Notes: generated by a model from the sequence alone, not told the origin. 64,000 bases of DNA from Chitinophagales bacterium (GCA_025056305.1 JANWWJ010000022.1:62001-126000), one strand, 5' to 3'. Positions 1 to 64,000 are shown, numbered from the stretch's first letter. A program made the numbers and translations.

Positions 1-1
1 G

Positions 2-598
2 ATTGGTGCAGCCACAGGTTTCTTGCTTCAAACTTCAATCGAGGTTTTGGACGGCTATTCTGCAGCTTGGGGTGCCTCCGTATGGGATGTGGCCTCAAAC
101 ATAGTCGGATCGGCAATGGTAGTAGGTCAGGAACTTCAATGGGGTGAGCAGCGAATAAGCATGAAAATGTCGGCTTGGCCCAGGCACTATGAAGCAGCGC
201 TCCAAAGCCGCACCGATGCTTTGTTCGGAACTTATCCGGGGCGTCTGCTCAAAGACTACAATGCGCAGACCTATTGGATTTCTTTTAATCTATCTTCGTT
301 TTTGAGCCATACTCCACCATGGCTCCCCCGGTGGTTGAACCTTGCTGCCGGTTACGGTGCTGAAGGGCTTTTGGGCGGAAACCACAATATATGGGCTGAG
401 GGCGATGGGCTAATAATGCGCACCGACATCGCACGGCTACGCCAGTTTTACCTGGCCCCTGATGTGGATCTGACACGCATTCCTGCTCGCTCCGCCCTGC
501 TGCGTACGGCACTTGAAATTCTAAATATTGTGAAAATCCCCACCCCAGCCTTATGCTACCAACAACAGGGGCTTAAGTGGCAATGGCTAGCATTCTAA
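2..598 (+). CDS. DUF2279 family protein, 5' end cut by the window edge
   Basis: The frame is already open at the first bases, so the start lies outside the window and about 198 C-terminal residues are visible. The segment has the pattern I associate with DUF2279 (predicted periplasmic or membrane-associated protein) of Bacteroidota: a short helix with a 'GASVWD' stretch, then 'RLLKDYNAQTYW', then a tryptophan- and proline-rich part ending in 'LNLAAGYGAEGLLGG'. The C-terminus is mostly basic and hydrophobic with no sorting domain. The molecular function of the family is not established. The next gene on this strand starts about 55 bases downstream. The family call is from memory of the motif and is moderately sure; that this is a real partial gene is quite sure. 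Confidence 0.7.
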   Translation: MGAATGFLLQTSIEVLDGYSAAWGASVWDVASNIVGSAMVVGQELQWGEQRISMKMSAWPRHYEAALQSRTDALFGTYPGRLLKDYNAQTYWISFNLSSFLSHTPPWLPRWLNLAAGYGAEGLLGGNHNIWAEGDGLIMRTDIARLRQFYLAPDVDLTRIPARSALLRTALEILNIVKIPTPALCYQQQGLKWQWLAF

Positions 599-652
599 TG
601 AGGCCTGTTATCTTCGTTTTACTTCTGAAACTCTTTTAAAAAATCTTCCCAC

Positions 653-2680
653 ATGAAAAGCGTATTACCTGTGTTGTGGTGCTGCATAGGCATCTCGGCA
701 GCAGCACAGTCCCCCTTAACGATTGAACAACTCTGGAGCCTCGGACGGGTATCGGCTGAAGCTATCTCGGCCGACCGCAAGCACCTGATCTACAGCGTGG
801 CATACACCGACATGAAAGCCGGGCGCACCGAACGCAACTTATATTCCGTTCCGTTAGAAGGTGGTGCCGCCGTACAACTCACCACTACGGAGGGCACAGA
901 AAGCAATGTGGTCGTGACGCCTTCCGGAAAGATGGGCTATTTATATAACGGCCACTTCTGGGAAGCTGACTGGGATGGAAAAAATGCCCGGCAAATAACT
1001 AGCGGAGAGGGCAACATCATTGCCTGGAAATTTTCTCCCGACGGAAAATATGTGGCCTTTGCCCGAGAAGTAAAGGTGGATCAAACATGGCAAGACCGTT
1101 ACCCCGATCTTACTGACGCCAAAGCCTACATTGCCGACGATTTAATGTATCGCCATTGGGATAAATGGGAAGATGGGCGCTACAATCATGTGTTTATCGC
1201 CTCCTACTATCAAGGTGAACTGACGGACATACGAGATATCATGGCGGGCGAGCCGTACGAATGTCCGCAACGGCCCTTCGGCAGTGCCGAGGATTTCATC
1301 TTTACTGCAGATGCCGCAGCTATCATTTACGTATGTAAAAAGAAAACGGGCAAACAATACGCCGTCAGCACCAACACCTCGTTGTATTATTATGAAATTG
1401 CTAAACAAAAAACTATTGAACTCACCCCCAACCTGATGGGCTATGATGTTGCTCCGGCCATATCTCCAAACGGCCTGTGGTTGGCGTGGCTTTCCATGGC
1501 CCGCGATGGCTATGAGTCGGATAAAAACAACATCATCATCCGTGATCTGTACGGCAAAGGGCAATGGAACATTACACGAAACTGGGACGAAACCATTGAA
1601 TCATTCCGGTGGGGATCAGATAATAAAAAAATCTATTTCATAGCACCACGATATGGCACCTTGCAGCTTTTTGAAATCAGCTTGCCCGCCAGCCTTGATG
1701 GCTTTGCCCCTACCTCATTTCGTCAGGTAACCAGCGGACGACACGACATCGTCAGCATGTTGGATCAGGTGGGCGACTACATGGTTGCCGTCAAAACCGA
1801 CATGAACCGCGCGGCAGAAGCAGTGCGTATCCATTTGCCTACGGGTACCATCCTACCGATTACCCACGTGAACGATGCCGCTTATGCGCAAATCAAGCCC
1901 AGCCGCATTGACGAGGTATGGATTAAGACCACCGATAACAAAAAGATGCTCACCTACGTCATCTACCCGCCCGATTTCGATGCCAGCAAAAAATATCCGG
2001 CTTTGTTGTATTGTCAAGGTGGACCGCAATCACCCATTACGCAGTTTTATTCGTTCCGATGGAATTTTCAGCTGATGGCCGCACACGGCTATGTAGTGAT
2101 TGCTCCCAGCCGCCGAGGCATGCCCGGCTTTGGTGTTGCCTGGAATGAGCAAATCAGCGGTGACTGGGGAGGCCAGGCCATGCAAGACTACCTCAGCGCT
2201 GTAGATTCCATCGTCAAATGGCCTTTTATCGATGCCAAGCGCGTCGGAGCCATTGGAGCCAGCTTTGGCGGTTACAGCGTGTATTTTCTGGCCGGTATTC
2301 ATCAAGGACGTTTTAAAACGTTCATCGCACACAACGGCGTATTCAATCTCAAGAGCATGTATAATTCAACCGAAGAAATATGGTTTACCAATCACGATTT
2401 AGGTGGCCCGTGGTGGAATACCCCTCCGCCGCCGAGTTATGAAACTTCCGACCCCATGAAGCATGTAAACAACTGGAACACTCCCATGTTGCTGACGGCC
2501 GGACAACGGGATTACCGGATTCCCTACGTACAATCTTTAGAGGCTTTCCAAGTGCTGCAAATCAAAGGCATTAAGTCTCGCCTCATTGTTTTTCCCGACG
2601 AAGGGCATTGGATCTTAAAACCGCACAACAGCATCTTGTGGCAACGTGAGTTTTACCGATGGTTGGAAGAAACCTTATGA
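653..2680 (+). CDS. S9 family prolyl oligopeptidase-type serine peptidase, exported
   Basis: A 675-residue exported peptidase. Residues 1-18 form a signal peptide ending in 'SAAAQ'. Residues from about 25 to 400 contain beta-propeller blades recognisable by TolB/WD-like turns such as 'FSPDGKYVAFA' and 'ISPNGLWLAWLS'. The C-terminal 250 residues are an alpha/beta-hydrolase domain with nucleophile Ser537 in 'GASFGGY', Asp620 in 'GQRDYR' and His652 in 'DEGHW', the expected catalytic triad in order and spacing. The family cleaves short peptides, often as dipeptidyl or acylaminoacyl peptidases; the exact specificity cannot be read here. A periplasmic role in peptide use is inferred from the signal peptide. 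It converges with the tamL-like gene, leaving only five bases between stops. Confidence 0.93.
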   Translation: MKSVLPVLWCCIGISAAAQSPLTIEQLWSLGRVSAEAISADRKHLIYSVAYTDMKAGRTERNLYSVPLEGGAAVQLTTTEGTESNVVVTPSGKMGYLYNGHFWEADWDGKNARQITSGEGNIIAWKFSPDGKYVAFAREVKVDQTWQDRYPDLTDAKAYIADDLMYRHWDKWEDGRYNHVFIASYYQGELTDIRDIMAGEPYECPQRPFGSAEDFIFTADAAAIIYVCKKKTGKQYAVSTNTSLYYYEIAKQKTIELTPNLMGYDVAPAISPNGLWLAWLSMARDGYESDKNNIIIRDLYGKGQWNITRNWDETIESFRWGSDNKKIYFIAPRYGTLQLFEISLPASLDGFAPTSFRQVTSGRHDIVSMLDQVGDYMVAVKTDMNRAAEAVRIHLPTGTILPITHVNDAAYAQIKPSRIDEVWIKTTDNKKMLTYVIYPPDFDASKKYPALLYCQGGPQSPITQFYSFRWNFQLMAAHGYVVIAPSRRGMPGFGVAWNEQISGDWGGQAMQDYLSAVDSIVKWPFIDAKRVGAIGASFGGYSVYFLAGIHQGRFKTFIAHNGVFNLKSMYNSTEEIWFTNHDLGGPWWNTPPPPSYETSDPMKHVNNWNTPMLLTAGQRDYRIPYVQSLEAFQVLQIKGIKSRLIVFPDEGHWILKPHNSILWQREFYRWLEETL

Positions 2681-2685
2681 ATGCA

Positions 2686-4998
2686 TCAAAAAGGATAACC
2701 TATGGCCAGTTGCAGATTGATGTCGCGGTTCAAACGACCATTGCGAAAAACATAAAAATATTTTAACCGCCAGCGTTGGCCCTCCGGGGCTCCGGGAGCA
2801 TAAGCCGGCGTGGCCAGATCGAAACGCAAAATGAAATAAGTAAAATCAAAGCGAATACCGACCCCTGTGCTCAGGGCAATTTGTTTATAAAAATTTTTAA
2901 AGTAAAAAACGCCTTCCGCTTTTAGCGAGTCGGCTCGCATGAGCCAAACGTTACCAGCATCCACAAAGAAGGCTGTGCGCAGGGGACCGGCAACAGGGAA
3001 CCGGTATTCTATGTTCCCCTCGAGCATGATGTCGCCGGTGGACGAATAAGAAAAAGTGGTGTCCACATAGCTGCCGGGCCCTAAGGAACGAATGCGCCAA
3101 CCGCGCATGCTGCTGGTGCCTCCAACCTGAAACTGCTTCACATAGGGCATGACTCGTGCATTTCCATAGGCATAGCCAATACCTCCGGCCAATCGCCCTA
3201 CCAACTGTCGGCCGTAGTTGAAATGCCAATACCGCCGTACGTCCGTTGAGAGGCGGACATACTGCGAGTAATCCACACCAAAAATGCTGAAGCTGCCATC
3301 TGCGGGGAGGGGTTGGCGCAATACGAGTCTGGAAGTCAGAAAGGGTAGGTTGCCGGCCGTTTCGGCCTCGACCCGCAAATAGATAAAGTTTCGTTGTTCT
3401 TTAGGCCTTTGGTTGCTGAACACAAAGGCTCCACCCACGCTGTTGATGAACTGTTCAGAAAACGATGCTTTCAGGAATGCATCTTGTTGGAGGCGTTGAC
3501 CAAAAGCTGCAGAGTAAGTCGGATACACATATGTAAATCGAAACAAGGGCAAAACATAACGCTTCAAAGGAAAATCTACCTCCTTCCATTCCAAAGAATA
3601 ACCAGCGCCGAGGTTGCGCAACGTGTAATAGCCGGTTTGTTCGTAGAGACTGGCATTAAGGGTAATCGTGGTTAAGGGGTTGTTGTAACAAGAAATGATG
3701 GGATGAATAAACGGAACGGCGAAACGTGGCATGGCGTAGCGCAATTGAACGCTGAAGTTGTAAAACAGGCTGTCGGGCCTGACTACCGGAACTTGAATGC
3801 CGGCAAGACCACTTAGATCAATGCGGTTGGCGCGCCGGGCTACGTTGCGGCTCAACAACGATAAACGGATGCCGGTCGCCAAGCTGTTTTCCACGTTACC
3901 CACGTCGAGTTCGGCACTGACCTGATGCTTGCGCGCCGGTTGAAGCAGAAAGACGGCGTCGAGCCGATTGCTGTCAGCCTCGATAAAGCGTGCACTAGCG
4001 AATTTGTAAACGTTGAGGTCGGCTAAGCGGTTGAGGCTACATTCATAATCCAGCCGTGAATAAAGAGCTCCCGGCCGTAGAAAAATTGCCTCGGCCACCA
4101 CAGGAAGATGAATGAACTGCCCGGCCTCTAAGAAACGAAAACCCATCAGGTCGGTTGTGTCAAAAGTTGTTTTTCGCAGCTCAAAGCGCGCATCGTAGTC
4201 AGGATAAACCGTTACCCGACTAATCCGATAGCTATGTGCAGCTGCACTATCGCCTATGGAGAGGGTTATGTACACATGTACCCCATGATTTCCGATGCTG
4301 GTGTCGGCGACAAAACGTATATATTCTTTTTTGAAATGATAATATCCATTGTTCTGAAACTCACGAAGAATTCGGGCTTGTTCGGCTGACAACAAGTCTG
4401 TATCAAATGCATCTCCGATGCTTAGCGTGGTTTTGTGCCGGCTGTACCAAACCAACTGATTCAAGGCGGAGCTATCGTATGGAAAGATGAGGCTATCAAT
4501 ACGATACAAAGGACCCGTACGAGCATAATAAGTTAGGTTGACCTTGCGTAGGCTAAAGCGAGGAGCCTGCCATGTGTAAGAAACGGAAGGAAACAGAAAG
4601 CCTTTGTTGCGCAGATAACTGGCCATGAGTGCGGCCGAAGTGATGGCCTGCGTTGAGTCAAACAAAACAGGGGGTTCGCCTAAGCGGTTCATTAAAAAAG
4701 CACGAATCCCTTTCTGTTTGTTTGTGTAGGTGAGGTTATAAACAAAAAGATTAAAGCGAAAAATGCCCAGCATTTTCCGATTTGGCTTTTGTCGTGCTAA
4801 CGAAGCCAGTTTGTTTTCCATAGACATGGTTTCATTGAGCCGCCGCAGCATCGTTCCGGTACGCGACTGGGTTTCCAGATTGACTTCAATGCGGTTCAGC
4901 AGCCGGGCGCCCGGAGGCACACGCCGGGTCGGAGCACAACTGCAGACCGCTGCCAGCAGGCTGGCAAAAACCAAGTACCTTGCGAAAGCGTTGCTCAT
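2686..4998 (-). CDS. TamL-like BamA/TamA family outer-membrane lipoprotein
   Basis: 770 residues. A lipoprotein signal peptide ends at Cys21 ('AVCSC'), followed by POTRA-like repeats with 'GIRAFLMNRLGEPP', a segment shared by Bacteroidota TamL proteins, and then a C-terminal half of alternating beta strands typical of an Omp85 barrel. The conserved barrel motif appears as 'SSMRGWR', and the protein ends in a phenylalanine ('AIGYPF') as expected for a barrel inserted by BAM. TamL is the lipid-anchored TamA relative of Bacteroidota, thought to work with TamB in outer-membrane biogenesis. No tamB is next to it. The start codon abuts the start codon of the divergent methyltransferase gene with no base between, so the promoter must lie within the neighbour or the transcript begins unusually. 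There is no downstream alternative start that keeps the signal peptide. Confidence 0.88.
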   Translation of the reverse strand: MSNAFARYLVFASLLAAVCSCAPTRRVPPGARLLNRIEVNLETQSRTGTMLRRLNETMSMENKLASLARQKPNRKMLGIFRFNLFVYNLTYTNKQKGIRAFLMNRLGEPPVLFDSTQAITSAALMASYLRNKGFLFPSVSYTWQAPRFSLRKVNLTYYARTGPLYRIDSLIFPYDSSALNQLVWYSRHKTTLSIGDAFDTDLLSAEQARILREFQNNGYYHFKKEYIRFVADTSIGNHGVHVYITLSIGDSAAAHSYRISRVTVYPDYDARFELRKTTFDTTDLMGFRFLEAGQFIHLPVVAEAIFLRPGALYSRLDYECSLNRLADLNVYKFASARFIEADSNRLDAVFLLQPARKHQVSAELDVGNVENSLATGIRLSLLSRNVARRANRIDLSGLAGIQVPVVRPDSLFYNFSVQLRYAMPRFAVPFIHPIISCYNNPLTTITLNASLYEQTGYYTLRNLGAGYSLEWKEVDFPLKRYVLPLFRFTYVYPTYSAAFGQRLQQDAFLKASFSEQFINSVGGAFVFSNQRPKEQRNFIYLRVEAETAGNLPFLTSRLVLRQPLPADGSFSIFGVDYSQYVRLSTDVRRYWHFNYGRQLVGRLAGGIGYAYGNARVMPYVKQFQVGGTSSMRGWRIRSLGPGSYVDTTFSYSSTGDIMLEGNIEYRFPVAGPLRTAFFVDAGNVWLMRADSLKAEGVFYFKNFYKQIALSTGVGIRFDFTYFILRFDLATPAYAPGAPEGQRWRLKYFYVFRNGRLNRDINLQLAIGYPF

Positions 4999-5751
4999 AT
5001 GCTCAGCCGCTCCTTGCTAAAGGAAATCAGAAATCTGCAGCAAAAAAAACACCGAAAGCTCACGAACTGTTTTGTGGCCGAGGGCAGCAAAGTAGCTGAA
5101 GAGTTTCTCAATGAAGGGTGGAAACCGGTGCATGTAGTGGCCTTGCCTCAATGGCTCAGACAGCATGAGCAGGTCTTGCATCAATGTCGTTCGGTGCACG
5201 AAGTGGATGAACACATCATGCAGCGTGTAACCGGCTTGAAAACGCCAACACCTGTGTTGCTGGTGTTGCAACAGCGATGGTACAATCCCGCACCAGCCGA
5301 CCTGCAACAAAGCTGGACGTTGGCATTAGACACGATCACCGATCCGGGAAATCTGGGCACCATCATCCGCATTGCAGACTGGTTTGCTATAAAACATGTG
5401 GTCTGTTCGCCGGGCTGTGCGGAGGCCTATGCCCCGAAAGTGGTTCAGGCATCCATGGGTTCGTTGGCGCGGATAAGGATGGTGGCCATGCAGCTTCGCG
5501 AACTGCTCGAAGCTAACCACAACATTTCAGCCTTCGGTACTGATCCAGAAGGCAAAACGGCGTGTGAGCAATGGCAGGTTCCCTCAGCAGGCATTTTGGT
5601 CATAGGCAATGAGAGCCGGGGCATCAGCCCTGATTTGTTTGCGTTCTTCCAGGATACCATCAGAATAAAGCGTTATGGAAAAGCAGAGTCGTTAAATGCG
5701 GCAACGGCCACAGCCATACTTTGTTATCAGCTGCGTGCGGCTCAAAAGTGA
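4999..5751 (+). CDS. TrmH/SpoU family RNA 2'-O-ribose methyltransferase
   Basis: 250 residues of the SPOUT class. An N-terminal substrate-binding part begins with the usual 'LQQKKHRK' and 'FVAEGSKV' segments. The catalytic domain has motif 1 as N118-L-G-x3-R124, motif 2 as 'VIGNESRGIS' around Asn204-Glu205, and motif 3 as 'ESLNAATATA' around residues 230-239, which form the knotted SAM site. Family members methylate ribose in 23S rRNA or tRNA; the exact target is not readable. The ATG at this position immediately abuts the divergent tamL-like ATG, and the N-terminus is the conserved family start. ffh follows after about 40 bases and may be cotranscribed. Confidence 0.93.
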   Translation: MLSRSLLKEIRNLQQKKHRKLTNCFVAEGSKVAEEFLNEGWKPVHVVALPQWLRQHEQVLHQCRSVHEVDEHIMQRVTGLKTPTPVLLVLQQRWYNPAPADLQQSWTLALDTITDPGNLGTIIRIADWFAIKHVVCSPGCAEAYAPKVVQASMGSLARIRMVAMQLRELLEANHNISAFGTDPEGKTACEQWQVPSAGILVIGNESRGISPDLFAFFQDTIRIKRYGKAESLNAATATAILCYQLRAAQK

Positions 5752-5790
5752 CGGAGCAGCAATTATGCTTTGATTCAGAACTTCGCACAC

Positions 5791-7113
5791 ATGTTTGAAA
5801 CCCTGACAGAGCGGCTGGAACGGGCCATCAAGACTTTGAAAGGACAAGGCCGGATCACGGAAGTAAACGTAGCTTCTACGGTCAAAGAGATTCGCCGTGC
5901 CCTCATCGAAGCAGACGTTAACTACAAGATCGCCAAAGAATTTACCGACCGGGTCAAGGAAAAAGCCATAGGCCAGAAGGTGCTCACAGCTGTCTCTCCA
6001 GGTCAGCTCATGGTTAAGATCGTTTATGATGAGTTAGTTCAGCTCATGGGTTCGGAAAAGGCTGACCTGAACCTAAAAGGTAATCCGGCGGTGATCTTGT
6101 TAGCAGGTCTGCAAGGATCGGGCAAAACAACCCTTGCGGCCAAGTTGGCATACTTTCTCAAAAACAAGAAAAATCGCACTCCTTTGTTGGTGGCCTGCGA
6201 CGTTTACCGACCGGCAGCCATCGAGCAACTCAAAATTTTAGGAGAACAAATTTCCGTACCGGTTTACAGCGATCCTTCGCAAAGTGATGTTTTGCGTATT
6301 GCGCGTGACGCCTTGCGGCATGCAAGCCTCCAGCAGTTTGACACCGTAGTGGTAGATACCGCAGGTCGGCTGGCCATAGATCAAAACATGATGGAGGAAA
6401 TCAAAGCCCTCAAAGAAACGCTGCATCCTTCGGAAACGCTGTTTGTAGTGGATGCCATGACCGGTCAGGATGCAGTTCATACCGCCAAGGTCTTTCAAGA
6501 GATGCTGGATTACGACGGCGTGGTTTTGACTAAACTCGATGGCGACGCCCGGGGCGGTGCTGCCCTAAGCATTAAATACGAAACCAACAAACCGATCAAG
6601 CTCGTCAGCATTGGAGAAAAGCCTGAACAGCTCGACATCTTCTATCCCGATCGCTTGGCCCAGCGCATTCTGGGAATGGGCGATATCGTCACCTTGGTAG
6701 AAAAAGCGCAAGAACAGTTTGACCAGCAGGAAGCCCGCCGGCTTCAGGAAAAGTTGCGCAAAAACAAGTTTGACTTCAACGACTTTTTAAGCCAGCTGCG
6801 CCAAGTGCGCAAGATGGGAAACATGAAAGATTTGCTGTCCATGATTCCCGGTGTGGGCAGGGCAGTCAAAAATCTGGATGTGGATGAAAAACATCTCAAA
6901 CGCATTGAAGCCATCATTCTTTCGATGACACCTGAAGAACGCGCCAATCCCGAATTACTCAATGGCTCCCGTCGCAAGCGTATTGCCGCAGGGAGCGGTA
7001 CTTCACTGCAGGAGGTCAATCAGTTTATCCGGCAGTTTGAAGAAATGCGTAAGCTGATGAAAAAATTCAGCGGACAAGGCGGGGTCCGCCCTCCCCTCCC
7101 GTTTCGCCGATAA
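5791..7113 (+). CDS. ffh: Signal recognition particle protein Ffh
   Basis: GTPase that binds signal sequences and SRP RNA and delivers ribosome-nascent chains to FtsY at the inner membrane. I start it at the ATG giving 'MFETLTERLERA', the canonical Ffh N-terminus, not at the in-frame TTG 21 bases upstream; this gives 440 residues, normal for the family. The NG domain shows the P-loop 'GLQGSGKTT' (residues 106-114), 'DVYRPAA', 'DTAGR' from Asp189 and 'TKLD' at 247-250 followed by 'GDARGG'. The methionine-rich M domain occupies the last 120 residues, with 'MIPGVG' and the RNA-binding 'NGSRRKRIAAGSG'. No SRP RNA gene was seen nearby. Confidence 0.97.
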   Translation: MFETLTERLERAIKTLKGQGRITEVNVASTVKEIRRALIEADVNYKIAKEFTDRVKEKAIGQKVLTAVSPGQLMVKIVYDELVQLMGSEKADLNLKGNPAVILLAGLQGSGKTTLAAKLAYFLKNKKNRTPLLVACDVYRPAAIEQLKILGEQISVPVYSDPSQSDVLRIARDALRHASLQQFDTVVVDTAGRLAIDQNMMEEIKALKETLHPSETLFVVDAMTGQDAVHTAKVFQEMLDYDGVVLTKLDGDARGGAALSIKYETNKPIKLVSIGEKPEQLDIFYPDRLAQRILGMGDIVTLVEKAQEQFDQQEARRLQEKLRKNKFDFNDFLSQLRQVRKMGNMKDLLSMIPGVGRAVKNLDVDEKHLKRIEAIILSMTPEERANPELLNGSRRKRIAAGSGTSLQEVNQFIRQFEEMRKLMKKFSGQGGVRPPLPFRR

Positions 7114-7173
7114 GCACCAGAATTCGAACAATTGCAAGCCTCTTATATTTATCACGTCAAAAAAATTTCAGTT

Positions 7174-8718
7174 GTGCGAACTAAAGAACTCTCCTTCATG
7201 TTTTTCTGCATGATGCCTTGGATTGCTCTGGCTCAGGCAGGGTCGTTTGATCCAAGCTTCAATGGTACGGGATACAACACCACAGCCATAGGAAACGGCG
7301 ACGACGTAGGTCAATGCATGTGGGTACAACCCGACGGAAAAATCCTGGTGGGTGGCGATTCCCATAGCGGCCTGAGCTCAGATGCTGCAGTAGTTCGTTA
7401 TAATGCTGATGGCACATTAGACGCAACGTTTGGCAGCAACGGAAGTTTTACATACGCCATGTCGGTAAGTTATTTTGAAACGGTAAAAAGTGTTTTTACC
7501 GGCTCTGACGGAAAAATCACTGCAGTAGGCTACTACTTCAGCCCTTCATTCACTTTTGAACCGTTTCTGATACGCCTCAATAGCGACGGCACTTTAGATC
7601 CAACTTTTGGCACCAATGGCATTCTTAGCATAAGCATTGGCAACGGAAGCGATTTAGTCAATGCCGCCACCATTCAGCCCGATGACAAGATGGTGCTGAC
7701 CGGCTATTTTGACAACAACGGCAACCTGGATATGTTTGTCGTAAGATTGAACTATGACGGTAGTCCTGACATCACATTTGGCGGTGGCGACGGACAGGTA
7801 TCAATTTCCGTAGGAAGTGCTGACGATTACGCTAATGCCGTTGCCTTACAAAGCGACGGGAAAATTGTAGTTGCAGGCAAAGCCGCCATTGGTAGTGGTA
7901 CCGATCTTGCTGTGGTGCGGCTTAATAGCGATGGTACTTTAGACAATACCTTCAGCAGCGACGGAAAAGCCACCATGAACATCAACGGAAACGATAATGG
8001 GCTGGCCGTGGCCATCCAAAGCGATGGGGCCATCGTGGTGTGCGGAGAAGCCTTTGACGGCAGCAGCTTCAATGTTGGAGTAGCCCGATTTACCGCCAGC
8101 GGCAATGCCGATAACACATTTAGCGGCGATGGAAAGCTCTCAACGGCTATCGGATCAACTTATGACGGCGGTTTTGCTGTCGGCATTCATGCCAATGGCA
8201 AGATCGTAGTTGGAGGTTTGTATGCCACACCTACCGGCGACGATATGATGCTGCTCCGCTACACCAGCAACGGAACGCTGGATGCTGCATTCGGAAACAA
8301 CGGCATTGCCAAATTCAATCTGGGGTTCAACGAAGCCATCTATGCCCTCCATATCAAAAGCAGCGGCAAGGTTATAGTGGCCGGTAAAGCTACCAATGGA
8401 TTAAATGCAGATATTATGGTTGCTCAGGTGATCTCAGAGTTTGGAGTGGGGTTGGAATCCTCTGCATTGGGGCAAATCCGGTTTTATCCAACGGTGCTCG
8501 CCGATTGTGGCCTGTTGGATTTTGGTGCTGCAGCTGACAGACCAGAACAATGGGTGTTGATATCCCTGAAAGGGCAGGTGATTCATGATTGGAAGTTGAA
8601 CCTGTTAACTCCCTTGGGCAACCATCAAATTTGTTTGCCTGAAGGAATTGCCCCCGGCAACTATTGGATACGTTCTGCGTGCGGCCGGTGGGTCTTTGGC
8701 GTTTGGGTGAGCAGATAA
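7174..8718 (+). CDS. Secreted delta-60 repeat protein with a T9SS-like C-terminus
   Basis: About 514 residues from a GTG start that gives a compact signal peptide ending 'IALAQA'; an ATG at 7198 and a TTG at 7132 are the alternatives. The body is built from about seven units of the delta-60 repeat ('RLNSDGTLDPTFG', then a strand-rich half with 'QSDGKIVVAG'), each near 55-60 residues, the pattern of TIGR02608 and probably a beta-propeller-like solenoid. The last 85 residues contain 'FYPTV', 'ISLKGQV' and 'GIAPGNYWI', resembling a type IX secretion sorting domain, so surface display or secretion is inferred. No enzyme motif is visible. The gene may be read through from ffh and ends at a strong hairpin. 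Confidence 0.82.
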   Translation: MRTKELSFMFFCMMPWIALAQAGSFDPSFNGTGYNTTAIGNGDDVGQCMWVQPDGKILVGGDSHSGLSSDAAVVRYNADGTLDATFGSNGSFTYAMSVSYFETVKSVFTGSDGKITAVGYYFSPSFTFEPFLIRLNSDGTLDPTFGTNGILSISIGNGSDLVNAATIQPDDKMVLTGYFDNNGNLDMFVVRLNYDGSPDITFGGGDGQVSISVGSADDYANAVALQSDGKIVVAGKAAIGSGTDLAVVRLNSDGTLDNTFSSDGKATMNINGNDNGLAVAIQSDGAIVVCGEAFDGSSFNVGVARFTASGNADNTFSGDGKLSTAIGSTYDGGFAVGIHANGKIVVGGLYATPTGDDMMLLRYTSNGTLDAAFGNNGIAKFNLGFNEAIYALHIKSSGKVIVAGKATNGLNADIMVAQVISEFGVGLESSALGQIRFYPTVLADCGLLDFGAAADRPEQWVLISLKGQVIHDWKLNLLTPLGNHQICLPEGIAPGNYWIRSACGRWVFGVWVSR

Positions 8719-8721
8719 AAC

Positions 8722-8760
8722 ACGGGCGGGGGCGCAGCCTGCGGCTGCGCCCCCGCCCGT
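8722..8760. terminator. Perfect 18-bp GC-rich hairpin between convergent genes
   Basis: Two exact complementary 18-base arms (8722-8739 and 8743-8760) flank a three-base loop. The hairpin lies between the stops of the delta-60 repeat gene and the small coiled-coil gene. On the minus strand the stem is followed by G-TTTT, so it resembles an intrinsic terminator best for the minus-strand gene, but the structure can form in either transcript. It is the strongest inverted repeat I noticed in the window. Confidence 0.8.
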
Positions 8761-8781
8761 TAAAAATCCTTCGCCTACAGA

Positions 8782-9210
8782 TTACTTAGATTCACCTTCA
8801 GGCCGCCCTGATTGTGCCTTCTGCTTACGGGCTTCACCGTATTTACTTTTCATCTCTTCACGCATGCGCCGAAGTTCCTCCATCGAGGTCCGCAACTTGG
8901 CCCGATCGGGTTCGGGCTTGCTCATTTCCGCGCGCACCTCATCCATCTTGTTAAGCATGCGATTCAAGTCCGCCTTCAGTTGCTCGTTTTTCGTTTGACT
9001 TTCTTTTTGCTTAAGCCGTTGGTACATTTCGTCAAATTTTTGCATTCGGCTTTCTACGTCTTTTTTGACTTCGTCACGCGGCATCTGCCCATAGTCCGGT
9101 GTAGGGCTCATCTTTTCACCCCGGTTTTGCGCCAAAAGGCTTCCGGAACCGAGTACGAATAGCAATAGCATCATTGCTGAAATCGTTTTTTTCAAACTGA
9201 TGTTTTTCAT
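8782..9210 (-). CDS. Small exported coiled-coil protein, function unknown
   Basis: 142 residues from the ATG giving 'MKNISLKKTI'; an upstream in-frame ATG would add six residues before the signal peptide. Residues 1-27 are a signal peptide ending 'SLLAQ'. The mature protein is almost entirely charged, with heptad-like patterns from about residue 45 to 130 ('MQKFDEMYQRLKQKE', 'LRRMREEMKSKYG'), so a helical coiled coil in the periplasm is predicted. I do not recognise the family; there is no cysteine or enzyme motif. A TAnnTTTG promoter box with a TTG 21 bases upstream lies 37 bases before the start, and the hairpin at 8722-8760 lies just after the stop, so this is probably a monocistronic gene. 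Confidence 0.75.
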   Translation of the reverse strand: MKNISLKKTISAMMLLLFVLGSGSLLAQNRGEKMSPTPDYGQMPRDEVKKDVESRMQKFDEMYQRLKQKESQTKNEQLKADLNRMLNKMDEVRAEMSKPEPDRAKLRTSMEELRRMREEMKSKYGEARKQKAQSGRPEGESK

Positions 9211-9247
9211 AAGAAGTGGTTTTATCATTTTTCCTAAACAATCGTGC

Positions 9248-9255
9248 CAAAGGTA
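9248..9255 (-). promoter_or_regulatory. Promoter -7 box TACCTTTG for the small coiled-coil gene
   Basis: Exact match to the Bacteroidota consensus TAnnTTTG on the minus strand, with a TTG (9277-9279) 21 bases upstream as the -33 element. It lies 37 bases before the ATG at 9210. Confidence 0.55.
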
Positions 9256-9353
9256 GAAGATTCGTTAGAAATGAAACAACAAACGATCGGTTTTAATATT
9301 CTTTTAAGCTTTTTTAGAAAAAATTCTACAAAATCCGCTCTCGCTCTTGGTCA

Positions 9354-12230
9354 TCATGATTGATGGGCATAACTCTCTACAGGCGGACAAACACAAACGA
9401 TGTTACGATCGCCGTAGGTGTTGTTTATTCTTCCTACTGCAGGCCAGAGCTTATTATGCCGCAAGTACGGCAAGGGAAAAGCAGCTTTTTCGCGCGAGTA
9501 GGTATGGGGCCATTCATTGCTGAGCAGTTCCTCCAGAGTATGGGGCGCATTCTTCAAAACATTGTCGTTTGGATCAGCTTTTCCTTCCACAACCTCCAGG
9601 ATTTCACCATGGATGGAAATCATCGCCTCAGCAAAACGATCTAATTCGTTTAGGTCCTCACTTTCTGTGGGTTCAATCATCATAGTACCGGGAACGGGGA
9701 ACGATACGGTAGGGGCATGGAATCCGTAATCCATAAGACGTTTGGCAACATCATCTACTTCGATGCCGGCAGCACGGAACGGCCGCAAGTCGATGATGAA
9801 TTCATGTGCACAACGCCCATTGGGTCCTTTGTAGAGCACTTGATAATATGGTTGCAATCGGTGCATTAGATAATTTGCATTTAAAATAGCTACCTGAGTT
9901 GCTCGCAACGCTCCTCGGGCGCCCAGCAGCTTCAGATAGCCATACGAAATGAGCAAGATGCTGCTGCTGCCCCAGGGAGTTGCAGAGACGGGCCCGATGG
10001 CTTTTGCCCCACCCGTAGCTATGACGGGGTGTGAGGGCAGATAGGGTCTAAGCGCTTCGGTGACACAGATTGGCCCCATGCCTGGGCCTCCCCCACCGTG
10101 CGGGATAGCAAAAGTCTTATGCAAGTTTAGATGATTGACATCAGCGCCTATGGCTGCAGGTGTGGTAAGCCCTACCTGAGCGTTCATATTGGCACCGTCC
10201 ATGTAAACCAGTCCACCGCACTCATGAATGATGCTGGTAACTTCTCGAATAGATGCTTCAAAAATTCCGTGCGTAGAGGGATAAGTAACCATCAGACAGG
10301 CCAGCCGATCACGATGGGCGTGCGCTTTAGCTTTAAGATCAGCCAGGTCAATATTTCCGTTCTCATCGCTTTTGACCACCACGACCTGCATACCGGCCAT
10401 GACAGCACTCGCCGGGTTAGTGCCATGAGCAGATGCCGGAATCAGGGCTACATCGCGATGATGCTGGCCGTGGTCGCGGTGATAGGCACGGATCACCATT
10501 AAGCCGGCATACTCACCTTGAGCTCCCGAATTCGGTTGCAAACTACATGCAGCCATTCCAGTAATGCGGCACAGCAGCTCTTCGAGTTCACGAAAAATTT
10601 GTTGATACCCTTCCGCTTGATCTGTGGGTACAAATGGATGCAGGTGTGCAAAACCAGAATAGCTTATGGGAATCATTTCACTGGCAGCATTGAGCTTCAT
10701 GGTGCAGCTGCCTAATGGGATCATCGAAGTATCCAGCCCAATATCCTTACGTTCCAAGCTGCGTATGTAACGCATCATGCGTGTTTCGGAATGGTAGCTG
10801 TTAAAGACCGGATGTTGTAAGTAAGGCGATGTTCGAATTAATTCATTCGGGATAGCCTCATCTTGCTTCCCCACAGCGGGCTGCGGCTGTTTTCCTGCAA
10901 GCGAAGCAAAGAACTTAATAAGGTTGTTCAGTTCGTTATCGGTAACCGTTTCATCCAGGGAAATACCCACGGCTCCATCAACGAAGTAACGGAAGTTGAA
11001 CCCGGCTTCTTCGGCGCGGGGCCGGACGAGGGCCGCTACCTGGCTTTGGTCGCGAAATGAGGTCAGCTTTAAGGTATCAAAAAAAGTTTCATTTCTTTCT
11101 TGAAATTCCAGTTCCACCAAAGCCTGCCTCAGCCGGCAGGTGTTGCGGTGAATGCGTTGCGCTATTGCTTTTAATCCCTGAGGACCGTGATACACGGCAT
11201 ACATAGCAGCCAGATTGGCCAGCAGCGCCTGAGCGGTACAGATGTTCGACGTAGCCTTTTCGCGTTTGATGTGTTGCTCGCGTGTCTGCAGCGTCATGCG
11301 CAGGGCCCGCCGTCCATGAGCATCAATCGATACGCCAATGATGCGGCCGGGCATGTGCCGAAGAAATTCTTTTCGAGCGGCAAAGAAGGCAGCATGAGGG
11401 CCTCCATAACCCAAAGGCACCCCAAAGCGCTGCGACGAGCCCAAGCATACATCGGCCCCCATTTCTCCTGGCGGCTTGATGAGGGTTAAGGCCATTAGAT
11501 CACTAGCTACAGCCACGCGCACCCCTGCTTGATGGGCTTGTTTTATCCACGGCTCCAATTGCCAAAGTTTTCCGTTGCCATCAGGATATTGAACCAGAGC
11601 GCCAAAACATTGGGCATCGGGGCCTTGCTGGTGTTCATCACCCATCACCAGCTCAATACCCAATGGCTCAGCACGCACCTGCACTACAGCCAGGGTTTGG
11701 GGAAATAGGTTGCTGCTCACCCAAAAGCGACGCCGTCGGTCGCTGGGTGGCAAACTGCGCAAAAGCATGATCATGGCCTCAGCAGCCGCCGTCGCTTCGT
11801 CTAAGAGTGATGCATTGGCAATGTCCATCCCCGTCAGATCCCCAACCATGGTCTGGTAGTTCAGTAACGACTCCAGCCGCCCCTGCGCTATTTCGGCCTG
11901 GTACGGAGTGTAGGGAGTGTACCACCCGGGATTTTCCAAAAGGTTTCGTTGCAGAACGGCGGGCGTCACAGTGTTGTAGTAGCCCATGCCGATGTAGGAT
12001 TGCATCTTTTTATTTTTCAAAGCCACTTCGCGCATGAACCGCAGAAATTGATGCTCGGGCATGGGCGGACCCCAATCTAAAGGTCCAGTCACGCGGATGC
12101 TGGAAGGGATGGTTTGGTCAATGAGCGCCTCCAATGAACTGCAGCCAATGGCCTGCAGCATGGTATTGATTTGTTGCTCATCAGGTCCAATATGCCTACG
12201 CACAAAATCGTGTTCTGAAATAGCGCTCAT
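9354..12230 (-). CDS. gcvP: Glycine dehydrogenase (glycine cleavage P protein), single-chain
   Basis: 958 residues, the full length of the single-chain homodimeric type. It decarboxylates glycine with PLP and transfers the aminomethyl group to the lipoyl H protein. The N-terminal half begins 'FVRRHIGP', the hallmark of the family, and holds 'GYYNTVTP' and 'WYTPYTPYQAEIAQGRLE'. The C-terminal half carries the PLP lysine, Lys705, in 'NLHKTFAIPHGGGGPGMG'. Both halves look intact. gcvT and gcvH are not adjacent. The gene is monocistronic by layout, with a TAnnTTTG box 22 bases before the start and divergence from the Sua5 gene. Confidence 0.98.
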   Translation of the reverse strand: MSAISEHDFVRRHIGPDEQQINTMLQAIGCSSLEALIDQTIPSSIRVTGPLDWGPPMPEHQFLRFMREVALKNKKMQSYIGMGYYNTVTPAVLQRNLLENPGWYTPYTPYQAEIAQGRLESLLNYQTMVGDLTGMDIANASLLDEATAAAEAMIMLLRSLPPSDRRRRFWVSSNLFPQTLAVVQVRAEPLGIELVMGDEHQQGPDAQCFGALVQYPDGNGKLWQLEPWIKQAHQAGVRVAVASDLMALTLIKPPGEMGADVCLGSSQRFGVPLGYGGPHAAFFAARKEFLRHMPGRIIGVSIDAHGRRALRMTLQTREQHIKREKATSNICTAQALLANLAAMYAVYHGPQGLKAIAQRIHRNTCRLRQALVELEFQERNETFFDTLKLTSFRDQSQVAALVRPRAEEAGFNFRYFVDGAVGISLDETVTDNELNNLIKFFASLAGKQPQPAVGKQDEAIPNELIRTSPYLQHPVFNSYHSETRMMRYIRSLERKDIGLDTSMIPLGSCTMKLNAASEMIPISYSGFAHLHPFVPTDQAEGYQQIFRELEELLCRITGMAACSLQPNSGAQGEYAGLMVIRAYHRDHGQHHRDVALIPASAHGTNPASAVMAGMQVVVVKSDENGNIDLADLKAKAHAHRDRLACLMVTYPSTHGIFEASIREVTSIIHECGGLVYMDGANMNAQVGLTTPAAIGADVNHLNLHKTFAIPHGGGGPGMGPICVTEALRPYLPSHPVIATGGAKAIGPVSATPWGSSSILLISYGYLKLLGARGALRATQVAILNANYLMHRLQPYYQVLYKGPNGRCAHEFIIDLRPFRAAGIEVDDVAKRLMDYGFHAPTVSFPVPGTMMIEPTESEDLNELDRFAEAMISIHGEILEVVEGKADPNDNVLKNAPHTLEELLSNEWPHTYSREKAAFPLPYLRHNKLWPAVGRINNTYGDRNIVCVCPPVESYAHQS

Positions 12231-12252
12231 GATGATGCTTTTGACAGGTGGG

Positions 12253-12260
12253 CAAAAATA
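12253..12260 (-). promoter_or_regulatory. Promoter -7 box TATTTTTG for gcvP
   Basis: Exact TAnnTTTG on the minus strand, 22 bases before the gcvP ATG. No TTG lies at the usual -33 distance, so only the proximal element supports it. Confidence 0.45.
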
Positions 12261-12344
12261 GCCGCCCCATGCTCAAGTAGCGGTTTGCTTACGTTCATAA
12301 TACATAACCTGTGGATAGCTTTAGGTATCATTTCACGGCAGGAC

Positions 12345-13328
12345 ATGCGGATTAGTGTAGAGCAAGCCATTGATTTGATTCGAACAGGTGAAGTGGTTGC
12401 CTTACCTACTGAAACGGTGTATGGCCTGGCCGGCGACGCAACTAATCCCAATGCCGTAGCACGCATCTTTGAAGTTAAACGCAGACCCGCCGACAATCCC
12501 TTGATTTGCCATTTTCCCGATGTTGCATCAATCTATCCCTATGTGATGAGCATTCCGAAGCAAACCCTAAGGCTCATGGAGACCTTTAGTCCGGGACCGA
12601 TAAGCTTCATGCTGGATCTTCCGGAAAACTCCCCCCTCTTTTTTGCTACCTGTGGCCGTAGTCAGGTCATTGTCCGCATGCCCAAACATGAGGTCTTTTT
12701 GAAAGTACTGAAAGAATTAGGAGTACCCCTTGCTGCTCCGAGCGCCAATACCTCGGGCAGGCTATCGCCCACGAATGCCGAGATGGTTGAACTGGACTTG
12801 GGCTGCGTGGGCATTGCCGTGGTAGATGGAGGCAGTTGCAGCGTGGGTGTTGAATCCACTATTGTAGATGCTCGAACCGAAGGAACGATTACCATTCTCC
12901 GTCTGGGAGCTATCGGCAGACAGGAATTACAACGGGTGTTACCAGAGGTGGAGGTGCACTATGGAGCTACCCCTGCGGTGGTGCCCGGTTCCCGATACCG
13001 CCATTATGCGCCCGCTACACCCCTGTACCCAATAACGGAACATTCATTGACGACCCTTTCGCCCGGCTCTGTGTTGTTGCTGGTCGATGAGCAGCGAGAG
13101 CAGATCTATCAGAATTGTTCTGCCGAACAAGCCGTAACGTTACGCCTTGTATCGCTGGGCCGGCTGTCTGATATGGAGGAGCTGGCGAGAAGTTTTTATC
13201 GAAGGTTATTTGAATTAGATCGGCTAGGGGTTTCCGCTGCATACATCATCCCACCTGATTTTGGCCATTCCGCCTTAGGCAAGGCTTTACAAGACAGACT
13301 GCAGCGCATACTCACCACTCATGGCTGA
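12345..13328 (+). CDS. L-threonylcarbamoyladenylate synthase, two-domain Sua5 type
   Basis: Makes threonylcarbamoyl-AMP from threonine, bicarbonate and ATP for the t6A modification of ANN-decoding tRNAs. The ATG giving 'MRISVEQAIDLI' is chosen because it matches the family start; an upstream TTG would add 20 unrelated residues. The YrdC-like domain (residues 1-200) contains 'LPTETVYGLAG' and 'KRRPADNPL', and 'PSANTSGRLSPT'. The linker 'SRYRHYAP' and the following Sua5 domain show the longer Sua5 form rather than the short TsaC form. Length, 327 residues, is typical. Downstream is a tRNA gene, though not one shown to be a substrate here. Confidence 0.94.
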   Translation: MRISVEQAIDLIRTGEVVALPTETVYGLAGDATNPNAVARIFEVKRRPADNPLICHFPDVASIYPYVMSIPKQTLRLMETFSPGPISFMLDLPENSPLFFATCGRSQVIVRMPKHEVFLKVLKELGVPLAAPSANTSGRLSPTNAEMVELDLGCVGIAVVDGGSCSVGVESTIVDARTEGTITILRLGAIGRQELQRVLPEVEVHYGATPAVVPGSRYRHYAPATPLYPITEHSLTTLSPGSVLLLVDEQREQIYQNCSAEQAVTLRLVSLGRLSDMEELARSFYRRLFELDRLGVSAAYIIPPDFGHSALGKALQDRLQRILTTHG

Positions 13329-13341
13329 TTTTTTGCTATGC

Positions 13342-13349
13342 TACTTTTG
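13342..13349 (+). promoter_or_regulatory. Promoter -7 box TACTTTTG for tRNA-Arg
   Basis: Exact TAnnTTTG nine bases before the first base of the tRNA, so transcription would begin within a few bases of the mature 5' end. It probably serves both the tRNA and ung, which follows by one base. Confidence 0.5.
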
Positions 13350-13358
13350 CAAGAAAAT

Positions 13359-13435
<77 letters not shown>

Positions 13436-13436
13436 C

Positions 13437-14120
13437 ATGCAGCGGGTCGAGGTTAAGATTGAAGAAAGTTGGAAACGCCTGCTGGATGATCAGTTTCAAC
13501 AAACCTATTTCAGAGCCATCATTGAAGCTTTACGCAAGGAAAAAGCGCAGGGAATAACGATCTATCCGCCAGGCCCTTTGATTTTTAATGCCTTTAACCT
13601 CACGCCTTTTCATCAAGTGCGCGTGGTCATTTTGGGTCAGGATCCATATCACGGCCCGGGGCAAGCGCATGGTTTGTGTTTTTCCGTACCTGATGGCATA
13701 GAATTTCCTCCCTCACTTCAAAACATTTTCAAAGAACTGCAAGATGATTTAGGCTATCCGCCCCCACGATCCGGAAACCTGGAAAAATGGGCTCGCCAGG
13801 GGGTTTTGCTTCTCAATGCCATCCTTACGGTGCGGGCGAATCAGGCGGCTTCCCATCAGCACTTGGGATGGCAACGTTTTACCGACTACGTCATTCGGCT
13901 CATCAATGAGCTACGCCAAGGCGTGGTTTTTCTGTTGTGGGGCAAGTTTGCGCAGGAAAAAGTATCGCTCATCGACAGCAGTAACCATTATGTACTCAAG
14001 GCTGCGCATCCTTCCCCCCTTTCGGCACCTTACGGATTTTTCGGCTGTCGTCACTTTTCCCGTACCAATGAATTATTACGCTTACAGGGCCTTCCTGAAA
14101 TAGATTGGCGATTGGAATAA
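13437..14120 (+). CDS. ung: Uracil-DNA glycosylase, family 1
   Basis: Removes uracil from DNA as the first step of base-excision repair. 227 residues, normal length. The water-activating motif 'GQDPYHGP' places catalytic Asp69, and the minor-groove intercalation loop 'HPSPLSA' begins with His191, both canonical. 'LLNAILTVRANQAASH' is the third conserved block. The ATG is the only plausible start and lies one base after the tRNA-Arg CCA, so the leader of this mRNA is the tRNA itself unless an unseen promoter acts inside the tRNA. It ends six bases before the stop of the convergent ABC ATPase. Confidence 0.98.
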   Translation: MQRVEVKIEESWKRLLDDQFQQTYFRAIIEALRKEKAQGITIYPPGPLIFNAFNLTPFHQVRVVILGQDPYHGPGQAHGLCFSVPDGIEFPPSLQNIFKELQDDLGYPPPRSGNLEKWARQGVLLLNAILTVRANQAASHQHLGWQRFTDYVIRLINELRQGVVFLLWGKFAQEKVSLIDSSNHYVLKAAHPSPLSAPYGFFGCRHFSRTNELLRLQGLPEIDWRLE

Positions 14121-14126
14121 TTCAGG

Positions 14127-14832
<706 letters not shown>

Positions 14833-14840
<8 letters not shown>

Positions 14841-15594
14841 GCACGGAAACCTGTTTTAGATCGTTGGCGATCAGCTCAAAAACACGCTGACGCAAAGCGG
14901 AAACTTCACTTACCGTAAGCCCTTTGGTTTCTATCGGTTCGTGCACAATAACACGCGTACGCCCCGGCTGCCCTTCGATTCGGAATCCGTTTACCTGAAG
15001 AAGCCGCCAGTTATCGAGCATGGTCAAAGGTACAATGGGAATCTGCTTTTCAATGGCCAATCGGAAAGGTCCTGTCTTGAAAGGGACCAGGCGGGGGGCC
15101 TGCGGACTGATGCGGCCTTCCGGAAATACTACCAAATTCATGCCCTGTTCTACACTGCGCAGTCCTTCCTGATAACTCTGAAATGATTCCCACGCATTGT
15201 CGCGATCAACCGATATGTCAACAGTACGAAAGAAGATGTTGAGCAGCGGAATTTTCTTGAGTTCGGCCTTCGCCATAAAGCGCCACGAGGGTCCAGCTAC
15301 CAGCGCAGTGACGGGAATGTCTAAGTAAGAAAAATGATTGGCACAAAACACATAAGGCCGGCTGCGATCCAAACGGCAGCGGTAGGTGATTACGGGAATA
15401 ATGCCGGTAAATAAAAACAACAGGCGGGCCCACAGTTGCCGCAGCCGGTTGGCGACCCCATATCCCCGGGGATTACGCAGCAAAACCACAAATGCCGGAT
15501 ACAACAAAAGAAATATAAGAGAAAAAATTATAAAATAATACCATGCCCACAGGGTGCGGGCTGCTTTTTTGCACTTGCATTTAAACTTCTTCAC
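14833..15594 (-). CDS. PlsC-like 1-acylglycerol-3-phosphate acyltransferase
   Basis: Transfers an acyl chain to lysophosphatidic acid in phospholipid synthesis at the inner membrane. I use the GTG giving '[12 protein letters not shown]'; a TTG nine bases upstream is the alternative. The N-terminus holds a membrane segment (about residues 20-40). The acyltransferase blocks are '[11 protein letters not shown]' (the HX4D motif), '[18 protein letters not shown]' and 'VVFPEGRIS' (substrate phosphate binding), then 'IPIVPLTM'. About 253 residues, usual size. Its start lies just after the small conserved gene and its stop overlaps the ABC ATPase start, so the three are likely cotranscribed. A second PlsC-type gene sits in the carotenoid locus. 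Confidence 0.92.
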
Positions 15595-15606
15595 CGCCGG
15601 CAAAAG

Positions 15607-15978
15607 TCACGAACGTCCGATGCTCCGGCTGACCGGCGTTTCGAAATACGGTACCGAATCATCGGGTTCGGGCTGTTCCTGCAACCAATACGCCAGCGTG
15701 ACGACCTGGCCCTTCGCAGTGCGCAACATGCGGCCAAAAACAGCATTCACCGCATTAAACGTCACATCGGTAACCCCTACATCGTAGCGCTCTTCCGCGG
15801 CTTGGCCTGCATCGACAGCCCCACCTTTGGCCCCAGCCGGTACCACCACTACTTCATAACCGTTGGCTTCTAACAAGCTTTTCAAGAATGCTGCTCGATC
15901 TGCCGAAACCCGACGTTCCACAATGGCACATTTGATGCCATTGAGCTCATCGAATTCATGGTTTTTGTTTATGGCCAT
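15607..15978 (-). CDS. Conserved small protein of unknown function after nuoN
   Basis: 123 residues from the ATG giving 'MAINKNHEFDEL'. No signal peptide or membrane helix, so cytoplasmic. The visible core is alternating strand and helix: 'IKCAIVERRVS', 'FLKSLLEANGYEVVVVPAG', then 'YDVGVTDVTFNAVNAVFGR' and 'GQVVTLAYWLQ'. I believe similar proteins occur in other Bacteroidota, but I cannot name a family or function. It sits 31 bases after the nuoN stop and just before the acyltransferase, inside the same transcription unit, and so could be a complex I accessory or a passenger; the sequence does not decide. Confidence 0.72.
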   Translation of the reverse strand: MAINKNHEFDELNGIKCAIVERRVSADRAAFLKSLLEANGYEVVVVPAGAKGGAVDAGQAAEERYDVGVTDVTFNAVNAVFGRMLRTAKGQVVTLAYWLQEQPEPDDSVPYFETPVSRSIGRS

Positions 15979-16009
15979 GTTTCGATTCAAAGTAATTGCA
16001 TTTTTTACT

Positions 16010-17407
16010 TTATATCAGGGCTGCGATCGCCTCGTAGGCGCCACTGTAAATGCCGCTGATTAAAATGCCGGCTACACTTAACGCCAAAGCCAGCCGCTCT
16101 GCCGTGCTCAGATTCAGGGACTGCACCCCTTCGAAAGGCGGCTCCAGGAAGATGGCCCGGACAACGCGCAGGTAATAAAACAAAGCCACAACCATGTTTA
16201 GCGCCGCAAAGGCAATTAACGCGTATTGACTTGAATGGGCACCAGCCATCAGCAAAAAAAATTTCCCGAAAAAACCGGCCGTGGGCGGTATTCCCGCCAG
16301 CGAAAACAACGATAAGGCCAATACCCAACTCAACAGGCGGTTGCTGTGATATAAACCACGCAGTTCTGTTATCGTCTCTTTCCCCGTAGCTGCACTGACG
16401 ATGCCCACAACGGCAAATGCACCAACATTGCTGAACAAATAAACAAGTACAAAATAGACGGCTGCCGATACAGCCTCTTTCGTTCCACCGCTTAATGCAA
16501 CCAGAATAAAACCTACCTGCGCAATAGAAGAAAAAGCCAAGAACCGCTTCAGATTTTCTTGCCTCAAGGCAAACAGATTACCAATCAGCAAGGTAGCCAC
16601 AGCAGTGATGATCAGCAGCAACCGCCCAAAGGATTGTAGGGGCGCAAACACCTGAAAAAGGGCTGTGCAAAAAATAAATACAATTGCTCCTTTGGAAACA
16701 ACCGACAGGTAGGTGGTAACCGGAACGGGTGAGCCTTGGTAAACATCGGCTGTCCATAAGTGAAAAGGAACTACCGATAACTTAAATGCAAATCCGCTGA
16801 ACAGCAACACGAGCGCTATAACGTGCAAGGGATCACTGCCGCTCAAACGTTGGGCAATATCTGGGAAGCGAAGGCTTCCGGTCGATCCATACAACAATGA
16901 AATGCCAAACGACAAAATAGCCGAAGAGAAAGCAGACGACAAGATCATTTTGGTTGCAGCCTCCGACGATTGTTGCCGCCTCAAGTCGAAATTGCACAGT
17001 GCGGCGATGGGCAGGGTCGCCAACTCCAGGGCTAAATAAAACATCAACAAACTGCCCGACGATATCAGCAGAAACAAGCCCAACAACGACGAAATCATCA
17101 GCAGAAAAACTTCCGGAACATACTCATGCTGTCGCAGCCAGCGGTCCGCTGTTAAAGCGATCAGCAACAATCCAAAAGCCAGAAACGATTTTTGCAGTCC
17201 TAAAAGCGGCGAATTCACGAAAAGACCGGCAAATAGTTGACCCTCAGGCGACGGAAAAAGCGATACAAAGACATGAAGCAGCAGCAACAGATAGCCTAAA
17301 TGTATATAGAACGATGTTTCACGATTCCGCCCCAGCCGCGCTACCAGCAACACGACGATGGCCAGGGTTGCAGCCAATTCATGTTTGAGCAACAGAAGGT
17401 AATGCAT
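16010..17407 (-). CDS. nuoN: NADH-quinone oxidoreductase subunit N
   Basis: Antiporter-like membrane subunit of complex I, one of three proton-channel subunits with NuoM and NuoL. I use the ATG giving 'MHYLLLLKHEL' rather than the TTG 21 bases upstream; 465 residues with about 14 hydrophobic helices. Recognisable blocks are 'LYGSTGSLRF', 'FKLSVVPFHLWTADVYQGSPVPVTTYLSVVSKGA' in pieces, and 'SLAGIPPTAGFFGKF'. The conserved lysine of the discontinuous helix lies in 'SKGA'. It is the last nuo gene of the run and is followed by a conserved small gene. Confidence 0.95.
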   Translation of the reverse strand: MHYLLLLKHELAATLAIVVLLVARLGRNRETSFYIHLGYLLLLLHVFVSLFPSPEGQLFAGLFVNSPLLGLQKSFLAFGLLLIALTADRWLRQHEYVPEVFLLMISSLLGLFLLISSGSLLMFYLALELATLPIAALCNFDLRRQQSSEAATKMILSSAFSSAILSFGISLLYGSTGSLRFPDIAQRLSGSDPLHVIALVLLFSGFAFKLSVVPFHLWTADVYQGSPVPVTTYLSVVSKGAIVFIFCTALFQVFAPLQSFGRLLLIITAVATLLIGNLFALRQENLKRFLAFSSIAQVGFILVALSGGTKEAVSAAVYFVLVYLFSNVGAFAVVGIVSAATGKETITELRGLYHSNRLLSWVLALSLFSLAGIPPTAGFFGKFFLLMAGAHSSQYALIAFAALNMVVALFYYLRVVRAIFLEPPFEGVQSLNLSTAERLALALSVAGILISGIYSGAYEAIAALI

Positions 17408-17440
17408 GGCAATTTTTAAGATAATCAAACATTTTATTTA

Positions 17441-18919
17441 TCAATTTTCTATTCTGCTGAGGTGTGTTTCCAATGCCGGCGCCGGCATGTCCACCAGCTG
17501 CATGAGCCATTCAGGCCACAGGCCCATCAACAAAATGCCGCTCAGCAGCAACAATACCGCCAACCGTTCCGCCCACCCGACGGGTACCTGATCGACACGG
17601 CCAAGCAACGGTCCCATGGCCACCTGACCTATGGCACGCACAATGTACACGGCCGTAAGCACAATGCTCGAGCAAGCCAGTACCACGGCTACACGGGGCA
17701 ATAGTTCTTCTCGCTCCCACCCCCCGACAAAAACCGTAACCTCAGCCACAAACCCACTAAGGCCAGGCAGGCCCAGCGAGCACATCCCGGCCATAAACAA
17801 CACGGTCATCACAAATGGCATTACTTGTATCAACCCACCCATGTCCCGAATCGTGCGCGTGTGGGTACGCTCGTAGATCAGGCCGATCACAGCGAAAAAT
17901 AAAGCCGTCATCAGACCATGCGACACCATTTGAAGCACCGCCCCGTTGCGGGCTGTTTGCGTCAATAAGCCAATACCCAACACCACAAAACCGCAATGAC
18001 TGATCGATGAATACGCATTAAGATATTTTAAATCTGTTTGCATCATGGTGGCCAGTGAGCCATAGACTATGGCTATACACCCTAAAATGATGATGAGCGG
18101 AGCATATTGAACGGCAGCTTCAGGCATCAGATGCGTGACCGTACGCAGGCACCCGTAACCACCCAACTTCATAGAAATGCCGGCCAAAAACATGGATCCG
18201 GCCGTAGGCGCAGCCGAATGTCCATCAGGTACCCACGTGTGAAAAGGAAATATGGCGGTGAAAATGCCAAATCCTAAAAACAACAAAGGGAATAACCATT
18301 GCTGTAATTTCAGAGGAACACCAGTTGCTGATACCGCGGATAAGGAAAAGGTATGGCCAGCACTGAAAAACACGCCCAAGAGCCCTACCAACACCAGGGC
18401 CGACCCCAGCATCAACATCAGCACCAGCTTGCGTGCACAGTATTCCTTTTGGCCACTTCCCCAAATGCCTATGAGCAGATATTTGGGTATAACCGCCAGC
18501 TCTAAAAAGAAAAACAGGGTAAAGGTATCCACCGACAGAAAAACCCCGTAGGCACCGGCACCCAGCAAAGTCAGCAAGGCATGAAATTCCCGGGGTTGGT
18601 GGGTGATATTCCACGACATGAGTACCCCGGCCAGCACAACAAAAGCAGTGAGCAGCACCATGGCCACCGAAATGCCATCTACCCCAAGATGATAGGTAAT
18701 GTTTAGCGGCTTGTACCAGACGGCCCGGTATTCAAATAAAAACGGAACGTTTGCATGGATGCTGCGCTCAGCAGTATATGCCAAATAGAGCAGCAACGCC
18801 AATCCCAATTGCACCACACTTCCCACCGTTGCCAACATCGCAGCTCGTTGCCCTTTCCCCCACAACACCACCACTGCGGTCGTTAACAAGGGGACCCAGA
18901 TAAGTAAGTTGAGATTCAT
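17441..18919 (-). CDS. nuoM: NADH-quinone oxidoreductase subunit M
   Basis: 492 residues, about 14 transmembrane helices, Mrp-antiporter-like proton channel of complex I. The diagnostic block 'NITYHLGVDGISV' lies near residue 75, followed by 'FFLELAVIPKYLLIGIWG', 'FPFHTWVPDGHSAAPTAGS' and 'AYSSISHCGF'. Glutamate in the first block ('LELA') and lysine later ('MKLGGYG') are the expected proton-path residues. Start is an ATG 18 bases after the nuoL stop. Order and strand match the classical nuo operon. Confidence 0.97.
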   Translation of the reverse strand: MNLNLLIWVPLLTTAVVVLWGKGQRAAMLATVGSVVQLGLALLLYLAYTAERSIHANVPFLFEYRAVWYKPLNITYHLGVDGISVAMVLLTAFVVLAGVLMSWNITHQPREFHALLTLLGAGAYGVFLSVDTFTLFFFLELAVIPKYLLIGIWGSGQKEYCARKLVLMLMLGSALVLVGLLGVFFSAGHTFSLSAVSATGVPLKLQQWLFPLLFLGFGIFTAIFPFHTWVPDGHSAAPTAGSMFLAGISMKLGGYGCLRTVTHLMPEAAVQYAPLIIILGCIAIVYGSLATMMQTDLKYLNAYSSISHCGFVVLGIGLLTQTARNGAVLQMVSHGLMTALFFAVIGLIYERTHTRTIRDMGGLIQVMPFVMTVLFMAGMCSLGLPGLSGFVAEVTVFVGGWEREELLPRVAVVLACSSIVLTAVYIVRAIGQVAMGPLLGRVDQVPVGWAERLAVLLLLSGILLMGLWPEWLMQLVDMPAPALETHLSRIEN

Positions 18920-18937
18920 GGTTAGGTTCAGATCATA

Positions 18938-20857
18938 TTATACAAACACAACTATTGCCAAAAAGAAGACGCCAAGGAAAAACCAAAAGGCATATTGCTG
19001 AAGACGACCTGACTGCCAGCCCCGAATCCACCACGACCACTGCTGCATCAGCCAGCCGGTTCGGTTTACGGTTTCATCCACTACCTGCCGATCCATCCAT
19101 GCAGCCGGCCTACCTAAAAGCGCAAACAAAACGCGATGTGTGAGAAATTCATAGCATTCATCTATTAAAAATTTTCTGTATGCAATGCGGTAAAACCCAC
19201 CAAGCTTGTTGGCCAGCACCTCAGGCCATGCGGATGCCCTGAGGTACAGCCAACCCGCAATGGCTATGCCGATCAGCGCTGCAACGGTAGGAGGAACAAA
19301 AAAGACCGGTTCCAGTTTAGGATTCCAAGGCCTTGAGTCGGGTGAAACGTATTGAGCAAAAGGGATGAAACCTGTGACCACCGAGGCCACTGCCAGCAAC
19401 AATAGCGGAAGACCTATGCTGATCAGCTCCAGCCTGTTGGCAAATTCACGCACCGGCTCCAGAGCTGGCCTACGATTCCAAAAAACCAAAAAGTACAGGC
19501 GAAACATGTAAAAAGCCGTCAGCACCGAGACGAGCAAGCCCAGCCCATACCCAAACGGCCTGTGGACTGCTGCATGCAAAATCAATTCTTTACTGAAAAA
19601 CCCTGCCAACGGCGGCACTGCAGCAAGGGCCAAGCATCCAATTAAAAAAACCACATGCGTAAATGGCAATCGATGGCGTAATCCGCCCATGCTGCCCAAT
19701 TCATTGCTGTGCACATGATGAATCACCACGCCTGCAGCCAAAAACAGCAGTGCCTTGAAAAAACCATGCGTGAACAAGTGAAATTGAGAGCCGACATAGC
19801 CTGCCTCCCGTCCCAGGGCCGAGCCGGCAAGGCCTAAGCCAAAAAGCATCAAACCAATTTGTGACATGGTGGAGTAGGCCAAAATGCGTTTTATGTCCGT
19901 CTGCGTGCATGCTATGATGGCTGCCAGTAATGCCGAACCAATGCCAACACCGGTAACCACTTCTAACGTGAACGGTGCTGCTTCAAAAAGAGGAAACATG
20001 CGTGCAACCAGAAATACCCCTGCTACAACCATGGTAGCAGCATGGATCAAGGCACTGACCGGCGTAGGGCCTTCCATAGCATCGGGCAACCAAATGTGTA
20101 GGGGAAACATAGCCGATTTTCCTGCCCCGCCTACAAACATCAGCAAGGTGCCCCAAGTCAACAGCGGAAGGCCTAAAAACAGCTCACGAAAAGCTGCTTC
20201 TGCATGACAATTGGAAGAAAACAACGTGTTCAGATCAAAAGTGGCTGCGCTAAAGCCTATCACCAGAATGCCGATCAAAAAACCAAAATCGGCAAACCGG
20301 GTGACAACAAATGCTTTTTTGGCCGCCCGTATTGCTGCTGCCCGTTCGTAATGAAATCCGATTAGCAAATAAGACGAAACCCCGACCAGTTCCCAGAAAA
20401 AATAAATCTGAAATAAATTAATAGATGCTACCAAACTGAGCATGCTGAAGGTAAACAATTGCAGAAAAGCGAAATAGCTTGTATAGCGTGACTCGCCGTG
20501 CATATACATAACCGAATACAGATGAACCAACAGCGATACCGTCGAAACCAGAACCAGCATCATTACCGATAGGCCATCGAGCCGGATGCCCATGTCGATA
20601 TGGCATGTGGCGTTGAAAGTCAGCCAGCGCATACGCCACAAGTCCAAGGCTTCATAGCCACGTTGCGCGTTGTTTAAAACAAAAAAGTACTGCCATGCAA
20701 CCACAGCTGCCGCCACGGCAGACACGGCCTGAAAGGCACTAGCCATCCACCCCGCAGCGTTGACCAGCCGGCCTCGGCCTGCCAGACCCAACAAAACAAA
20801 GCCTGTCAACGGCATGAGGAAAATGAGAAGGGCCGTCTTCGATACAACAGCTGACAT
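18938..20857 (-). CDS. nuoL: NADH-quinone oxidoreductase subunit L
   Basis: 639 residues. Distal antiporter-like subunit of complex I with the long lateral helix at the C-terminus. Recognisable parts are 'LRLDGLSVMMLVLVS' in variant form near residue 90, 'FFWELVGVSSYLLIGFHYERA', 'MFPLHIWLPDAMEGPTPVSALIHAATMV' in pieces, and 'AYSTMSQIGLMLFGLGL'. The last 100 residues hold the amphipathic lateral helix region and a final membrane anchor. Length is within the usual range. nuoK precedes it by about 20 bases. Confidence 0.97.
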   Translation of the reverse strand: MSAVVSKTALLIFLMPLTGFVLLGLAGRGRLVNAAGWMASAFQAVSAVAAAVVAWQYFFVLNNAQRGYEALDLWRMRWLTFNATCHIDMGIRLDGLSVMMLVLVSTVSLLVHLYSVMYMHGESRYTSYFAFLQLFTFSMLSLVASINLFQIYFFWELVGVSSYLLIGFHYERAAAIRAAKKAFVVTRFADFGFLIGILVIGFSAATFDLNTLFSSNCHAEAAFRELFLGLPLLTWGTLLMFVGGAGKSAMFPLHIWLPDAMEGPTPVSALIHAATMVVAGVFLVARMFPLFEAAPFTLEVVTGVGIGSALLAAIIACTQTDIKRILAYSTMSQIGLMLFGLGLAGSALGREAGYVGSQFHLFTHGFFKALLFLAAGVVIHHVHSNELGSMGGLRHRLPFTHVVFLIGCLALAAVPPLAGFFSKELILHAAVHRPFGYGLGLLVSVLTAFYMFRLYFLVFWNRRPALEPVREFANRLELISIGLPLLLLAVASVVTGFIPFAQYVSPDSRPWNPKLEPVFFVPPTVAALIGIAIAGWLYLRASAWPEVLANKLGGFYRIAYRKFLIDECYEFLTHRVLFALLGRPAAWMDRQVVDETVNRTGWLMQQWSWWIRGWQSGRLQQYAFWFFLGVFFLAIVVFV

Positions 20858-20876
20858 AAACCAGCTCGGTAGAGGT

Positions 20877-21185
20877 TTACTGTTTTAATTCACTGACCCG
20901 TTCTACATCAACAGTCCGCATGTTTCGGTACAGACGCAGTACGATGGCGATAAACACGGCAGCTTCCGCGGCAGCAATGGCAATGATGAACAAAGCCAGA
21001 AACAAACCATCCAGACGGTCTGGCCATAGATAACGATTAAAAGCCAGCAAGTTTAGGGCTGCACCATTAAGCATCAATTCCACTGCTATGAGCATGGTCA
21101 AGATGTTGCGACGCGTAAGAAAGCCAAAAGCACCTATGAAAAAAAGGCCAGTCCCGATGATTAGCAAAAACTTTAATACGTCCAT
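20877..21185 (-). CDS. nuoK: NADH-quinone oxidoreductase subunit K
   Basis: 102 residues with three transmembrane helices, the normal form of this small membrane subunit of complex I. The first helix is 'FLLIIGTGLFFIGAFGFL', followed by 'RRNILTMLIAVELMLNGAALNLLAFN', which contains the conserved glutamate used in proton transfer (in 'AVELMLN'), and 'IIAIAAAEAAVFIAI' with the second conserved glutamate. The gap to nuoJ is three bases, so the pair is translationally close. Confidence 0.97.
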   Translation of the reverse strand: MDVLKFLLIIGTGLFFIGAFGFLTRRNILTMLIAVELMLNGAALNLLAFNRYLWPDRLDGLFLALFIIAIAAAEAAVFIAIVLRLYRNMRTVDVERVSELKQ

Positions 21186-21188
21186 GGT

Positions 21189-21701
21189 TTAAGAAGGGGT
21201 GGTTCGATCCTTTAAAGCCAAAACAATGCATCCAACCATTGCAGCCAACAAAAGCAAGGTAATCGCCTCAAACGGCAATGCCATGCCGGTGTCTTCTATG
21301 GACAACAGAGCCTTGCCGATCTCGTGAACCGACGGTGCCGCAGCATCGGGCCGACTTGGAGGCACGGCTCGCAACAGCCAGAAGATGCCAATGCCGCCGC
21401 TCAGCACTACAAGAGCCGCCCCAAAACGCTGCACCGTTCCGGCCAGCGGCAACAACTCGTCCGTTTGATGAGTCAGAAAAATGGAAAACAGAATCAATAC
21501 GACTATGCCCCCAACGTAGATAATGATCTGGACGGCAGCCATAAACTCGAGCTGCATCCAGAAATACAAACCCGCCAAGGCCAGTAGCGAAAACAGCAAG
21601 TAAATAGCCGCTCGAAGGATGCGCCTTGAGGTAACGGCCAAAAGCCCTGCTGCTAACGCACCTGCCCCTAACGCGTAACCGATCCAGTCCGGTTTAACCA
21701 T
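21189..21701 (-). CDS. nuoJ: NADH-quinone oxidoreductase subunit J
   Basis: 170 residues with five predicted membrane helices. Conserved blocks are 'RILRAAIYLLFSLLALAGLYFWMQLEFMAAVQIIIYVGGIVVLILFSI' in sections, in which the pi-bulge glycine segment 'IIYVGGI' is the key family mark. NuoJ links the quinone chamber to the antiporter subunits. The C-terminus 'FEAITLLLLAAMVGCIVLA' is also typical. It starts about 25 bases after the nuoI stop. Confidence 0.96.
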   Translation of the reverse strand: MVKPDWIGYALGAGALAAGLLAVTSRRILRAAIYLLFSLLALAGLYFWMQLEFMAAVQIIIYVGGIVVLILFSIFLTHQTDELLPLAGTVQRFGAALVVLSGGIGIFWLLRAVPPSRPDAAAPSVHEIGKALLSIEDTGMALPFEAITLLLLAAMVGCIVLALKDRTTPS

Positions 21702-21725
21702 ACCCGCTTCGACTATCGCATTTCC

Positions 21726-22196
21726 TTATTCAACCCCCTCCATGAGCCGAGAGCCCGGTTTATTCAGAATTTTTATCAACTGGCTGCGATCAAATACGCT
21801 GTGCTCAAAAGCCTGACTCATTTTAATGGCATCTGTGGGACAAGCAATGATACACAGGTTACACATGGTGCACAACTCTAAGTGATATATAAACTTATCT
21901 AATGCCTTTTTCTTTTTTCCGTCGGGTGTGATTTCGTACTTGGTGATGATCTTAATGGTGCCGTTGGGACAGGCCAGTTCGCAAGCTGTACAGCCCGTGC
22001 ATCGGTGTTCGTTATTTTCGTTGTGGGGCATCACTACCTCTCCGCGAAACCGCTCGGCCAGCCGAGGCGGTACATCGGGATATTCTTGTGTGATGATTTC
22101 TTTATGATGAAAAAAATAATATCCGGTTCGACGCATACCGGCTGCCAGTGAGCGCATGCCATCCCAAATATTGCGGAAATATTGTTTAAGTGTCAT
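21726..22196 (-). CDS. nuoI: NADH-quinone oxidoreductase subunit I (two 4Fe-4S clusters)
   Basis: 156 residues, an 8Fe ferredoxin-type subunit on the peripheral arm that carries clusters N6a and N6b toward the quinone site. The two ligand sets are 'CTGCTACELACP' and 'CTMCNLCIIACP', each CxxCxxCxxxCP, in the C-terminal half. 'PRLAERFRGEV' is the conserved N-terminal block. Because nuoE, nuoF and nuoG are absent from this run, electrons must reach these clusters from another donor or from subunits encoded elsewhere. Confidence 0.97.
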   Translation of the reverse strand: MTLKQYFRNIWDGMRSLAAGMRRTGYYFFHHKEIITQEYPDVPPRLAERFRGEVVMPHNENNEHRCTGCTACELACPNGTIKIITKYEITPDGKKKKALDKFIYHLELCTMCNLCIIACPTDAIKMSQAFEHSVFDRSQLIKILNKPGSRLMEGVE

Positions 22197-22248
22197 AAAC
22201 TACCCCGCATGTGCTTCAAAAGGCATTCACCTCCAATCATGTTTTCGA

Positions 22249-23325
22249 TTAAAAATACCATCCAGCCACAGCTATCGTAGTTGCCACCAACAAATTGACG
22301 ATGCCCAGCGGCAACAGGTATTTCCATTCCAACTCCAACAGTTGGTCAATACGCAGGCGGGGAAACGTCCACCGAAACCACATGATGACAAAGATGAAAA
22401 AGAAGGTTTTAGCAAAAAACCAAATAGAAGAAGGAATCCAGTCCATGATGCGATTAAACGCATCCCAATTTCCCAGATGCAAGGGCATCCATCCGCCTAA
22501 AAATAAGATGGCACCAATGGCCGAGGCCACAAAAACATTGGCATATTCGGCCAGGAAAAACAACGCAAACCTCATTCCCGAGTACTCGGTATGAAACCCC
22601 GCCGTTAATTCGGATTCTGCCTCGGCTAAATCAAAAGGGGCCCGGTTGGTTTCTGCCGTCACGGCTATCAAATAAATAATCATGGCTACCAACACGGGCA
22701 CATGGCCGCGAAACAGCCACCAGCCGGTTTGTTGCGCTTCAATGATCTGCGAAACCTGCAGGCTGCCACTGAGCACCACAATCGTTAACACGGAAAGGCC
22801 GGCACTTAATTCATAACTGACAATTTGAGCCCCGCTGCGCATGGCCCCTAACAGGGAGTATTTGTTATTGCTGCTCCACCCGGCTATCAAAACGGCTAAC
22901 ACCGACACCGAGCTTATGGCCGAAACGTACAGCACGCCAATGTTGATGTCCCACAGTTGAACGTTTCGAGCAAATGCTATGGGCGCCAACAACAGCATGC
23001 TGACAACAATCATGAGTACCGGCGCCAGATTGAACAAAAAGCGGTCGGCACCGGCCGGAGTTAATCCTTCTTTGCTCACCAACTTGATCGTGTCGGCAAG
23101 CGTTTGCAAGGTGCCGCCGGGCCCAACACGGTTTGGCCCTAACCTTACCTGCATCCAGGCCGAAACCTTTCGCTCCATAAATACCAACACCAGACCGAGC
23201 ACCGCAAAAAACAAAATGACAAACAGTCCTACCAGCACGTATTCCACCGCAACAGCAACTTCATGGCCTAATCGATCACGTAACCAACGATCCACAGACT
23301 GCAGAATAAATTCCAGGCTAATCAT
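22249..23325 (-). CDS. nuoH: NADH-quinone oxidoreductase subunit H
   Basis: 358 residues, about eight helices; forms the base of the quinone tunnel with NuoB and NuoD. Family marks are 'ERKVSAWMQVRLGPNRVGPGG' in variant form, 'LQTLADTIKLVSKEGLTP', 'AETNRAPFDLAEAESELTAGFHTEYSGMRFALFFLAEY' in sections, and the C-terminal 'WFRWTFPRLRIDQLL'. All charged residues of the E-channel that I can recognise are present. It follows nuoD directly, where nuoE, nuoF and nuoG would stand in the fourteen-gene operon. Confidence 0.97.
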   Translation of the reverse strand: MISLEFILQSVDRWLRDRLGHEVAVAVEYVLVGLFVILFFAVLGLVLVFMERKVSAWMQVRLGPNRVGPGGTLQTLADTIKLVSKEGLTPAGADRFLFNLAPVLMIVVSMLLLAPIAFARNVQLWDINIGVLYVSAISSVSVLAVLIAGWSSNNKYSLLGAMRSGAQIVSYELSAGLSVLTIVVLSGSLQVSQIIEAQQTGWWLFRGHVPVLVAMIIYLIAVTAETNRAPFDLAEAESELTAGFHTEYSGMRFALFFLAEYANVFVASAIGAILFLGGWMPLHLGNWDAFNRIMDWIPSSIWFFAKTFFFIFVIMWFRWTFPRLRIDQLLELEWKYLLPLGIVNLLVATTIAVAGWYF

Positions 23326-23354
23326 ACAGCTCGACAGGATTGACAGTTATATGC

Positions 23355-24470
23355 TCACCGATCAATATCAGGAATGACCAAATCTAACGAGCCCATGATG
23401 GCGACCAGGTCGCCGATCTTATGCCCTCGGGACATGTGGTCTAAGGCAGAAAGATTGGAAAAGCCGGGCGAGCGAAACTTGATGCGATAGGGTGTGGTAC
23501 CGCCATCACTGACGATGTACACCCCAAATTCGCCGCGAGCTGTTTCCACCCTCGAGTAGTACTCGCCTTTGGGAAGCTTAAGAACGGCCTTTGTCTTTGC
23601 TTGATAATCGCCCGAAGGAATGTTGTCAATCAGTTGTTCAATGATCGACAACGACTGGCGCATTTCGCCCATGCGTACCAGATATCGGGCATAGCAATCG
23701 CCCGCCTGTTCCACCACTTGTTCAAACTGAAGCTGATGGTAACACTCATAAGGCGCACGCTTGCGCACATCACAAGCCCAGCCGCTGCCGCGGCCCACAG
23801 GACCGGTTGCCCCAAAGCTGATGGCATCTTCGCGACGCAACACGCCTATATGCTGGGTACGCTGTTTGAAGATGATGTTATCCGTAAGCAATTCATCATA
23901 TTCATTCAGTTTTGATTTGAAAAATGAAATAAACTGCTTTACCCGCCGCTGAAAGTTGGGGTGAAGGTCGTACATGACGCCGCCGGGCACCATGTAATTC
24001 ATGGTCAAGCGGGCTCCGCAGGTTTCTTCCATGATCTCATTGATCATCTCGCGCTCGCGAAAGGCGTGAAAAAACGGTGTTATGGCACCCACGTCCATGG
24101 CCATGGCACCCCACCACAGGACGTGGGAAGCAATTCGCGTCAATTCATCCATGAGCACCCGGATGACCTGAGCTCGCTGGGGCACTTCGATCTGCAAGGC
24201 CTTCTCAACACAAAGCGCACATCCGTGGTTGTTGATGTGTGCTGACAGGTAGTCCATCCGGCTGGTTACGTAAATGAATTGCCGATAGCTGAGGCTTTCG
24301 CACATTTTTTCTATAGAGCGATGGATATACCCCAAGTGCGGATCGACCCGTAAGATGGTTTCCCCCTTTAACGTGATGACCAGATGCAATACCCCATGGG
24401 TTGACGGATGCTGCGGCCCTACATTTAGGGTCAGACAATCCTGATCTTCGGCGAGAACTTCCTTGAACAC
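23355..24470 (-). CDS. nuoD: NADH-quinone oxidoreductase subunit D (49 kDa)
   Basis: 371 residues from a GTG codon, 'MFKEVLAEDQDCLTLNVGPQHPSTHGVLHL', where 'GPQHPSTHG' is the conserved loop whose histidine contacts quinone. 'YIHRSIEKMCE' and 'RLDYLS'-like 'RMDYLSAHINNH' follow, and the C-terminus is the canonical 'DLVIPDIDR' with the aspartate that replaces a NiFe-hydrogenase ligand. NuoC and NuoD are separate genes, not fused. It starts 12 bases after the nuoC stop. Confidence 0.97.
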   Translation of the reverse strand: MFKEVLAEDQDCLTLNVGPQHPSTHGVLHLVITLKGETILRVDPHLGYIHRSIEKMCESLSYRQFIYVTSRMDYLSAHINNHGCALCVEKALQIEVPQRAQVIRVLMDELTRIASHVLWWGAMAMDVGAITPFFHAFREREMINEIMEETCGARLTMNYMVPGGVMYDLHPNFQRRVKQFISFFKSKLNEYDELLTDNIIFKQRTQHIGVLRREDAISFGATGPVGRGSGWACDVRKRAPYECYHQLQFEQVVEQAGDCYARYLVRMGEMRQSLSIIEQLIDNIPSGDYQAKTKAVLKLPKGEYYSRVETARGEFGVYIVSDGGTTPYRIKFRSPGFSNLSALDHMSRGHKIGDLVAIMGSLDLVIPDIDR

Positions 24471-24482
24471 TTTTTAAGCGAT

Positions 24483-24950
24483 TTATAGTCGTATCATATT
24501 GACGGGGTCTTCAAAATCTTTCCGCAACGGATTACGGCCTTCCCACCCTTCCGGTAGGATAAGTAGACGCAGGTCGGGATGACCTACGAAGTGCACACCA
24601 AAAAGTTCATAAACTTCCCGCTCATGAAATTCTGCTGTACGCCAAATGTTTGCCACGCTAGCAACGCGCGGCTGCTGCCGGTCAAGCACACTTTTCACGA
24701 CCACCACCCGCTCACAAGAGCTGTTGTTGAGATGATACACCATGGTCAGATGCGTTTTCCAATCCACACACGTCAGGCAGAACATAAAGTCAAGGCGCAA
24801 CTCAGCATGATCGCGCAGAAACGGTGCCAGCGTGGGCCAGTCGTCCGGAGCAACAACTAATTCGGGCCATTGGCTGCCGGCAGTCAGTTGGACCGGTACC
24901 GGCGCCGCAGCCAACACGGATTGCAGAGTTGTTTCCAGGGATGCGTTCAT
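24483..24950 (-). CDS. nuoC: NADH-quinone oxidoreductase subunit C (30 kDa)
   Basis: 155 residues, the short unfused form. The family signature appears as '[29 protein letters not shown]', read here as '[10 protein letters not shown]' plus '[15 protein letters not shown]'. NuoC supports the N-module/Q-module junction and carries no cofactor. Its ATG overlaps the nuoB TGA by four bases, a classical translational coupling. Confidence 0.95.
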
Positions 24951-25546
24951 CCGGATAGTGCTGTATCGACTTCAGCCGAAGGGGTCCAAAACCGGTCAAT
25001 GACGATTTTTTCCCCTCGCTTACCGGCCAGAATTTTTTTCTGCAGAGTCAGGAGGCCGTGCAACAGGGCTTCAGGCCGTGGAGGGCATCCGGCAATATAA
25101 ACATCTACCGGAATCACATGGTCAGCTCCTTTCACTACCGAGTAGGTGTTATAAAAAAACGGGCCGCCACTGGTAGCACAGGCCCCCATGGCAATGACGT
25201 ATTTAGGATCGGCCATTTGGTCGTACAACCGACGGAGCACCGGCGCCATTTTGTTTACAATAGTTCCGGCAATAATGATCACATCGGCCTGACGCGGCGT
25301 GGCCCGTGCTACTTCAAAGCCAAAGCGAGACCAATCATACTTTGCGGAGGCCGTACTCATCATTTCAATGGCACAGCAACTGGTGCCAAAAACCAAGGGC
25401 CATAAGGAGTTGCTTCGGGCCCAGTTGATTACATCCTCCAAAGCGCCGGTAAGTATTCCACCGCCTGGTGTATGTACCACTTGACCCGGGAACGGATCCG
25501 GGGCCTTTCCTTGTGCATCAGGTACCTGATGTGCTGAATCTGTCAT
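24947..25546 (-). CDS. nuoB: NADH-quinone oxidoreductase subunit B (cluster N2)
   Basis: 199 residues. Holds the terminal 4Fe-4S cluster N2 that reduces quinone. The ligands are the adjacent cysteines in '[10 protein letters not shown]', one in '[10 protein letters not shown]' and one in '[10 protein letters not shown]'. '[18 protein letters not shown]' is another fixed block. The first 30 residues are a non-conserved extension. Its start is four bases after the nuoA stop and its stop overlaps nuoC. Confidence 0.97.
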
Positions 25547-25549
25547 AGC

Positions 25550-25933
25550 CTACATCCATTTAAGCGCACCTTGACGATGAGCGTACAGAAAACCCAGAAA
25601 CAAGATGAACAGAAATACTGCAGCTTCAATCAAGGCAACCATCCCTAACTGTTTAACGACGACGGCCCATGGAAATAAAAACACAAGCTCAACTTCAAAA
25701 ATCAAAAACATTAAGGCGAAGAGGTAGTAGCCAACATTGTATTGAATCCATGTTTTACCGATGGTGGGCACCCCGCACTCGTAGGGTTCAAGCTTCTGCC
25801 GACTCCATGTTGGCTTTACCAAAAAACGGGATAGCCCTATGGCCAATAATGAAAAGACTATGCCCGCGCCAATCAGTACAACAAGCGATGCACTCCCCAC
25901 GCCTGAAAAATGGTTTCTTGTCCAAAGGTACAT
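25550..25933 (-). CDS. nuoA: NADH-quinone oxidoreductase subunit A
   Basis: 127 residues with three membrane helices. 'KLEPYECGVPTIG' is the family mark, the loop that contacts the quinone site, and 'FALMFLIFEVELVFLFPWAV' is the second helix with the conserved glutamates. It follows ubiX with a gap of three bases, so ubiX heads the transcription unit. Confidence 0.96.
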   Translation of the reverse strand: MYLWTRNHFSGVGSASLVVLIGAGIVFSLLAIGLSRFLVKPTWSRQKLEPYECGVPTIGKTWIQYNVGYYLFALMFLIFEVELVFLFPWAVVVKQLGMVALIEAAVFLFILFLGFLYAHRQGALKWM

Positions 25934-25936
25934 GAT

Positions 25937-26503
25937 TCACAAACCAGACGACGCACCCCAGCGGTAATGTGGAAAGCGAAAGCCCGCCAGCAACAATACC
26001 CGATCAACGACCGTAAGGGCAAGCTCTTCCAGATTTTGCACGCCACTGTAAAAAGAGGGGCTTGCCGGGCAAACAATACCTCCCGACTCGGTCACGGTGA
26101 CCATGTTGCGCAAATGGATCAGATGATATGGCAAATCGCGCACAACCAAGATCAATTTTCGTCGCTCCTTAAGCATGACGTCGGCAGCGCGGGCAATGAG
26201 ATCGTCGGCACTGCCTGATGCAATGCGGCCTAATGTGCCCATGCTGCAGGGGCAGATGATGAGCGCGTCAAACCCCGCTGAGCCGCTGGCCATCGGCGCT
26301 GCATAATCGCTGGGAGCATAGCGGCGAAAAGGGATTTTTTCATAGTCTTCATTACCCAATTCATGCTTCCAGACGGTCTTCGCATTGTCGGTCATGACAA
26401 CAGCAACTTCACTGATCTGCTCACGCAGATCTACCAACCGACGTAGCAACAGCGACCCATATATGGCTCCGCTGGCACCAGTAATGCCTACAGCTATTCG
26501 CAT
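25937..26503 (-). CDS. ubiX: UbiX-type flavin prenyltransferase
   Basis: 188 residues. Joins a dimethylallyl group to FMN to make the prenyl-FMN cofactor of UbiD-type decarboxylases. The flavin-binding start 'GITGASGAIYG' spans residues 7-17, 'CPCSMGTLGRIASGSADDLI' in pieces forms the phosphate and prenyl site, and 'RDLPYHLIHLRNM' is the conserved basic segment. Placed first in the complex I unit, three bases before nuoA. In the futalosine menaquinone route a UbiD-like decarboxylation is needed, and mqnA is also in this window, so a role in menaquinone supply is a reasonable inference. Confidence 0.95.
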   Translation of the reverse strand: MRIAVGITGASGAIYGSLLLRRLVDLREQISEVAVVMTDNAKTVWKHELGNEDYEKIPFRRYAPSDYAAPMASGSAGFDALIICPCSMGTLGRIASGSADDLIARAADVMLKERRKLILVVRDLPYHLIHLRNMVTVTESGGIVCPASPSFYSGVQNLEELALTVVDRVLLLAGFRFPHYRWGASSGL

Positions 26504-26526
26504 GTCCTTATCCGTTAAATTCGTTC

Positions 26527-26534
26527 CAAACGTA
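26527..26534 (-). promoter_or_regulatory. Promoter -7 box TACGTTTG for ubiX-nuo
   Basis: Exact TAnnTTTG on the minus strand, 23 bases before the ubiX ATG. No TTG at the usual upstream distance. It would drive the whole ubiX-nuo run. Confidence 0.45.
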
Positions 26535-26682
26535 CGGGTACGTACTGACCATACACGCTAAGGTATAGTTCGTCCGCTGCCCTAAAATTTTTTTACATAA
26601 CATCGGCAAAGCCCTTTGAAAAAACCGGCATGCAAATTGAGCTTAAGCAGACCGCAAACAAAGTTGGGTATTCGTCTAACCT

Positions 26683-26690
26683 TAACTTTG
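26683..26690 (+). promoter_or_regulatory. Promoter -7 box TAACTTTG for the thioredoxin-like gene
   Basis: Exact TAnnTTTG with a TTG 16 bases upstream (26664-26666), slightly short spacing. The predicted start of transcription is about 9-15 bases before the ATG. Confidence 0.5.
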
Positions 26691-26703
26691 ACCACAGTAA
26701 AAC

Positions 26704-27231
26704 ATGCTTATGAACCGTTTCCGCCTCTGGATGATCACTTTTTGCTTGTTGGCACCGTTGGCCGGGTTAGCCCAGCAGACAGCAACCATCAACTGGCTTT
26801 CGCTTTCGGAAGTAGAACAGCTCATGAAAAAATCGCCAAAAAAAGTTTTGATCGATATATATACCGATTGGTGCGGTTGGTGTAAAAAATTAGATGCGAC
26901 GACCTATAAAGACCCCCAGGTGGTGGCCTATATCAACGAAAAGTTCTATGCGGTCAAGTTTAATCCCGAAAAACAACAAACCATCACCTTCAAGGGCACA
27001 ACTTATGGAATGAATGGGCGTACCAACGCCATCACCCCGCTGCTGATGGGTAGCTCACGGGGTTATCCCACCACGACTTTTTTAGATGAAAAGCTGGAGG
27101 TCATTACCCCAGTCAGCGGTTACCAAAACCCGCAAATGATGCTCACCATTTTAAAATATATCGGCGAAAATCATTATAAGACCACCGATTGGAACACCTA
27201 TATTAACGACTCCAAAAAGTCAAGCAATTAG
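26704..27231 (+). CDS. Exported thioredoxin-fold protein with a CGWC active site
   Basis: 175 residues; a second ATG two codons later is an equal candidate. Signal peptide to 'GLAQ' at about residue 24. The thioredoxin fold shows the active site W56-C57-G58-W59-C60 after strand 'KVLIDIYTD', and the cis-proline loop as 'GYPTTTF'. This arrangement matches the DUF255-related or thioredoxin-like periplasmic proteins of Bacteroidota, which reduce or isomerise disulfides. The TGA-free gap to the next gene is only six bases, so it may be cotranscribed with the DUF3822 gene and rsmD. Confidence 0.88.
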   Translation: MLMNRFRLWMITFCLLAPLAGLAQQTATINWLSLSEVEQLMKKSPKKVLIDIYTDWCGWCKKLDATTYKDPQVVAYINEKFYAVKFNPEKQQTITFKGTTYGMNGRTNAITPLLMGSSRGYPTTTFLDEKLEVITPVSGYQNPQMMLTILKYIGENHYKTTDWNTYINDSKKSSN

Positions 27232-27237
27232 CCTGCA

Positions 27238-28083
27238 TTGGGTGCATCGCCTTTTGCGATAGGCTCGGGGCTGTGGATTTCCGCTACCGGCTTCCCGCCT
27301 GAGGTTCCAAGGGCCGAAGGGGTCGCCACCATGACGCTTGCGGTAGGACCGGGGGCATTGGCCTACGTGCTCAAAGACGCTGCAGGCAAACTTTTAGGGG
27401 CTCAATCCTTTTATCCAGCAAGCAGCACCGATCCCATCTTGCCTCCAGTTGAGGCATTAAAAGAATTAGTCCAAAAGGTTCAAGGCAGTTCCCCACATTC
27501 CTCACAACACACGCGTCTTATTGCCTACAGCCCTCATTTGACATTGCTGCCTTCCGCTGCCGACACGCAGGCCCTCGGCCGGCAATGGCGTAACCTTTTC
27601 CTGCCCCCTCAACCCGTACGACTTATGTTCAAAGAACTTTCAGACTCCGATTACACACTTTGTTTTGCCCTACCGGCCACCTGGGCTGAAGCCCTGCACA
27701 CCCAACTAAACAGCCCTTCAATTGACCATGCCCTTCAGCATCTGCCTGCTATAGTCCCGACGTTACACGTCAGAGCAGATTTCTGTGGACATAACCTACT
27801 GTTGGCAGCCATGGACCACAGGCTGCTGTATGCCAATCAGTTTCATTTTGAACACCCCCACGATGTCGTTTACCTCATCCTGGCGCTTTTTCATCAATAT
27901 CAGTGGGCCAACGATCAGGTGCCCCTATTTCTTTCGGGGGATATCGTGGAAAACTCCACCATTGTCCAGTTGTTGCGTCGTTATGTGCGACACGTCTCGT
28001 TTTCTCCGCCGCCCCATGACATTCATTTAGAAAACAATTATCCATGGCCTAAGCATTTCTTTCATACCTTGCTGGTACCATAG
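27238..28083 (+). CDS. DUF3822 family protein upstream of rsmD
   Basis: 281 residues from a TTG start; the first ATG (27331) would remove 31 residues, and which is used is unclear. The fold looks like a cytoplasmic ASKHA-type protein: strands with 'AYVLKDAAGKLLGAQSF', 'HNLLLAAMDHRLLYANQF' and 'LFLSGDIVENSTIVQLLRRY'. DUF3822 is a Bacteroidota family typically found beside rsmD, as here, where the rsmD ATG follows three bases after the stop. The function is unknown; the context hints at ribosome-related or metabolic work but does not prove it. Confidence 0.82.
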   Translation: MGASPFAIGSGLWISATGFPPEVPRAEGVATMTLAVGPGALAYVLKDAAGKLLGAQSFYPASSTDPILPPVEALKELVQKVQGSSPHSSQHTRLIAYSPHLTLLPSAADTQALGRQWRNLFLPPQPVRLMFKELSDSDYTLCFALPATWAEALHTQLNSPSIDHALQHLPAIVPTLHVRADFCGHNLLLAAMDHRLLYANQFHFEHPHDVVYLILALFHQYQWANDQVPLFLSGDIVENSTIVQLLRRYVRHVSFSPPPHDIHLENNYPWPKHFFHTLLVP

Positions 28084-28085
28084 TT

Positions 28086-28628
28086 ATGCGCATCATTTCA
28101 GGTCAATTCAAAGGCCGCAGGCTGAAGGCACCCCTGTTGCCTGACACCCGACCGACCACCGACTTTGCCCGCAGTGCTTTATTCAACATCTTGAATAGCC
28201 GGTGGGACCTTACCTCCGTACGGGTCCTGGATTTGTTTGCCGGTACCGGCAGTGTGGCGTTGGAATTTGTTTCTCGTGGTGCCGTTTCGGTAACTGCAGT
28301 AGATAACAACCCAGCTTGCATCCGGTTTCTTAGAAAAACCGCTGCCGAATGGAAGCTGCAGAACTTGACCATAGTTGAAGCTGATGTGGAAACCTATTTG
28401 CAGCATGCTACTGGTCAATACGACATCATCTTTGCCGACCCACCCCATCAGATGCCCGGCCTACATGCCTTGCCTGACTTGATTCTTTCTGCCGGCGTAC
28501 TCTATCCCCGTGGCTGGTTGGTTTTGGAAGCACCCCGGCGTTTGTCTTTTGCTCAACACCCGACCCATTTCGACCAGAGACACTACGGTCAGGTTGCTTT
28601 TCATTTCTTTTCACTACCGCGCCGGTAG
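28086..28628 (+). CDS. rsmD: 16S rRNA guanine-966 N2-methyltransferase RsmD
   Basis: 180 residues, a Rossmann-fold SAM methyltransferase acting on the 30S head. The start 'MRIISGQFKGRRL' and 'PTTDFARSALFNIL' are family marks. The SAM loop is 'DLFAGTGSVALEF'. The catalytic motif IV reads D118-P-P-H121 where DPPY or DPPF is usual, so the aromatic fourth residue is replaced by histidine. The rest is intact and the length is normal. It is coupled to DUF3822 and followed by an OsmC gene. Confidence 0.94.
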   Translation: MRIISGQFKGRRLKAPLLPDTRPTTDFARSALFNILNSRWDLTSVRVLDLFAGTGSVALEFVSRGAVSVTAVDNNPACIRFLRKTAAEWKLQNLTIVEADVETYLQHATGQYDIIFADPPHQMPGLHALPDLILSAGVLYPRGWLVLEAPRRLSFAQHPTHFDQRHYGQVAFHFFSLPRR

Positions 28629-28648
28629 GTCCACGGCTGATTACCAAG

Positions 28649-28656
28649 TATCTTAG
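28649..28656 (+). promoter_or_regulatory. Near-consensus -7 box TATCTTAG four bases before the osmC start
   Basis: Matches five of the six fixed positions of TAnnTTTG. It is followed by CATT and then the ATG at 28661, the same spacing as in mnmA and arginase, which would make the mRNA leaderless or nearly so. Confidence 0.35.
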
Positions 28657-28660
28657 CATT

Positions 28661-29101
28661 ATGGCAACAATCACCGCAACCGTACGATACGAAGGCGACC
28701 TGCGCTGCAAGCTCACACACAATTTCTCCGGCACCACCATTTACACCGACGCGCCCTTGGATAACCACGGTAAGGCACAATCCTTCTCGCCTACCGATCT
28801 GGCTGCAACTTCGGCTGCAGCCTGTGCCCTGACCATCATGGGAATTGCGGCTCGCGAACACGGCTTCAACATCGACGGAGCGCGCGCAGAGGTTACCAAA
28901 ATCATGGCAGCAAACCCCCGCCGCATTGCCGAAATACATATTCACTTTTTCTTCCCTCCTTTCCCTTATACCGACGCCCATCGCCGCCTCATAGAACACA
29001 TTGCTCTTAATTGCCCGGTGATGGTTAGCCTGAATTCGCAAATGCAGAAGATCGTCCACCTTCACTATGCCGAAGCCGGTGCCCCTTTGGACGTGCCTTG
29101 A
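28661..29101 (+). CDS. OsmC family protein (predicted thiol peroxidase)
   Basis: 146 residues. The OsmC/Ohr family reduces organic hydroperoxides with two cysteines; here one is in 'AAACALTIMGIAAR' and the second in 'ALNCPVMVSL', the usual places, with 'SFSPTDLAATSAA' before the first. 'RIAEIHIHFFFP' forms the central strand. The paired cysteines support peroxidase activity, but the subfamily (OsmC versus a YhfA-like type) is not certain. Transcription may start only a few bases before the ATG. Confidence 0.92.
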   Translation: MATITATVRYEGDLRCKLTHNFSGTTIYTDAPLDNHGKAQSFSPTDLAATSAAACALTIMGIAAREHGFNIDGARAEVTKIMAANPRRIAEIHIHFFFPPFPYTDAHRRLIEHIALNCPVMVSLNSQMQKIVHLHYAEAGAPLDVP

Positions 29102-29120
29102 GTGTTTTAATATAAAAAAC

Positions 29121-31538
29121 CTAATAACTTATGACTACTCCGATCGAAGGCAGAATGGTGCCAACAGTGTTGGATACAAATACCGGCACGTAATAGCCAG
29201 GATTTTGCTCATCGGCTACTGGCTGACCGTTTTCATCCCGCAGCACATCTAAATAATCCGGTAAGCGAATTTTCAAATTGTATGCATTCTGAACATCTAA
29301 GTATAGCTCGAAACTCCACGAGGGGAAAAACCATTTTTTATCAATCCGAAAGTCTAATTGGTGAAAAGATTGTGTGCGTAAGGCATTTACTTGGTCATAG
29401 TCCGGAACACCCCGGCCATTAACGTTCCATACAGGTATTGACACAGACAACAGGGTATCGACCGGCGTGAACGGAATACCTCCGTTAAATCGCCATTTGA
29501 TGCCTATTTCCCAATTTTTGGTGAACCGCTTGCCCGCGGTTAGCGATACCAGAAGCTGATTGTCCCAGGAAGATGGAACCAGCAGGCCATTGCGGTCAGA
29601 AAACAAGCTGCGATATACGGTTACGGCTGCAATACCATAAAAACCTTTATATAATTTTTGCTGTGCCAATAGCTCCAGGCCATAAGCTTTCCCCGTGCTG
29701 GTGCTTACAGCCGGGCCGTTGCCAATTACCCCAAAATCGCTCCCCAAGTTGGCCAGGGAAACCGAATCCCGAAGCATGAACGGATAGTGGTCATACCTTT
29801 TTGAAAAAATTTCCATAGATAAACGGCTGTTGAAGTCGGTGTAGTATTCCACCCCTCCAGCGAGTTGAGTGCTGCCGATGTAGCGCACCTGATTAGCCCG
29901 ATTGACCAGTTTGCCCTGGTCATCTCGGTAACCCAGCACCGTGTAGGGAGGCAGCTGATAATACCGGCCCACACTAAAATTCACATTGGTCTTTGCGCTT
30001 AGGTTGACTGTTGCGGCCAGTCGGGGGGACAATTGTTGCCACGGCTTGTTTGTGGAAGGACCATAGCTGCTAAAATCACTGCGCAAACCTGCGGTGAGCA
30101 CCAAACGCCGATCAAACCAGGCCTCAGAGGCAGAAACAAAAAAACCGTATTTGCTGAATCCTAATTTCCCTTCATAATTGATTTCGATAATATTTCCGGA
30201 AAGGTCGTTGATGCGATTAAAAGTGCTGTTGTAATAACTGACCCATTCATACGCCAAGCCTGCATTGAGTTTCAAGCTGCCGCGGTATTGATTGAATTCC
30301 ACGCGAGCTTTGTTTTCGGCTTCGTAGGAACGGTATTGCAGAAGCAGGTTGTCGCTATTTTTTTCATTATTCCGGTATTTAATGGCTTCGTTGTTCAACA
30401 TGTTGCGGCTGAGAACGGCCGTGATGCCTTCGTTTTTTCCAAAATACTTATACACCAAACCAACAGTGTAGTTCCACTGATTGTTTTCAGGCAAATATCC
30501 CAGGATGTATCGCTGCTCTGGCGTTTCATTGGTTTGCAGATTAAGGCGGTTTACATCATAAGCGCCAAGCGAAATAAGACGCAGCTGACTTTTTTTATTC
30601 AGGCGCCATGAGGTTTTTAACTGATAATCGTTATACGTAGGCAAGAAAGGCAACGCTAAAGCAGCAAACAGAAACTGCAGATACGAGCGACGTACGGAAA
30701 ACAATAAACCCGAATTCGGGCTGAGCGGACCTTCCAAGGTAAAGCCGAGATCAGAGCTGCCGAGAGTCGCCGTCACCCCAAAGCGGTCGGTGCGGGCCTC
30801 GCGTTGCCGCAACAGCAAAATTGAGCTTAAGGCCGGGCCTTTGCCGGCCGGAAATGCACCACTGTAAAATTCCGCATCCGAAAGAAAGTCCACGTTAATT
30901 AACCCAACAGGCCCACCGCTGCTGCCTTGCGTGCTGAAATGATTGATGTTGGGCACTTCCACTTCATCCAGATAAAATCGGTTTTCATTTGGCGCACCTC
31001 CGCGAATGATCAAATCGTTTCGAAAACTCACCGTCCAGGCCACACCGGGCAAGCTTTGCAGCACTTTGGAAATATCTCGATTTCCTCCGGGGTTACGTTG
31101 AATTTCACTGCGCCCTATGGTGCGGAGCGATACGGGACTTTCGTCCGATTTGTCGAATCGATCGCTTTTCACCACCACCGCTTCCAATTCTGTAGCCAAT
31201 CGCTCCAGCTTAATCTCCAGCTCACTGGGAGCCGACGTCATCACCTCCACTTCAAATACCGTCTTAGACTTATAGCCGACCGAGCTGACATCGAGGTTGT
31301 ACAATCCGGGCGGCAGCCTCTGTAAAACAAACCTGCCGGCCGAGTCGGTCACTGCACCTACGACCGTGCCCTGTACCCCTACGGTAGCATAGGCAATAGC
31401 TTCGTTGGTTACTGCATCGCGCACCCAACCGACGATGCGACCCGTCTGGGCGTGAGCCTGCCCCACCGACCAAAGCAACAAAAGGAGAAAGACGTTTGCC
31501 CCCCTCTTGTATGTTTTACCGGCATTTATTTGAATCAT
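29121..31538 (-). CDS. TonB-dependent receptor with N-terminal carboxypeptidase-like domain
   Basis: 805 residues. Signal peptide to 'AHAQ' (residue 31), then a carboxypeptidase-regulatory-like domain of about 80 residues ('GRIVGWVRDAVTNEAIAYATV', 'GLYNLDVSSVGYK'), a plug domain with 'SLPGVAW', 'LIIRGGAPNENRFYLDEVEV', and a beta barrel up to the final 'IGVVISY'. No SusD partner gene follows, so it is not a typical SusCD pair. The barrel resembles the shorter receptors used for siderophores, vitamins or similar small ligands. It lies 38 bases downstream of the crtW stop on the same strand and could be the last gene of the carotenoid transcription unit; the ligand is unknown. Confidence 0.93.
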   Translation of the reverse strand: MIQINAGKTYKRGANVFLLLLLWSVGQAHAQTGRIVGWVRDAVTNEAIAYATVGVQGTVVGAVTDSAGRFVLQRLPPGLYNLDVSSVGYKSKTVFEVEVMTSAPSELEIKLERLATELEAVVVKSDRFDKSDESPVSLRTIGRSEIQRNPGGNRDISKVLQSLPGVAWTVSFRNDLIIRGGAPNENRFYLDEVEVPNINHFSTQGSSGGPVGLINVDFLSDAEFYSGAFPAGKGPALSSILLLRQREARTDRFGVTATLGSSDLGFTLEGPLSPNSGLLFSVRRSYLQFLFAALALPFLPTYNDYQLKTSWRLNKKSQLRLISLGAYDVNRLNLQTNETPEQRYILGYLPENNQWNYTVGLVYKYFGKNEGITAVLSRNMLNNEAIKYRNNEKNSDNLLLQYRSYEAENKARVEFNQYRGSLKLNAGLAYEWVSYYNSTFNRINDLSGNIIEINYEGKLGFSKYGFFVSASEAWFDRRLVLTAGLRSDFSSYGPSTNKPWQQLSPRLAATVNLSAKTNVNFSVGRYYQLPPYTVLGYRDDQGKLVNRANQVRYIGSTQLAGGVEYYTDFNSRLSMEIFSKRYDHYPFMLRDSVSLANLGSDFGVIGNGPAVSTSTGKAYGLELLAQQKLYKGFYGIAAVTVYRSLFSDRNGLLVPSSWDNQLLVSLTAGKRFTKNWEIGIKWRFNGGIPFTPVDTLLSVSIPVWNVNGRGVPDYDQVNALRTQSFHQLDFRIDKKWFFPSWSFELYLDVQNAYNLKIRLPDYLDVLRDENGQPVADEQNPGYYVPVFVSNTVGTILPSIGVVISY

Positions 31539-31576
31539 GGCTTCAAAAGCATTTGATTAAGGCCATAAAAACACGG

Positions 31577-32314
31577 CTATATGGGAATCGGCAACTTGCC
31601 TTTTACGCGATACAACTTCCACCACGGAACATGCGGCAATTCATGATGCTCGTAGTGATATCCAAAAAAATAACATGTAAGAAATGCCCATAGATGATTT
31701 TTAGTTAATGAACCTGATCGATGGCGATTGGCGGCCGGAAAAGTTCCCTTGTGCGGCACGTATGTTCCGAAATAAAATAGCTGCAAAGTGCTCAGCAAAG
31801 CCGGCAGCATCCAAAACAATACCACGTTGATTTTCGGAAACAGCAAAGACAGTCCGTTAAAGGTGAGGGCCATGAGTACCAACTGTGGCCACGTAATGTA
31901 TTGGCGTAAAAAGAGTACATACCATTTCATAAAAGAACCTTGATGCACATCTGGATCATCCGAAGTGCCTACATGGCGATGATGCCGGTGATGATTGCGG
32001 TAAAGCCGCGGCCAGAAATTGAACGCAAACAAGGTGGCGGCCACCCACCCGATTAAAGTGTTGACCTGACGACAAGGAGCAACGGTACCGTGCATGGCAT
32101 CATGGGCCGTGATAAACAAGCCGGTGTACAGGTGCGTCTGCAGCAACACAGCAGGGATGAGCCACCACCTCATGCCGCTTACGGGGGCTTGCAACAAGGT
32201 GCCCAACGTCAGCCCCCAAAGCAAAATGATGACCAACGCAATAATTAAGCCCCACCAGGAGGGCAATAAATCGCTGCTTGTCGTGCCGTTTCCTTTCAAC
32301 GCTTGCCTAACCAT
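31577..32314 (-). CDS. crtW: Beta-carotene ketolase, CrtW type
   Basis: 245 residues from the ATG; an in-frame TTG nine bases upstream is less likely. A membrane di-iron oxygenase that adds a 4-keto group to the beta ring of carotenoids. Histidine boxes are 'HDAMHG', 'NHHRHHRHVGTSDDPD' and 'YHYEHHELPHVPWW', with 'FYFGTYVPHKG' between, all as in CrtW and distinct from the shorter CrtZ hydroxylases. Four to five membrane helices. The gene overlaps the lycopene cyclase stop by 19 bases, supporting cotranslation. Confidence 0.93.
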   Translation of the reverse strand: MVRQALKGNGTTSSDLLPSWWGLIIALVIILLWGLTLGTLLQAPVSGMRWWLIPAVLLQTHLYTGLFITAHDAMHGTVAPCRQVNTLIGWVAATLFAFNFWPRLYRNHHRHHRHVGTSDDPDVHQGSFMKWYVLFLRQYITWPQLVLMALTFNGLSLLFPKINVVLFWMLPALLSTLQLFYFGTYVPHKGTFPAANRHRSGSLTKNHLWAFLTCYFFGYHYEHHELPHVPWWKLYRVKGKLPIPI

Positions 32315-32967
32315 TCGTAACAAAGAATATTAAAAATGAGCAACAAGCCACTGTAGGCCAGATCTTCAACCGGAATGGTACCCAACCGCAGCCCGCTGTT
32401 AAAGGCATCGTTGTAAATGACTACCGGCAAGGCGGTGAGTAAACCGTTGATTAGGGCAAAAGGGACTAAGTGGATTAAATAGGTGAGCACCAAAACGCCG
32501 TTGCGGGGATATCGGGTCAGGGCCAACACCAACAACAGGGGTGCCAAAGCACCGCAACAGATTGCAGTGTACAGTTTGGGTCTTCCTACAGCGACAGCCA
32601 CCAAAAGACTCGCACCCACCATGAAAATGAATGGCGTTGCTATCTGGAGTTTCACGGCCTGTGCAAAAAATTTCTTGATGTTTTCATAAAGAAACAAGCA
32701 TGCAAATGGAATACTGATAAAGAACATTATTTCCTCAAGAGGTAACCCTTTCCATGTGATTCCTAAGGTATAGTCAGAATTAAACTGCCAAACGCCGATA
32801 GCCGTGAACCAAACATCCCACAACAAGAAAGGAACTGCAACTAATAGATTTGCTGTCAGGGCCCTGAGCCAGTGCCGAAAAAACCGTAGTTGAGGCTCAA
32901 AACTAAATGCTATTGGCACGGCCACGACGGCAATGTTGATGGCTAAATAGGAAAAGCGTTCATTCAT
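32296..32967 (-). CDS. crtYcd: Lycopene cyclase, fused CrtYc-CrtYd type
   Basis: 223 residues from the ATG giving 'MNERFSYLAINI'; the longer upstream frame lies within the neighbour and is rejected. Two related integral-membrane halves are fused: the first carries 'FLLWDVWFTAIGVW', 'YTLGITWKGLPLEEIMFF' and the second 'LGTIPVEDLAYS'. Each half has the P-x-E-[ED] element needed for cyclisation. This is the Bacteroidota form of the heterodimeric cyclase of actinobacteria. It closes one or both ends of lycopene to beta rings. The start overlaps the upstream 172-aa gene by eight bases. Confidence 0.92.
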   Translation of the reverse strand: MNERFSYLAINIAVVAVPIAFSFEPQLRFFRHWLRALTANLLVAVPFLLWDVWFTAIGVWQFNSDYTLGITWKGLPLEEIMFFISIPFACLFLYENIKKFFAQAVKLQIATPFIFMVGASLLVAVAVGRPKLYTAICCGALAPLLLVLALTRYPRNGVLVLTYLIHLVPFALINGLLTALPVVIYNDAFNSGLRLGTIPVEDLAYSGLLLIFNILCYEWLGKR

Positions 32968-33478
32968 CTTTGCCGAGTAGGTTCTGGAGCAGACGCTGTT
33001 CTGCGGGCGTACAGCGACCACTTTCCAACAAAAATTGAATGATGTTTTTTCTTAAAATCTTGTCGTTAGCAGGCTGGCCACTCATGAGGGCACGGATGAT
33101 TTCGCGGCGATCTTCTTCGAGGTGCTTGCTCAATCCAAGCCACTGTGGCACGTAATGCTCCATACTGAAGCGCAGAAAACGAATCTCCGCATTTGAGGGT
33201 TCTTTCTCAATGGCTTTCTTCATGGTTTGAGCACTGCGCTGCACGTATTCCCATTTCACCCAAGGATTCCAGGCATCGCGGGCTACGAGAGCTTCGGCGG
33301 CTCCGACATAGGCGAGCTCCAGTGGCCGACCAGTGGCATACCGCTGCAGCCACACAAGAAAGGCATGGGCGTCTTCTTGGCCCTGAAGCACAGCTCCGTA
33401 ACGGGCACGCAGGAGGTGCAGCGGAATGCTGTCCGAGGCTCCACAAGCAAAAACGATATACATCAAAAGCACATTCAT
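32960..33478 (-). CDS. Protein of unknown function between crtB and the lycopene cyclase gene
   Basis: 172 residues. The first 14 residues, 'MNVLLMYIVFACGA', could be a short signal peptide or anchor, so export is possible but not sure. The rest is helical: 'YATGRPLELAYVGAAEALVARDAWNPWVKWEYVQRSAQTM' (shown in part), 'NAEIRFLRFSMEHYVP' and 'LLQNLLGKDE'. No cofactor motif. Its stop overlaps the cyclase start and its start lies three bases after the crtB stop, so it is embedded tightly in the carotenoid unit. I do not know a function; an accessory or localising role in carotenoid synthesis is a guess from position only. Confidence 0.72.
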   Translation of the reverse strand: MNVLLMYIVFACGASDSIPLHLLRARYGAVLQGQEDAHAFLVWLQRYATGRPLELAYVGAAEALVARDAWNPWVKWEYVQRSAQTMKKAIEKEPSNAEIRFLRFSMEHYVPQWLGLSKHLEEDRREIIRALMSGQPANDKILRKNIIQFLLESGRCTPAEQRLLQNLLGKDE

Positions 33479-33481
33479 ACG

Positions 33482-34318
33482 TCAAATCATTCCCAATGCT
33501 GTGCGAACATAGACTTGAGCCAGCAACCATAACTTATGTCCGTTGTTAATGCGGATGCGCTGCTCACGTACCTGCTGAGGCGAACTGTTTCGGATCTTGT
33601 TGAGCAGACGGCGGAAATAACAATACGCCAAATAAACTCCTTGCCGCGATTGCTTGGGCAGGCGGCGGATGCCCTCGAGGGCCTCGTCAAAATCTTTTTC
33701 TATGTCGGCCACAATAGCATCCAGCTCCCGACGGGAAAAGGTTTCGAACGCTATGCCCGGAAAGTAAATACGCCCACGTTCTTCAAAATCGCTTTTGAGA
33801 TCACGCAAAAAGTTCACCTTCTGAAAGGCAGCTCCTAGCTTACGTGCTGACGTAGAGAGTTCGTTATACAACTGATTGTTTCCATGACAGAAAACTTTCA
33901 AGCACATCAACCCAACCACTTCCGCAGAACCAAAGATGTATTTTGAAAAACTTTCCGGATTGTGTGTTTTGCGTGCCAGGTCCATACGCATGCTTTCGAA
34001 AAATGCCGTAACCAGGTCGCGGTCTATAGCATAACAACGGACCGTATGCTGAAACGATTGCAAGACGGGATTTACCGAAATGCCTCGGTCCAAAGCCTGA
34101 TAAGTAGCCGTTTCGAGTTCATCCAGGAGCTGAGCCTGATTGATTTCGGGAAACGTATCCACAATCTCATCGGCCAGGCGTACCAGCCCATAGATGCTGT
34201 AGATGGGATCGCGTAACTGCGGATGCAAAGCACAAATCCCCCATGTAAATGAGGTACTGTACAGCCGGGTGATGGCTCGGCTGCTTTGCAAGGCAGCCTG
34301 GTTATAGAGATCGCGCAT
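33482..34318 (-). CDS. crtB: Phytoene synthase
   Basis: 278 residues from the ATG giving 'MRDLYNQAALQ'; an in-frame TTG three codons upstream is rejected. Condenses two geranylgeranyl diphosphates to phytoene. The two Asp-rich substrate-binding motifs are 'DEIVD' (with 'YGLVRLADEIVD') and 'LRDLKSDFEERGRIYFP', and 'STSFTWGICAL' is the start of the first helix block. No CrtE/IspA homologue is in the window. The gene overlaps the crtI stop by 17 bases, so the two are coupled. Confidence 0.95.
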   Translation of the reverse strand: MRDLYNQAALQSSRAITRLYSTSFTWGICALHPQLRDPIYSIYGLVRLADEIVDTFPEINQAQLLDELETATYQALDRGISVNPVLQSFQHTVRCYAIDRDLVTAFFESMRMDLARKTHNPESFSKYIFGSAEVVGLMCLKVFCHGNNQLYNELSTSARKLGAAFQKVNFLRDLKSDFEERGRIYFPGIAFETFSRRELDAIVADIEKDFDEALEGIRRLPKQSRQGVYLAYCYFRRLLNKIRNSSPQQVREQRIRINNGHKLWLLAQVYVRTALGMI

Positions 34319-35777
34319 AGCTTTCAATGCGTTGTAGAACTAATTGTGAACTGATTAACACCATGGGCAGGCCTGTGCCGGGAACAGTGCTGGCACCGAC
34401 ATAAAACACATTTTTTAATTGCTCATCATAATTAGCCGGTCGCAAGGCTCCAACCTGCATTAAACCATGCCCTAAGCCCAGTCCGCTGCCTCGGTACAGG
34501 TTGAACTGTTGCTCCCAATCCTTGGGCGTGTACACCGTACAAGTCAACAGTTGCTTGCGAATAGGGAAATCGCAGCGGCGCGATAGGTCGTCAAGAATCA
34601 AATCGGCAAATTGCTGTGCATCGCTCCAGTCACTTTTATAACGTAAGTCCGGTACGGGGCATAATACAAACAGATTTTCACAGTTTGGTGGCGCACAATC
34701 CGGATTGTTTTTACTGCTCACGTTCACATAGTAGTATGGTTGTGCGGGGAGTTGCCTGTTCTGGAACAAACGTTTTGCGTAATTGCGAAAATCGGTACCA
34801 AGGAAATAGTTGTGTTGCTGCAGCACCTGAATACGTCCCCTAACACCTAAATACATGGTAAACGGTGCCAAGGTCCATTGCATTCGATCCAAAGTCTGTT
34901 GCCGATAGCGATGCCGCTTAAAGACCAAACCGCGAAATGCCGCTGCATCGCCGTTGATCACAAACACATCAGCCGACCATCGATGCCCTTGGTGATCCAC
35001 CAGCGCTTGCAGACGTCCGTTGTGAGCTTCGGCCGCCACGATTTCACGATCAAAATGCAGGGCCACCCCCTTTTGCTGCAACAGATCAACCATAGCCTCT
35101 ACAATACGATACATGCCTCCACGTACATTCCAATAACCATCGTGCTGCAACTCTACGTAATTGAGGAGCGCATAGACAGCCGGGGTACGGAATGGCGGAG
35201 CACCGAGAAAGAACGATACCAGGGAAAATACGGCCTTAGCTTCTTCACTTTCAAAATGCCGTTCTAAATGAGTCCACATGCTGCACAAGAGTTTGGGCAG
35301 ATGTTTTAGGGGAACGCTGCTGAGGGCTTTGAGATAGTCCGCGATGGAATCAAAATTTCTTTTGACGATCCGCCACTCCGTGTCTTCAAAAATCTGGCGC
35401 GACGTATGCAAAAAATCATTCAGTTTCCTAGAGAAGTCTGGCTCTATTGCGGCAAAGGAATTAGTGAGCTTATTGCGATCTCTCCAGATGAGTAAAGGTT
35501 CGGGACGGTGATCAAAAAACACAGCATAGAGCGGATCTAATGGTTCTATAGAAAAGGGCAAGGGCAGCTCCAGCTTTTCAAAAAAGCTGCGGAACTCATA
35601 GCTCATGCTAAAAAACGAAGGGCCTACGTCAAACACGAAGCCATTGCGTTCCAGCCGATTTAAACGCCCGCCGGCAGTCGAATGCTTTTCTACCATCTCC
35701 ACTTCCCAACCCTGATGGGCTAATTGCAGGGCTGTGGCCAATCCGCCCAAACCTGTACCGACGACCAATGCCTTCAC
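34302..35777 (-). CDS. crtI: Phytoene desaturase (lycopene-forming)
   Basis: 491 residues using the GTG giving 'MKALVVGTGLGGLATALQLA', which fits the CrtI start; a TTG or GTG ten residues upstream is possible. FAD-binding N-terminus with 'GTGLGG' and 'VEKHSTAGGR', and the family C-terminus 'GAQ/GAST'-type 'VGASTVPGTGLPMVL'. It takes phytoene through four desaturations to lycopene. The middle region 'DVGPSFFSM' is the substrate-pocket mark. Directly downstream of the ECF sigma gene on the same strand with a gap of about 40 bases. Confidence 0.95.
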   Translation of the reverse strand: MKALVVGTGLGGLATALQLAHQGWEVEMVEKHSTAGGRLNRLERNGFVFDVGPSFFSMSYEFRSFFEKLELPLPFSIEPLDPLYAVFFDHRPEPLLIWRDRNKLTNSFAAIEPDFSRKLNDFLHTSRQIFEDTEWRIVKRNFDSIADYLKALSSVPLKHLPKLLCSMWTHLERHFESEEAKAVFSLVSFFLGAPPFRTPAVYALLNYVELQHDGYWNVRGGMYRIVEAMVDLLQQKGVALHFDREIVAAEAHNGRLQALVDHQGHRWSADVFVINGDAAAFRGLVFKRHRYRQQTLDRMQWTLAPFTMYLGVRGRIQVLQQHNYFLGTDFRNYAKRLFQNRQLPAQPYYYVNVSSKNNPDCAPPNCENLFVLCPVPDLRYKSDWSDAQQFADLILDDLSRRCDFPIRKQLLTCTVYTPKDWEQQFNLYRGSGLGLGHGLMQVGALRPANYDEQLKNVFYVGASTVPGTGLPMVLISSQLVLQRIESYARSL

Positions 35778-35818
35778 AGCGAAAAGAGCTTTGGGATGGT
35801 CCACCAAATGGCCATGGG

Positions 35819-36391
35819 CTATCTCGGTTGTGTTTGATCTGTTTCAGTCAACGACATACGCATATTTGCAGGACGTGGCTGAAGAGGTGCCGAAAAAACT
35901 TCGGAAGCTGCACTCCATGGCTTAAGGATTTTCCGAGCTGCAAAAAGTCTGCTTTTTACCGTTCCCTCCGGTATGCAAAGAAATCGTGCAATTTCTTTGT
36001 ACCGATAACCCTGAGCATACAGATCAACGACTTTTCTTAAGCCTCGTGGTAACATATTAAGAACTTTTTTATAATCTGTGAAAAAAATTTTAGTATCTGT
36101 TTCATTCGATGCTAAAGATGGGGCATGGGGCCAAAACGACATTTCGTGTTGGTTTTTCCATTGCTGCCATCGCTGAAATCTGCGCCATTCATTTACATAA
36201 TGATTTTTCATAATCGTTCTCAACCAAGGAAAAATATTTTCACTACTCCAACCCGTCGGCTTTGCCTTCCATGCCCGGTACAGGGTTTCCTGCACCAGGT
36301 CTTTTGCTTCATCGGCATTCTTGGTTAGCGCCATCGCATAACGAAATAGCCGGACCAAGGCCCGTGCAGGAAAGTCTTTGCAAGGCAACAT
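35819..36391 (-). CDS. ECF-type RNA polymerase sigma factor
   Basis: 190 residues. Region 2 spans about residues 10-75 with 'AKDLVQETLYRAW' (-10 recognition), and region 4 spans about 105-155 with helix-turn-helix 'YKEIARFLCIPEGTVKSRLF'. It is followed by an extra 34-residue tail (157-190) rich in Pro, Ser and Thr. No anti-sigma gene sits beside it: the next gene is crtI. The gene stands between the MerR/B12 regulator and crtI, so it probably activates the downstream carotenoid genes, like CarQ in Myxococcus (an analogy only). A good TAnnTTTG promoter lies 21 bases upstream. Confidence 0.93.
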   Translation of the reverse strand: MLPCKDFPARALVRLFRYAMALTKNADEAKDLVQETLYRAWKAKPTGWSSENIFPWLRTIMKNHYVNEWRRFQRWQQWKNQHEMSFWPHAPSLASNETDTKIFFTDYKKVLNMLPRGLRKVVDLYAQGYRYKEIARFLCIPEGTVKSRLFAARKILKPWSAASEVFSAPLQPRPANMRMSLTETDQTQPR

Positions 36392-36412
36392 TAGTGTTTA
36401 ATTTTCTAATTT

Positions 36413-36420
36413 CAAAGTTA
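36413..36420 (-). promoter_or_regulatory. Promoter -7 box TAACTTTG for the ECF sigma gene
   Basis: Exact TAnnTTTG with TTG (36440-36442) 19 bases upstream, the best spacing in the window. It lies 21 bases before the ATG of the sigma gene and the direct repeat at 36418-36429 overlaps its upstream edge by three bases. Confidence 0.6.
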
Positions 36421-36429
36421 AACAATAAT
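36418..36429 (+). repeat. Copy 1 of a 12-bp direct repeat upstream of the ECF sigma gene
   Basis: TTAAACAATAAT, identical to the copy at 36551-36562. This copy overlaps the -7 box of the sigma promoter. In a 187-base AT-rich gap the match could partly reflect base composition. Confidence 0.6.
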
Positions 36430-36550
36430 TTGCTGAATACAACCTGAGAGGTGGCTGTAATTTGTTTTAAGAATTAATAAATAGCTCATTTTCAGTAGTT
36501 TATGAAATAAACAAAACTGAAGAACTTTGTTAGATATTTTTTCTAAAAAA

Positions 36551-36562
36551 TTAAACAATAAT
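36551..36562 (+). repeat. Copy 2 of a 12-bp direct repeat upstream of the ECF sigma gene
   Basis: TTAAACAATAAT, 121 bases from copy 1 and 15 bases beyond the stop of the MerR/B12 regulator. The two copies together could be an operator for the neighbouring regulator. Confidence 0.6.
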
Positions 36563-36577
36563 GCATCTTGAATCGAG

Positions 36578-37468
36578 CTATGTCGCTAGCTGACTTAGAA
36601 ACATCTTGAGTTGCTCGCGCGAGGAAAAATACTTGAAGTTTTGGGGTAGTTTCAGGCTGCGGCTAAACATGAGCCTTAAGCCACCAACAAACAGTATCCT
36701 TCCCTTGAAAATCTCTTGAAGTTCTGAAATATATGCTTGCAACCGACGCTCTGAAGGTTTGCTGGTTATGATGCAAATTCCATATTCCGGCTGAAAAACT
36801 TGACAAGCCTCACGAAGGTCTTCAAGCGGTACATTTTGACCTAAATACAACGTTTTCCTTTGTTGACGGACCAACAGGTAATGGGCATATAGCAGGCTCA
36901 GTTCATGCAGCTCTTCTTCCGGCAAGAACAACACAACCTTGGGATCCTGTGGAATGATGTCAGCCATAACTCGATCGATGGCAACCGTGATCTTTTGACG
37001 AATCAGGTGTGAAATCATATGCTCTTGTGCAACATTGATCGAGCCCGTTTGCCACATTACGCCTATACGTTCTAAAAAAGGAAAGACCACATTGTCCATG
37101 GCCGCATCAAATCCCAGCTGCGCGATAATGGTTTCCAACAGCCGGTGAAAGGCGCGCTGATCGAAATCCACCATTGCTTGCATTAGGGCATGAATCTGAG
37201 CCGGACTGCTGAAGTCGTGCGTGACCAGTTGAGCCACCAGCTGCTGTATTTCAGAGGCAGGCATTGAAGCCAAGCGCGAAATGCGATAGCCACGACGCTG
37301 CAATAAAGCGATGTTGAGTAAGTGCTTCAGCTCCTTGTCGGAATAGCGCCGGATGTTGGTTCTGGTGCGTGAGGGACGCAGTAGCCCATAGCGATGTTCC
37401 CACATCCTGATGGTATGCGCCTTGATCCCACTAAGGCTTTCTAAATCTCGAATGTGGTAGCTGCCCAT
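36578..37468 (-). CDS. MerR-family regulator with B12-binding domain (CarH/LitR type)
   Basis: 296 residues in three parts. Residues 1-70 are a MerR winged-helix domain ('HTIRMWEHRYGLLRP', 'NIRRYSDKEL'). Residues 80-165 form the helical cap with the W-x9-EH signature exactly: Trp139, nine residues, Glu149-His150. Residues 177-296 are a B12-binding Rossmann fold with Glu186-x-His188-x-x-Ser191 (E-x-H-x-x-S where E/D-x-H-x-x-G is usual) and 'VGGLRLM'. In CarH, adenosylcobalamin bound through a histidine here controls a repressor tetramer that light breaks. So a B12-dependent light sensor for the carotenoid genes is strongly suggested by sequence and place, but not shown. Confidence 0.88.
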   Translation of the reverse strand: MGSYHIRDLESLSGIKAHTIRMWEHRYGLLRPSRTRTNIRRYSDKELKHLLNIALLQRRGYRISRLASMPASEIQQLVAQLVTHDFSSPAQIHALMQAMVDFDQRAFHRLLETIIAQLGFDAAMDNVVFPFLERIGVMWQTGSINVAQEHMISHLIRQKITVAIDRVMADIIPQDPKVVLFLPEEELHELSLLYAHYLLVRQQRKTLYLGQNVPLEDLREACQVFQPEYGICIITSKPSERRLQAYISELQEIFKGRILFVGGLRLMFSRSLKLPQNFKYFSSREQLKMFLSQLAT

Positions 37469-37672
37469 GTGCTTGTCTTAAAAACAACCTGCACAAAACT
37501 TTTCTATGCTGTAAAGAAAAGGCCCCTTGCATTGCACGCCGACTCCTTCAAAAGCGTTGTCTTGCCCGTTTTGAAAATTTCTCACACAAAAAGGCATAGC
37601 CTGATCCCACGTACGGCACGATTCAGACTGCATTTAATAAAACAGTCCAACAGAAGAAATGGTTCGGAACGG

Positions 37673-38305
37673 TTAAAAAATATTTAAGGCCGAAAACAGA
37701 AGGGCGTGAGCAGCAGCAATCCAAAGAGCCAGCGGATTCAGAGGTCGTAAGCGAAAATGGAAAAAAGGCAACAACAACAAATAGGAAATGTAAAACCATG
37801 CAACATAGTTCTGCAAAGGGGGGTGGCCGGTCTGCCAATACCACCAGCCCAATTCTGTGGCCACCGGTTCGAGCAGCAAGTCCATGGCAACCATTAGGGC
37901 TGCCCCGCTCAAAGTCCGCCAAGGCGGCTGAATTTTCAAGGCCTCCACCACCATACCGCAGCAATAGATCAACATCAGCCAGTTAACTCCAATCAATAGC
38001 GGTACCCCCGCCAACTTTATACCCAGGTGTTCTCCGTAGCGATACACGCCGAATATGACCCCTGTCCTCACCCCTACCCACTCAATAATCCATGTAATAA
38101 CCAGCACGCCCAAGGCGTAAAGCCAATACGTTCGCGTCCATGGATGGTGAAAGGAAAACAGCAACGTCGCTGTACCCACCAAGCTCAAGGCCACCAGAGG
38201 AGCGAACACCTCAGGACGAAAAATCAATCCAAGGATACCGATTGCGTAGTAAATCACGACCAACAGGCGTGCTGCAGTAATCAGGCGATGGATCTTCCTT
38301 TCCAT
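37673..38305 (-). CDS. cruF: CruF-type carotenoid 1',2'-hydratase
   Basis: 210 residues, about seven membrane helices, of the DUF422/CruF family. CruF adds water across the 1',2' double bond at the open end of gamma-carotene (or lycopene) to give a tertiary 1'-hydroxyl. Marks are 'WIIEWVGVRTGVIFGVYRYGEHLG', 'GVPLLIGVNWLML' and 'MDLLLEPVATELGWWYW', rich in conserved Glu, Trp and Tyr. Its start overlaps the GT2 gene by 25 bases. The MerR/B12 regulator begins 205 bases downstream, a stretch in which I saw no gene. Confidence 0.92.
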   Translation of the reverse strand: MERKIHRLITAARLLVVIYYAIGILGLIFRPEVFAPLVALSLVGTATLLFSFHHPWTRTYWLYALGVLVITWIIEWVGVRTGVIFGVYRYGEHLGIKLAGVPLLIGVNWLMLIYCCGMVVEALKIQPPWRTLSGAALMVAMDLLLEPVATELGWWYWQTGHPPLQNYVAWFYISYLLLLPFFHFRLRPLNPLALWIAAAHALLFSALNIF

Positions 38306-39360
38306 TGATGCGTCGAAAAGAAATGTTTCCAGAAAGCCAGCCCCGCCACTGCCACGAGGCTAAGCCTTCTCAGCGGCAACAATAACAGCTGCTCCGCAGT
38401 TCTCATGCCGGCAAGGTAGCTGTGAATGACAACTATAAACACCTCTGAGGCAAGCCATAGTAAAGCTGCCGACATTGGTAACCAAGCAGCCCCTGGCAGG
38501 CTAAAAACAACTAAGAGACAATACAGAGCCAAGAAAAAACCATTTCCCGTCATAGCCACAATGTTCTTGGCAAAACCACTAAGTGCTTCCCTGTAACGGG
38601 CATACATACGGCAGCTGATCTGTGGTGACAGCAGCACACTGACGTGGTAACCCATTTTCTTCATACTGCGTGCAATGGTTATATCTTCTGCCAGGCTTTG
38701 CCTGTGCAGCTTATGCCACCAGTTTTGCTTGTACACTTCTGCTGAAAACAACAGGCATTGCCCGTTTGCCGCTGCCACCTGCCACATGCGCGTTCGCCGC
38801 ACCAGAAACAAAGGCAGCAGGCCCAACAAGATTTCAAACATGATGGGAACCGCAATACGTTCACCCCATGAATTCATTTCTTGTCGCGGAAAAACAGAAA
38901 GCAGATGGCTTTTGCTTTGCTGCAATGCTAAAACCATGGCACTGATGGCGCCTGGTTGCAAGCGGACGTCGGCATCTAAGAACAGCAAGTAGTCCCCTTC
39001 AGCCTTTTGCCCTAATTGATGACATGCCCAAGTTTTCCCCAACCATCCCGGGGGCAAGGGCTCACCCTGGATGAGCTTCAGTTTGGGGTTTTGAACTGCA
39101 TACCGCCTGACCACTTCGGCAGTTAGATCGGTGGAATGATCATCCAGCACCCAAGCATCCCGATATTCCAGTTGCGACTGCTGTAGCGCTTCCAACAGAA
39201 GCCCGACTCTGTGCGCCTCGTTGCGTGCCGGAATGAGCACCGACACACTGCTGTGCCTTGGATTTGTGGGACGAAGCTGCGGTGGCCACAGTAAATTCAG
39301 CAACGATATTATCCCCCGAACCACCGCAAACGCCAATCCACTCCAGCCCAGCCACTCCAT
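38281..39360 (-). CDS. Family 2 glycosyltransferase of the carotenoid locus
   Basis: 359 residues with the ATG that forms a TAATG overlap with the acyltransferase stop, a strong reason to prefer it over an ATG 42 bases upstream. A membrane helix near the N-terminus (residues 5-25), then a GT-A domain: 'VSVLIPARNEAHRV', 'WVLDDHSTDLTAEVV', 'DYLLFLDADVRLQPGA' with the DxD motif, and 'QSLAEDITIARSMKKMGY' (the ED element). The C-terminus holds three more helices. Similar GT2 enzymes (CruC in Chlorobi, CrtQ in staphyloxanthin synthesis) glucosylate carotenoids. From its place between cruF and the acyltransferase it probably glycosylates the 1'-hydroxyl. Confidence 0.88.
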   Translation of the reverse strand: MEWLGWSGLAFAVVRGIISLLNLLWPPQLRPTNPRHSSVSVLIPARNEAHRVGLLLEALQQSQLEYRDAWVLDDHSTDLTAEVVRRYAVQNPKLKLIQGEPLPPGWLGKTWACHQLGQKAEGDYLLFLDADVRLQPGAISAMVLALQQSKSHLLSVFPRQEMNSWGERIAVPIMFEILLGLLPLFLVRRTRMWQVAAANGQCLLFSAEVYKQNWWHKLHRQSLAEDITIARSMKKMGYHVSVLLSPQISCRMYARYREALSGFAKNIVAMTGNGFFLALYCLLVVFSLPGAAWLPMSAALLWLASEVFIVVIHSYLAGMRTAEQLLLLPLRRLSLVAVAGLAFWKHFFSTHQWKGRSIA

Positions 39361-39989
39361 TAAAACCGTTTTTGATATTCCAGTTCCACTTGCTGCCTGC
39401 ATTGATCATAGAAATCCTGATATGATTTATTGAGCGAAGCAAAAGATGGGCTTTGCTCATTTACGAGACGAAAGAATGCAAAGGCCTCAGGCCGGGGTTT
39501 GTTGAAATAATGCAGGAATAACGCCGTAAAACAGATCTGGTACTGAGGCTCGGCGTGTTCTAAAATGTACCGGATGCCGCGGCGAAAAGTTATGGCAGCC
39601 GAGCAAGGCGAACTGATGCGGCCTTGGGGAAAGATATGCAACAGATGTTGAGGATTTTGCAGCACCGTAGTAGCATATTCCAGACTGTTGAGTATCGAGC
39701 GGCTTCCCGGTTTTATGGAGAAGGCGCCGGCCTGGCGCACGCCTGGCCGGCGCCTCAATTCGTGCTCCAACATCATCACAAAGTACTTCTTGTGAAAATA
39801 CCGCTGATTGGCGCGAATCACCAGAAACGGATCCCACCAGCTTTGGTGGTTGCTGAGCAACAAAACTGCTCTGTTGGCTATGTTCGGTACATCCAAAAAA
39901 TGAACTGCCTCAAAATGGCGATGCAGCAACCAAGGCACGTACCACCAGCCGAACCATTTCATCCACACCGTGTGCGAAGCCGTGATCAT
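39360..39989 (-). CDS. PlsC-like acyltransferase of the carotenoid locus
   Basis: 209 residues. Acyltransferase block 1 is 'LLSNHQSWWDPFL' (HX4D), block 3 is 'LHIFPQGRISSP' with Gln replacing the usual Glu of FPEG. It is shorter than phospholipid PlsC proteins and has lost the N-terminal membrane helix seen in the other PlsC here. In the Chlorobi pathway CruD acylates the glucose of carotenoid glucosides. It leads the unit AT-GT2-cruF on this strand, so acylation of a carotenoid glycoside is inferred. The identity with CruD is a context guess, not a homology claim. Confidence 0.85.
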   Translation of the reverse strand: MITASHTVWMKWFGWWYVPWLLHRHFEAVHFLDVPNIANRAVLLLSNHQSWWDPFLVIRANQRYFHKKYFVMMLEHELRRRPGVRQAGAFSIKPGSRSILNSLEYATTVLQNPQHLLHIFPQGRISSPCSAAITFRRGIRYILEHAEPQYQICFTALFLHYFNKPRPEAFAFFRLVNEQSPSFASLNKSYQDFYDQCRQQVELEYQKRF

Positions 39990-40064
39990 ACCCGATGGTT
40001 AACTGTCACCTCACGTAAAAAAAACGTACCGGCCTAAGATTTTCTAACTTTCCCCTTGGGTCAA

Positions 40065-40580
40065 ATGGGCTTGCTGCCGTTATTGCTGTACTTGGCCTTA
40101 AGTTGGGTTAGAATAAACGACCGCGAGGTAGTGTGGTCGGCTCATCGGCCACTGACCTATGCAGACTTTCGCGGCCGCATTCCTTCCAACAGTCCGTGGG
40201 CAGCCACGACGCGAAGTACCATAAGATTTTCCTACGAAACCGTTAACGGGGCCTTAACGCAATGGGAAGTGCGGGCCACTTTTGATCCGCAGGCCTCATG
40301 GATGCGGGTAAAAGAACCGGCTGTATTGCAGCACGAGCAACTCCATTTTGACATCACCGAAGTTTATGCCCGCAAGTTTTGCCGTCACTTACAACGCTTG
40401 CAAGGAAGCCGCGTAATGCGTCCAATGCTGAAAGAGCTGTTCGACACGTACAACCGGCAATGCGACAGCGTCCACATAGTTTATGACCAGCAGACACAAC
40501 ACGGAACCTTGACGGCCGCGCAAGCGGCATGGAGGGATACGGTAAGTCGATGGCTTGAATCACATGAACCATGTCCTTGA
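40065..40580 (+). CDS. DUF922-like exported protein with a HExxH zinc motif
   Basis: 171 residues from the ATG; a TTG three codons upstream is in frame but less likely. A hydrophobic segment at residues 2-15 is a signal peptide or anchor. The body has 'HRPLTYADFRGRIP', typical of DUF922 (predicted secreted zinc proteases), and H90-E91-Q-L-H94 as a candidate metal site, followed by 'FDITEVYARKF'. Proteolysis is not demonstrated for the family. The gene diverges from the carotenoid run, and a near-consensus box TAACTTTC lies 12 bases before the ATG. Confidence 0.78.
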   Translation: MGLLPLLLYLALSWVRINDREVVWSAHRPLTYADFRGRIPSNSPWAATTRSTIRFSYETVNGALTQWEVRATFDPQASWMRVKEPAVLQHEQLHFDITEVYARKFCRHLQRLQGSRVMRPMLKELFDTYNRQCDSVHIVYDQQTQHGTLTAAQAAWRDTVSRWLESHEPCP

Positions 40581-40645
40581 ATGGTAAAGAAATGCGCGCT
40601 CATACACCGGCAACGCCACTTTCCTGATCTTGATCATGAACCCCT

Positions 40646-41386
40646 ATGGACTTCATTGCTTTAGTAACCGGGGTAGGTCGGCGCATGGGCTTAGGCATTG
40701 AAGTGTGCCGACAACTGGCGATGAAAGGATGCACCGTAATCCTTACTGCCCGTAGAGGCGCAGATGCCGAGGCGCATGCCGCCCTATTGCGCAGTGAAAA
40801 TGTTTTGGGAGCCGTTCATACCCTTCAACTGGACATCACGCAAACCGATCACATCAGGTCGGCCGTACATTGGGTTGACAGAACCTTTGGCCGTCTGGAT
40901 ATCCTTATTAACAACGCAGGTATTTCTGGACCGTATGCCGAACAAACCAGCACTGCTGACCTTGATTGGGCAAGACAAATTTTGGAAGTAAATCTATGGG
41001 GAACCTGGCAGATGTGTCAAGCATTTCTGCCGCTGCTTCGACGCAGCCGTCGGGGTCGAATAGTAAACGTCTCCAGTGGAGCCGGATCATTTGGCGACCC
41101 GCGATATGGATTGAATAGCGGTAATCAGATTAATGCCGCATATGCCATTTCGAAAGCTGCGTTGAATGCGTTGACCGTGCGGTTGGCTTTAGATGAACGG
41201 CGGCTGGGCACGCCTGTCTTGGTGAATGCCGTCTGTCCGGGATGGGTAGCCACCTACGAAGGTGCAGCACAACAGGGCGCCCGACCTGTAGCCGATGGGG
41301 CCGCAGGCATCGTCTGGGCCGCTCTATTACCTCCAGAAGGCCCTACCGGCCAATTTTTTCGCGATGGAAAACCTATGCCGTGGTAA
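40646..41386 (+). CDS. Short-chain dehydrogenase/reductase
   Basis: 246 residues, Rossmann fold. The nucleotide loop is 'TGVGRRMGLG' (8-17), two residues longer than the usual TGxxxGIG, a variant I believe occurs in carbonyl-reductase-like SDRs. 'NNAGISGPY' follows, and the catalytic set is Ser143 in 'VNVSSGAG', Tyr166 and Lys170 in 'YAISK'. The specific substrate is unknown; the pattern resembles plant-type carbonyl reductases. No neighbour fixes a pathway. A convergent gap of 245 bases without a gene follows. Confidence 0.92.
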   Translation: MDFIALVTGVGRRMGLGIEVCRQLAMKGCTVILTARRGADAEAHAALLRSENVLGAVHTLQLDITQTDHIRSAVHWVDRTFGRLDILINNAGISGPYAEQTSTADLDWARQILEVNLWGTWQMCQAFLPLLRRSRRGRIVNVSSGAGSFGDPRYGLNSGNQINAAYAISKAALNALTVRLALDERRLGTPVLVNAVCPGWVATYEGAAQQGARPVADGAAGIVWAALLPPEGPTGQFFRDGKPMPW

Positions 41387-41600
41387 TTTTCAGTTGAACG
41401 GAACCTCAACGCAGACGGGCGGGCAACCTCACAGCATTCCATGAACTTAGTTGCTCTCACCCCTTGCCATTTCTGGAAGAACCTCTCACCTTGAACACCT
41501 ACGAAAGCGCAGCAAATTTTGCACCTGTTGCTGTAACGGCCCAAAAACCTTCGTACGTACCCTTCAGGTCGGTCAATAGATAAATGTTAACAGCTTATAG

Positions 41601-41620
41601 TTTTTATACGTATATAAAAA
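41601..41620. repeat. AT-only inverted repeat downstream of the SDR and mnmA genes
   Basis: Arms TTTTTATA (41601-41608) and TATAAAAA (41613-41620) around loop CGTA, located between the converging stops of the SDR and mnmA. It could be a weak terminator but its stem is all A-T; the rest of 41387-41631 holds nothing recognisable. Confidence 0.35.
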
Positions 41621-41631
41621 ATTTAAATTTA

Positions 41632-42726
41632 TCAGGCTGCTTCCCAGATGATGCCGCCACCAATGACTTCGTCACCATCATAAAATACAGCCGACTGGCC
41701 CGGCGCCACAGCCTTCACCGGCCGATCGAAATCCACACGAACCGTGTCGGCATCTAACTGATAGAGCCGACCGGGCGTGCCCGGGTCTCTGTAGCGCACC
41801 TTTGTAACGGCAGGGTACCCATCAGGAATCTGATCAAACTTTTGCAGGTTGATCTTGCGCGCCGTCAGCGAGCGACGCAAAAGTTCTTCGGCACCTCCTA
41901 ACGTGACGGTGTTGGTGGCTACGTCAATGCCGGTCACATACAAAGGCTTGCCCGCAGCTAAGCCCAGACCCTTGCGCTGCCCGATGGTGTAAAAGGGGTA
42001 ACCTTCGTGGGTGCCAAGCGGCTTGCCCTGCACATCACGAAAAGTGCCCCCCGACAGGCGTTCGGCTAGTCCGGGCACTTTCCGCTTGAGAAAGCCTCGG
42101 TAATCGTTGTCCGGCACAAAGCAGATTTCGTAAGATTCGCTTTTCTGCGCCAGTGATTCATAACCCCACTTCCGACACAGCTCACGAATTTCCTTTTTAC
42201 GATAGCTCCCTAAAGGAAATAAGGTCATGGCCAAGTGTTGCTGGGCCACGCCCCATAATACGTAAGACTGGTCTTTGGTTTCATCGACGCCCTTAGCCAC
42301 AATAAATCGGTTGCCGTGCTGGCGAATTTGCGCATAGTGACCGGTAGCAATGTAAGTGCAGTTCATTTGCTTAGCCCTACGGATCAGCGCCGCCCACTTT
42401 ATATGTGTGTTGCACAAGACACAGGGATTAGGCGTGCGCCCGGCCAGATATTCCTGAATGAAGTCCTGTACGACGAAATCTCCAAATTCAGATCGGATGT
42501 CAATGACATAATGAGGGAATCCCCGTTCTACAGCCACCTGACGGGCATCGTTGATGGAATCCAAATTGCAGCAGCCGGTTTCCTTTCGCTGTCCTCCGCT
42601 CGAAGCGTAATCCCAGGTCTTCAAGGTGACGCCGATGACTTCGTACCCGGCTTCATGAAGCAACACGGCAGCTACGGTGCTGTCCACACCTCCGCTCATG
42701 GCTACCAGCACACGACCTTTATTCAC
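41632..42726 (-). CDS. mnmA: tRNA-specific 2-thiouridylase MnmA
   Basis: 364 residues from a GTG. Activates U34 of Glu, Gln and Lys tRNAs with ATP and inserts sulfur. P-loop 'SGGVDSTVAA', the nucleophile pair Cys105 (in 'NPCVLCNTHIKW') and Cys202 (in 'SYEICFVPDND'), and 'ATGHYAQI' are all present. A TATCTTTG box ends four bases before the GTG, so a leaderless mRNA is predicted. Length is normal for the family. Confidence 0.97.
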   Translation of the reverse strand: MNKGRVLVAMSGGVDSTVAAVLLHEAGYEVIGVTLKTWDYASSGGQRKETGCCNLDSINDARQVAVERGFPHYVIDIRSEFGDFVVQDFIQEYLAGRTPNPCVLCNTHIKWAALIRRAKQMNCTYIATGHYAQIRQHGNRFIVAKGVDETKDQSYVLWGVAQQHLAMTLFPLGSYRKKEIRELCRKWGYESLAQKSESYEICFVPDNDYRGFLKRKVPGLAERLSGGTFRDVQGKPLGTHEGYPFYTIGQRKGLGLAAGKPLYVTGIDVATNTVTLGGAEELLRRSLTARKINLQKFDQIPDGYPAVTKVRYRDPGTPGRLYQLDADTVRVDFDRPVKAVAPGQSAVFYDGDEVIGGGIIWEAA

Positions 42727-42730
42727 AATG

Positions 42731-42738
42731 CAAAGATA
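42731..42738 (-). promoter_or_regulatory. Promoter -7 box TATCTTTG four bases before the mnmA GTG
   Basis: Exact TAnnTTTG on the minus strand, followed by CATT and GTG. The same octamer and spacing occur before the arginase GTG. This predicts that transcription begins at or beside the start codon. Confidence 0.55.
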
Positions 42739-42808
42739 CGGTGGTGCACCCCCCTAATTCGCAGTGCTACCTTCGGTGCTTTTACTTTGCGAAGCGCCCT
42801 GCTAAAAA

Positions 42809-43423
42809 ATGCTCAGTAAGGAAATTTATCTGATCCGCCACGGAGAAACCGATGCAAACCGAAACGGCACCATTCAGGGTCGTGGTTTAAATCCCCCTCT
42901 GAACGACCACGGTCTGCAGCAGGCACAGCGCTTTTTCAGCCTTTACGGCTCTGTTCCTTTCGAAGCTGTTTACACATCATCGTTGTTGCGCACCCAACAG
43001 TCGGTGGCCGGTTTTATCGCAAAGGGAATTCCATGGATTGCAACTGCCGATTTAGATGAAATCAGTTGGGGTTTATTTGAGGGGAAACCTGCTACCGAGC
43101 AGTTCCATCAAGCTTATCGAAAGCTGATCCAGGCCTGGCGCCAAGGCCATCTGGATGCCTGTGCCCCACAAGGCGAAAGCCCGCTTATGGTACAAAAGCG
43201 TATGCACCGTTTTCGCCGTCAGCTCATCGACAGTGCGTACCGGCTGATTTTGGTTTGTACCCATGGCCGGGCTTTGCGCATCTTATTGTCCGAACTGCTT
43301 CAGACACCTTTGGAGGAAATGGAGCAATACGCGCATTATAATTTTATCTTATATATTCTTCGCTATGAAAATCAACGTTTCTATTTACGAACCTGTACGA
43401 ATTCCGTTCCTATAAGCTCATGA
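42809..43423 (+). CDS. Histidine phosphatase family protein
   Basis: 204 residues. The RHG motif is R10-H11-G12 in 'LIRHGETDANRNG', followed by 'RGLNPPLNDHG' and a second histidine in 'LVCTHGRALRILL', the two ends of the phosphohistidine fold. Substrate unknown; such proteins can be cobalamin, phosphoglycerate or broad phosphatases. The stop overlaps the mqnA start (ATGA), so it is coupled to menaquinone synthesis, but no link is known to me. Confidence 0.93.
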   Translation: MLSKEIYLIRHGETDANRNGTIQGRGLNPPLNDHGLQQAQRFFSLYGSVPFEAVYTSSLLRTQQSVAGFIAKGIPWIATADLDEISWGLFEGKPATEQFHQAYRKLIQAWRQGHLDACAPQGESPLMVQKRMHRFRRQLIDSAYRLILVCTHGRALRILLSELLQTPLEEMEQYAHYNFILYILRYENQRFYLRTCTNSVPISS

Positions 43424-44190
43424 TTACAGCTCGTATTGGTGTCGTTTCTTATTTAAACACTTTGCCATATATCCGCGCCCTGCATGGGTTGATGGACTCT
43501 CGGCACAATAGCCTGGTTGTGGACCACCCGGCTGCCTTGGCCAGGCAGGTGTTAGGCGGAACCCTGGATTTAGGATTGGTACCCGTAACAGTGCTCCTTG
43601 AGAGCGATGCGCTGCAACGCTATTCGCGCTACGGCATCGGCTGCAATGGAGCCGTGGGGTCTGTATTGTTGTGTGCACAGGTTGGCTTGGATCAAATACA
43701 AGAGGTGTGGCTGGATTATCAATCGCGAACCTCAGCCCTATTGGTACAACTGCTGGCCCGCCATTATTGGAAAGTAAACTGGGAATTCAAACATGCCTCT
43801 TTAGGATTCGAAAGGCAAATCAAGCGGTCAACGGCAGGACTGCTTATTGGCGACCGTGCGCTTCGCTTACGTGAGCACTTTCCGCATTGCTTCGATTTGG
43901 GCCAAGCATGGAAAGAATGGACCGGAAGGCCTTTCGTTTTTGCCGCCTGGATTGGAAAAGCTCAATCCAGCATCAACTGGTCAGAGTTGTTGGAACGAAC
44001 TTTTGCATCCATTGCAGCGCATGCTCGCCAGGTGGCTAGCGAACAGCAGGTAAATTTTCCCAATGTTGATGTGTATAAGTACCTTAACGAGCAGATCCAT
44101 TATCATATAACCGAACAGCACGAGGAAGGACTAAGCTATTTTCTGAAATGGGTTGGTACGTTGTTGCCGCAGGAAATACCAAAACTTTGA
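43420..44190 (+). CDS. mqnA: Chorismate dehydratase MqnA
   Basis: 256 residues. First enzyme of the futalosine menaquinone route, converting chorismate to 3-enolpyruvyl-benzoate. Start 'IGVVSYLNTLPY' and 'DLGLVPVTVLLES' are family marks, with 'GNGAVGSVLL'-like 'CNGAVGSVLLCAQ' in the middle. Periplasmic-binding-protein-like fold. Overlaps the phosphatase stop by four bases. It shows that this organism makes menaquinone by the futalosine route, in line with ubiX next to complex I. Confidence 0.95.
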   Translation: MITARIGVVSYLNTLPYIRALHGLMDSRHNSLVVDHPAALARQVLGGTLDLGLVPVTVLLESDALQRYSRYGIGCNGAVGSVLLCAQVGLDQIQEVWLDYQSRTSALLVQLLARHYWKVNWEFKHASLGFERQIKRSTAGLLIGDRALRLREHFPHCFDLGQAWKEWTGRPFVFAAWIGKAQSSINWSELLERTFASIAAHARQVASEQQVNFPNVDVYKYLNEQIHYHITEQHEEGLSYFLKWVGTLLPQEIPKL

Positions 44191-44214
44191 ATCTGCCTGA
44201 AGTGTGAACCGCTC

Positions 44215-45189
44215 TTATTCAATCCCTTGTTGCCTTTCGCGCTCCTTCTTTTCGGCTTCTTCATAGGCCCGAATGATCTGTTTTACCAAGGGGTGACGCA
44301 CCACATCGCGTTCGGTCAAATAGACTGCGGCAATGCCCTCCACCCCTTTGAGGATGCTGAGTGCCTTGGTTAAACCGCTGCGTTGATGGCGTGGCAAGTC
44401 AATCTGCGTAATATCCCCGGTAATGATGCATTTAGCGCTGGGACCGATCCGCGTAAGAAACATCTTTAGTTGGGATTCAGTGGTGTTTTGGGCTTCATCC
44501 AACAAGATGTAGGCATGATCCAGGGTACGTCCTCGCATGAAGGCCAAAGGAGCCACCTCAATGATGCGATTGCTCATGTAATAGTTTAATTTTTCAATCG
44601 GGATCATGTCATCCAAGGCATCGTAAAGAGGCCGTAGGTAGGGATCTATTTTTTCTTTCAAATCGCCGGGCAAATAGCCCAAGTTCTCACCGGCTTCTAC
44701 AGCCGGGCGTGTAAGAATGATTTTGCGAACCTCCTTGTTTTTCAACGCCCTAACGGCCAATGCTACGGCCGTGTAGGTTTTGCCTGTACCAGCTGGACCA
44801 ATAGCAAAAACCACATCATTATTTTCAGCCAAAGTCACCATCTGTTTTTGACCGGCCGTACGTGCCTTGATGACAGTCCCACCAGGCCCGTAAGTAATTA
44901 CGTCGGAAACATCGGGCACTTCCACCCCAAAAGGATCCACATCGGCCAACAGATCTTCCACCGTCTTGTCCGACAAGCGCCCGTATTTTTCAATGAACTG
45001 GACCATTTGATTGATCTTGGCCTCCAGCAACTCCAAATCTTGTGTGCTTCCTTCAATACGCAACTTGTTGCCTCGCGAGGAAAATTTCACCCTTGGAAAT
45101 GCATTTCGCAAAAGTTGAAGCCGGGAATTGTTTACGCCCAACAAATCCACCGGATCAATGGCATCCAAGTGAATAACCAGCTCAGTCAA
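44215..45189 (-). CDS. PhoH family ATPase
   Basis: 325 residues from the TTG giving 'MTELVIHLDAIDPVDLLG'. This start is chosen since a TAnnTTTG box (45205-45212) covers the next upstream TTG, and since the frame further upstream has no family match. The ATPase domain has Walker A 'GPAGTGKT', 'LTRPAVEAGENLGYLPGD', Walker B 'YILLDEAQN' and 'ITGDITQIDLP'. PhoH proteins are cytoplasmic ATPases linked to phosphate stress and RNA metabolism; the role of this group is not settled. Divergent from the SAM hydroxide adenosyltransferase gene. Confidence 0.94.
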   Translation of the reverse strand: MTELVIHLDAIDPVDLLGVNNSRLQLLRNAFPRVKFSSRGNKLRIEGSTQDLELLEAKINQMVQFIEKYGRLSDKTVEDLLADVDPFGVEVPDVSDVITYGPGGTVIKARTAGQKQMVTLAENNDVVFAIGPAGTGKTYTAVALAVRALKNKEVRKIILTRPAVEAGENLGYLPGDLKEKIDPYLRPLYDALDDMIPIEKLNYYMSNRIIEVAPLAFMRGRTLDHAYILLDEAQNTTESQLKMFLTRIGPSAKCIITGDITQIDLPRHQRSGLTKALSILKGVEGIAAVYLTERDVVRHPLVKQIIRAYEEAEKKERERQQGIE

Positions 45190-45204
45190 TGCAAACGATT
45201 TATG

Positions 45205-45212
45205 CAAAACTA
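45205..45212 (-). promoter_or_regulatory. Promoter -7 box TAGTTTTG for phoH
   Basis: Exact TAnnTTTG on the minus strand, 15 bases before the TTG used as the phoH start. It overlaps the TTG at 45207 and so argues against that codon as the start. Confidence 0.5.
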
Positions 45213-45264
45213 ACCAAATTCGTCCCCAATGCTGTTCCCCGCTTTGTCGCCGTAACCCTCCGCC

Positions 45265-46053
45265 ATGGCCATCGTAACCTTGACGACTGACCTGGGCAAT
45301 ACGGATTACTATGCCGCGGCCCTCCACGGCACCCTGCTGCGATATCTTAGAGACGTTACGATAGTTGACATCACTCATCAAATTGAGCCATACAACATCC
45401 TACAGGCCGCTTTTGTACTGCGCCAGGCTTTTGCCCATTTTCCTGAGGGCACTATTCACCTGGCCTTAGCCGACACTTATGGAGGCAGCAGAAAGCAGCC
45501 GCTGATCGCCTCCTATCGTTCCCATTGGTTTGTGGCCCCCGACAACGGATTGCTGGCGCTGCTCTGGGAGGCCGATGAAGCGGATGCCGTCTGGCGCACC
45601 GACCCTGACCTTCTGCCCCAAGTGCAACCCTCATTGATGGCACAGCCGTGTGTGGCTGCTGTAGTGGCTTTGGCTTTGGGAAAACCGCCGAACAGCATCG
45701 GCTCGCCATGCACCGACTTCGTGCGCCTGAGCTTTGGACTTCCCGTACTCAGCCGCGACTTCCTGCGTGGAGAAGTCATACATGTTGACCACTTCGGTAA
45801 TTGTATTGTCAACATCAGCCGCCACGATTTTGAGCGCATTGGCAATGGGCGTCCATTTCAAATTAAGTTTAAACGGTACGATGAGCTGAACCAACTCAGT
45901 CAGGATTATGGTTCCGTAGATCATGGACGCATGCTTTGTTTTTTCAACGCAGCCGGCTATTTAGAAATTGCCATTAACCATGCCCATGCCGCCAAGCTGC
46001 TCAACCTGCGTGTGCGGGATAAAGTAGAGGTAACATTTCGGTCCCAGGCCTGA
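45265..46053 (+). CDS. SAM hydroxide adenosyltransferase (DUF62 family)
   Basis: 262 residues of the SAM hydrolase/halogenase fold. N-terminal 'LTTDLGNTDYYAAALHG' is the SAM-binding block (DLG where DFG is usual), and 'HVDHFGNCIVNISR' is the C-terminal domain mark. Most family members hydrolyse SAM to adenosine and methionine; fluorinase and chlorinase are rare members with an extra loop that I cannot see here, so halogenation is not claimed. Divergent from phoH with a 75-base gap. Confidence 0.92.
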   Translation: MAIVTLTTDLGNTDYYAAALHGTLLRYLRDVTIVDITHQIEPYNILQAAFVLRQAFAHFPEGTIHLALADTYGGSRKQPLIASYRSHWFVAPDNGLLALLWEADEADAVWRTDPDLLPQVQPSLMAQPCVAAVVALALGKPPNSIGSPCTDFVRLSFGLPVLSRDFLRGEVIHVDHFGNCIVNISRHDFERIGNGRPFQIKFKRYDELNQLSQDYGSVDHGRMLCFFNAAGYLEIAINHAHAAKLLNLRVRDKVEVTFRSQA

Positions 46054-46122
46054 GGCGTTTCGGAATCTTTTGAAAAAAAACACATTGCACACCAAACAAA
46101 CAGTAACTTGCGCTCGATTTGT

Positions 46123-47064
46123 ATGTTATCCGCCGACATTTTTGGAGCTCCGCCCATTACCTTCGATCAAATCCGTTCCATCGACGAGCAAGCTCCGCAA
46201 TTGATTCTGTGGGCAGTCCCGCTGATGATCTTTTTTGCCGTGTTGGAATACCTCGTAGCCCGCTGGCAACACCGCGACGATATTTACGACCACTCGGAAC
46301 TGCGCGGGTCAGTACTCGTTGGTTTGGGCTACTTGCTGAGCAACTACCTGACAAAAATTATTCTTTTTTCTATTACTGTTTTTATTTATAATTTGATCCC
46401 TTGGCGGCAGCATTTCGTATGGTGGCTGTTTTTCCCCTGCTATGTGCTGCATGATTTTTGCAGCTACTGGGCTCACCGCATCTCGCATGAGCAACGCCTG
46501 TGGTGGGCCACACATGTGCCACACCACAGCGCCAATCACTACAACCTGGCCGTGTCGTTTCGCCTCTCATGGATTCAGCAATTGAAAATCCTGTTTTTCA
46601 TTCCGGTAATCGCCGCCGGCTTTCATCCGTTGGTCTTTTTTGTAGTCAACCAAGTAGCCGTACTGTTCCAATACTGGGTGCACACCGAATACATCGGCAA
46701 GCTGCACCCCTGGATTGAGTACATCTTTGCCACCCCATCCAATCATCGCGTTCACCACGGGTCGCAGAAAAAGTATTTGGACAAAAATTTCGGAGCTACC
46801 TTCATCATTTGGGACCGCCTGTTTGGCACCTACATGGCTGAACAGGATCGCCCTGTGTACGGACTGACAACGCCAATCCACTCTTCCAACCCTTTTTATC
46901 TCGTTTTTCATGAATTGATTGAGCTGATGAAAGACTTGCAGTCGGCCCCGTCGTGGCGGCACCGGCTTTGGTTTTTGTTCGGCAGTCCCATAACCATTGC
47001 GCGTTATAAAAAAATTCAGCAAATACAACAGAAACGACAAGCCCAAAGCAACCCTATGGGCTGA
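46123..47064 (+). CDS. Sterol desaturase/fatty acid hydroxylase family membrane protein
   Basis: 313 residues from the ATG; an upstream TTG is rejected. Four to five membrane helices and the di-iron histidine boxes 'HDFCSYWAHRISH', 'HVPHHSANHYN' and 'NHRVHHGSQKKYLDKNFG'. The family oxidises lipids or sterols; related Bacteroidota proteins are often annotated only as sterol desaturase. It is too long and has the wrong layout to be a CrtZ carotenoid hydroxylase. A short AT-rich leader precedes it; smc follows after about 90 bases. Confidence 0.92.
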   Translation: MLSADIFGAPPITFDQIRSIDEQAPQLILWAVPLMIFFAVLEYLVARWQHRDDIYDHSELRGSVLVGLGYLLSNYLTKIILFSITVFIYNLIPWRQHFVWWLFFPCYVLHDFCSYWAHRISHEQRLWWATHVPHHSANHYNLAVSFRLSWIQQLKILFFIPVIAAGFHPLVFFVVNQVAVLFQYWVHTEYIGKLHPWIEYIFATPSNHRVHHGSQKKYLDKNFGATFIIWDRLFGTYMAEQDRPVYGLTTPIHSSNPFYLVFHELIELMKDLQSAPSWRHRLWFLFGSPITIARYKKIQQIQQKRQAQSNPMG

Positions 47065-47128
47065 AGAACGAGTAGCTGGATGTTTTTCCACATTTCCACA
47101 CCTAACGAACCCGCCCCTGTGCTGCTGC

Positions 47129-47136
47129 TAACTTTG
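47129..47136 (+). promoter_or_regulatory. Promoter -7 box TAACTTTG for smc
   Basis: Exact TAnnTTTG 21 bases before the smc ATG; no TTG at the usual upstream distance. Confidence 0.45.
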
Positions 47137-47157
47137 TAACGGATTAGCATTGTTCAA

Positions 47158-50100
47158 ATGAAACTGGTTTCTCTGGAATTAAAAGGGTTTAAAAGTTTTC
47201 CCGAAAAAACGGTTATTCACTTCAATGAAGCAGTGACCGGTGTGGTGGGACCGAACGGAAGCGGTAAGTCCAACATTGTGGACGCCATCCGTTGGGTACT
47301 GGGAGAACAAAAGACCAGCGTATTGCGGTCTGAGAAAATGGAAAACGTCATCTTCAACGGTACCCGCAAACGCAAGCCTGCCTCGTTAGCTGAGGTTTCT
47401 TTGACCTTTGTGAACGACCGTAACCTTTTGCCTACCGAATATCATACCGTTACTATCTCCCGTCATTATTACCGAAACGGGGAAAGCGAATACCGGCTTA
47501 ACGGAATCACCTGCCGCCTTAAAGACATTACTGCTCTTTTTCTGGACTCCGGGATTTCGAGCGACACCTATGCCATCATGGAATTGTCGATGGTGGATGA
47601 TCTGCTCAACGATAAAGACGGTGCGCGACGACGCCTTTTTGAACAAGCGGCCGGCATCTCTAAGTATAAAGTGAGGAAAAAAGAATCGCTGGCCAAGCTG
47701 GAGGCCACCGAGCAGGATTTAAACCGGGTTGACGACCTGTTGATGGAAATAGAAACGAACCTTAAAGCGCTGGAAACTCAGGCCCGAAAGGCAGAACGCT
47801 ATCAGCAACTGCGGGAATCGTATCGACAAGTAAGTATAGAACTGGCCCTACATCATTTGGAAGGCTACAAGCAGCAGCTACAACGTTTGCAAAATCAGCA
47901 GCAACAACTTGAACAGGAACAAGCAGTCCTGGAAACGCATCTTTCAGGGCTGAGCAACCGGATTGCATCGGAAAAAACGCAACTGCTGCACAAGGAGCAA
48001 CAGCTTACAGCCGCAAACCGGCGTCTGCAGGATTTTACCGATGCCCTCCGAAAAAAAGAACAGCAACAGGCTTTTTTGCGTGAAACCCTGCGCCACATCG
48101 AGGAGCAACGCCTGCGCTTGCATCAATTGCGACAACAAGCATTACAGCAACACCAGCAACTTGTTGCGCAGTTAACTGAGCTTGATCGTGAGTTAGAACA
48201 ACACGAAGCGGCGGTGCAGCGTGCCCAGCGTGATTGGGAAGCCGCAACACGCGAGCGCAACCGCATCCAAGCTGTTTATGCCGATCTGAAAGAGCGCCAC
48301 CTGGCCCGTACTGCCGCGCGCGAGGAGGCAGAGCGCCTTCTTGCTGACCTGCAGCGCCAGCTTTCTATCATCCGAACGCAGGTCCAGGCCCTTGCCGACG
48401 AAGAACAGCGGGCCGCAACCGACCAACAGCAAAGGCAGCAGGAATTCTTACAGTTGACGGCCTCATTGACCGACGTAGAACAGCAGGAACAGCTCAGCCA
48501 TGAAGAGGTGCGCCGGTTAGCACAGGCCGGTGATGTTTTGCAACAGCAGTTAGAACAGTGTGAGGCAGAGTTGGATCAATTGCACGAAGAGTTGCGTTCC
48601 TTATTCCGCAATTTGGATGCCCGTCAAAATGAGTACAACCTCACCAAAAGTTTTTTGGACAATCTCGAAGGCTTTCCTGAGTCTATTCGTTATCTTCGGC
48701 AACACCCCGAATGGAGCACGCAGGCCCCCCTCCTTGCCGACATCATTAACTGTCCGGCCGAGTACCGCGTGGCCATTGAAACCTATCTCGACCCCTACCT
48801 GAACTACTACGTGGTCCGCTCAAAGGAAGAGGCCTGGGCTGCCATCCAATTGCTACACGAATCAGCAAAAGGTCGGGCCAGCTTTTTTGTCCTCAGCGAA
48901 GTGGCTCCTGATGCACCGACCACACCAGCGGTGGAAGGCTTGATACCCGCCACAGATATCGTTGAGACAGATATTCCATATCGAAAGTTGGTGCAACATC
49001 TACTTCATATGGTGTATGTGCTCAAAGAGGAACAGGCAGAAAAACTACCAACGATACCCCGCAATGCTGTTGTGTTGGCACAAAGCGGTCGCTACTTGAT
49101 TGGCCCTCATTACCTTGCGGGGGGCCATGTGGGTTTAGCTTCCGGAAAACGTTTGGGCCGCATCAAAAACCTGGAAGCCTTAGAAGCTGAAATTCGTCAG
49201 CTTCAGCAACGGGCCAGAGAGCTGCAGCACCAAATACGCCAGCACCAAGAAGACCTGGCCCAGCTTCGACAGCAATCACAAGACGATGCTTTAGATCAGG
49301 CGCGCGAGCGGTGGCATGCTCTTCGCCAGCAGGCCTCGGCCTTGCGGGCTAATCTGGAGTCGTTGGAAAAGGCAAGCAGGCAATACCAACAGCAAGCCCA
49401 AATGCGGGAAGCAACGCGGGCTCGCCTGCGCGAGCAGGAACATGACGTGCACATAAAAGTGGTGGCTGCTTCCAACCAGTTGCAAGCGATTGTAGAGCAT
49501 TTGGCAGAAATAACCGATGAGCTCAACACCTCAGAGCAAGAGGTGCAGCGGGCCACAGCTTTTTTCAACGATCTGCATTTGCGCTTGGTGCAAGAACAAA
49601 ATCATTTGGAAACAGCCATTCGCGAGCGAAGCCTTCGTCAGCAACAGATCCAAAGCATTACCCAGCAACTGGATGGCTACGACCAACAGGCCGCCGAGCT
49701 GACGGAAAACTATTTGCTTCAGGAACAGGAGCTAAAACTGTTGGAACAGGAATGCACTGCCGACCGCCAAACACAACAACAGCTTTCTGCCGATGTAGCG
49801 GCCATCGAACAACGGTACTTTCTGTGCCGGTCGAACATAAACCAGCTGGAAGAAGCCTATCAACAGACGCTGTTCAACCGCGACCAAAACAACCAACTCT
49901 TGAGCGCCGTCAAAGATCAGCTTAATGAGCTCAAGCTTCAACTTCAATCGCTACGCGACAGGATGGAATTGGAATTCAAAATATCGCTGGAGGGATTGCT
50001 GGAGCGTTCTCCCGACCCGACGCACAGCTTAGAAGAACTGCAACAGCAGGCCAACAAGCTGCGTCATCGGCTGGAAACCTACGGCGATATAAATCCCATG

Positions 50101-50685
50101 GCCGCCGAGGCATACCAAGAAATGAAACAGCGATATGATTTTATTGTAGCCCAAAAAAATGACCTTTTGGCAGCAAAAGAATCGTTATTGGCTACCATAG
50201 CAGAAATAGAAACGACTGCCCGGCAACGGTTTACCGAGGCCTTCCAAAGCATCAAGGCCAACTTTCAAAAAGTTTTTAAAAGCCTGTTTTCCGAAGAGGA
50301 TGAATGCGACTTGATACTGAGCGACCCCTCAAACGTGCTCGAGTCATCTATTCTGATCATTGCCCGACCTAAGGGGAAAAAGCCACAAATCATCGATCAG
50401 CTGAGTGGAGGCGAAAAAACCCTTACGGCCATTGCTTTACTCTTTGCTCTTTACCTCTACAAGCCGGCTCCGTTTTGTGTTTTGGACGAAGTCGATGCCC
50501 CACTCGACGATGCCAACATCGGCAAATTCAATAAAATCATCCGCGACTTTTCCAAGCAGTCGCAATTCATTCTGGTTACGCACAACAAGCAGACCATGGC
50601 TGCTGTGGATTGCATTTACGGCATCACCATGCCAGAGGAAGGGGTCAGCCGAGTTGTACCGGTCGACTTCCGCCACCTGAACTGA
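47158..50685 (+). CDS. smc: Chromosome segregation protein SMC
   Basis: 1175 residues, the condensin ATPase. Walker A 'GPNGSGKSN' at residues 31-39, then a long Gln- and Leu-rich coiled coil, a hinge domain around residues 500-680 ('LLADIINCPAEYRVAIETYLDPYLNYYVV' in part), a second coiled coil, and the C-terminal head with signature 'LSGGEK' at 1082-1087 and Walker B 'VLDEVDAPLD' near 1108-1117. Full length. No scpA or scpB is adjacent. The glutamine-rich coils are unusually uniform (many CAG/CAA codons), which is a composition feature and not a repeat. Confidence 0.97.
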   Translation: MKLVSLELKGFKSFPEKTVIHFNEAVTGVVGPNGSGKSNIVDAIRWVLGEQKTSVLRSEKMENVIFNGTRKRKPASLAEVSLTFVNDRNLLPTEYHTVTISRHYYRNGESEYRLNGITCRLKDITALFLDSGISSDTYAIMELSMVDDLLNDKDGARRRLFEQAAGISKYKVRKKESLAKLEATEQDLNRVDDLLMEIETNLKALETQARKAERYQQLRESYRQVSIELALHHLEGYKQQLQRLQNQQQQLEQEQAVLETHLSGLSNRIASEKTQLLHKEQQLTAANRRLQDFTDALRKKEQQQAFLRETLRHIEEQRLRLHQLRQQALQQHQQLVAQLTELDRELEQHEAAVQRAQRDWEAATRERNRIQAVYADLKERHLARTAAREEAERLLADLQRQLSIIRTQVQALADEEQRAATDQQQRQQEFLQLTASLTDVEQQEQLSHEEVRRLAQAGDVLQQQLEQCEAELDQLHEELRSLFRNLDARQNEYNLTKSFLDNLEGFPESIRYLRQHPEWSTQAPLLADIINCPAEYRVAIETYLDPYLNYYVVRSKEEAWAAIQLLHESAKGRASFFVLSEVAPDAPTTPAVEGLIPATDIVETDIPYRKLVQHLLHMVYVLKEEQAEKLPTIPRNAVVLAQSGRYLIGPHYLAGGHVGLASGKRLGRIKNLEALEAEIRQLQQRARELQHQIRQHQEDLAQLRQQSQDDALDQARERWHALRQQASALRANLESLEKASRQYQQQAQMREATRARLREQEHDVHIKVVAASNQLQAIVEHLAEITDELNTSEQEVQRATAFFNDLHLRLVQEQNHLETAIRERSLRQQQIQSITQQLDGYDQQAAELTENYLLQEQELKLLEQECTADRQTQQQLSADVAAIEQRYFLCRSNINQLEEAYQQTLFNRDQNNQLLSAVKDQLNELKLQLQSLRDRMELEFKISLEGLLERSPDPTHSLEELQQQANKLRHRLETYGDINPMAAEAYQEMKQRYDFIVAQKNDLLAAKESLLATIAEIETTARQRFTEAFQSIKANFQKVFKSLFSEEDECDLILSDPSNVLESSILIIARPKGKKPQIIDQLSGGEKTLTAIALLFALYLYKPAPFCVLDEVDAPLDDANIGKFNKIIRDFSKQSQFILVTHNKQTMAAVDCIYGITMPEEGVSRVVPVDFRHLN

Positions 50686-50696
50686 GCGGAACGATC

Positions 50697-52091
50697 TTAG
50701 CTGTAGCCAAGAATCTTGAGCATGCTGGCGGCGGTTTGCTGGCGGGCAAACAGCCGATCGGTGAGCTTGCCGTCCTTGTCTCGGTCAATAAGCACCACCT
50801 TGGGGGAAGGGATTAAGCAATGTTTGATGCCCCCATAGCCGCTGAGCTGATCTTGATAGGCACCCGTATGAAAAAAACCAATATATAAAGCATCTCCATT
50901 ATGAATTTTGGGCAGAAACACCTGATTGATGTGAACTTCGCTGTTGTAATAATCCTGCGCATCACAAGTGAGGCCACCTAAATTCACCTTCTGGTACTCC
51001 TTGTCCCACTTGTTGATAGGCAGCATGAGGAAGCGCTGACCGATTCCCCACGTGTCTGGCAAGGTGGTGATAAACGACGAGTCAATCATATACCATAACT
51101 CGGCATCATTCTGCTGTTTTTGGCCAATCACCTTGTAAATGTTCGCACCGCACTCTCCCACTGTGTAGCTCCCGAATTCCGTAAAAATATCCGGCACCGG
51201 TATGCGATTGCGTCGGCAGGCATTTTTGATCTGCGCCACGATTTCACTAACCATGTACTGGTAATCATATTCGAAGCCTAACGAATTGCGGATGGGAAAA
51301 CCTCCCCCAATGTTGAGCGCAGAGAGTGTTGGACAAATCTTGCGCAACTGACAGAATACATTGAGCGCCTTGTTTAGCTCACTCCAGTAGTAGGCGTTAT
51401 CTCGGATGCCGGTATTGATAAAAAAGTGCAGCATCCGTAGCTCAAACTTCTTGTTGTTATGAATTTGCTGCACATAGAATTCCAAGATGTCGCGCCAGCG
51501 GATGCCCAAACGGCTGGTATAAAACTCAAACGTTGGCTCCTCCTCGGCCGCTATACGAATGCCGATTTTGCACACACCCCGTACCGACCGCTGATAAGCC
51601 TCCAACTCTTCTTTGTTGTCCAGCACCGGAATGGTGTTGACAAACCCATCGTTGATCAAGCCCGCAATCTTGCTGGTGTACGTGCGCTCTTTAAATCCGT
51701 TGCAGATGATGTATCGTTCCTTATCCAGAAGCTTTCGCTGATGCAGCCTTCTGATGATATCAATATCATATGCATATGATGTTTCTAAATGCACTTTATT
51801 CTTGAGCACTTGTTCCAAAATATAGCTGAAATGTGAACTTTTGGTACAATAACTGTAATAATATTTTCCTTTATAGTTGTGTTGTCGGAAGGCTTTGCGA
51901 AACATAGCCTGCGCCTCTTGTATTTTCTCCGATATTTTGGGCAGATAGATCAGCTTCAGCGGTGTGCCGTAGCGCCGGATGATGTCCATCACGCGTACGC
52001 CGTTAAAGATGAGTTCACCGTCTTTTTCTTCAAACCCATTTTGGGGAAAGTCAAAGGTCTGATGAATCAGATCTCGATAGGTGTTTGTCAT
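50697..52091 (-). CDS. Arginine decarboxylase-like PLP enzyme (type III fold)
   Basis: 464 residues from the ATG giving 'MTNTYRDLIHQTF'; upstream in-frame codons lack family similarity. The fold-III PLP lysine is Lys84 in 'YCTKSSH', with 'INIGGGFP'-type 'LNIGGGFPIRNS' and 'EFGSYTVGECG'. This group is usually annotated as arginine decarboxylase in Bacteroidota, and gives agmatine for polyamines, though diaminopimelate decarboxylase-like activity is a remaining option. The neighbour arginase and argS make an arginine theme. Divergent from arginase across 118 bases. Confidence 0.88.
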   Translation of the reverse strand: MTNTYRDLIHQTFDFPQNGFEEKDGELIFNGVRVMDIIRRYGTPLKLIYLPKISEKIQEAQAMFRKAFRQHNYKGKYYYSYCTKSSHFSYILEQVLKNKVHLETSYAYDIDIIRRLHQRKLLDKERYIICNGFKERTYTSKIAGLINDGFVNTIPVLDNKEELEAYQRSVRGVCKIGIRIAAEEEPTFEFYTSRLGIRWRDILEFYVQQIHNNKKFELRMLHFFINTGIRDNAYYWSELNKALNVFCQLRKICPTLSALNIGGGFPIRNSLGFEYDYQYMVSEIVAQIKNACRRNRIPVPDIFTEFGSYTVGECGANIYKVIGQKQQNDAELWYMIDSSFITTLPDTWGIGQRFLMLPINKWDKEYQKVNLGGLTCDAQDYYNSEVHINQVFLPKIHNGDALYIGFFHTGAYQDQLSGYGGIKHCLIPSPKVVLIDRDKDGKLTDRLFARQQTAASMLKILGYS

Positions 52092-52197
52092 TTCAGACCT
52101 GTCATCATTTTTAAAAAGACGTGCGAAACTAAACGAAAAACCATGGTCAATTCTGCTTCTGCAAAGGGAATTTTTCAACCTCGGCAAAAGCCCTTGC

Positions 52198-52205
52198 TAT
52201 CTTTG
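52198..52205 (+). promoter_or_regulatory. Promoter -7 box TATCTTTG four bases before the arginase GTG
   Basis: Exact TAnnTTTG followed by AGCC and GTG, the same octamer and spacing as mnmA. A leaderless mRNA is predicted, likely also carrying argS. Confidence 0.55.
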
Positions 52206-52209
52206 AGCC

Positions 52210-53157
52210 GTGCGCCACATAAAGATTTTGGCGGTTGAATCGGAGTTGGGAGCCGGCACCCGAGGCGCCAGTCTGGGCTTCGAAGCCATTCGCATTGCTG
52301 CCCTAGATTTTGGCAGCAGCTTTTTTCGTCAGTATCCGATCGAAAAAATCCCGCATGAAAACGATCGGCTGCTGGATGCCCCAGGCAGCTTGCACGCCCG
52401 CCGTGGACCACACGTCATGACGGTATGTGAGCGCGTAATGCATGCCGTCTGCCGCACCCTTCAACAAAACATCTTTCCTATCGTTATCTCTGGCGACCAT
52501 TCCACGGCTGTCGGTACCATAGCCGGCATCCGATTGGCGTATCCCGATGCGCGCATTGGCGTGATCTGGATCGACGCCCACGCCGACTTACATTCCCCGT
52601 ACACCACGCCTTCCGGCAACTTGCATGGCATGCCTTTAGCTGCTGCACTCGCCGAAGACAATCTGGCCCAGCGCATCAACAATCCCGATGAGCAAACCAT
52701 TGCGTTTTGGGAAGCGTTCAAGAAATTAGGTGGCATTTCACCTAAAATCCGTTACGACAATCTGGTTTATGTAGCCTTACGTGACTATGAGCCGCAAGAG
52801 GAATTTCTCATCCGGCAAAATCGCGTAAAGGTGTTCACCACAGAGGAGATCAACAATTTAGGCATAGACAAAATTGGCCGTGAAGTCCTGCAAGCTGTTG
52901 AACCGTGCGACATCATTTATATTTCTTTTGATGTCGACAGCATGGATCCGACAATTTCCAGAGGCACCGGTACTCCAGCCCCTAACGGCATTACCGAAAA
53001 GCAAGCGGCTTCCTTGTTGCAACGTCTCGTGCAAAGTCCCAAAATTTGTTGCTTTGAAATTACGGAAGTGAACCCCACGTTAGATCGCGAAAACTTCATG
53101 GCGGAAAACGCTTTTGAAATTCTGCTGAAAGTCACCAACCAATTGCAGAACAATTAG
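52210..53157 (+). CDS. Arginase family enzyme
   Basis: 315 residues from a GTG; the conserved N-terminus 'ILAVESELGAGTRGASLG' supports this start. Binuclear Mn site ligands are His97 in 'SGDHST', Asp122, His124 and Asp126 in 'DAHADLHS', and Asp241 and Asp243 in 'SFDVDSMDP'. 'SGNLHGMPLA' is an arginase-type mark, so arginase is favoured over agmatinase or formiminoglutamase, which I cannot exclude. Placed between arginine decarboxylase and argS, with the argS GTG two bases after its stop. Confidence 0.9.
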   Translation: MRHIKILAVESELGAGTRGASLGFEAIRIAALDFGSSFFRQYPIEKIPHENDRLLDAPGSLHARRGPHVMTVCERVMHAVCRTLQQNIFPIVISGDHSTAVGTIAGIRLAYPDARIGVIWIDAHADLHSPYTTPSGNLHGMPLAAALAEDNLAQRINNPDEQTIAFWEAFKKLGGISPKIRYDNLVYVALRDYEPQEEFLIRQNRVKVFTTEEINNLGIDKIGREVLQAVEPCDIIYISFDVDSMDPTISRGTGTPAPNGITEKQAASLLQRLVQSPKICCFEITEVNPTLDRENFMAENAFEILLKVTNQLQNN

Positions 53158-53159
53158 CC

Positions 53160-54950
53160 GTGACCGCTTTTTCCGGTGTTGTGGAAACCGAGCTTCGTTC
53201 GCGAGTCAGCGAGCTGCTTGCGCACCGTTACCAGCACCCTGTAGCGCCAGAATTCATCGTCATCAAGCTGCCGCCAGCGGAAGTTAAGGCTGATTTTACC
53301 ATTGTGGTATTCCCGCTGGCCGAGTCGGCCGGTGTACCCCCTCAGCAGTTGGCAGAACAGCTGGCCGCAGAGCTGCCCACACTTTGGCCGGAAATTGACA
53401 AAGCCGAAGCCATCAGGGGCTACGTGAACCTCTTGTTGTCGGACAGGTTTTGGTGTGACTTTTTACTGCAGCAACGCACCAATCCTCACTACGGCCACGC
53501 AACGACGAAGCAACCCCGTGTTTTGGTCGAGTTCTGTGGTCCAAATACCAACAAGCCTCTCCACCTCGGTCACCTGCGCAACATATTTATCGGCTACGCC
53601 GTCAGCGAGATTTTGCAAGCCGTTGGGCATGAGGTCATCCGCGTAAATATTCTAAACGATCGCGGCGTGCACATCTGCAAAAGCATGTTGGCGTATAAGA
53701 AATTCGGAAAGCATGAAACCCCTGAAAGCAGTGGCGTCAAAGGCGATTTTTTGGTCGGCGAATACTACGTGCGTTTTGAGCAGGAACTAAAAAAACAGAT
53801 TGATGCCTTGCGCGCCGAAGGTATGAGCGAAGAAGAAGCGCGACGCAACGCCCCTTTACAGCAGGAGGTACAGCAGATGTTGCAAGCCTGGGAAGCAGGT
53901 GACCCCGAAGTGCGTGGCCTGTGGGCAACCATGAACAACTGGGTCTATCAAGGCTTTGCTCAAACCTATCGCAAGCTGGGGGTCTGGTTTCATAAAGAAT
54001 ATTTTGAATCCGAAACCTATCTGAAAGGAAAGCAACTGGTTCTGGAAGGGTTGAAGAAAGGCGTCTTTTATCAGAAAGCCGATGGATCCATCTGGGCCGA
54101 TCTGAGCGATGAAGGGTTAGACCACAAACTGCTGTTGCGCTCCGACGGCACTTCCGTTTACATCACTCAAGACATAGCCACAGCCGTTGAGCGGTGGAAT
54201 GACTTCGCCCCCGCCCAAATGATCTACACCGTTGCCAGCGAGCAAGATTACCATTTCAAAGTATTAAAGGCCATCTGCCGTCGCCTTAATTTGCCTTTTG
54301 CCGAGGGCATTCATCACCTCAGCTATGGACTGGTAGAGTTACCCACTGGCCGCATGAAATCGCGCGAGGGCACGGTAGTAGATGCCGACGACCTGATTGA
54401 CGAAATGAAGGCCACTGCCGCCCGTTACAGCGCTCAGCATGGCAAGATCGCCGACCTGTCCCAAGCCGAGCAACAACAGCTTTTTCAAGACATTGGTTTG
54501 GGCGCACTGAAGTTTTTCATCCTAAAAGTGCATGCTCGAAAACGGATGGTGTTTCACCCCGAAGAATCGATAGATTTTCATGGTTTTACCGGTCCATTTG
54601 TACAATACACCCATGCGCGCATCTGCTCGCTTTTGGCCAAAGCCGGCACCCTGCCGGCCGAAGTCAACCTGCCTTCGTCGCTGCAATCTGTCGAACGAGA
54701 GGTGCTGCGCACCGTTTATCGCTATCCCGCCACCTTAGCCGAAGCTGCAGCAGAGTTAGAACCGGCCGTACTGGCAAATTACCTATATCATTTGGCCAAA
54801 AGCTACAATCAGTTTTATCATGAGCTGCCGGTATTGCAAGTCGAGGATTCCGCCATTCGGACCTTCAGGCTGCTTTTGTCCGACTTTGTTCGACGGATAT
54901 TGGCCGATGGCCTTTCGCTGTTGGGCATCCCAGCTCCCCGACGTATGTAA
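53160..54950 (+). CDS. argS: Arginyl-tRNA synthetase
   Basis: 596 residues from a GTG. Class Ia enzyme charging tRNA-Arg. The HIGH motif is H135-L-G-H138 in 'KPLHLGHLRN', the KMSK-like loop is 'RMKSREGTVVDADDL', and the C-terminal anticodon-binding part has 'VQYTHARICSLL' and 'YNQFYHELPV'. The N-terminal domain (1-110) is present. Cotranscribed with arginase, so charging and breakdown of arginine are under one promoter. Confidence 0.97.
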   Translation: MTAFSGVVETELRSRVSELLAHRYQHPVAPEFIVIKLPPAEVKADFTIVVFPLAESAGVPPQQLAEQLAAELPTLWPEIDKAEAIRGYVNLLLSDRFWCDFLLQQRTNPHYGHATTKQPRVLVEFCGPNTNKPLHLGHLRNIFIGYAVSEILQAVGHEVIRVNILNDRGVHICKSMLAYKKFGKHETPESSGVKGDFLVGEYYVRFEQELKKQIDALRAEGMSEEEARRNAPLQQEVQQMLQAWEAGDPEVRGLWATMNNWVYQGFAQTYRKLGVWFHKEYFESETYLKGKQLVLEGLKKGVFYQKADGSIWADLSDEGLDHKLLLRSDGTSVYITQDIATAVERWNDFAPAQMIYTVASEQDYHFKVLKAICRRLNLPFAEGIHHLSYGLVELPTGRMKSREGTVVDADDLIDEMKATAARYSAQHGKIADLSQAEQQQLFQDIGLGALKFFILKVHARKRMVFHPEESIDFHGFTGPFVQYTHARICSLLAKAGTLPAEVNLPSSLQSVEREVLRTVYRYPATLAEAAAELEPAVLANYLYHLAKSYNQFYHELPVLQVEDSAIRTFRLLLSDFVRRILADGLSLLGIPAPRRM

Positions 54951-55039
54951 AAGACCTTTAAGTTTAGGTCGTTGAAAGTTGTACAGCACGGCATAATTTT
55001 TTCTGTATTTATTTCGTACAATAGCAAGAAAAAAGCGCT

Positions 55040-55771
55040 ATGACGCACTTGCAACCAAATTGGATCACGGAGGGACTTATTGACTTCGAATACAAAAAGT
55101 ACTTACTGCTGGCATATTTGAAAGAAGTCAACAGGAACTTTGACCAACATCGGCTTTACCCTTTCCTGAGTGACCTGCTGGCACACTATAACAATTTGAT
55201 TACCATCAAGCAAAACAAAACCTTTGTAAGTCGGCAGTTCCCTCGGCAAATTTCCCGAATTGATTTAGAAAATTTTACTATCGAATATGAACGCATGATC
55301 GTGGACGACTCGTGCATGGAAGAAGTTGAAGCTATTTTGGACTATGCAATTCCACGCATGTACCAAAGCCTTATGGAAGGGCGTGAGCTATATCATGATG
55401 TGGAACAGCATCTGCAAATCTATCCGGTGGGTATTGTCTCGTTAAATCCGGAAACAGGCTTCATGATGTTAGTTCTGCCCCATACCCGCGACACTAAAGT
55501 TTATCGCTATCAGATTACTGTGTTTGAGAGCAGTGATGAACAATACCGGGGTATTCGCACTGACTTTATCGGAGAATACCGGCAGAGCTTTACCAATACC
55601 TTAGAGGCAATTAAGCTTCAGGTGATTAATCAATTAAAAGCTGCAGGTAATCCTGCCGCCTATGCTGTTGAAGCTACGGCCAGCTATCCGTTGCAAGAGA
55701 CCTTGCTGCCGGTAGCGCGGCGTTCTTTAGTCCGATACCTCTGTACCCACCATCCCAACACTATGGGATAA
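55040..55771 (+). CDS. Conserved cytoplasmic protein of unknown function
   Basis: 243 residues with no signal peptide or membrane helix. 'WITEGLIDFEYKKYLLLAYL' near the start and 'DDSCMEEVEAILDYAIPRMY' in the middle look like a conserved block, and the C-terminal half is strand-rich ('YPVGIVSLNPETGFMMLVLP', 'YRYQITVFES'). I think relatives are common in Bacteroidota but recognise no family with a function. Follows argS after 90 bases; its stop overlaps the stop of the convergent T9SS protein by eleven bases. Confidence 0.75.
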   Translation: MTHLQPNWITEGLIDFEYKKYLLLAYLKEVNRNFDQHRLYPFLSDLLAHYNNLITIKQNKTFVSRQFPRQISRIDLENFTIEYERMIVDDSCMEEVEAILDYAIPRMYQSLMEGRELYHDVEQHLQIYPVGIVSLNPETGFMMLVLPHTRDTKVYRYQITVFESSDEQYRGIRTDFIGEYRQSFTNTLEAIKLQVINQLKAAGNPAAYAVEATASYPLQETLLPVARRSLVRYLCTHHPNTMG

Positions 55772-57914
55772 GCATGAGCTTGGCCCGGGCGCGGTGCACG
55801 CCCGCTTGCAGCACCACATAATAGCAGCCTGCCGGTAGCTTCGGCAACAATAGCAACTTCTGCTTTTCCGCCGTAGTGGGAATTATTTTTTCGGCATGTA
55901 TGGCTTTTCCGTCCGGCGTATAAACAATCAACTCACCGGCTTCATTGATTTGATTCAGTTCAATCCACACGCTACCGCTGGACGGATTTGGAAACAGAGA
56001 AAAGGTCAGTTGCGGGTCGGACTGTGAAATTCCTATGGTAAAAAATCCCGCTATATCGTTTTTGTTCCGGGGCAAAAGCTTCCAGTTATTGAAGCTGAAA
56101 TACAATACACCATATAAATAATCCAGTGGCTGATTCACACTTAGCGAATCGATGTTGAAATTGAAGTTGATGTCGTTGCTGTAATCATCGCAGCGCATGC
56201 CGACATTATCGTTCGTATCGTGGTCCACTGCCCATTCGCCAAAATTGGAAGGCGCATCGGGGTTTAAGTTGACCACGAAGAGGTCTTCGAAGCCGAGCAG
56301 AACCCCCTCAAACGGTTCGGTAGCGGCAAAAACACCACTCTGAATGTCTTTTGCACTCAGGCCCTGGTAAGGTTCATACAGGGCATTGCCGGAACTCAAC
56401 ACCAGATATGAGATGCTGTCGAGGTACGTTACGTTGAAGCTTTCGAAAACCTTTGCCGAGGTGATTTTAATGCGATCACCTCTTTTGAGCGGATTCAGAT
56501 TTTGTCCGCGCAAATAAATACCGTTCCATGCACCGGGGCCGTCCTGAAGTGTCGTCAACCCCAAGTCGGAGAAGCCTACGGTAGCCATTACAGTGCCTTC
56601 GACGTTCATATTGTACAACCATTTGCCCGCCAAAAACGGCGTACCTGAGCCGGTAGGATTGTATTGAATATCTTTTAATGAGTTGATGCCGTCATTTTTG
56701 ACCCAGTAAAACGAATTGGTGGCCAGGCTATCGGGGTAATACGTGACGTTTCCGGAATTATCTACTGCCTTAATCCAATAGTTTACATAAACACTGTCAG
56801 GACCTTGTGGGGGAATCGTACCTGACCAGGTGTTGCCGGCAAGTTGAAGCATGGGCACTGATTGGAAGCTTGTGTTGCCCAACCCAACGGAATAGTAAAG
56901 AGAAGCAGAAGCCACCGTACCGTCGGCATCCGTTATGGTTGCCGAAACAGTTTGGCTTTGTGAGGTAGTAGGAACGGTAATGGCTAACTTCACGTTGCTG
57001 ACCACGGGAGAGGAAAAATTAATGGGCCCGATATCGTTCCAGTCTCGAGGGGCCAGGTAATATTGACAACCGGTGGTAGAAGAACAGAATTCCAAAATAA
57101 TTCCGCGTACATAGCTGAGGGTAGCTCCGATGTAAGGTGTGATGTCCCAGGTCTGCGGTGTATTGGATCCTTGAGCTGTGCAAAAATTGTCGGAGGTATC
57201 GTTACGGATCCAGCCCGAGACATCCCGTATGGGCATCTTGTTTCCATACTGATCCTGAATGCTCCAAAAAATTCGGCCTGCATTGGAACCCGTGCCATAG
57301 GAGACATCTACAACCTGCACGTTTTGAATTTCTACATAAACGCCTTCCCACGGCTCTCCGGTAAGGCGTTGCAACACCTGACCCCCCGCCCCATCGCTTT
57401 TCATAAACTGGTCAATGGTCAAAACCGGCGGCGTAGGTACAGGCTGACCGATCCCTTTGAGTATGGAAGCAGTTGGCAACAACAACAATTGCGTATTTCC
57501 GGGAACAGGTGCACCACTTAAACCAAAACTGCTTACTATTGCCGTGCATTGTACTTTGTTCCCCACCTGAAAGTTATCGATGAAGGTCACTGCATTGTTC
57601 AGGTCATTAATGCTGCCGGTGTAGCCGATGGCGCCGGGATCCAACAGCACATGCACCCCGCTCCACTGATTCGAGGTTCCGTCGGACAACCACGTACCGA
57701 CACGACTGCCTGTGGTGCTCAAACCATAATCACAGGGATTAAAAGTCACGATGCCTTCGACACGTACCGTATCCAAATAATAAGCCGACGTATCTGCCCC
57801 TGCTGCCAGTAATTGGGCGTTAACGTATTGCAAGTCATAAATGCTAACCAGCGGGTATTGGGCCGAAAGCGAGCAGCTGAGCAAAAGGAAAAGCGGTACA
57901 AATAGGTTTTTCAT
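55761..57914 (-). CDS. Large secreted protein with T9SS type A sorting domain
   Basis: 717 residues from the ATG giving 'MKNLFVPLFLLL'; an ATG seven codons upstream is rejected since the signal peptide begins here. Signal peptide to 'SAQ'. The body has two OB-fold-like parts ('DTVRVEGIVTFNP', 'VEGTVMATVG') and an Ig-like part ('KLAITVPTTSQSQTVSATITDADGTV'). The last 80 residues are a clear type IX sorting domain: 'LFPNPSSGSVWIEL', 'VYTPDGKAI', 'LPAGCYYVVLQ'. Surface or secreted; ligand or enzyme unknown. Similar OB-fold arrays occur in secreted nucleases, but no nuclease motif is visible. Confidence 0.85.
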   Translation of the reverse strand: MKNLFVPLFLLLSCSLSAQYPLVSIYDLQYVNAQLLAAGADTSAYYLDTVRVEGIVTFNPCDYGLSTTGSRVGTWLSDGTSNQWSGVHVLLDPGAIGYTGSINDLNNAVTFIDNFQVGNKVQCTAIVSSFGLSGAPVPGNTQLLLLPTASILKGIGQPVPTPPVLTIDQFMKSDGAGGQVLQRLTGEPWEGVYVEIQNVQVVDVSYGTGSNAGRIFWSIQDQYGNKMPIRDVSGWIRNDTSDNFCTAQGSNTPQTWDITPYIGATLSYVRGIILEFCSSTTGCQYYLAPRDWNDIGPINFSSPVVSNVKLAITVPTTSQSQTVSATITDADGTVASASLYYSVGLGNTSFQSVPMLQLAGNTWSGTIPPQGPDSVYVNYWIKAVDNSGNVTYYPDSLATNSFYWVKNDGINSLKDIQYNPTGSGTPFLAGKWLYNMNVEGTVMATVGFSDLGLTTLQDGPGAWNGIYLRGQNLNPLKRGDRIKITSAKVFESFNVTYLDSISYLVLSSGNALYEPYQGLSAKDIQSGVFAATEPFEGVLLGFEDLFVVNLNPDAPSNFGEWAVDHDTNDNVGMRCDDYSNDINFNFNIDSLSVNQPLDYLYGVLYFSFNNWKLLPRNKNDIAGFFTIGISQSDPQLTFSLFPNPSSGSVWIELNQINEAGELIVYTPDGKAIHAEKIIPTTAEKQKLLLLPKLPAGCYYVVLQAGVHRARAKLMLIP

Positions 57915-57957
57915 GGAAAAGTTTTTTCTCATCATTTCTTACTTTCAGATGCCTGCG

Positions 57958-57965
57958 CAAATCTA
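57958..57965 (-). promoter_or_regulatory. Promoter -7 box TAGATTTG for the T9SS protein gene
   Basis: Exact TAnnTTTG on the minus strand, 43 bases before the ATG. No TTG at the usual upstream distance. Confidence 0.45.
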
Positions 57966-58012
57966 CCTTCTTCGTAAACGAAAAAACCGATGCAGCTATT
58001 AATTTGTTTTTA

Positions 58013-60115
58013 CTAACGCATAATGACAAATTGACCTTGCTGCACGGCACCAGTCCGTAGGTCTTTTACGCTAAACAAATATACACCTTGAGCCACTGCC
58101 TGGCGGTTGGTCGAAAGCAAATCCCAGGCGTGTTCTCCTCCGCTAAAACGGCGTTGCTTTGGATCGCCTCCATATTGCTCAAACCACCGGATGTCTTGAC
58201 CTATATAGCGACTATCGTGTTGCAAAACGGCCACCACTTCACCGCTCAAGGTATAAATGGTGATTTCACAATGTTCGGGAAGATTGTAAAACCAGATTTT
58301 TTGGCTTTGGGCTGTTGGTCCATCCCAGGCAGCATGCTGTCGGTAAGGATTGGGATAAACACCTACGCGGTTGCTGTCCGTAGGGGGCGTACCCGGCCAA
58401 ACGCGAAAAGTATTTACCGTAAACGATGATTCTAAGGGCTCCAGACCCAGCTGTGCATCCCCTTCATCAAAAGCCGTGACTACAAGCACGTATTGCCAGC
58501 CATTAAGAAGGCCGGTTAACTCGAACCGATACCAGTATGCTGTGGTGTCGCCTTCAAAGAAAACGGGCTCATTTAACCGGACCAGCGAAAAACCGTTGTT
58601 GTATCCAACATTATTATCAGGTTTATCCCATTGGGCAATCAGGTTCAACGCCGTAATGTTTTTGATCTCATCGCCGACATTGCTTCGATAAATACGATAA
58701 CCCTCAAAATCCTTTTTCTTAGAAATAGGATCAACCGACGCTTCGGCACGATCATCCCAATATACGGTTACAGCATTGGCACCGGCAACTACCCGCACGC
58801 GCGGCTCGGCCGGAGGTTCCGGTAGAATGTATCGATCGAGTTTTCCATTCGGAATCAAATCTTCTCCTTCATCGAGCCTTCCATTTTCATTGGTGTCCTC
58901 CCCTAAAAAAGTGCGGCGTGACCAGCCTAAATGTTCCTCAAGTTCCCTGCGGCTTTCCGAATCATCAACACCCCCTTTTAATTGACGGGCACAAACCAAT
59001 GCGGCCACATAAGTAAACGATTCGCCGGGCAATACCTGTAAAATGGGGCCTGCACTTAAAAGCTGAATTCGGTTAGATGGCAGTTTGAGCTGGGTTACCA
59101 GCATGGGGTCGGTGAAATCTAAACCCTGCTTTAATTTTTGGTAACGTTGCACATCATCGGCCGGAGCACCGAACTGAGTGCCATCGAACTTGCGGAAATT
59201 CCAGAAGTTGGCGTGAACTCGTGGTTCAGGATAGCCCGCTGCTATAACCTGGGCGGCATTGACCGGATGAAGGAACTGATCGCGCCACAATATCCCTAAA
59301 AATTGGGATGCTCCGTAGGAGTTAGTGTAGCCGGGATCGCCGTCTACATCATAGGCATAAAGCGCCGTGAGCGAATCTACGTAACCCCCTCCACCGTGCG
59401 AGAAAAAAGCTGTGCCATTGTCAGTAGCCACATACACATTGCGGACAACCAGATCGGTCCACATGCCTACCCAAACCGAATCCCAAATCTTGTTTGATGC
59501 ATTAGTAATAGTGTAATTCAGAATAACGAAGTAGTCGGCAAAACTGTAGTTCCAGGCATAAGCTTCAAGTCGTACACGTGCACCTAAGGGTAGCTGGTGG
59601 TCTGCTATCGGAATTGAAGTACCCGGAATGATGGTATAAGCATCGGTGAACTCCATGACCATATCTTGATGCGAGACAGCGGCTAAAGAAAAGTAGTCGC
59701 TGTAGGATAACGTGCTGCGCTGTTGAATGAAAGAGCCGGGCTCAGCTGTGAACTCGAAGCCTGCGGCTCCGGCATTGTAGCCGGTCGGTGCATCAACGGC
59801 GGCCGTAGAAACGGCTGTTTGTCCTTCGACCAAAGCTCCGATCCAGATCCCGCCCTCAAACAAGTGTTCGATTCCGCTTTTCAACGGGTACTCCATAGAC
59901 GGGGGCCCTGTGGGATCGTTGACGCGGTCTGGCCTACCCAACGTGCCTACATTGGTGAGGGAAAGACCCAAATTGCCTATGCTGATGGTTTGCCGATCAA
60001 AAGACTGCTGTGCCCACAGGGGCAGGGTAACAACCAGCCCTATGGTCCAGGCGGCTAAAAACCTTCTGTTTCTCACGGCCGTCAAAGAGGCTATGCGAAA
60101 GTAGCCATTGCCCAC
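58013..60115 (-). CDS. Large exported protein with EF-hand-like loop and FlgD/T9SS-like C-terminus
   Basis: 700 residues from a GTG that overlaps the WbqC stop as TAGTG. Signal peptide to 'WAQ' (residue 36). The N-terminal 350 residues are beta-rich with aromatic repeats ('EAYAWNYSFADYFVILNYTI'). Residues 407-418 are a textbook EF-hand calcium loop, D-T-N-E-N-G-R-L-D-E-G-E, next to a fibronectin-like segment. The C-terminus has 'VGVYPNPYR', 'CEITIYTLSGEVV' and 'YLFSVKDLRTG', like FlgD/T9SS sorting ends. No enzymatic motif is seen; an extracellular structural or adhesive role is a guess. Confidence 0.8.
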   Translation of the reverse strand: MGNGYFRIASLTAVRNRRFLAAWTIGLVVTLPLWAQQSFDRQTISIGNLGLSLTNVGTLGRPDRVNDPTGPPSMEYPLKSGIEHLFEGGIWIGALVEGQTAVSTAAVDAPTGYNAGAAGFEFTAEPGSFIQQRSTLSYSDYFSLAAVSHQDMVMEFTDAYTIIPGTSIPIADHQLPLGARVRLEAYAWNYSFADYFVILNYTITNASNKIWDSVWVGMWTDLVVRNVYVATDNGTAFFSHGGGGYVDSLTALYAYDVDGDPGYTNSYGASQFLGILWRDQFLHPVNAAQVIAAGYPEPRVHANFWNFRKFDGTQFGAPADDVQRYQKLKQGLDFTDPMLVTQLKLPSNRIQLLSAGPILQVLPGESFTYVAALVCARQLKGGVDDSESRRELEEHLGWSRRTFLGEDTNENGRLDEGEDLIPNGKLDRYILPEPPAEPRVRVVAGANAVTVYWDDRAEASVDPISKKKDFEGYRIYRSNVGDEIKNITALNLIAQWDKPDNNVGYNNGFSLVRLNEPVFFEGDTTAYWYRFELTGLLNGWQYVLVVTAFDEGDAQLGLEPLESSFTVNTFRVWPGTPPTDSNRVGVYPNPYRQHAAWDGPTAQSQKIWFYNLPEHCEITIYTLSGEVVAVLQHDSRYIGQDIRWFEQYGGDPKQRRFSGGEHAWDLLSTNRQAVAQGVYLFSVKDLRTGAVQQGQFVIMR

Positions 60116-60720
60116 TACTGCCTGAACAGGTAGGTGACTGCATCCGGACCCATATTGAACAACAAATCAATGATGCTCATATTTGATAAAAAGCCAAATC
60201 GCGTGGCAAACACCTGACGGTAAGGACGGACCATTATTGGCTCGTTAACTTTTGCTTTGGGCAGGGGTTCATTTGAAAAAGTGAGGTTTATTTTCAGATC
60301 CAAAAGACGCAGGCAGCAGAGCAACAGCTTTCGGTTAAGTACGGCAAGGTTTTTTTCACCACTACACAATTCAGCTATCAGCTCATCTCCATAGTAAAGA
60401 AAAAAGGGACTTTTCCCATAAGCAGCCTTCCAGCTCCGAACGTGTTGCCGCCTCCAATCGTGTTCGTAGCAAACAGAAACTTCGGCCACCGGCTTTCGGA
60501 CAGCCCGACCTCCCACAACGGGTATGGTTAGCAATAAAGGGCCATTTGCCGCTGCAATGCGATAGCGGTTGCTGTACCCTGATTTTTCGAAACGCTCCCC
60601 TTCACAGATAATCACAGAAGAAAAACGCATGAATTGTATCCACTCTACTACCGGGGCCAGGCAATGCGAGGGTACGTGTAGCGTACCTTCCAAGGCCCAT
60701 CCATCATCTGTTGATTCCAT
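60115..60720 (-). CDS. WbqC family protein
   Basis: 201 residues. The segments 'EGERFEKSGYSNRYRIAAANGPLLLTIPV' (in part) and 'RSWKAAYGKSPFFLYYGDEL' are typical of WbqC, a family found in glycan and O-antigen loci of many bacteria. Biochemical role not firmly known. It sits divergently 22 bases from the GWxTD gene and its stop overlaps the next gene's GTG, so it is coupled to the secreted EF-hand protein. Confidence 0.88.
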   Translation of the reverse strand: MESTDDGWALEGTLHVPSHCLAPVVEWIQFMRFSSVIICEGERFEKSGYSNRYRIAAANGPLLLTIPVVGGRAVRKPVAEVSVCYEHDWRRQHVRSWKAAYGKSPFFLYYGDELIAELCSGEKNLAVLNRKLLLCCLRLLDLKINLTFSNEPLPKAKVNEPIMVRPYRQVFATRFGFLSNMSIIDLLFNMGPDAVTYLFRQ

Positions 60721-60730
60721 CTGTAATTCC

Positions 60731-60738
60731 TAACTTTA
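60731..60738 (+). promoter_or_regulatory. Near-consensus -7 box TAACTTTA four bases before the GWxTD gene
   Basis: Matches five of the six fixed positions of TAnnTTTG, followed by AGTT and ATG. Same spacing as at mnmA, arginase and osmC. Confidence 0.35.
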
Positions 60739-60742
60739 AGTT

Positions 60743-62209
60743 ATGCTGCAAAGGTGGGGTGGAGCATTTGGCCTGCTCTGCTGTGCTGCAGTGATAGCAG
60801 CGGCGCAAAACTTGCGCCTGTACATGAATTGCCAAGCTTTTTACATTCCAGAAAAAGACTCTGTTTATCTGGAAACTACAGTGGCAACCCCAGGATTTGC
60901 ATTGACCTATGTACGTACTGATAATCACTCATTCCAGGCCGCCTTAAACATCTATTTGCAATTTGAAAAAGACACGGTGGTCGTTGCCACCGACAGCTAC
61001 CGCCTAAACACGCCGCCTCTTCCCGATACCAGCAATTTGAATTTTACCCTATTGGATTTGCACCGAGTTTTTCTGCCTCCCGGTGAGTACACGGTTAAAC
61101 TTTACGCCTCTGACGCCAACCGACCGGAAGTCAATGCATCTTTTTCACAAGGCGTAGATGCACGCTTCAGCCGCCAAGAGCCGGCTGTTTCCGAAATCAC
61201 CTTGGTCCAACATTTCCAACCTGCAGGACAACCCAACATCTACACGAAATACGGCTTCGACATCAAGCCTTTGGTCGTCCCCTATTTCGGTCCTGAACAA
61301 AACAGATTAGACTTTTATGCTGAAATCTACAATACTGATTTAACGGCTCGTACCGACGATGTAATTGTGTTTTATTCGGTGCGCAGTGCGCTGAGCCATC
61401 AGGTGGCACAGCAAATGCACCGCTTTACCAAGCAAAAAACTGATGCAATCAACGTCTTATTTGGTGCTTTTGATATTTCAGAATTGCCTACAGGCAACTA
61501 CTATCTGTTGGTTGAGGTGCGAAACAAGAACAATGAATTCCTGGCCAGCCAGGTGCGGCATTTCCACCGTGAGCACACTTCGCTCAGAGCACCGGTCAGT
61601 GATTTTCGGATGATCGACATCAGCGGAACCTTTGCAGAAGCCCTTGCACCCGATTCCTTGAATTACTATCTGAAATGTTTGATCCCCACTGCTGACCTGG
61701 AAGAGCGCAGCTACATTTTGTCGCTGGTCAAAACAGATGAAGTGCGACAAAAACAACAATTTTTTTATGCGTTCTGGCAACGCCGTAGCGACCAGCCCTA
61801 CACGGCATGGCAGAAGTACAAGCAAGAGGTAGATGTGGTCAATTACTATTACAGCACACCAACGCAATACGGCTTTGAAACCGACCGGGGTCGCGTGTAT
61901 TTGCAGTACGGGGCGCCCAACTCTATCGAAGGCCATCCTTTCGAAGCAGGTGCTTATCCGTACGAGATATGGCACTACTATCAGTTAGGCAACAACCAAC
62001 GCAACGTACGCTTCGTCTTTTGCAACATGGAATTGGCAACCAACAATTACACGTTGATTCACAGCGATGCCCGTGGTGAGTTGTACGACCCCCGTTGGCG
62101 TTTCCGCATATATCGTGCTTTTCGGGAAAGCAGTGATTATTACAACCTAGACGAAACCCGTTTTCGGCCTGTATTCGGCAGCCAGGTGGACAAGCTGTTT
62201 GAACGTTAA
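60743..62209 (+). CDS. GWxTD domain-containing exported protein
   Basis: 488 residues. Signal peptide to 'AAAQ' at residue 22. Two beta-rich parts precede a C-terminal domain whose signature is G377-F-E-T-D381-R-G-R-V-Y-L-Q-Y-G, a GFxTD form of the GWxTD mark, then 'PYEIWHYYQLGNNQRNVRFVF'. Such proteins occur in Bacteroidota and Acidobacteria with no known enzyme activity. Start codon lies four bases after a near-consensus promoter box. GT2 and aroQ follow. Confidence 0.87.
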   Translation: MLQRWGGAFGLLCCAAVIAAAQNLRLYMNCQAFYIPEKDSVYLETTVATPGFALTYVRTDNHSFQAALNIYLQFEKDTVVVATDSYRLNTPPLPDTSNLNFTLLDLHRVFLPPGEYTVKLYASDANRPEVNASFSQGVDARFSRQEPAVSEITLVQHFQPAGQPNIYTKYGFDIKPLVVPYFGPEQNRLDFYAEIYNTDLTARTDDVIVFYSVRSALSHQVAQQMHRFTKQKTDAINVLFGAFDISELPTGNYYLLVEVRNKNNEFLASQVRHFHREHTSLRAPVSDFRMIDISGTFAEALAPDSLNYYLKCLIPTADLEERSYILSLVKTDEVRQKQQFFYAFWQRRSDQPYTAWQKYKQEVDVVNYYYSTPTQYGFETDRGRVYLQYGAPNSIEGHPFEAGAYPYEIWHYYQLGNNQRNVRFVFCNMELATNNYTLIHSDARGELYDPRWRFRIYRAFRESSDYYNLDETRFRPVFGSQVDKLFER

Positions 62210-62232
62210 CCCTTGAGGGCCGACGCTTCGTC

Positions 62233-62240
62233 TATCTTTG
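62233..62240 (+). promoter_or_regulatory. Promoter -7 box TATCTTTG for the GT2 gene
   Basis: Exact TAnnTTTG with TTG (62213-62215) 17 bases upstream; ten bases before the ATG, so the leader would be only about six bases. Confidence 0.55.
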
Positions 62241-62250
62241 GCGGCTTCCT

Positions 62251-63303
62251 ATGGAACTTTCCGTTCCCTCTGTAGCTGTAGTCATTTTGTGTTGGCGTGG
62301 CAAGACGCATCTGCAGCAGTTTCTGCCCTCTGTCGTCCAGCACACCCCTCATTACGCTCAAATCATTGTCGTTGATAATGCCTCTGATGACGGTACCGCA
62401 GAATTTATCCGAAAGACCTATCCACAACTTACCTTTCTACAGCTTTCGCATAACCATGGGTATGCCGGCGGGTATAATGAAGTGATCAAACAGCTCTCGC
62501 AAGACATCATCGTTCTGCTCAATCAGGACGTTGAGGTCACTGCCCATTGGCTGGAACCTATTCTAAAAATTTTTGCTGAGCAGCCCAAGGTAGGCGCCGT
62601 TCAGCCGCGAATCCGTTCCTATACGCAAAAGGAATATTTCGAATACGCCGGTGCTGCCGGTGGCTGGATCGATTGTTTTGGCTACACCTTTTGCCGCGGC
62701 CGATTGTTTGATGTGCTCGAGAAAGACCAAAACCAATACGCCGTGCCCACCGAAATTTTTTGGGCCTCCGGGGCCTGTATGGCCGTGCGCCGGCATTTGT
62801 ACGTATCGCTCGGTGGCCTGGATCCCTACTTTTTTGCCCACATGGAAGAAATTGATTTGTGCTGGCGCCTCAAAAACCAAGGACACCAGGTGTGGTATTG
62901 CCCCGACAGTGTGGTATATCACGTGGGTGGCAGTGCTTTACCCCAAGGCCATCCCTTGAAAACATATTTAAATTACCGTAATAATTTGCTGATGCTTGCC
63001 AAAAACCTGCCGCTGCGTCAGGCGTGCTGGATCATTCCGGCGCGCATGGCCCTGGACGGCATTTCGGCTATTCGGTCGGTTTTGCGAGGCTATCCGCGCG
63101 ATGTGCTGGCAATTGTCCGTGCCCATGGGCATTTTCTGTATCGATGGCCTACGCTAAAGGCAACTGGACCCCGGCGAAACTTTTTTTCACACACCGCCGT
63201 TTACGCAGGCTCTCTGGTTTGGTCTTTCTTCATATTAAAGAAAAAGTATTTTTCTCAGCTGCGCCCTTCTTGCTCGACCAGCAACTCAACCGCAAGCTCA
63301 TAA
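62251..63303 (+). CDS. Family 2 glycosyltransferase (rhamnosyltransferase-like)
   Basis: 350 residues. GT-A fold: 'VVILCWRGKTHLQQFLPSV', 'IIVVDNASDDGTAEFI', 'HNHGYAGGYNEVI', 'IIVLLNQDVEV' (the DxD-like site) and 'FFAHMEEIDLCWRLKNQGH'. This is the group that includes rhamnosyltransferases and glycan extenders of cell-surface polysaccharide. Acceptor unknown. The last 49 bases run antisense over the 3' end of aroQ, so the final residues ('SCSTSNSTASS') may be a run-on with no function. Confidence 0.92.
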   Translation: MELSVPSVAVVILCWRGKTHLQQFLPSVVQHTPHYAQIIVVDNASDDGTAEFIRKTYPQLTFLQLSHNHGYAGGYNEVIKQLSQDIIVLLNQDVEVTAHWLEPILKIFAEQPKVGAVQPRIRSYTQKEYFEYAGAAGGWIDCFGYTFCRGRLFDVLEKDQNQYAVPTEIFWASGACMAVRRHLYVSLGGLDPYFFAHMEEIDLCWRLKNQGHQVWYCPDSVVYHVGGSALPQGHPLKTYLNYRNNLLMLAKNLPLRQACWIIPARMALDGISAIRSVLRGYPRDVLAIVRAHGHFLYRWPTLKATGPRRNFFSHTAVYAGSLVWSFFILKKKYFSQLRPSCSTSNSTASS

Positions 63304-63686
63304 CCGGCCAAACCGATCCCTGAAATCGTGCCGGCACACTTTCCCTCCAGCAACGAATGCCTGCGATAAGGCTCGCGTGCCCATGGATTAGTGATGTGAA
63401 CTTCAATTACCGGCAACTTGATGGCGGCCACCGCATCGGCCAGCGCTACCGACGTGTGTGTGAACCCACCCGGATTGAGCACAACGGCATCCACCTCCTG
63501 CTGGGCCGCATGCAACCGATTGATGAGGGCTCCTTCCTCATTACTTTGAAAATACAGGATCTGATGCTCTACAAATCTGCTGCGCAACTCTTCCACATAA
63601 TCCTCAAATCGCTGACTGCCATAAAGCTGTGGCTCCCGCTGGCCCAACAGGTTGAGATTAGGACCGTTGATGATGAGGATTTTCAC
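63255..63686 (-). CDS. aroQ: 3-dehydroquinate dehydratase, type II
   Basis: 143 residues from a GTG. Shikimate pathway enzyme, third step. Start 'ILIINGPNLNLLGQREPQLYG' (in part), 'FQSNEEGALI', 'LNPGGFTHTSVALADA' and 'EVHITNPWAREPYRRHS' contain the catalytic Tyr and His of the type II enzyme. Converges on GT2 with 49 bases of overlap and diverges from the xerD-like gene. Confidence 0.97.
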   Translation of the reverse strand: MKILIINGPNLNLLGQREPQLYGSQRFEDYVEELRSRFVEHQILYFQSNEEGALINRLHAAQQEVDAVVLNPGGFTHTSVALADAVAAIKLPVIEVHITNPWAREPYRRHSLLEGKCAGTISGIGLAGYELAVELLVEQEGRS

Positions 63687-63786
63687 GTATTAGCAAATCA
63701 GAAAAACAGACAATGCGGCGTTGCAAGTTAGCAAAAACCATTTCCACAGGGTCAGCAACCTCGGGGGCGTAGTTCATCTTTATCTC

Positions 63787-64000
63787 ATGGACTGGCACAG
63801 CACCATCAAGGGGTTTCAAACCTATCTAATGCTGGAACGGTCTTTAGCCGAGCATACGCGCAATGGCTACCTACACGACGTTCGCCTCTTGCAGGAGTTT
63901 TTGCAACACCACGGCCTGGTTCAATCACCAGCCCAGGTGACCACTGAGCACTTACAGAGCTTTCTTGCCGAACTAAGCCGTCGTGGTCTGAGTGCGGCAT
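63787..64000 (+). CDS. XerC/XerD-like tyrosine recombinase, N-terminal part, cut by window end
   Basis: 71 residues of the N-terminal SAM-like core-binding domain are visible, starting 'MDWHSTIKGFQTYLMLERSLAEHTRNGYLHD' (in part), the usual Xer opening helices, with 'QEFLQHHG' and 'HLQSFLAELSRRGLSA'. The catalytic domain lies outside the window. The arrangement of xerD divergent from aroQ is, to my memory, common in Bacteroidota, so XerD is favoured over a phage integrase. Function would be dimer resolution at dif. Confidence 0.85.
   Translation, partial: MDWHSTIKGFQTYLMLERSLAEHTRNGYLHDVRLLQEFLQHHGLVQSPAQVTTEHLQSFLAELSRRGLSAA

Follow-up and report, generated by a model that had tools for sequence, protein, structure and literature searches.

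A Chitinophagales carotenoid cluster that probably makes a salinixanthin-type pigment under light control, with a candidate CarH operator and a conserved TPR-like companion gene

The window analyzed here is a 64,000-nt stretch of DNA from an uncultured Chitinophagales bacterium (GCA_025056305.1 JANWWJ010000022.1:62001-126000), and its minus strand carries eleven open reading frames (ORFs) that run from position 39989 down to 29121. In the order of transcription, they encode a PlsC-like acyltransferase, a GT2 glycosyltransferase, CruF, a MerR/CarH-like regulator, an ECF sigma factor, CrtI, CrtB, a 172-aa protein, CrtYcd, CrtW, and a TonB-dependent receptor. ORF calls and family searches agree on this point with an earlier, sequence-only reading of the DNA, all eleven same-strand genes being present as it described them. 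Neighboring ORFs mostly overlap or lie less than 40 bp apart, with the exception of 204 bp before the MerR/CarH gene and 186 bp before the ECF sigma gene. Owing to these two wide gaps, the genes are probably transcribed in three blocks, namely PlsC-GT2-CruF, CarH, and the stretch from the ECF sigma factor to the receptor.

Gene identities were assigned by profile searches against Pfam and NCBIfam, with bit scores set against the family cut-offs. The C40 core (CrtB, CrtI, and a lycopene cyclase) is present in full. The phytoene desaturase CrtI (34302-35807) reaches 361.6 bits to TIGR02734 (cut-off 238.1), the phytoene synthase CrtB (33482-34327) 147 bits to PF00494 (cut-off 26), and the cyclase CrtYcd (32296-33021) 111 bits to PF18916 and 100.5 bits to TIGR03462 (cut-off 39.4). 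Both cyclase profiles match in two stretches, and it follows from the double TIGR03462 match that the cyclase is fused. CruF, the carotenoid 1',2'-hydratase (37673-38305), scores 91.7 bits to PF04240 (cut-off 25) and 65.3 bits to TIGR03460; homologs occur in 13 of the 16 genomes of the family. The 4-ketolase required in a salinixanthin-type cluster is supplied by the beta-ring ketolase CrtW (31577-32323), which has the expected histidine boxes (HDAMHG, HHRHHRH, and HYEHH) and finds its best NCBIfam match in NF045690 with 231.5 bits, under the curated cut-off of 350. Since CrtW, CruF, the GT2 enzyme, and a CrtD homolog discussed below all stay under their NCBIfam equivalog cut-offs, their substrate specificity is not assured. 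The remaining members of the last block are the ECF sigma factor (35819-36391; PF04542 and PF08281), the 172-aa protein, and, as the last gene, the TonB-dependent receptor (29121-31538; PF13715 and PF07715).

Synteny of the cluster is seen in three genera. A genus mate (G008, a Chitinophagales MAG; contig JANWXQ010000011.1) has all eleven genes in identical order. In G006, which belongs to another genus of the same family, the order is kept, but crtW is absent from the cluster; a CrtZ-like gene separates CruF from CarH, a PrsW-like gene separates the ECF sigma gene from CrtI, and a CrtD gene lies upstream. G001, also of this family, has the CarH-ECF-CrtI-CrtB-172aa-CrtYcd core and CruF, with no adjacent GT2 or PlsC. 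The receptor at the operon end is syntenic in two other genomes, and Pedobacter sp. Leaf170 (L073) and a Paludibacter MAG (L120) carry homologs of it in the neighborhood of crt genes. In G006 and G001, the gene that separates the ECF sigma gene from crtI (L037:11997-12707 and L041:9323-10015) encodes a PrsW-like intramembrane protease; it is absent in the window, and G003 and G004 have an ORF of the same size after the ECF sigma gene. In Bacillus, PrsW cleaves an anti-sigma factor, and relatives of the window genome may have a sigma-release route via such a protease.

We consider it probable, at about two chances in three, that the locus directs the light-inducible synthesis of a red carotenoid of the salinixanthin type, closely resembling the Salinibacter pigment. 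This reading builds on gene content, synteny, family assignments, the CarH motifs, and conservation of the operator; the catalytic steps, their regiochemistry, and the nature of the sugar and acyl groups are predicted from these. CrtB and CrtI would yield lycopene, after which CrtYcd would form a beta ring at one end and CrtW would add a keto group to that ring. The other end would be hydrated by CruF, and CrtD, encoded elsewhere in the genome, would add a 3',4' double bond to give a deoxyflexixanthin-like aglycone. Finally, the GT2 enzyme would place a sugar on the 1'-hydroxyl, and the PlsC-like enzyme would esterify that sugar with a fatty acid. That the route leads to a keto-carotenoid whose tertiary 1'-hydroxyl carries a fatty-acylated sugar had already been proposed from the sequence, and this finds support in the family assignments, the grouping of GT2 and PlsC, and the genomic CrtD. 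CrtYcd might also cyclize both lycopene ends; CrtY of Nonlabens on its own yielded mostly beta-carotene and depended on CruF for a monocyclic product (PMC11855829).

Some steps of this route are encoded outside the cluster. The sequence-only reading had reported crtD and crtE as absent and proposed searching the genome for them and for crtZ. The absence is correct for the window and does not hold for the genome, where a CrtD homolog and two polyprenyl diphosphate synthases (PF00348) lie on other contigs. The former is a second CrtI-family gene (contig C12:8349-9824) whose best family is CrtD, 1-hydroxycarotenoid 3,4-desaturase, with 472.9 bits to NF042421, slightly under the cut-off of 500; of the synthases, one is nearest the short-chain/GGPP type and one the octaprenyl type. 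No CrtZ was found: nothing in the genome matched the CrtZ-like protein of G006 in a search run without a positive control, and the genome's three FA_hydroxylase genes were rejected as candidates, having no carotenoid-hydroxylase match and in two cases being nearest OlsE. Within the window, positions 46108-47064 encode an FA_hydroxylase-family protein that is nearest the ornithine lipid hydroxylase OlsE and falls far under the OlsE cut-off. Salinixanthin carries a 4-keto group, no 3-hydroxyl, a 1'-O-acylglucosyl group, and a 3',4'-didehydro bond. As this structure has no 3-hydroxyl and no CrtZ was found, the predicted gene set fits salinixanthin and not flexixanthin, with its 3-hydroxylated ring. 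By homology, it is complete for a salinixanthin-type pigment (4-keto, 1'-O-acylglycosyl, and 3',4'-didehydro).

The CrtD homolog is unlinked from the cluster, and if it had another job or were not coexpressed, the product would lack the 3',4' double bond and be an acyl glycoside of 4-keto-1'-hydroxy-gamma-carotene. The gene's position on a different contig, where the genes around it have no crt matches, and its score just under the equivalog cut-off would suit such a product, as does the fact that Chloroflexus makes 1'-OH-gamma-carotene glucoside esters (PMC4155588). Nonetheless, we judge this outcome rather unlikely, given that a CrtD relative scoring 595.9 bits to NF042421 lies near the crt cluster of G006 and that many distant clusters among the 80 best GT2 loci introduced below have a CrtD relative next to CruF.

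For the salinixanthin-type product, the sugar and acyl steps would fall to the first two genes. The GT2 enzyme (38281-39402) is CruC/CruG-like and a predicted carotenoid 1'-O-glycosyltransferase, with 63.6 bits to PF00535 (cut-off 23.3) and CruG (NF045692, 129 bits) as its best NCBIfam match. The PlsC-family acyltransferase (39360-39989), CruD-like by role and predicted to act on carotenoid glycosides, has 42.6 bits to PF01553 (cut-off 23) and the HX4D motif HQSWWD. One may suspect that both are envelope-lipid enzymes lying beside carotenoid genes by chance and that the pigment is a plain keto-carotenoid, a suspicion fed by HpnB being the second-best NCBIfam family for GT2 and by NCBIfam giving no carotenoid assignment above cut-off. 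Against it stands a scan of a GT2 alignment over 84,980 species genomes, from which the best 80 loci were chosen by GT2 sequence alone, ignoring neighbors, and fetched with up to 10 kb on each side. CruF, CrtI, CrtB, CrtD, or the same PlsC family occurs within the fetched stretch in 77 of these 80. Among them, PlsC is directly upstream of GT2 in most Bacteroidota loci and the PlsC-GT2-CruF association recurs across Bacteroidota, while the Chloroflexota loci combine GT2 with CrtD and weak CruF matches (28-62 bits); no Salinibacter locus was among the best 80. The genome's own other candidates are also remote: against the locus GT2, its other GT2 proteins reach no more than 33 bits, compared with at least 194 bits for carotenoid-linked GT2s, and against the locus PlsC, its only other PF01553 gene (about 15019-15372 in the window) scores 5 bits, compared with 76-316 bits for acyltransferases adjacent to carotenoid GT2s. 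Genomic context and score gaps thus support placing GT2 and PlsC in carotenoid rather than envelope lineages, the opposite of the phylogenetic grouping that the earlier reading had named as fatal to its sugar and acyl steps. A chance neighborhood of envelope enzymes appears improbable.

Carotenoid GT2s are rare in the order, being found in 6 of the 199 genomes sampled. Further afield, CrtB-CruF-PlsC-GT2-CrtI clusters were observed in Bacteroidales (L076, L078, L117 (Porphyromonas), L120 (Paludibacter), L056, L060, L090, and L100), and CrtYcd was not detected in the fetched Porphyromonas loci. These clusters are predicted to yield an acyl-glycosylated carotenoid. Bacteroidales is a mostly anaerobic order, and we know of no carotenoid production in the hosts of these clusters.

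What the salinixanthin-type pigment would be used for is best approached through rhodopsin. No rhodopsin (PF01036) was found in the genome, which is 99.5% complete, or in the genus mate, and the same search was positive in 34 of the 199 sampled genomes from the order, G001 among them. In this set, carotenoid GT2 and rhodopsin show no co-occurrence (one of six genomes with GT2 against 33 of 193 without; Fisher p=1). The only genome with both is G083, from another family (L159 and L160), in which GT2 lies next to CrtI and rhodopsin lies elsewhere, beside the retinal-forming dioxygenase Blh. A Blh search (PF15461) gave no match in the 16 genomes of the family, but as it had no positive control it shows little. 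Rhodothermus marinus is a salinixanthin producer whose genome gave no rhodopsin in homology searches (PMC5822342). Because no rhodopsin was found here either, photoprotection or membrane stabilization/reinforcement is a likelier role than that of a rhodopsin antenna. A role for the product as antenna pigment of a proton pump resembling xanthorhodopsin, at which the sequence-only reading had hinted, draws on the aglycone class shared with salinixanthin and on the rhodopsins of G001 and G083 (where GT2 and CrtI are adjacent), but is highly improbable in view of these searches, the distribution across the order, and the R. marinus precedent.

Light control of the salinixanthin-type cluster would center on the CarH/LitR-type MerR regulator (36578-37468; best match NF052513, 112.6 bits), a predicted light sensor with a B12-binding domain. 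In common with CarH of Thermus and Myxococcus, it has a MerR DNA-binding domain, a B12 domain, and the Wx9EH (139-150, W139 to H150) and ExH (186-188) motifs, both of which are kept in all eight homologs. Wx9EH makes the adenosyl contact and ExH provides the lower axial ligand (PMC9304148). Of the classic B12 motif D/ExHx2G/P-Sx(T/V)-GG, this CarH has ExH and GG; S takes the G/P position (ELHELS), and no SxT/V was found at the expected distance. For these two reasons, B12 binding is likely rather than certain.

Between the CarH and ECF sigma genes, just upstream of the latter, lies the 30-bp palindrome TGTTTAATTTTCTAATTTCAAAGTTAAACA (36395-36424), a candidate operator and the only exact TGTTTA-N18-TAAACA in the window; allowing one mismatch, the window has two matches against 0.16 expected. 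The palindrome overlaps a TAnnTTTG promoter box and, in the gene direction, contains TAACTTTG, a box of the Bacteroidota -7 type. We infer that CarH is the protein that binds the palindrome. In the dark, CarH with adenosylcobalamin would occupy it at the ECF-crtI promoter and repress transcription, whereas light would destroy the cofactor and release CarH. The myxobacterial CarH site consists of tandem direct repeats (PMC9304148), whereas the candidate operator here is an inverted repeat with an 18-bp spacer. An operator made up of direct TGTTTA repeats alone was considered and rejected; what is conserved is a fixed 24-bp offset between inverted half-sites. A text match to the motif in PMC11217422 proved to be a cloning primer only.

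The spacing was assessed by comparing spacings of 6 to 40 in 1.96 Mb of loci that had been retrieved with other aims. A spacing of 18 occurs 21 times, any other at most 4 times, and all others together 20 times; these are not independent events, as related lineages share some sites, and the matches come from several families. For 18 of the 21 sites, automatic assignment (with 60 bp allowed for a misplaced start codon) places an ECF, crt, or rhodopsin gene no more than 300 bp downstream. In the motif-independent subset, comprising loci fetched by rhodopsin or 172-aa matches, a spacing of 18 occurs seven times and others at most twice. The exact palindrome is present in six of the eight loci with a CarH homolog and missing from two, and it also occurs without a CarH homolog in the fetched stretch (L224, L225, L091, L102, and L103). 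In G063 and G027, from other families of the order, palindromes lie about 100-140 bp upstream of rhodopsin matches (L213:5768-5797 and L221:4834-4863), hinting at light control shared with crt genes. The palindrome between the CarH and ECF genes, recurring before carotenoid genes across Bacteroidota, was absent from the sequence-only reading and looks new.

The same holds for the 172-aa gene (32960-33478), whose TPR-like family, usually found beside crtB, also looks new. The protein belongs to no family in Pfam or NCBIfam, yet 171 of 395 Bacteroidia genomes match a profile built from six members. Of the 29 best-scoring loci outside the window, 24 adjoin crt genes, mostly as crtB-172aa-crtYcd. 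The AlphaFold model is an all-helical repeat (mean pLDDT 86.8) with a low-confidence, hydrophobic N-terminal segment. One of the six members matches TPR_11 (E 6e-4), the best Foldseek hit of the model is a TPR protein (E 0.033), and VIA gives Z 10-12 to many helical repeats; these fold searches return generic TPR-like solenoids only. Two binders of hydrophobic ligands, the haemophore HusA (6bqs) and a bacterial sterol transporter (7t1s), appear in the fold lists without standing out. As modeled, the protein is probably TPR-like in general architecture and exported or membrane-anchored, and the model speaks against a DNA-binding protein. In Chryseobacterium lacus, the crt operon is light-induced, and a hypothetical gene beside crtB is upregulated in light and was suspected to be a light regulator (PMC7064467). 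That gene has the position of the 172-aa family, its identity being inferred from position only, and the suspected role differs from that of the probably exported, TPR-like protein modeled here. The order crtI-crtB-hyp-crtZ-crtYcd was seen in L178, L185, and L190.

Tentatively, and with somewhat less than even confidence, we propose a twofold extension of these observations: TTGTTTAA-N16-TTAAACAA (in its strict form TGTTTA-N18-TAAACA) would mark a Bacteroidota-wide, CarH-run light regulon joining carotenoid operons, through their ECF sigma genes, with some rhodopsin genes, and the 172-aa TPR-like exported protein would be an unrecognized core element of carotenoid operons in Bacteroidota that perhaps deals with the pigment beyond the inner membrane.

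Carotenoid glucoside ester genes are known from Chloroflexus (PMC4155588) and, as cruC and cruD, from Chlorobaculum. The locus has the cruF, cruC, and cruD roles in common with these; its cyclase and ketolase differ, and its genes are clustered with CarH and an ECF sigma factor. With the salinixanthin pathway of Salinibacter ruber and R. marinus (PMC5822342), the cluster shares crtB, crtI, a lycopene cyclase, a 4-ketolase, a CruC-type glycosyltransferase, and a CruD-type acyltransferase, and the predicted pigment class is the same. Unlike in R. marinus, the ketolase is CrtW rather than CrtO, the cyclase is CrtYcd, and GT2 lies within the operon. The Echinicola rpoE-crtI-crtB-crtY cluster (PMC8683446) has MerR, rpoE, the crtI-crtB-cyclase core, and CrtW in common with the locus, and the Nonlabens cluster (PMC11855829) MerR, the same core, CruF, and CrtD; free carotenoids (astaxanthin and myxol) were reported from these two, and sugar or acyl genes were not.

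The candidate gene set found here for a salinixanthin-type pigment is largely complete and covers the CruF (in the cluster) and CrtD (in the genome) steps that were not identified in R. marinus (PMC5822342); in the genome that carries it, the pigment apparently does not act as a rhodopsin antenna. The pathway as such is already of a known kind, and it is the operator and the 172-aa family that deserve further attention. The latter is a conserved gene without annotation that many Bacteroidia genomes carry in their carotenoid operons, and the palindrome provides a concrete, testable hypothesis for the light switching of Bacteroidota carotenoids.
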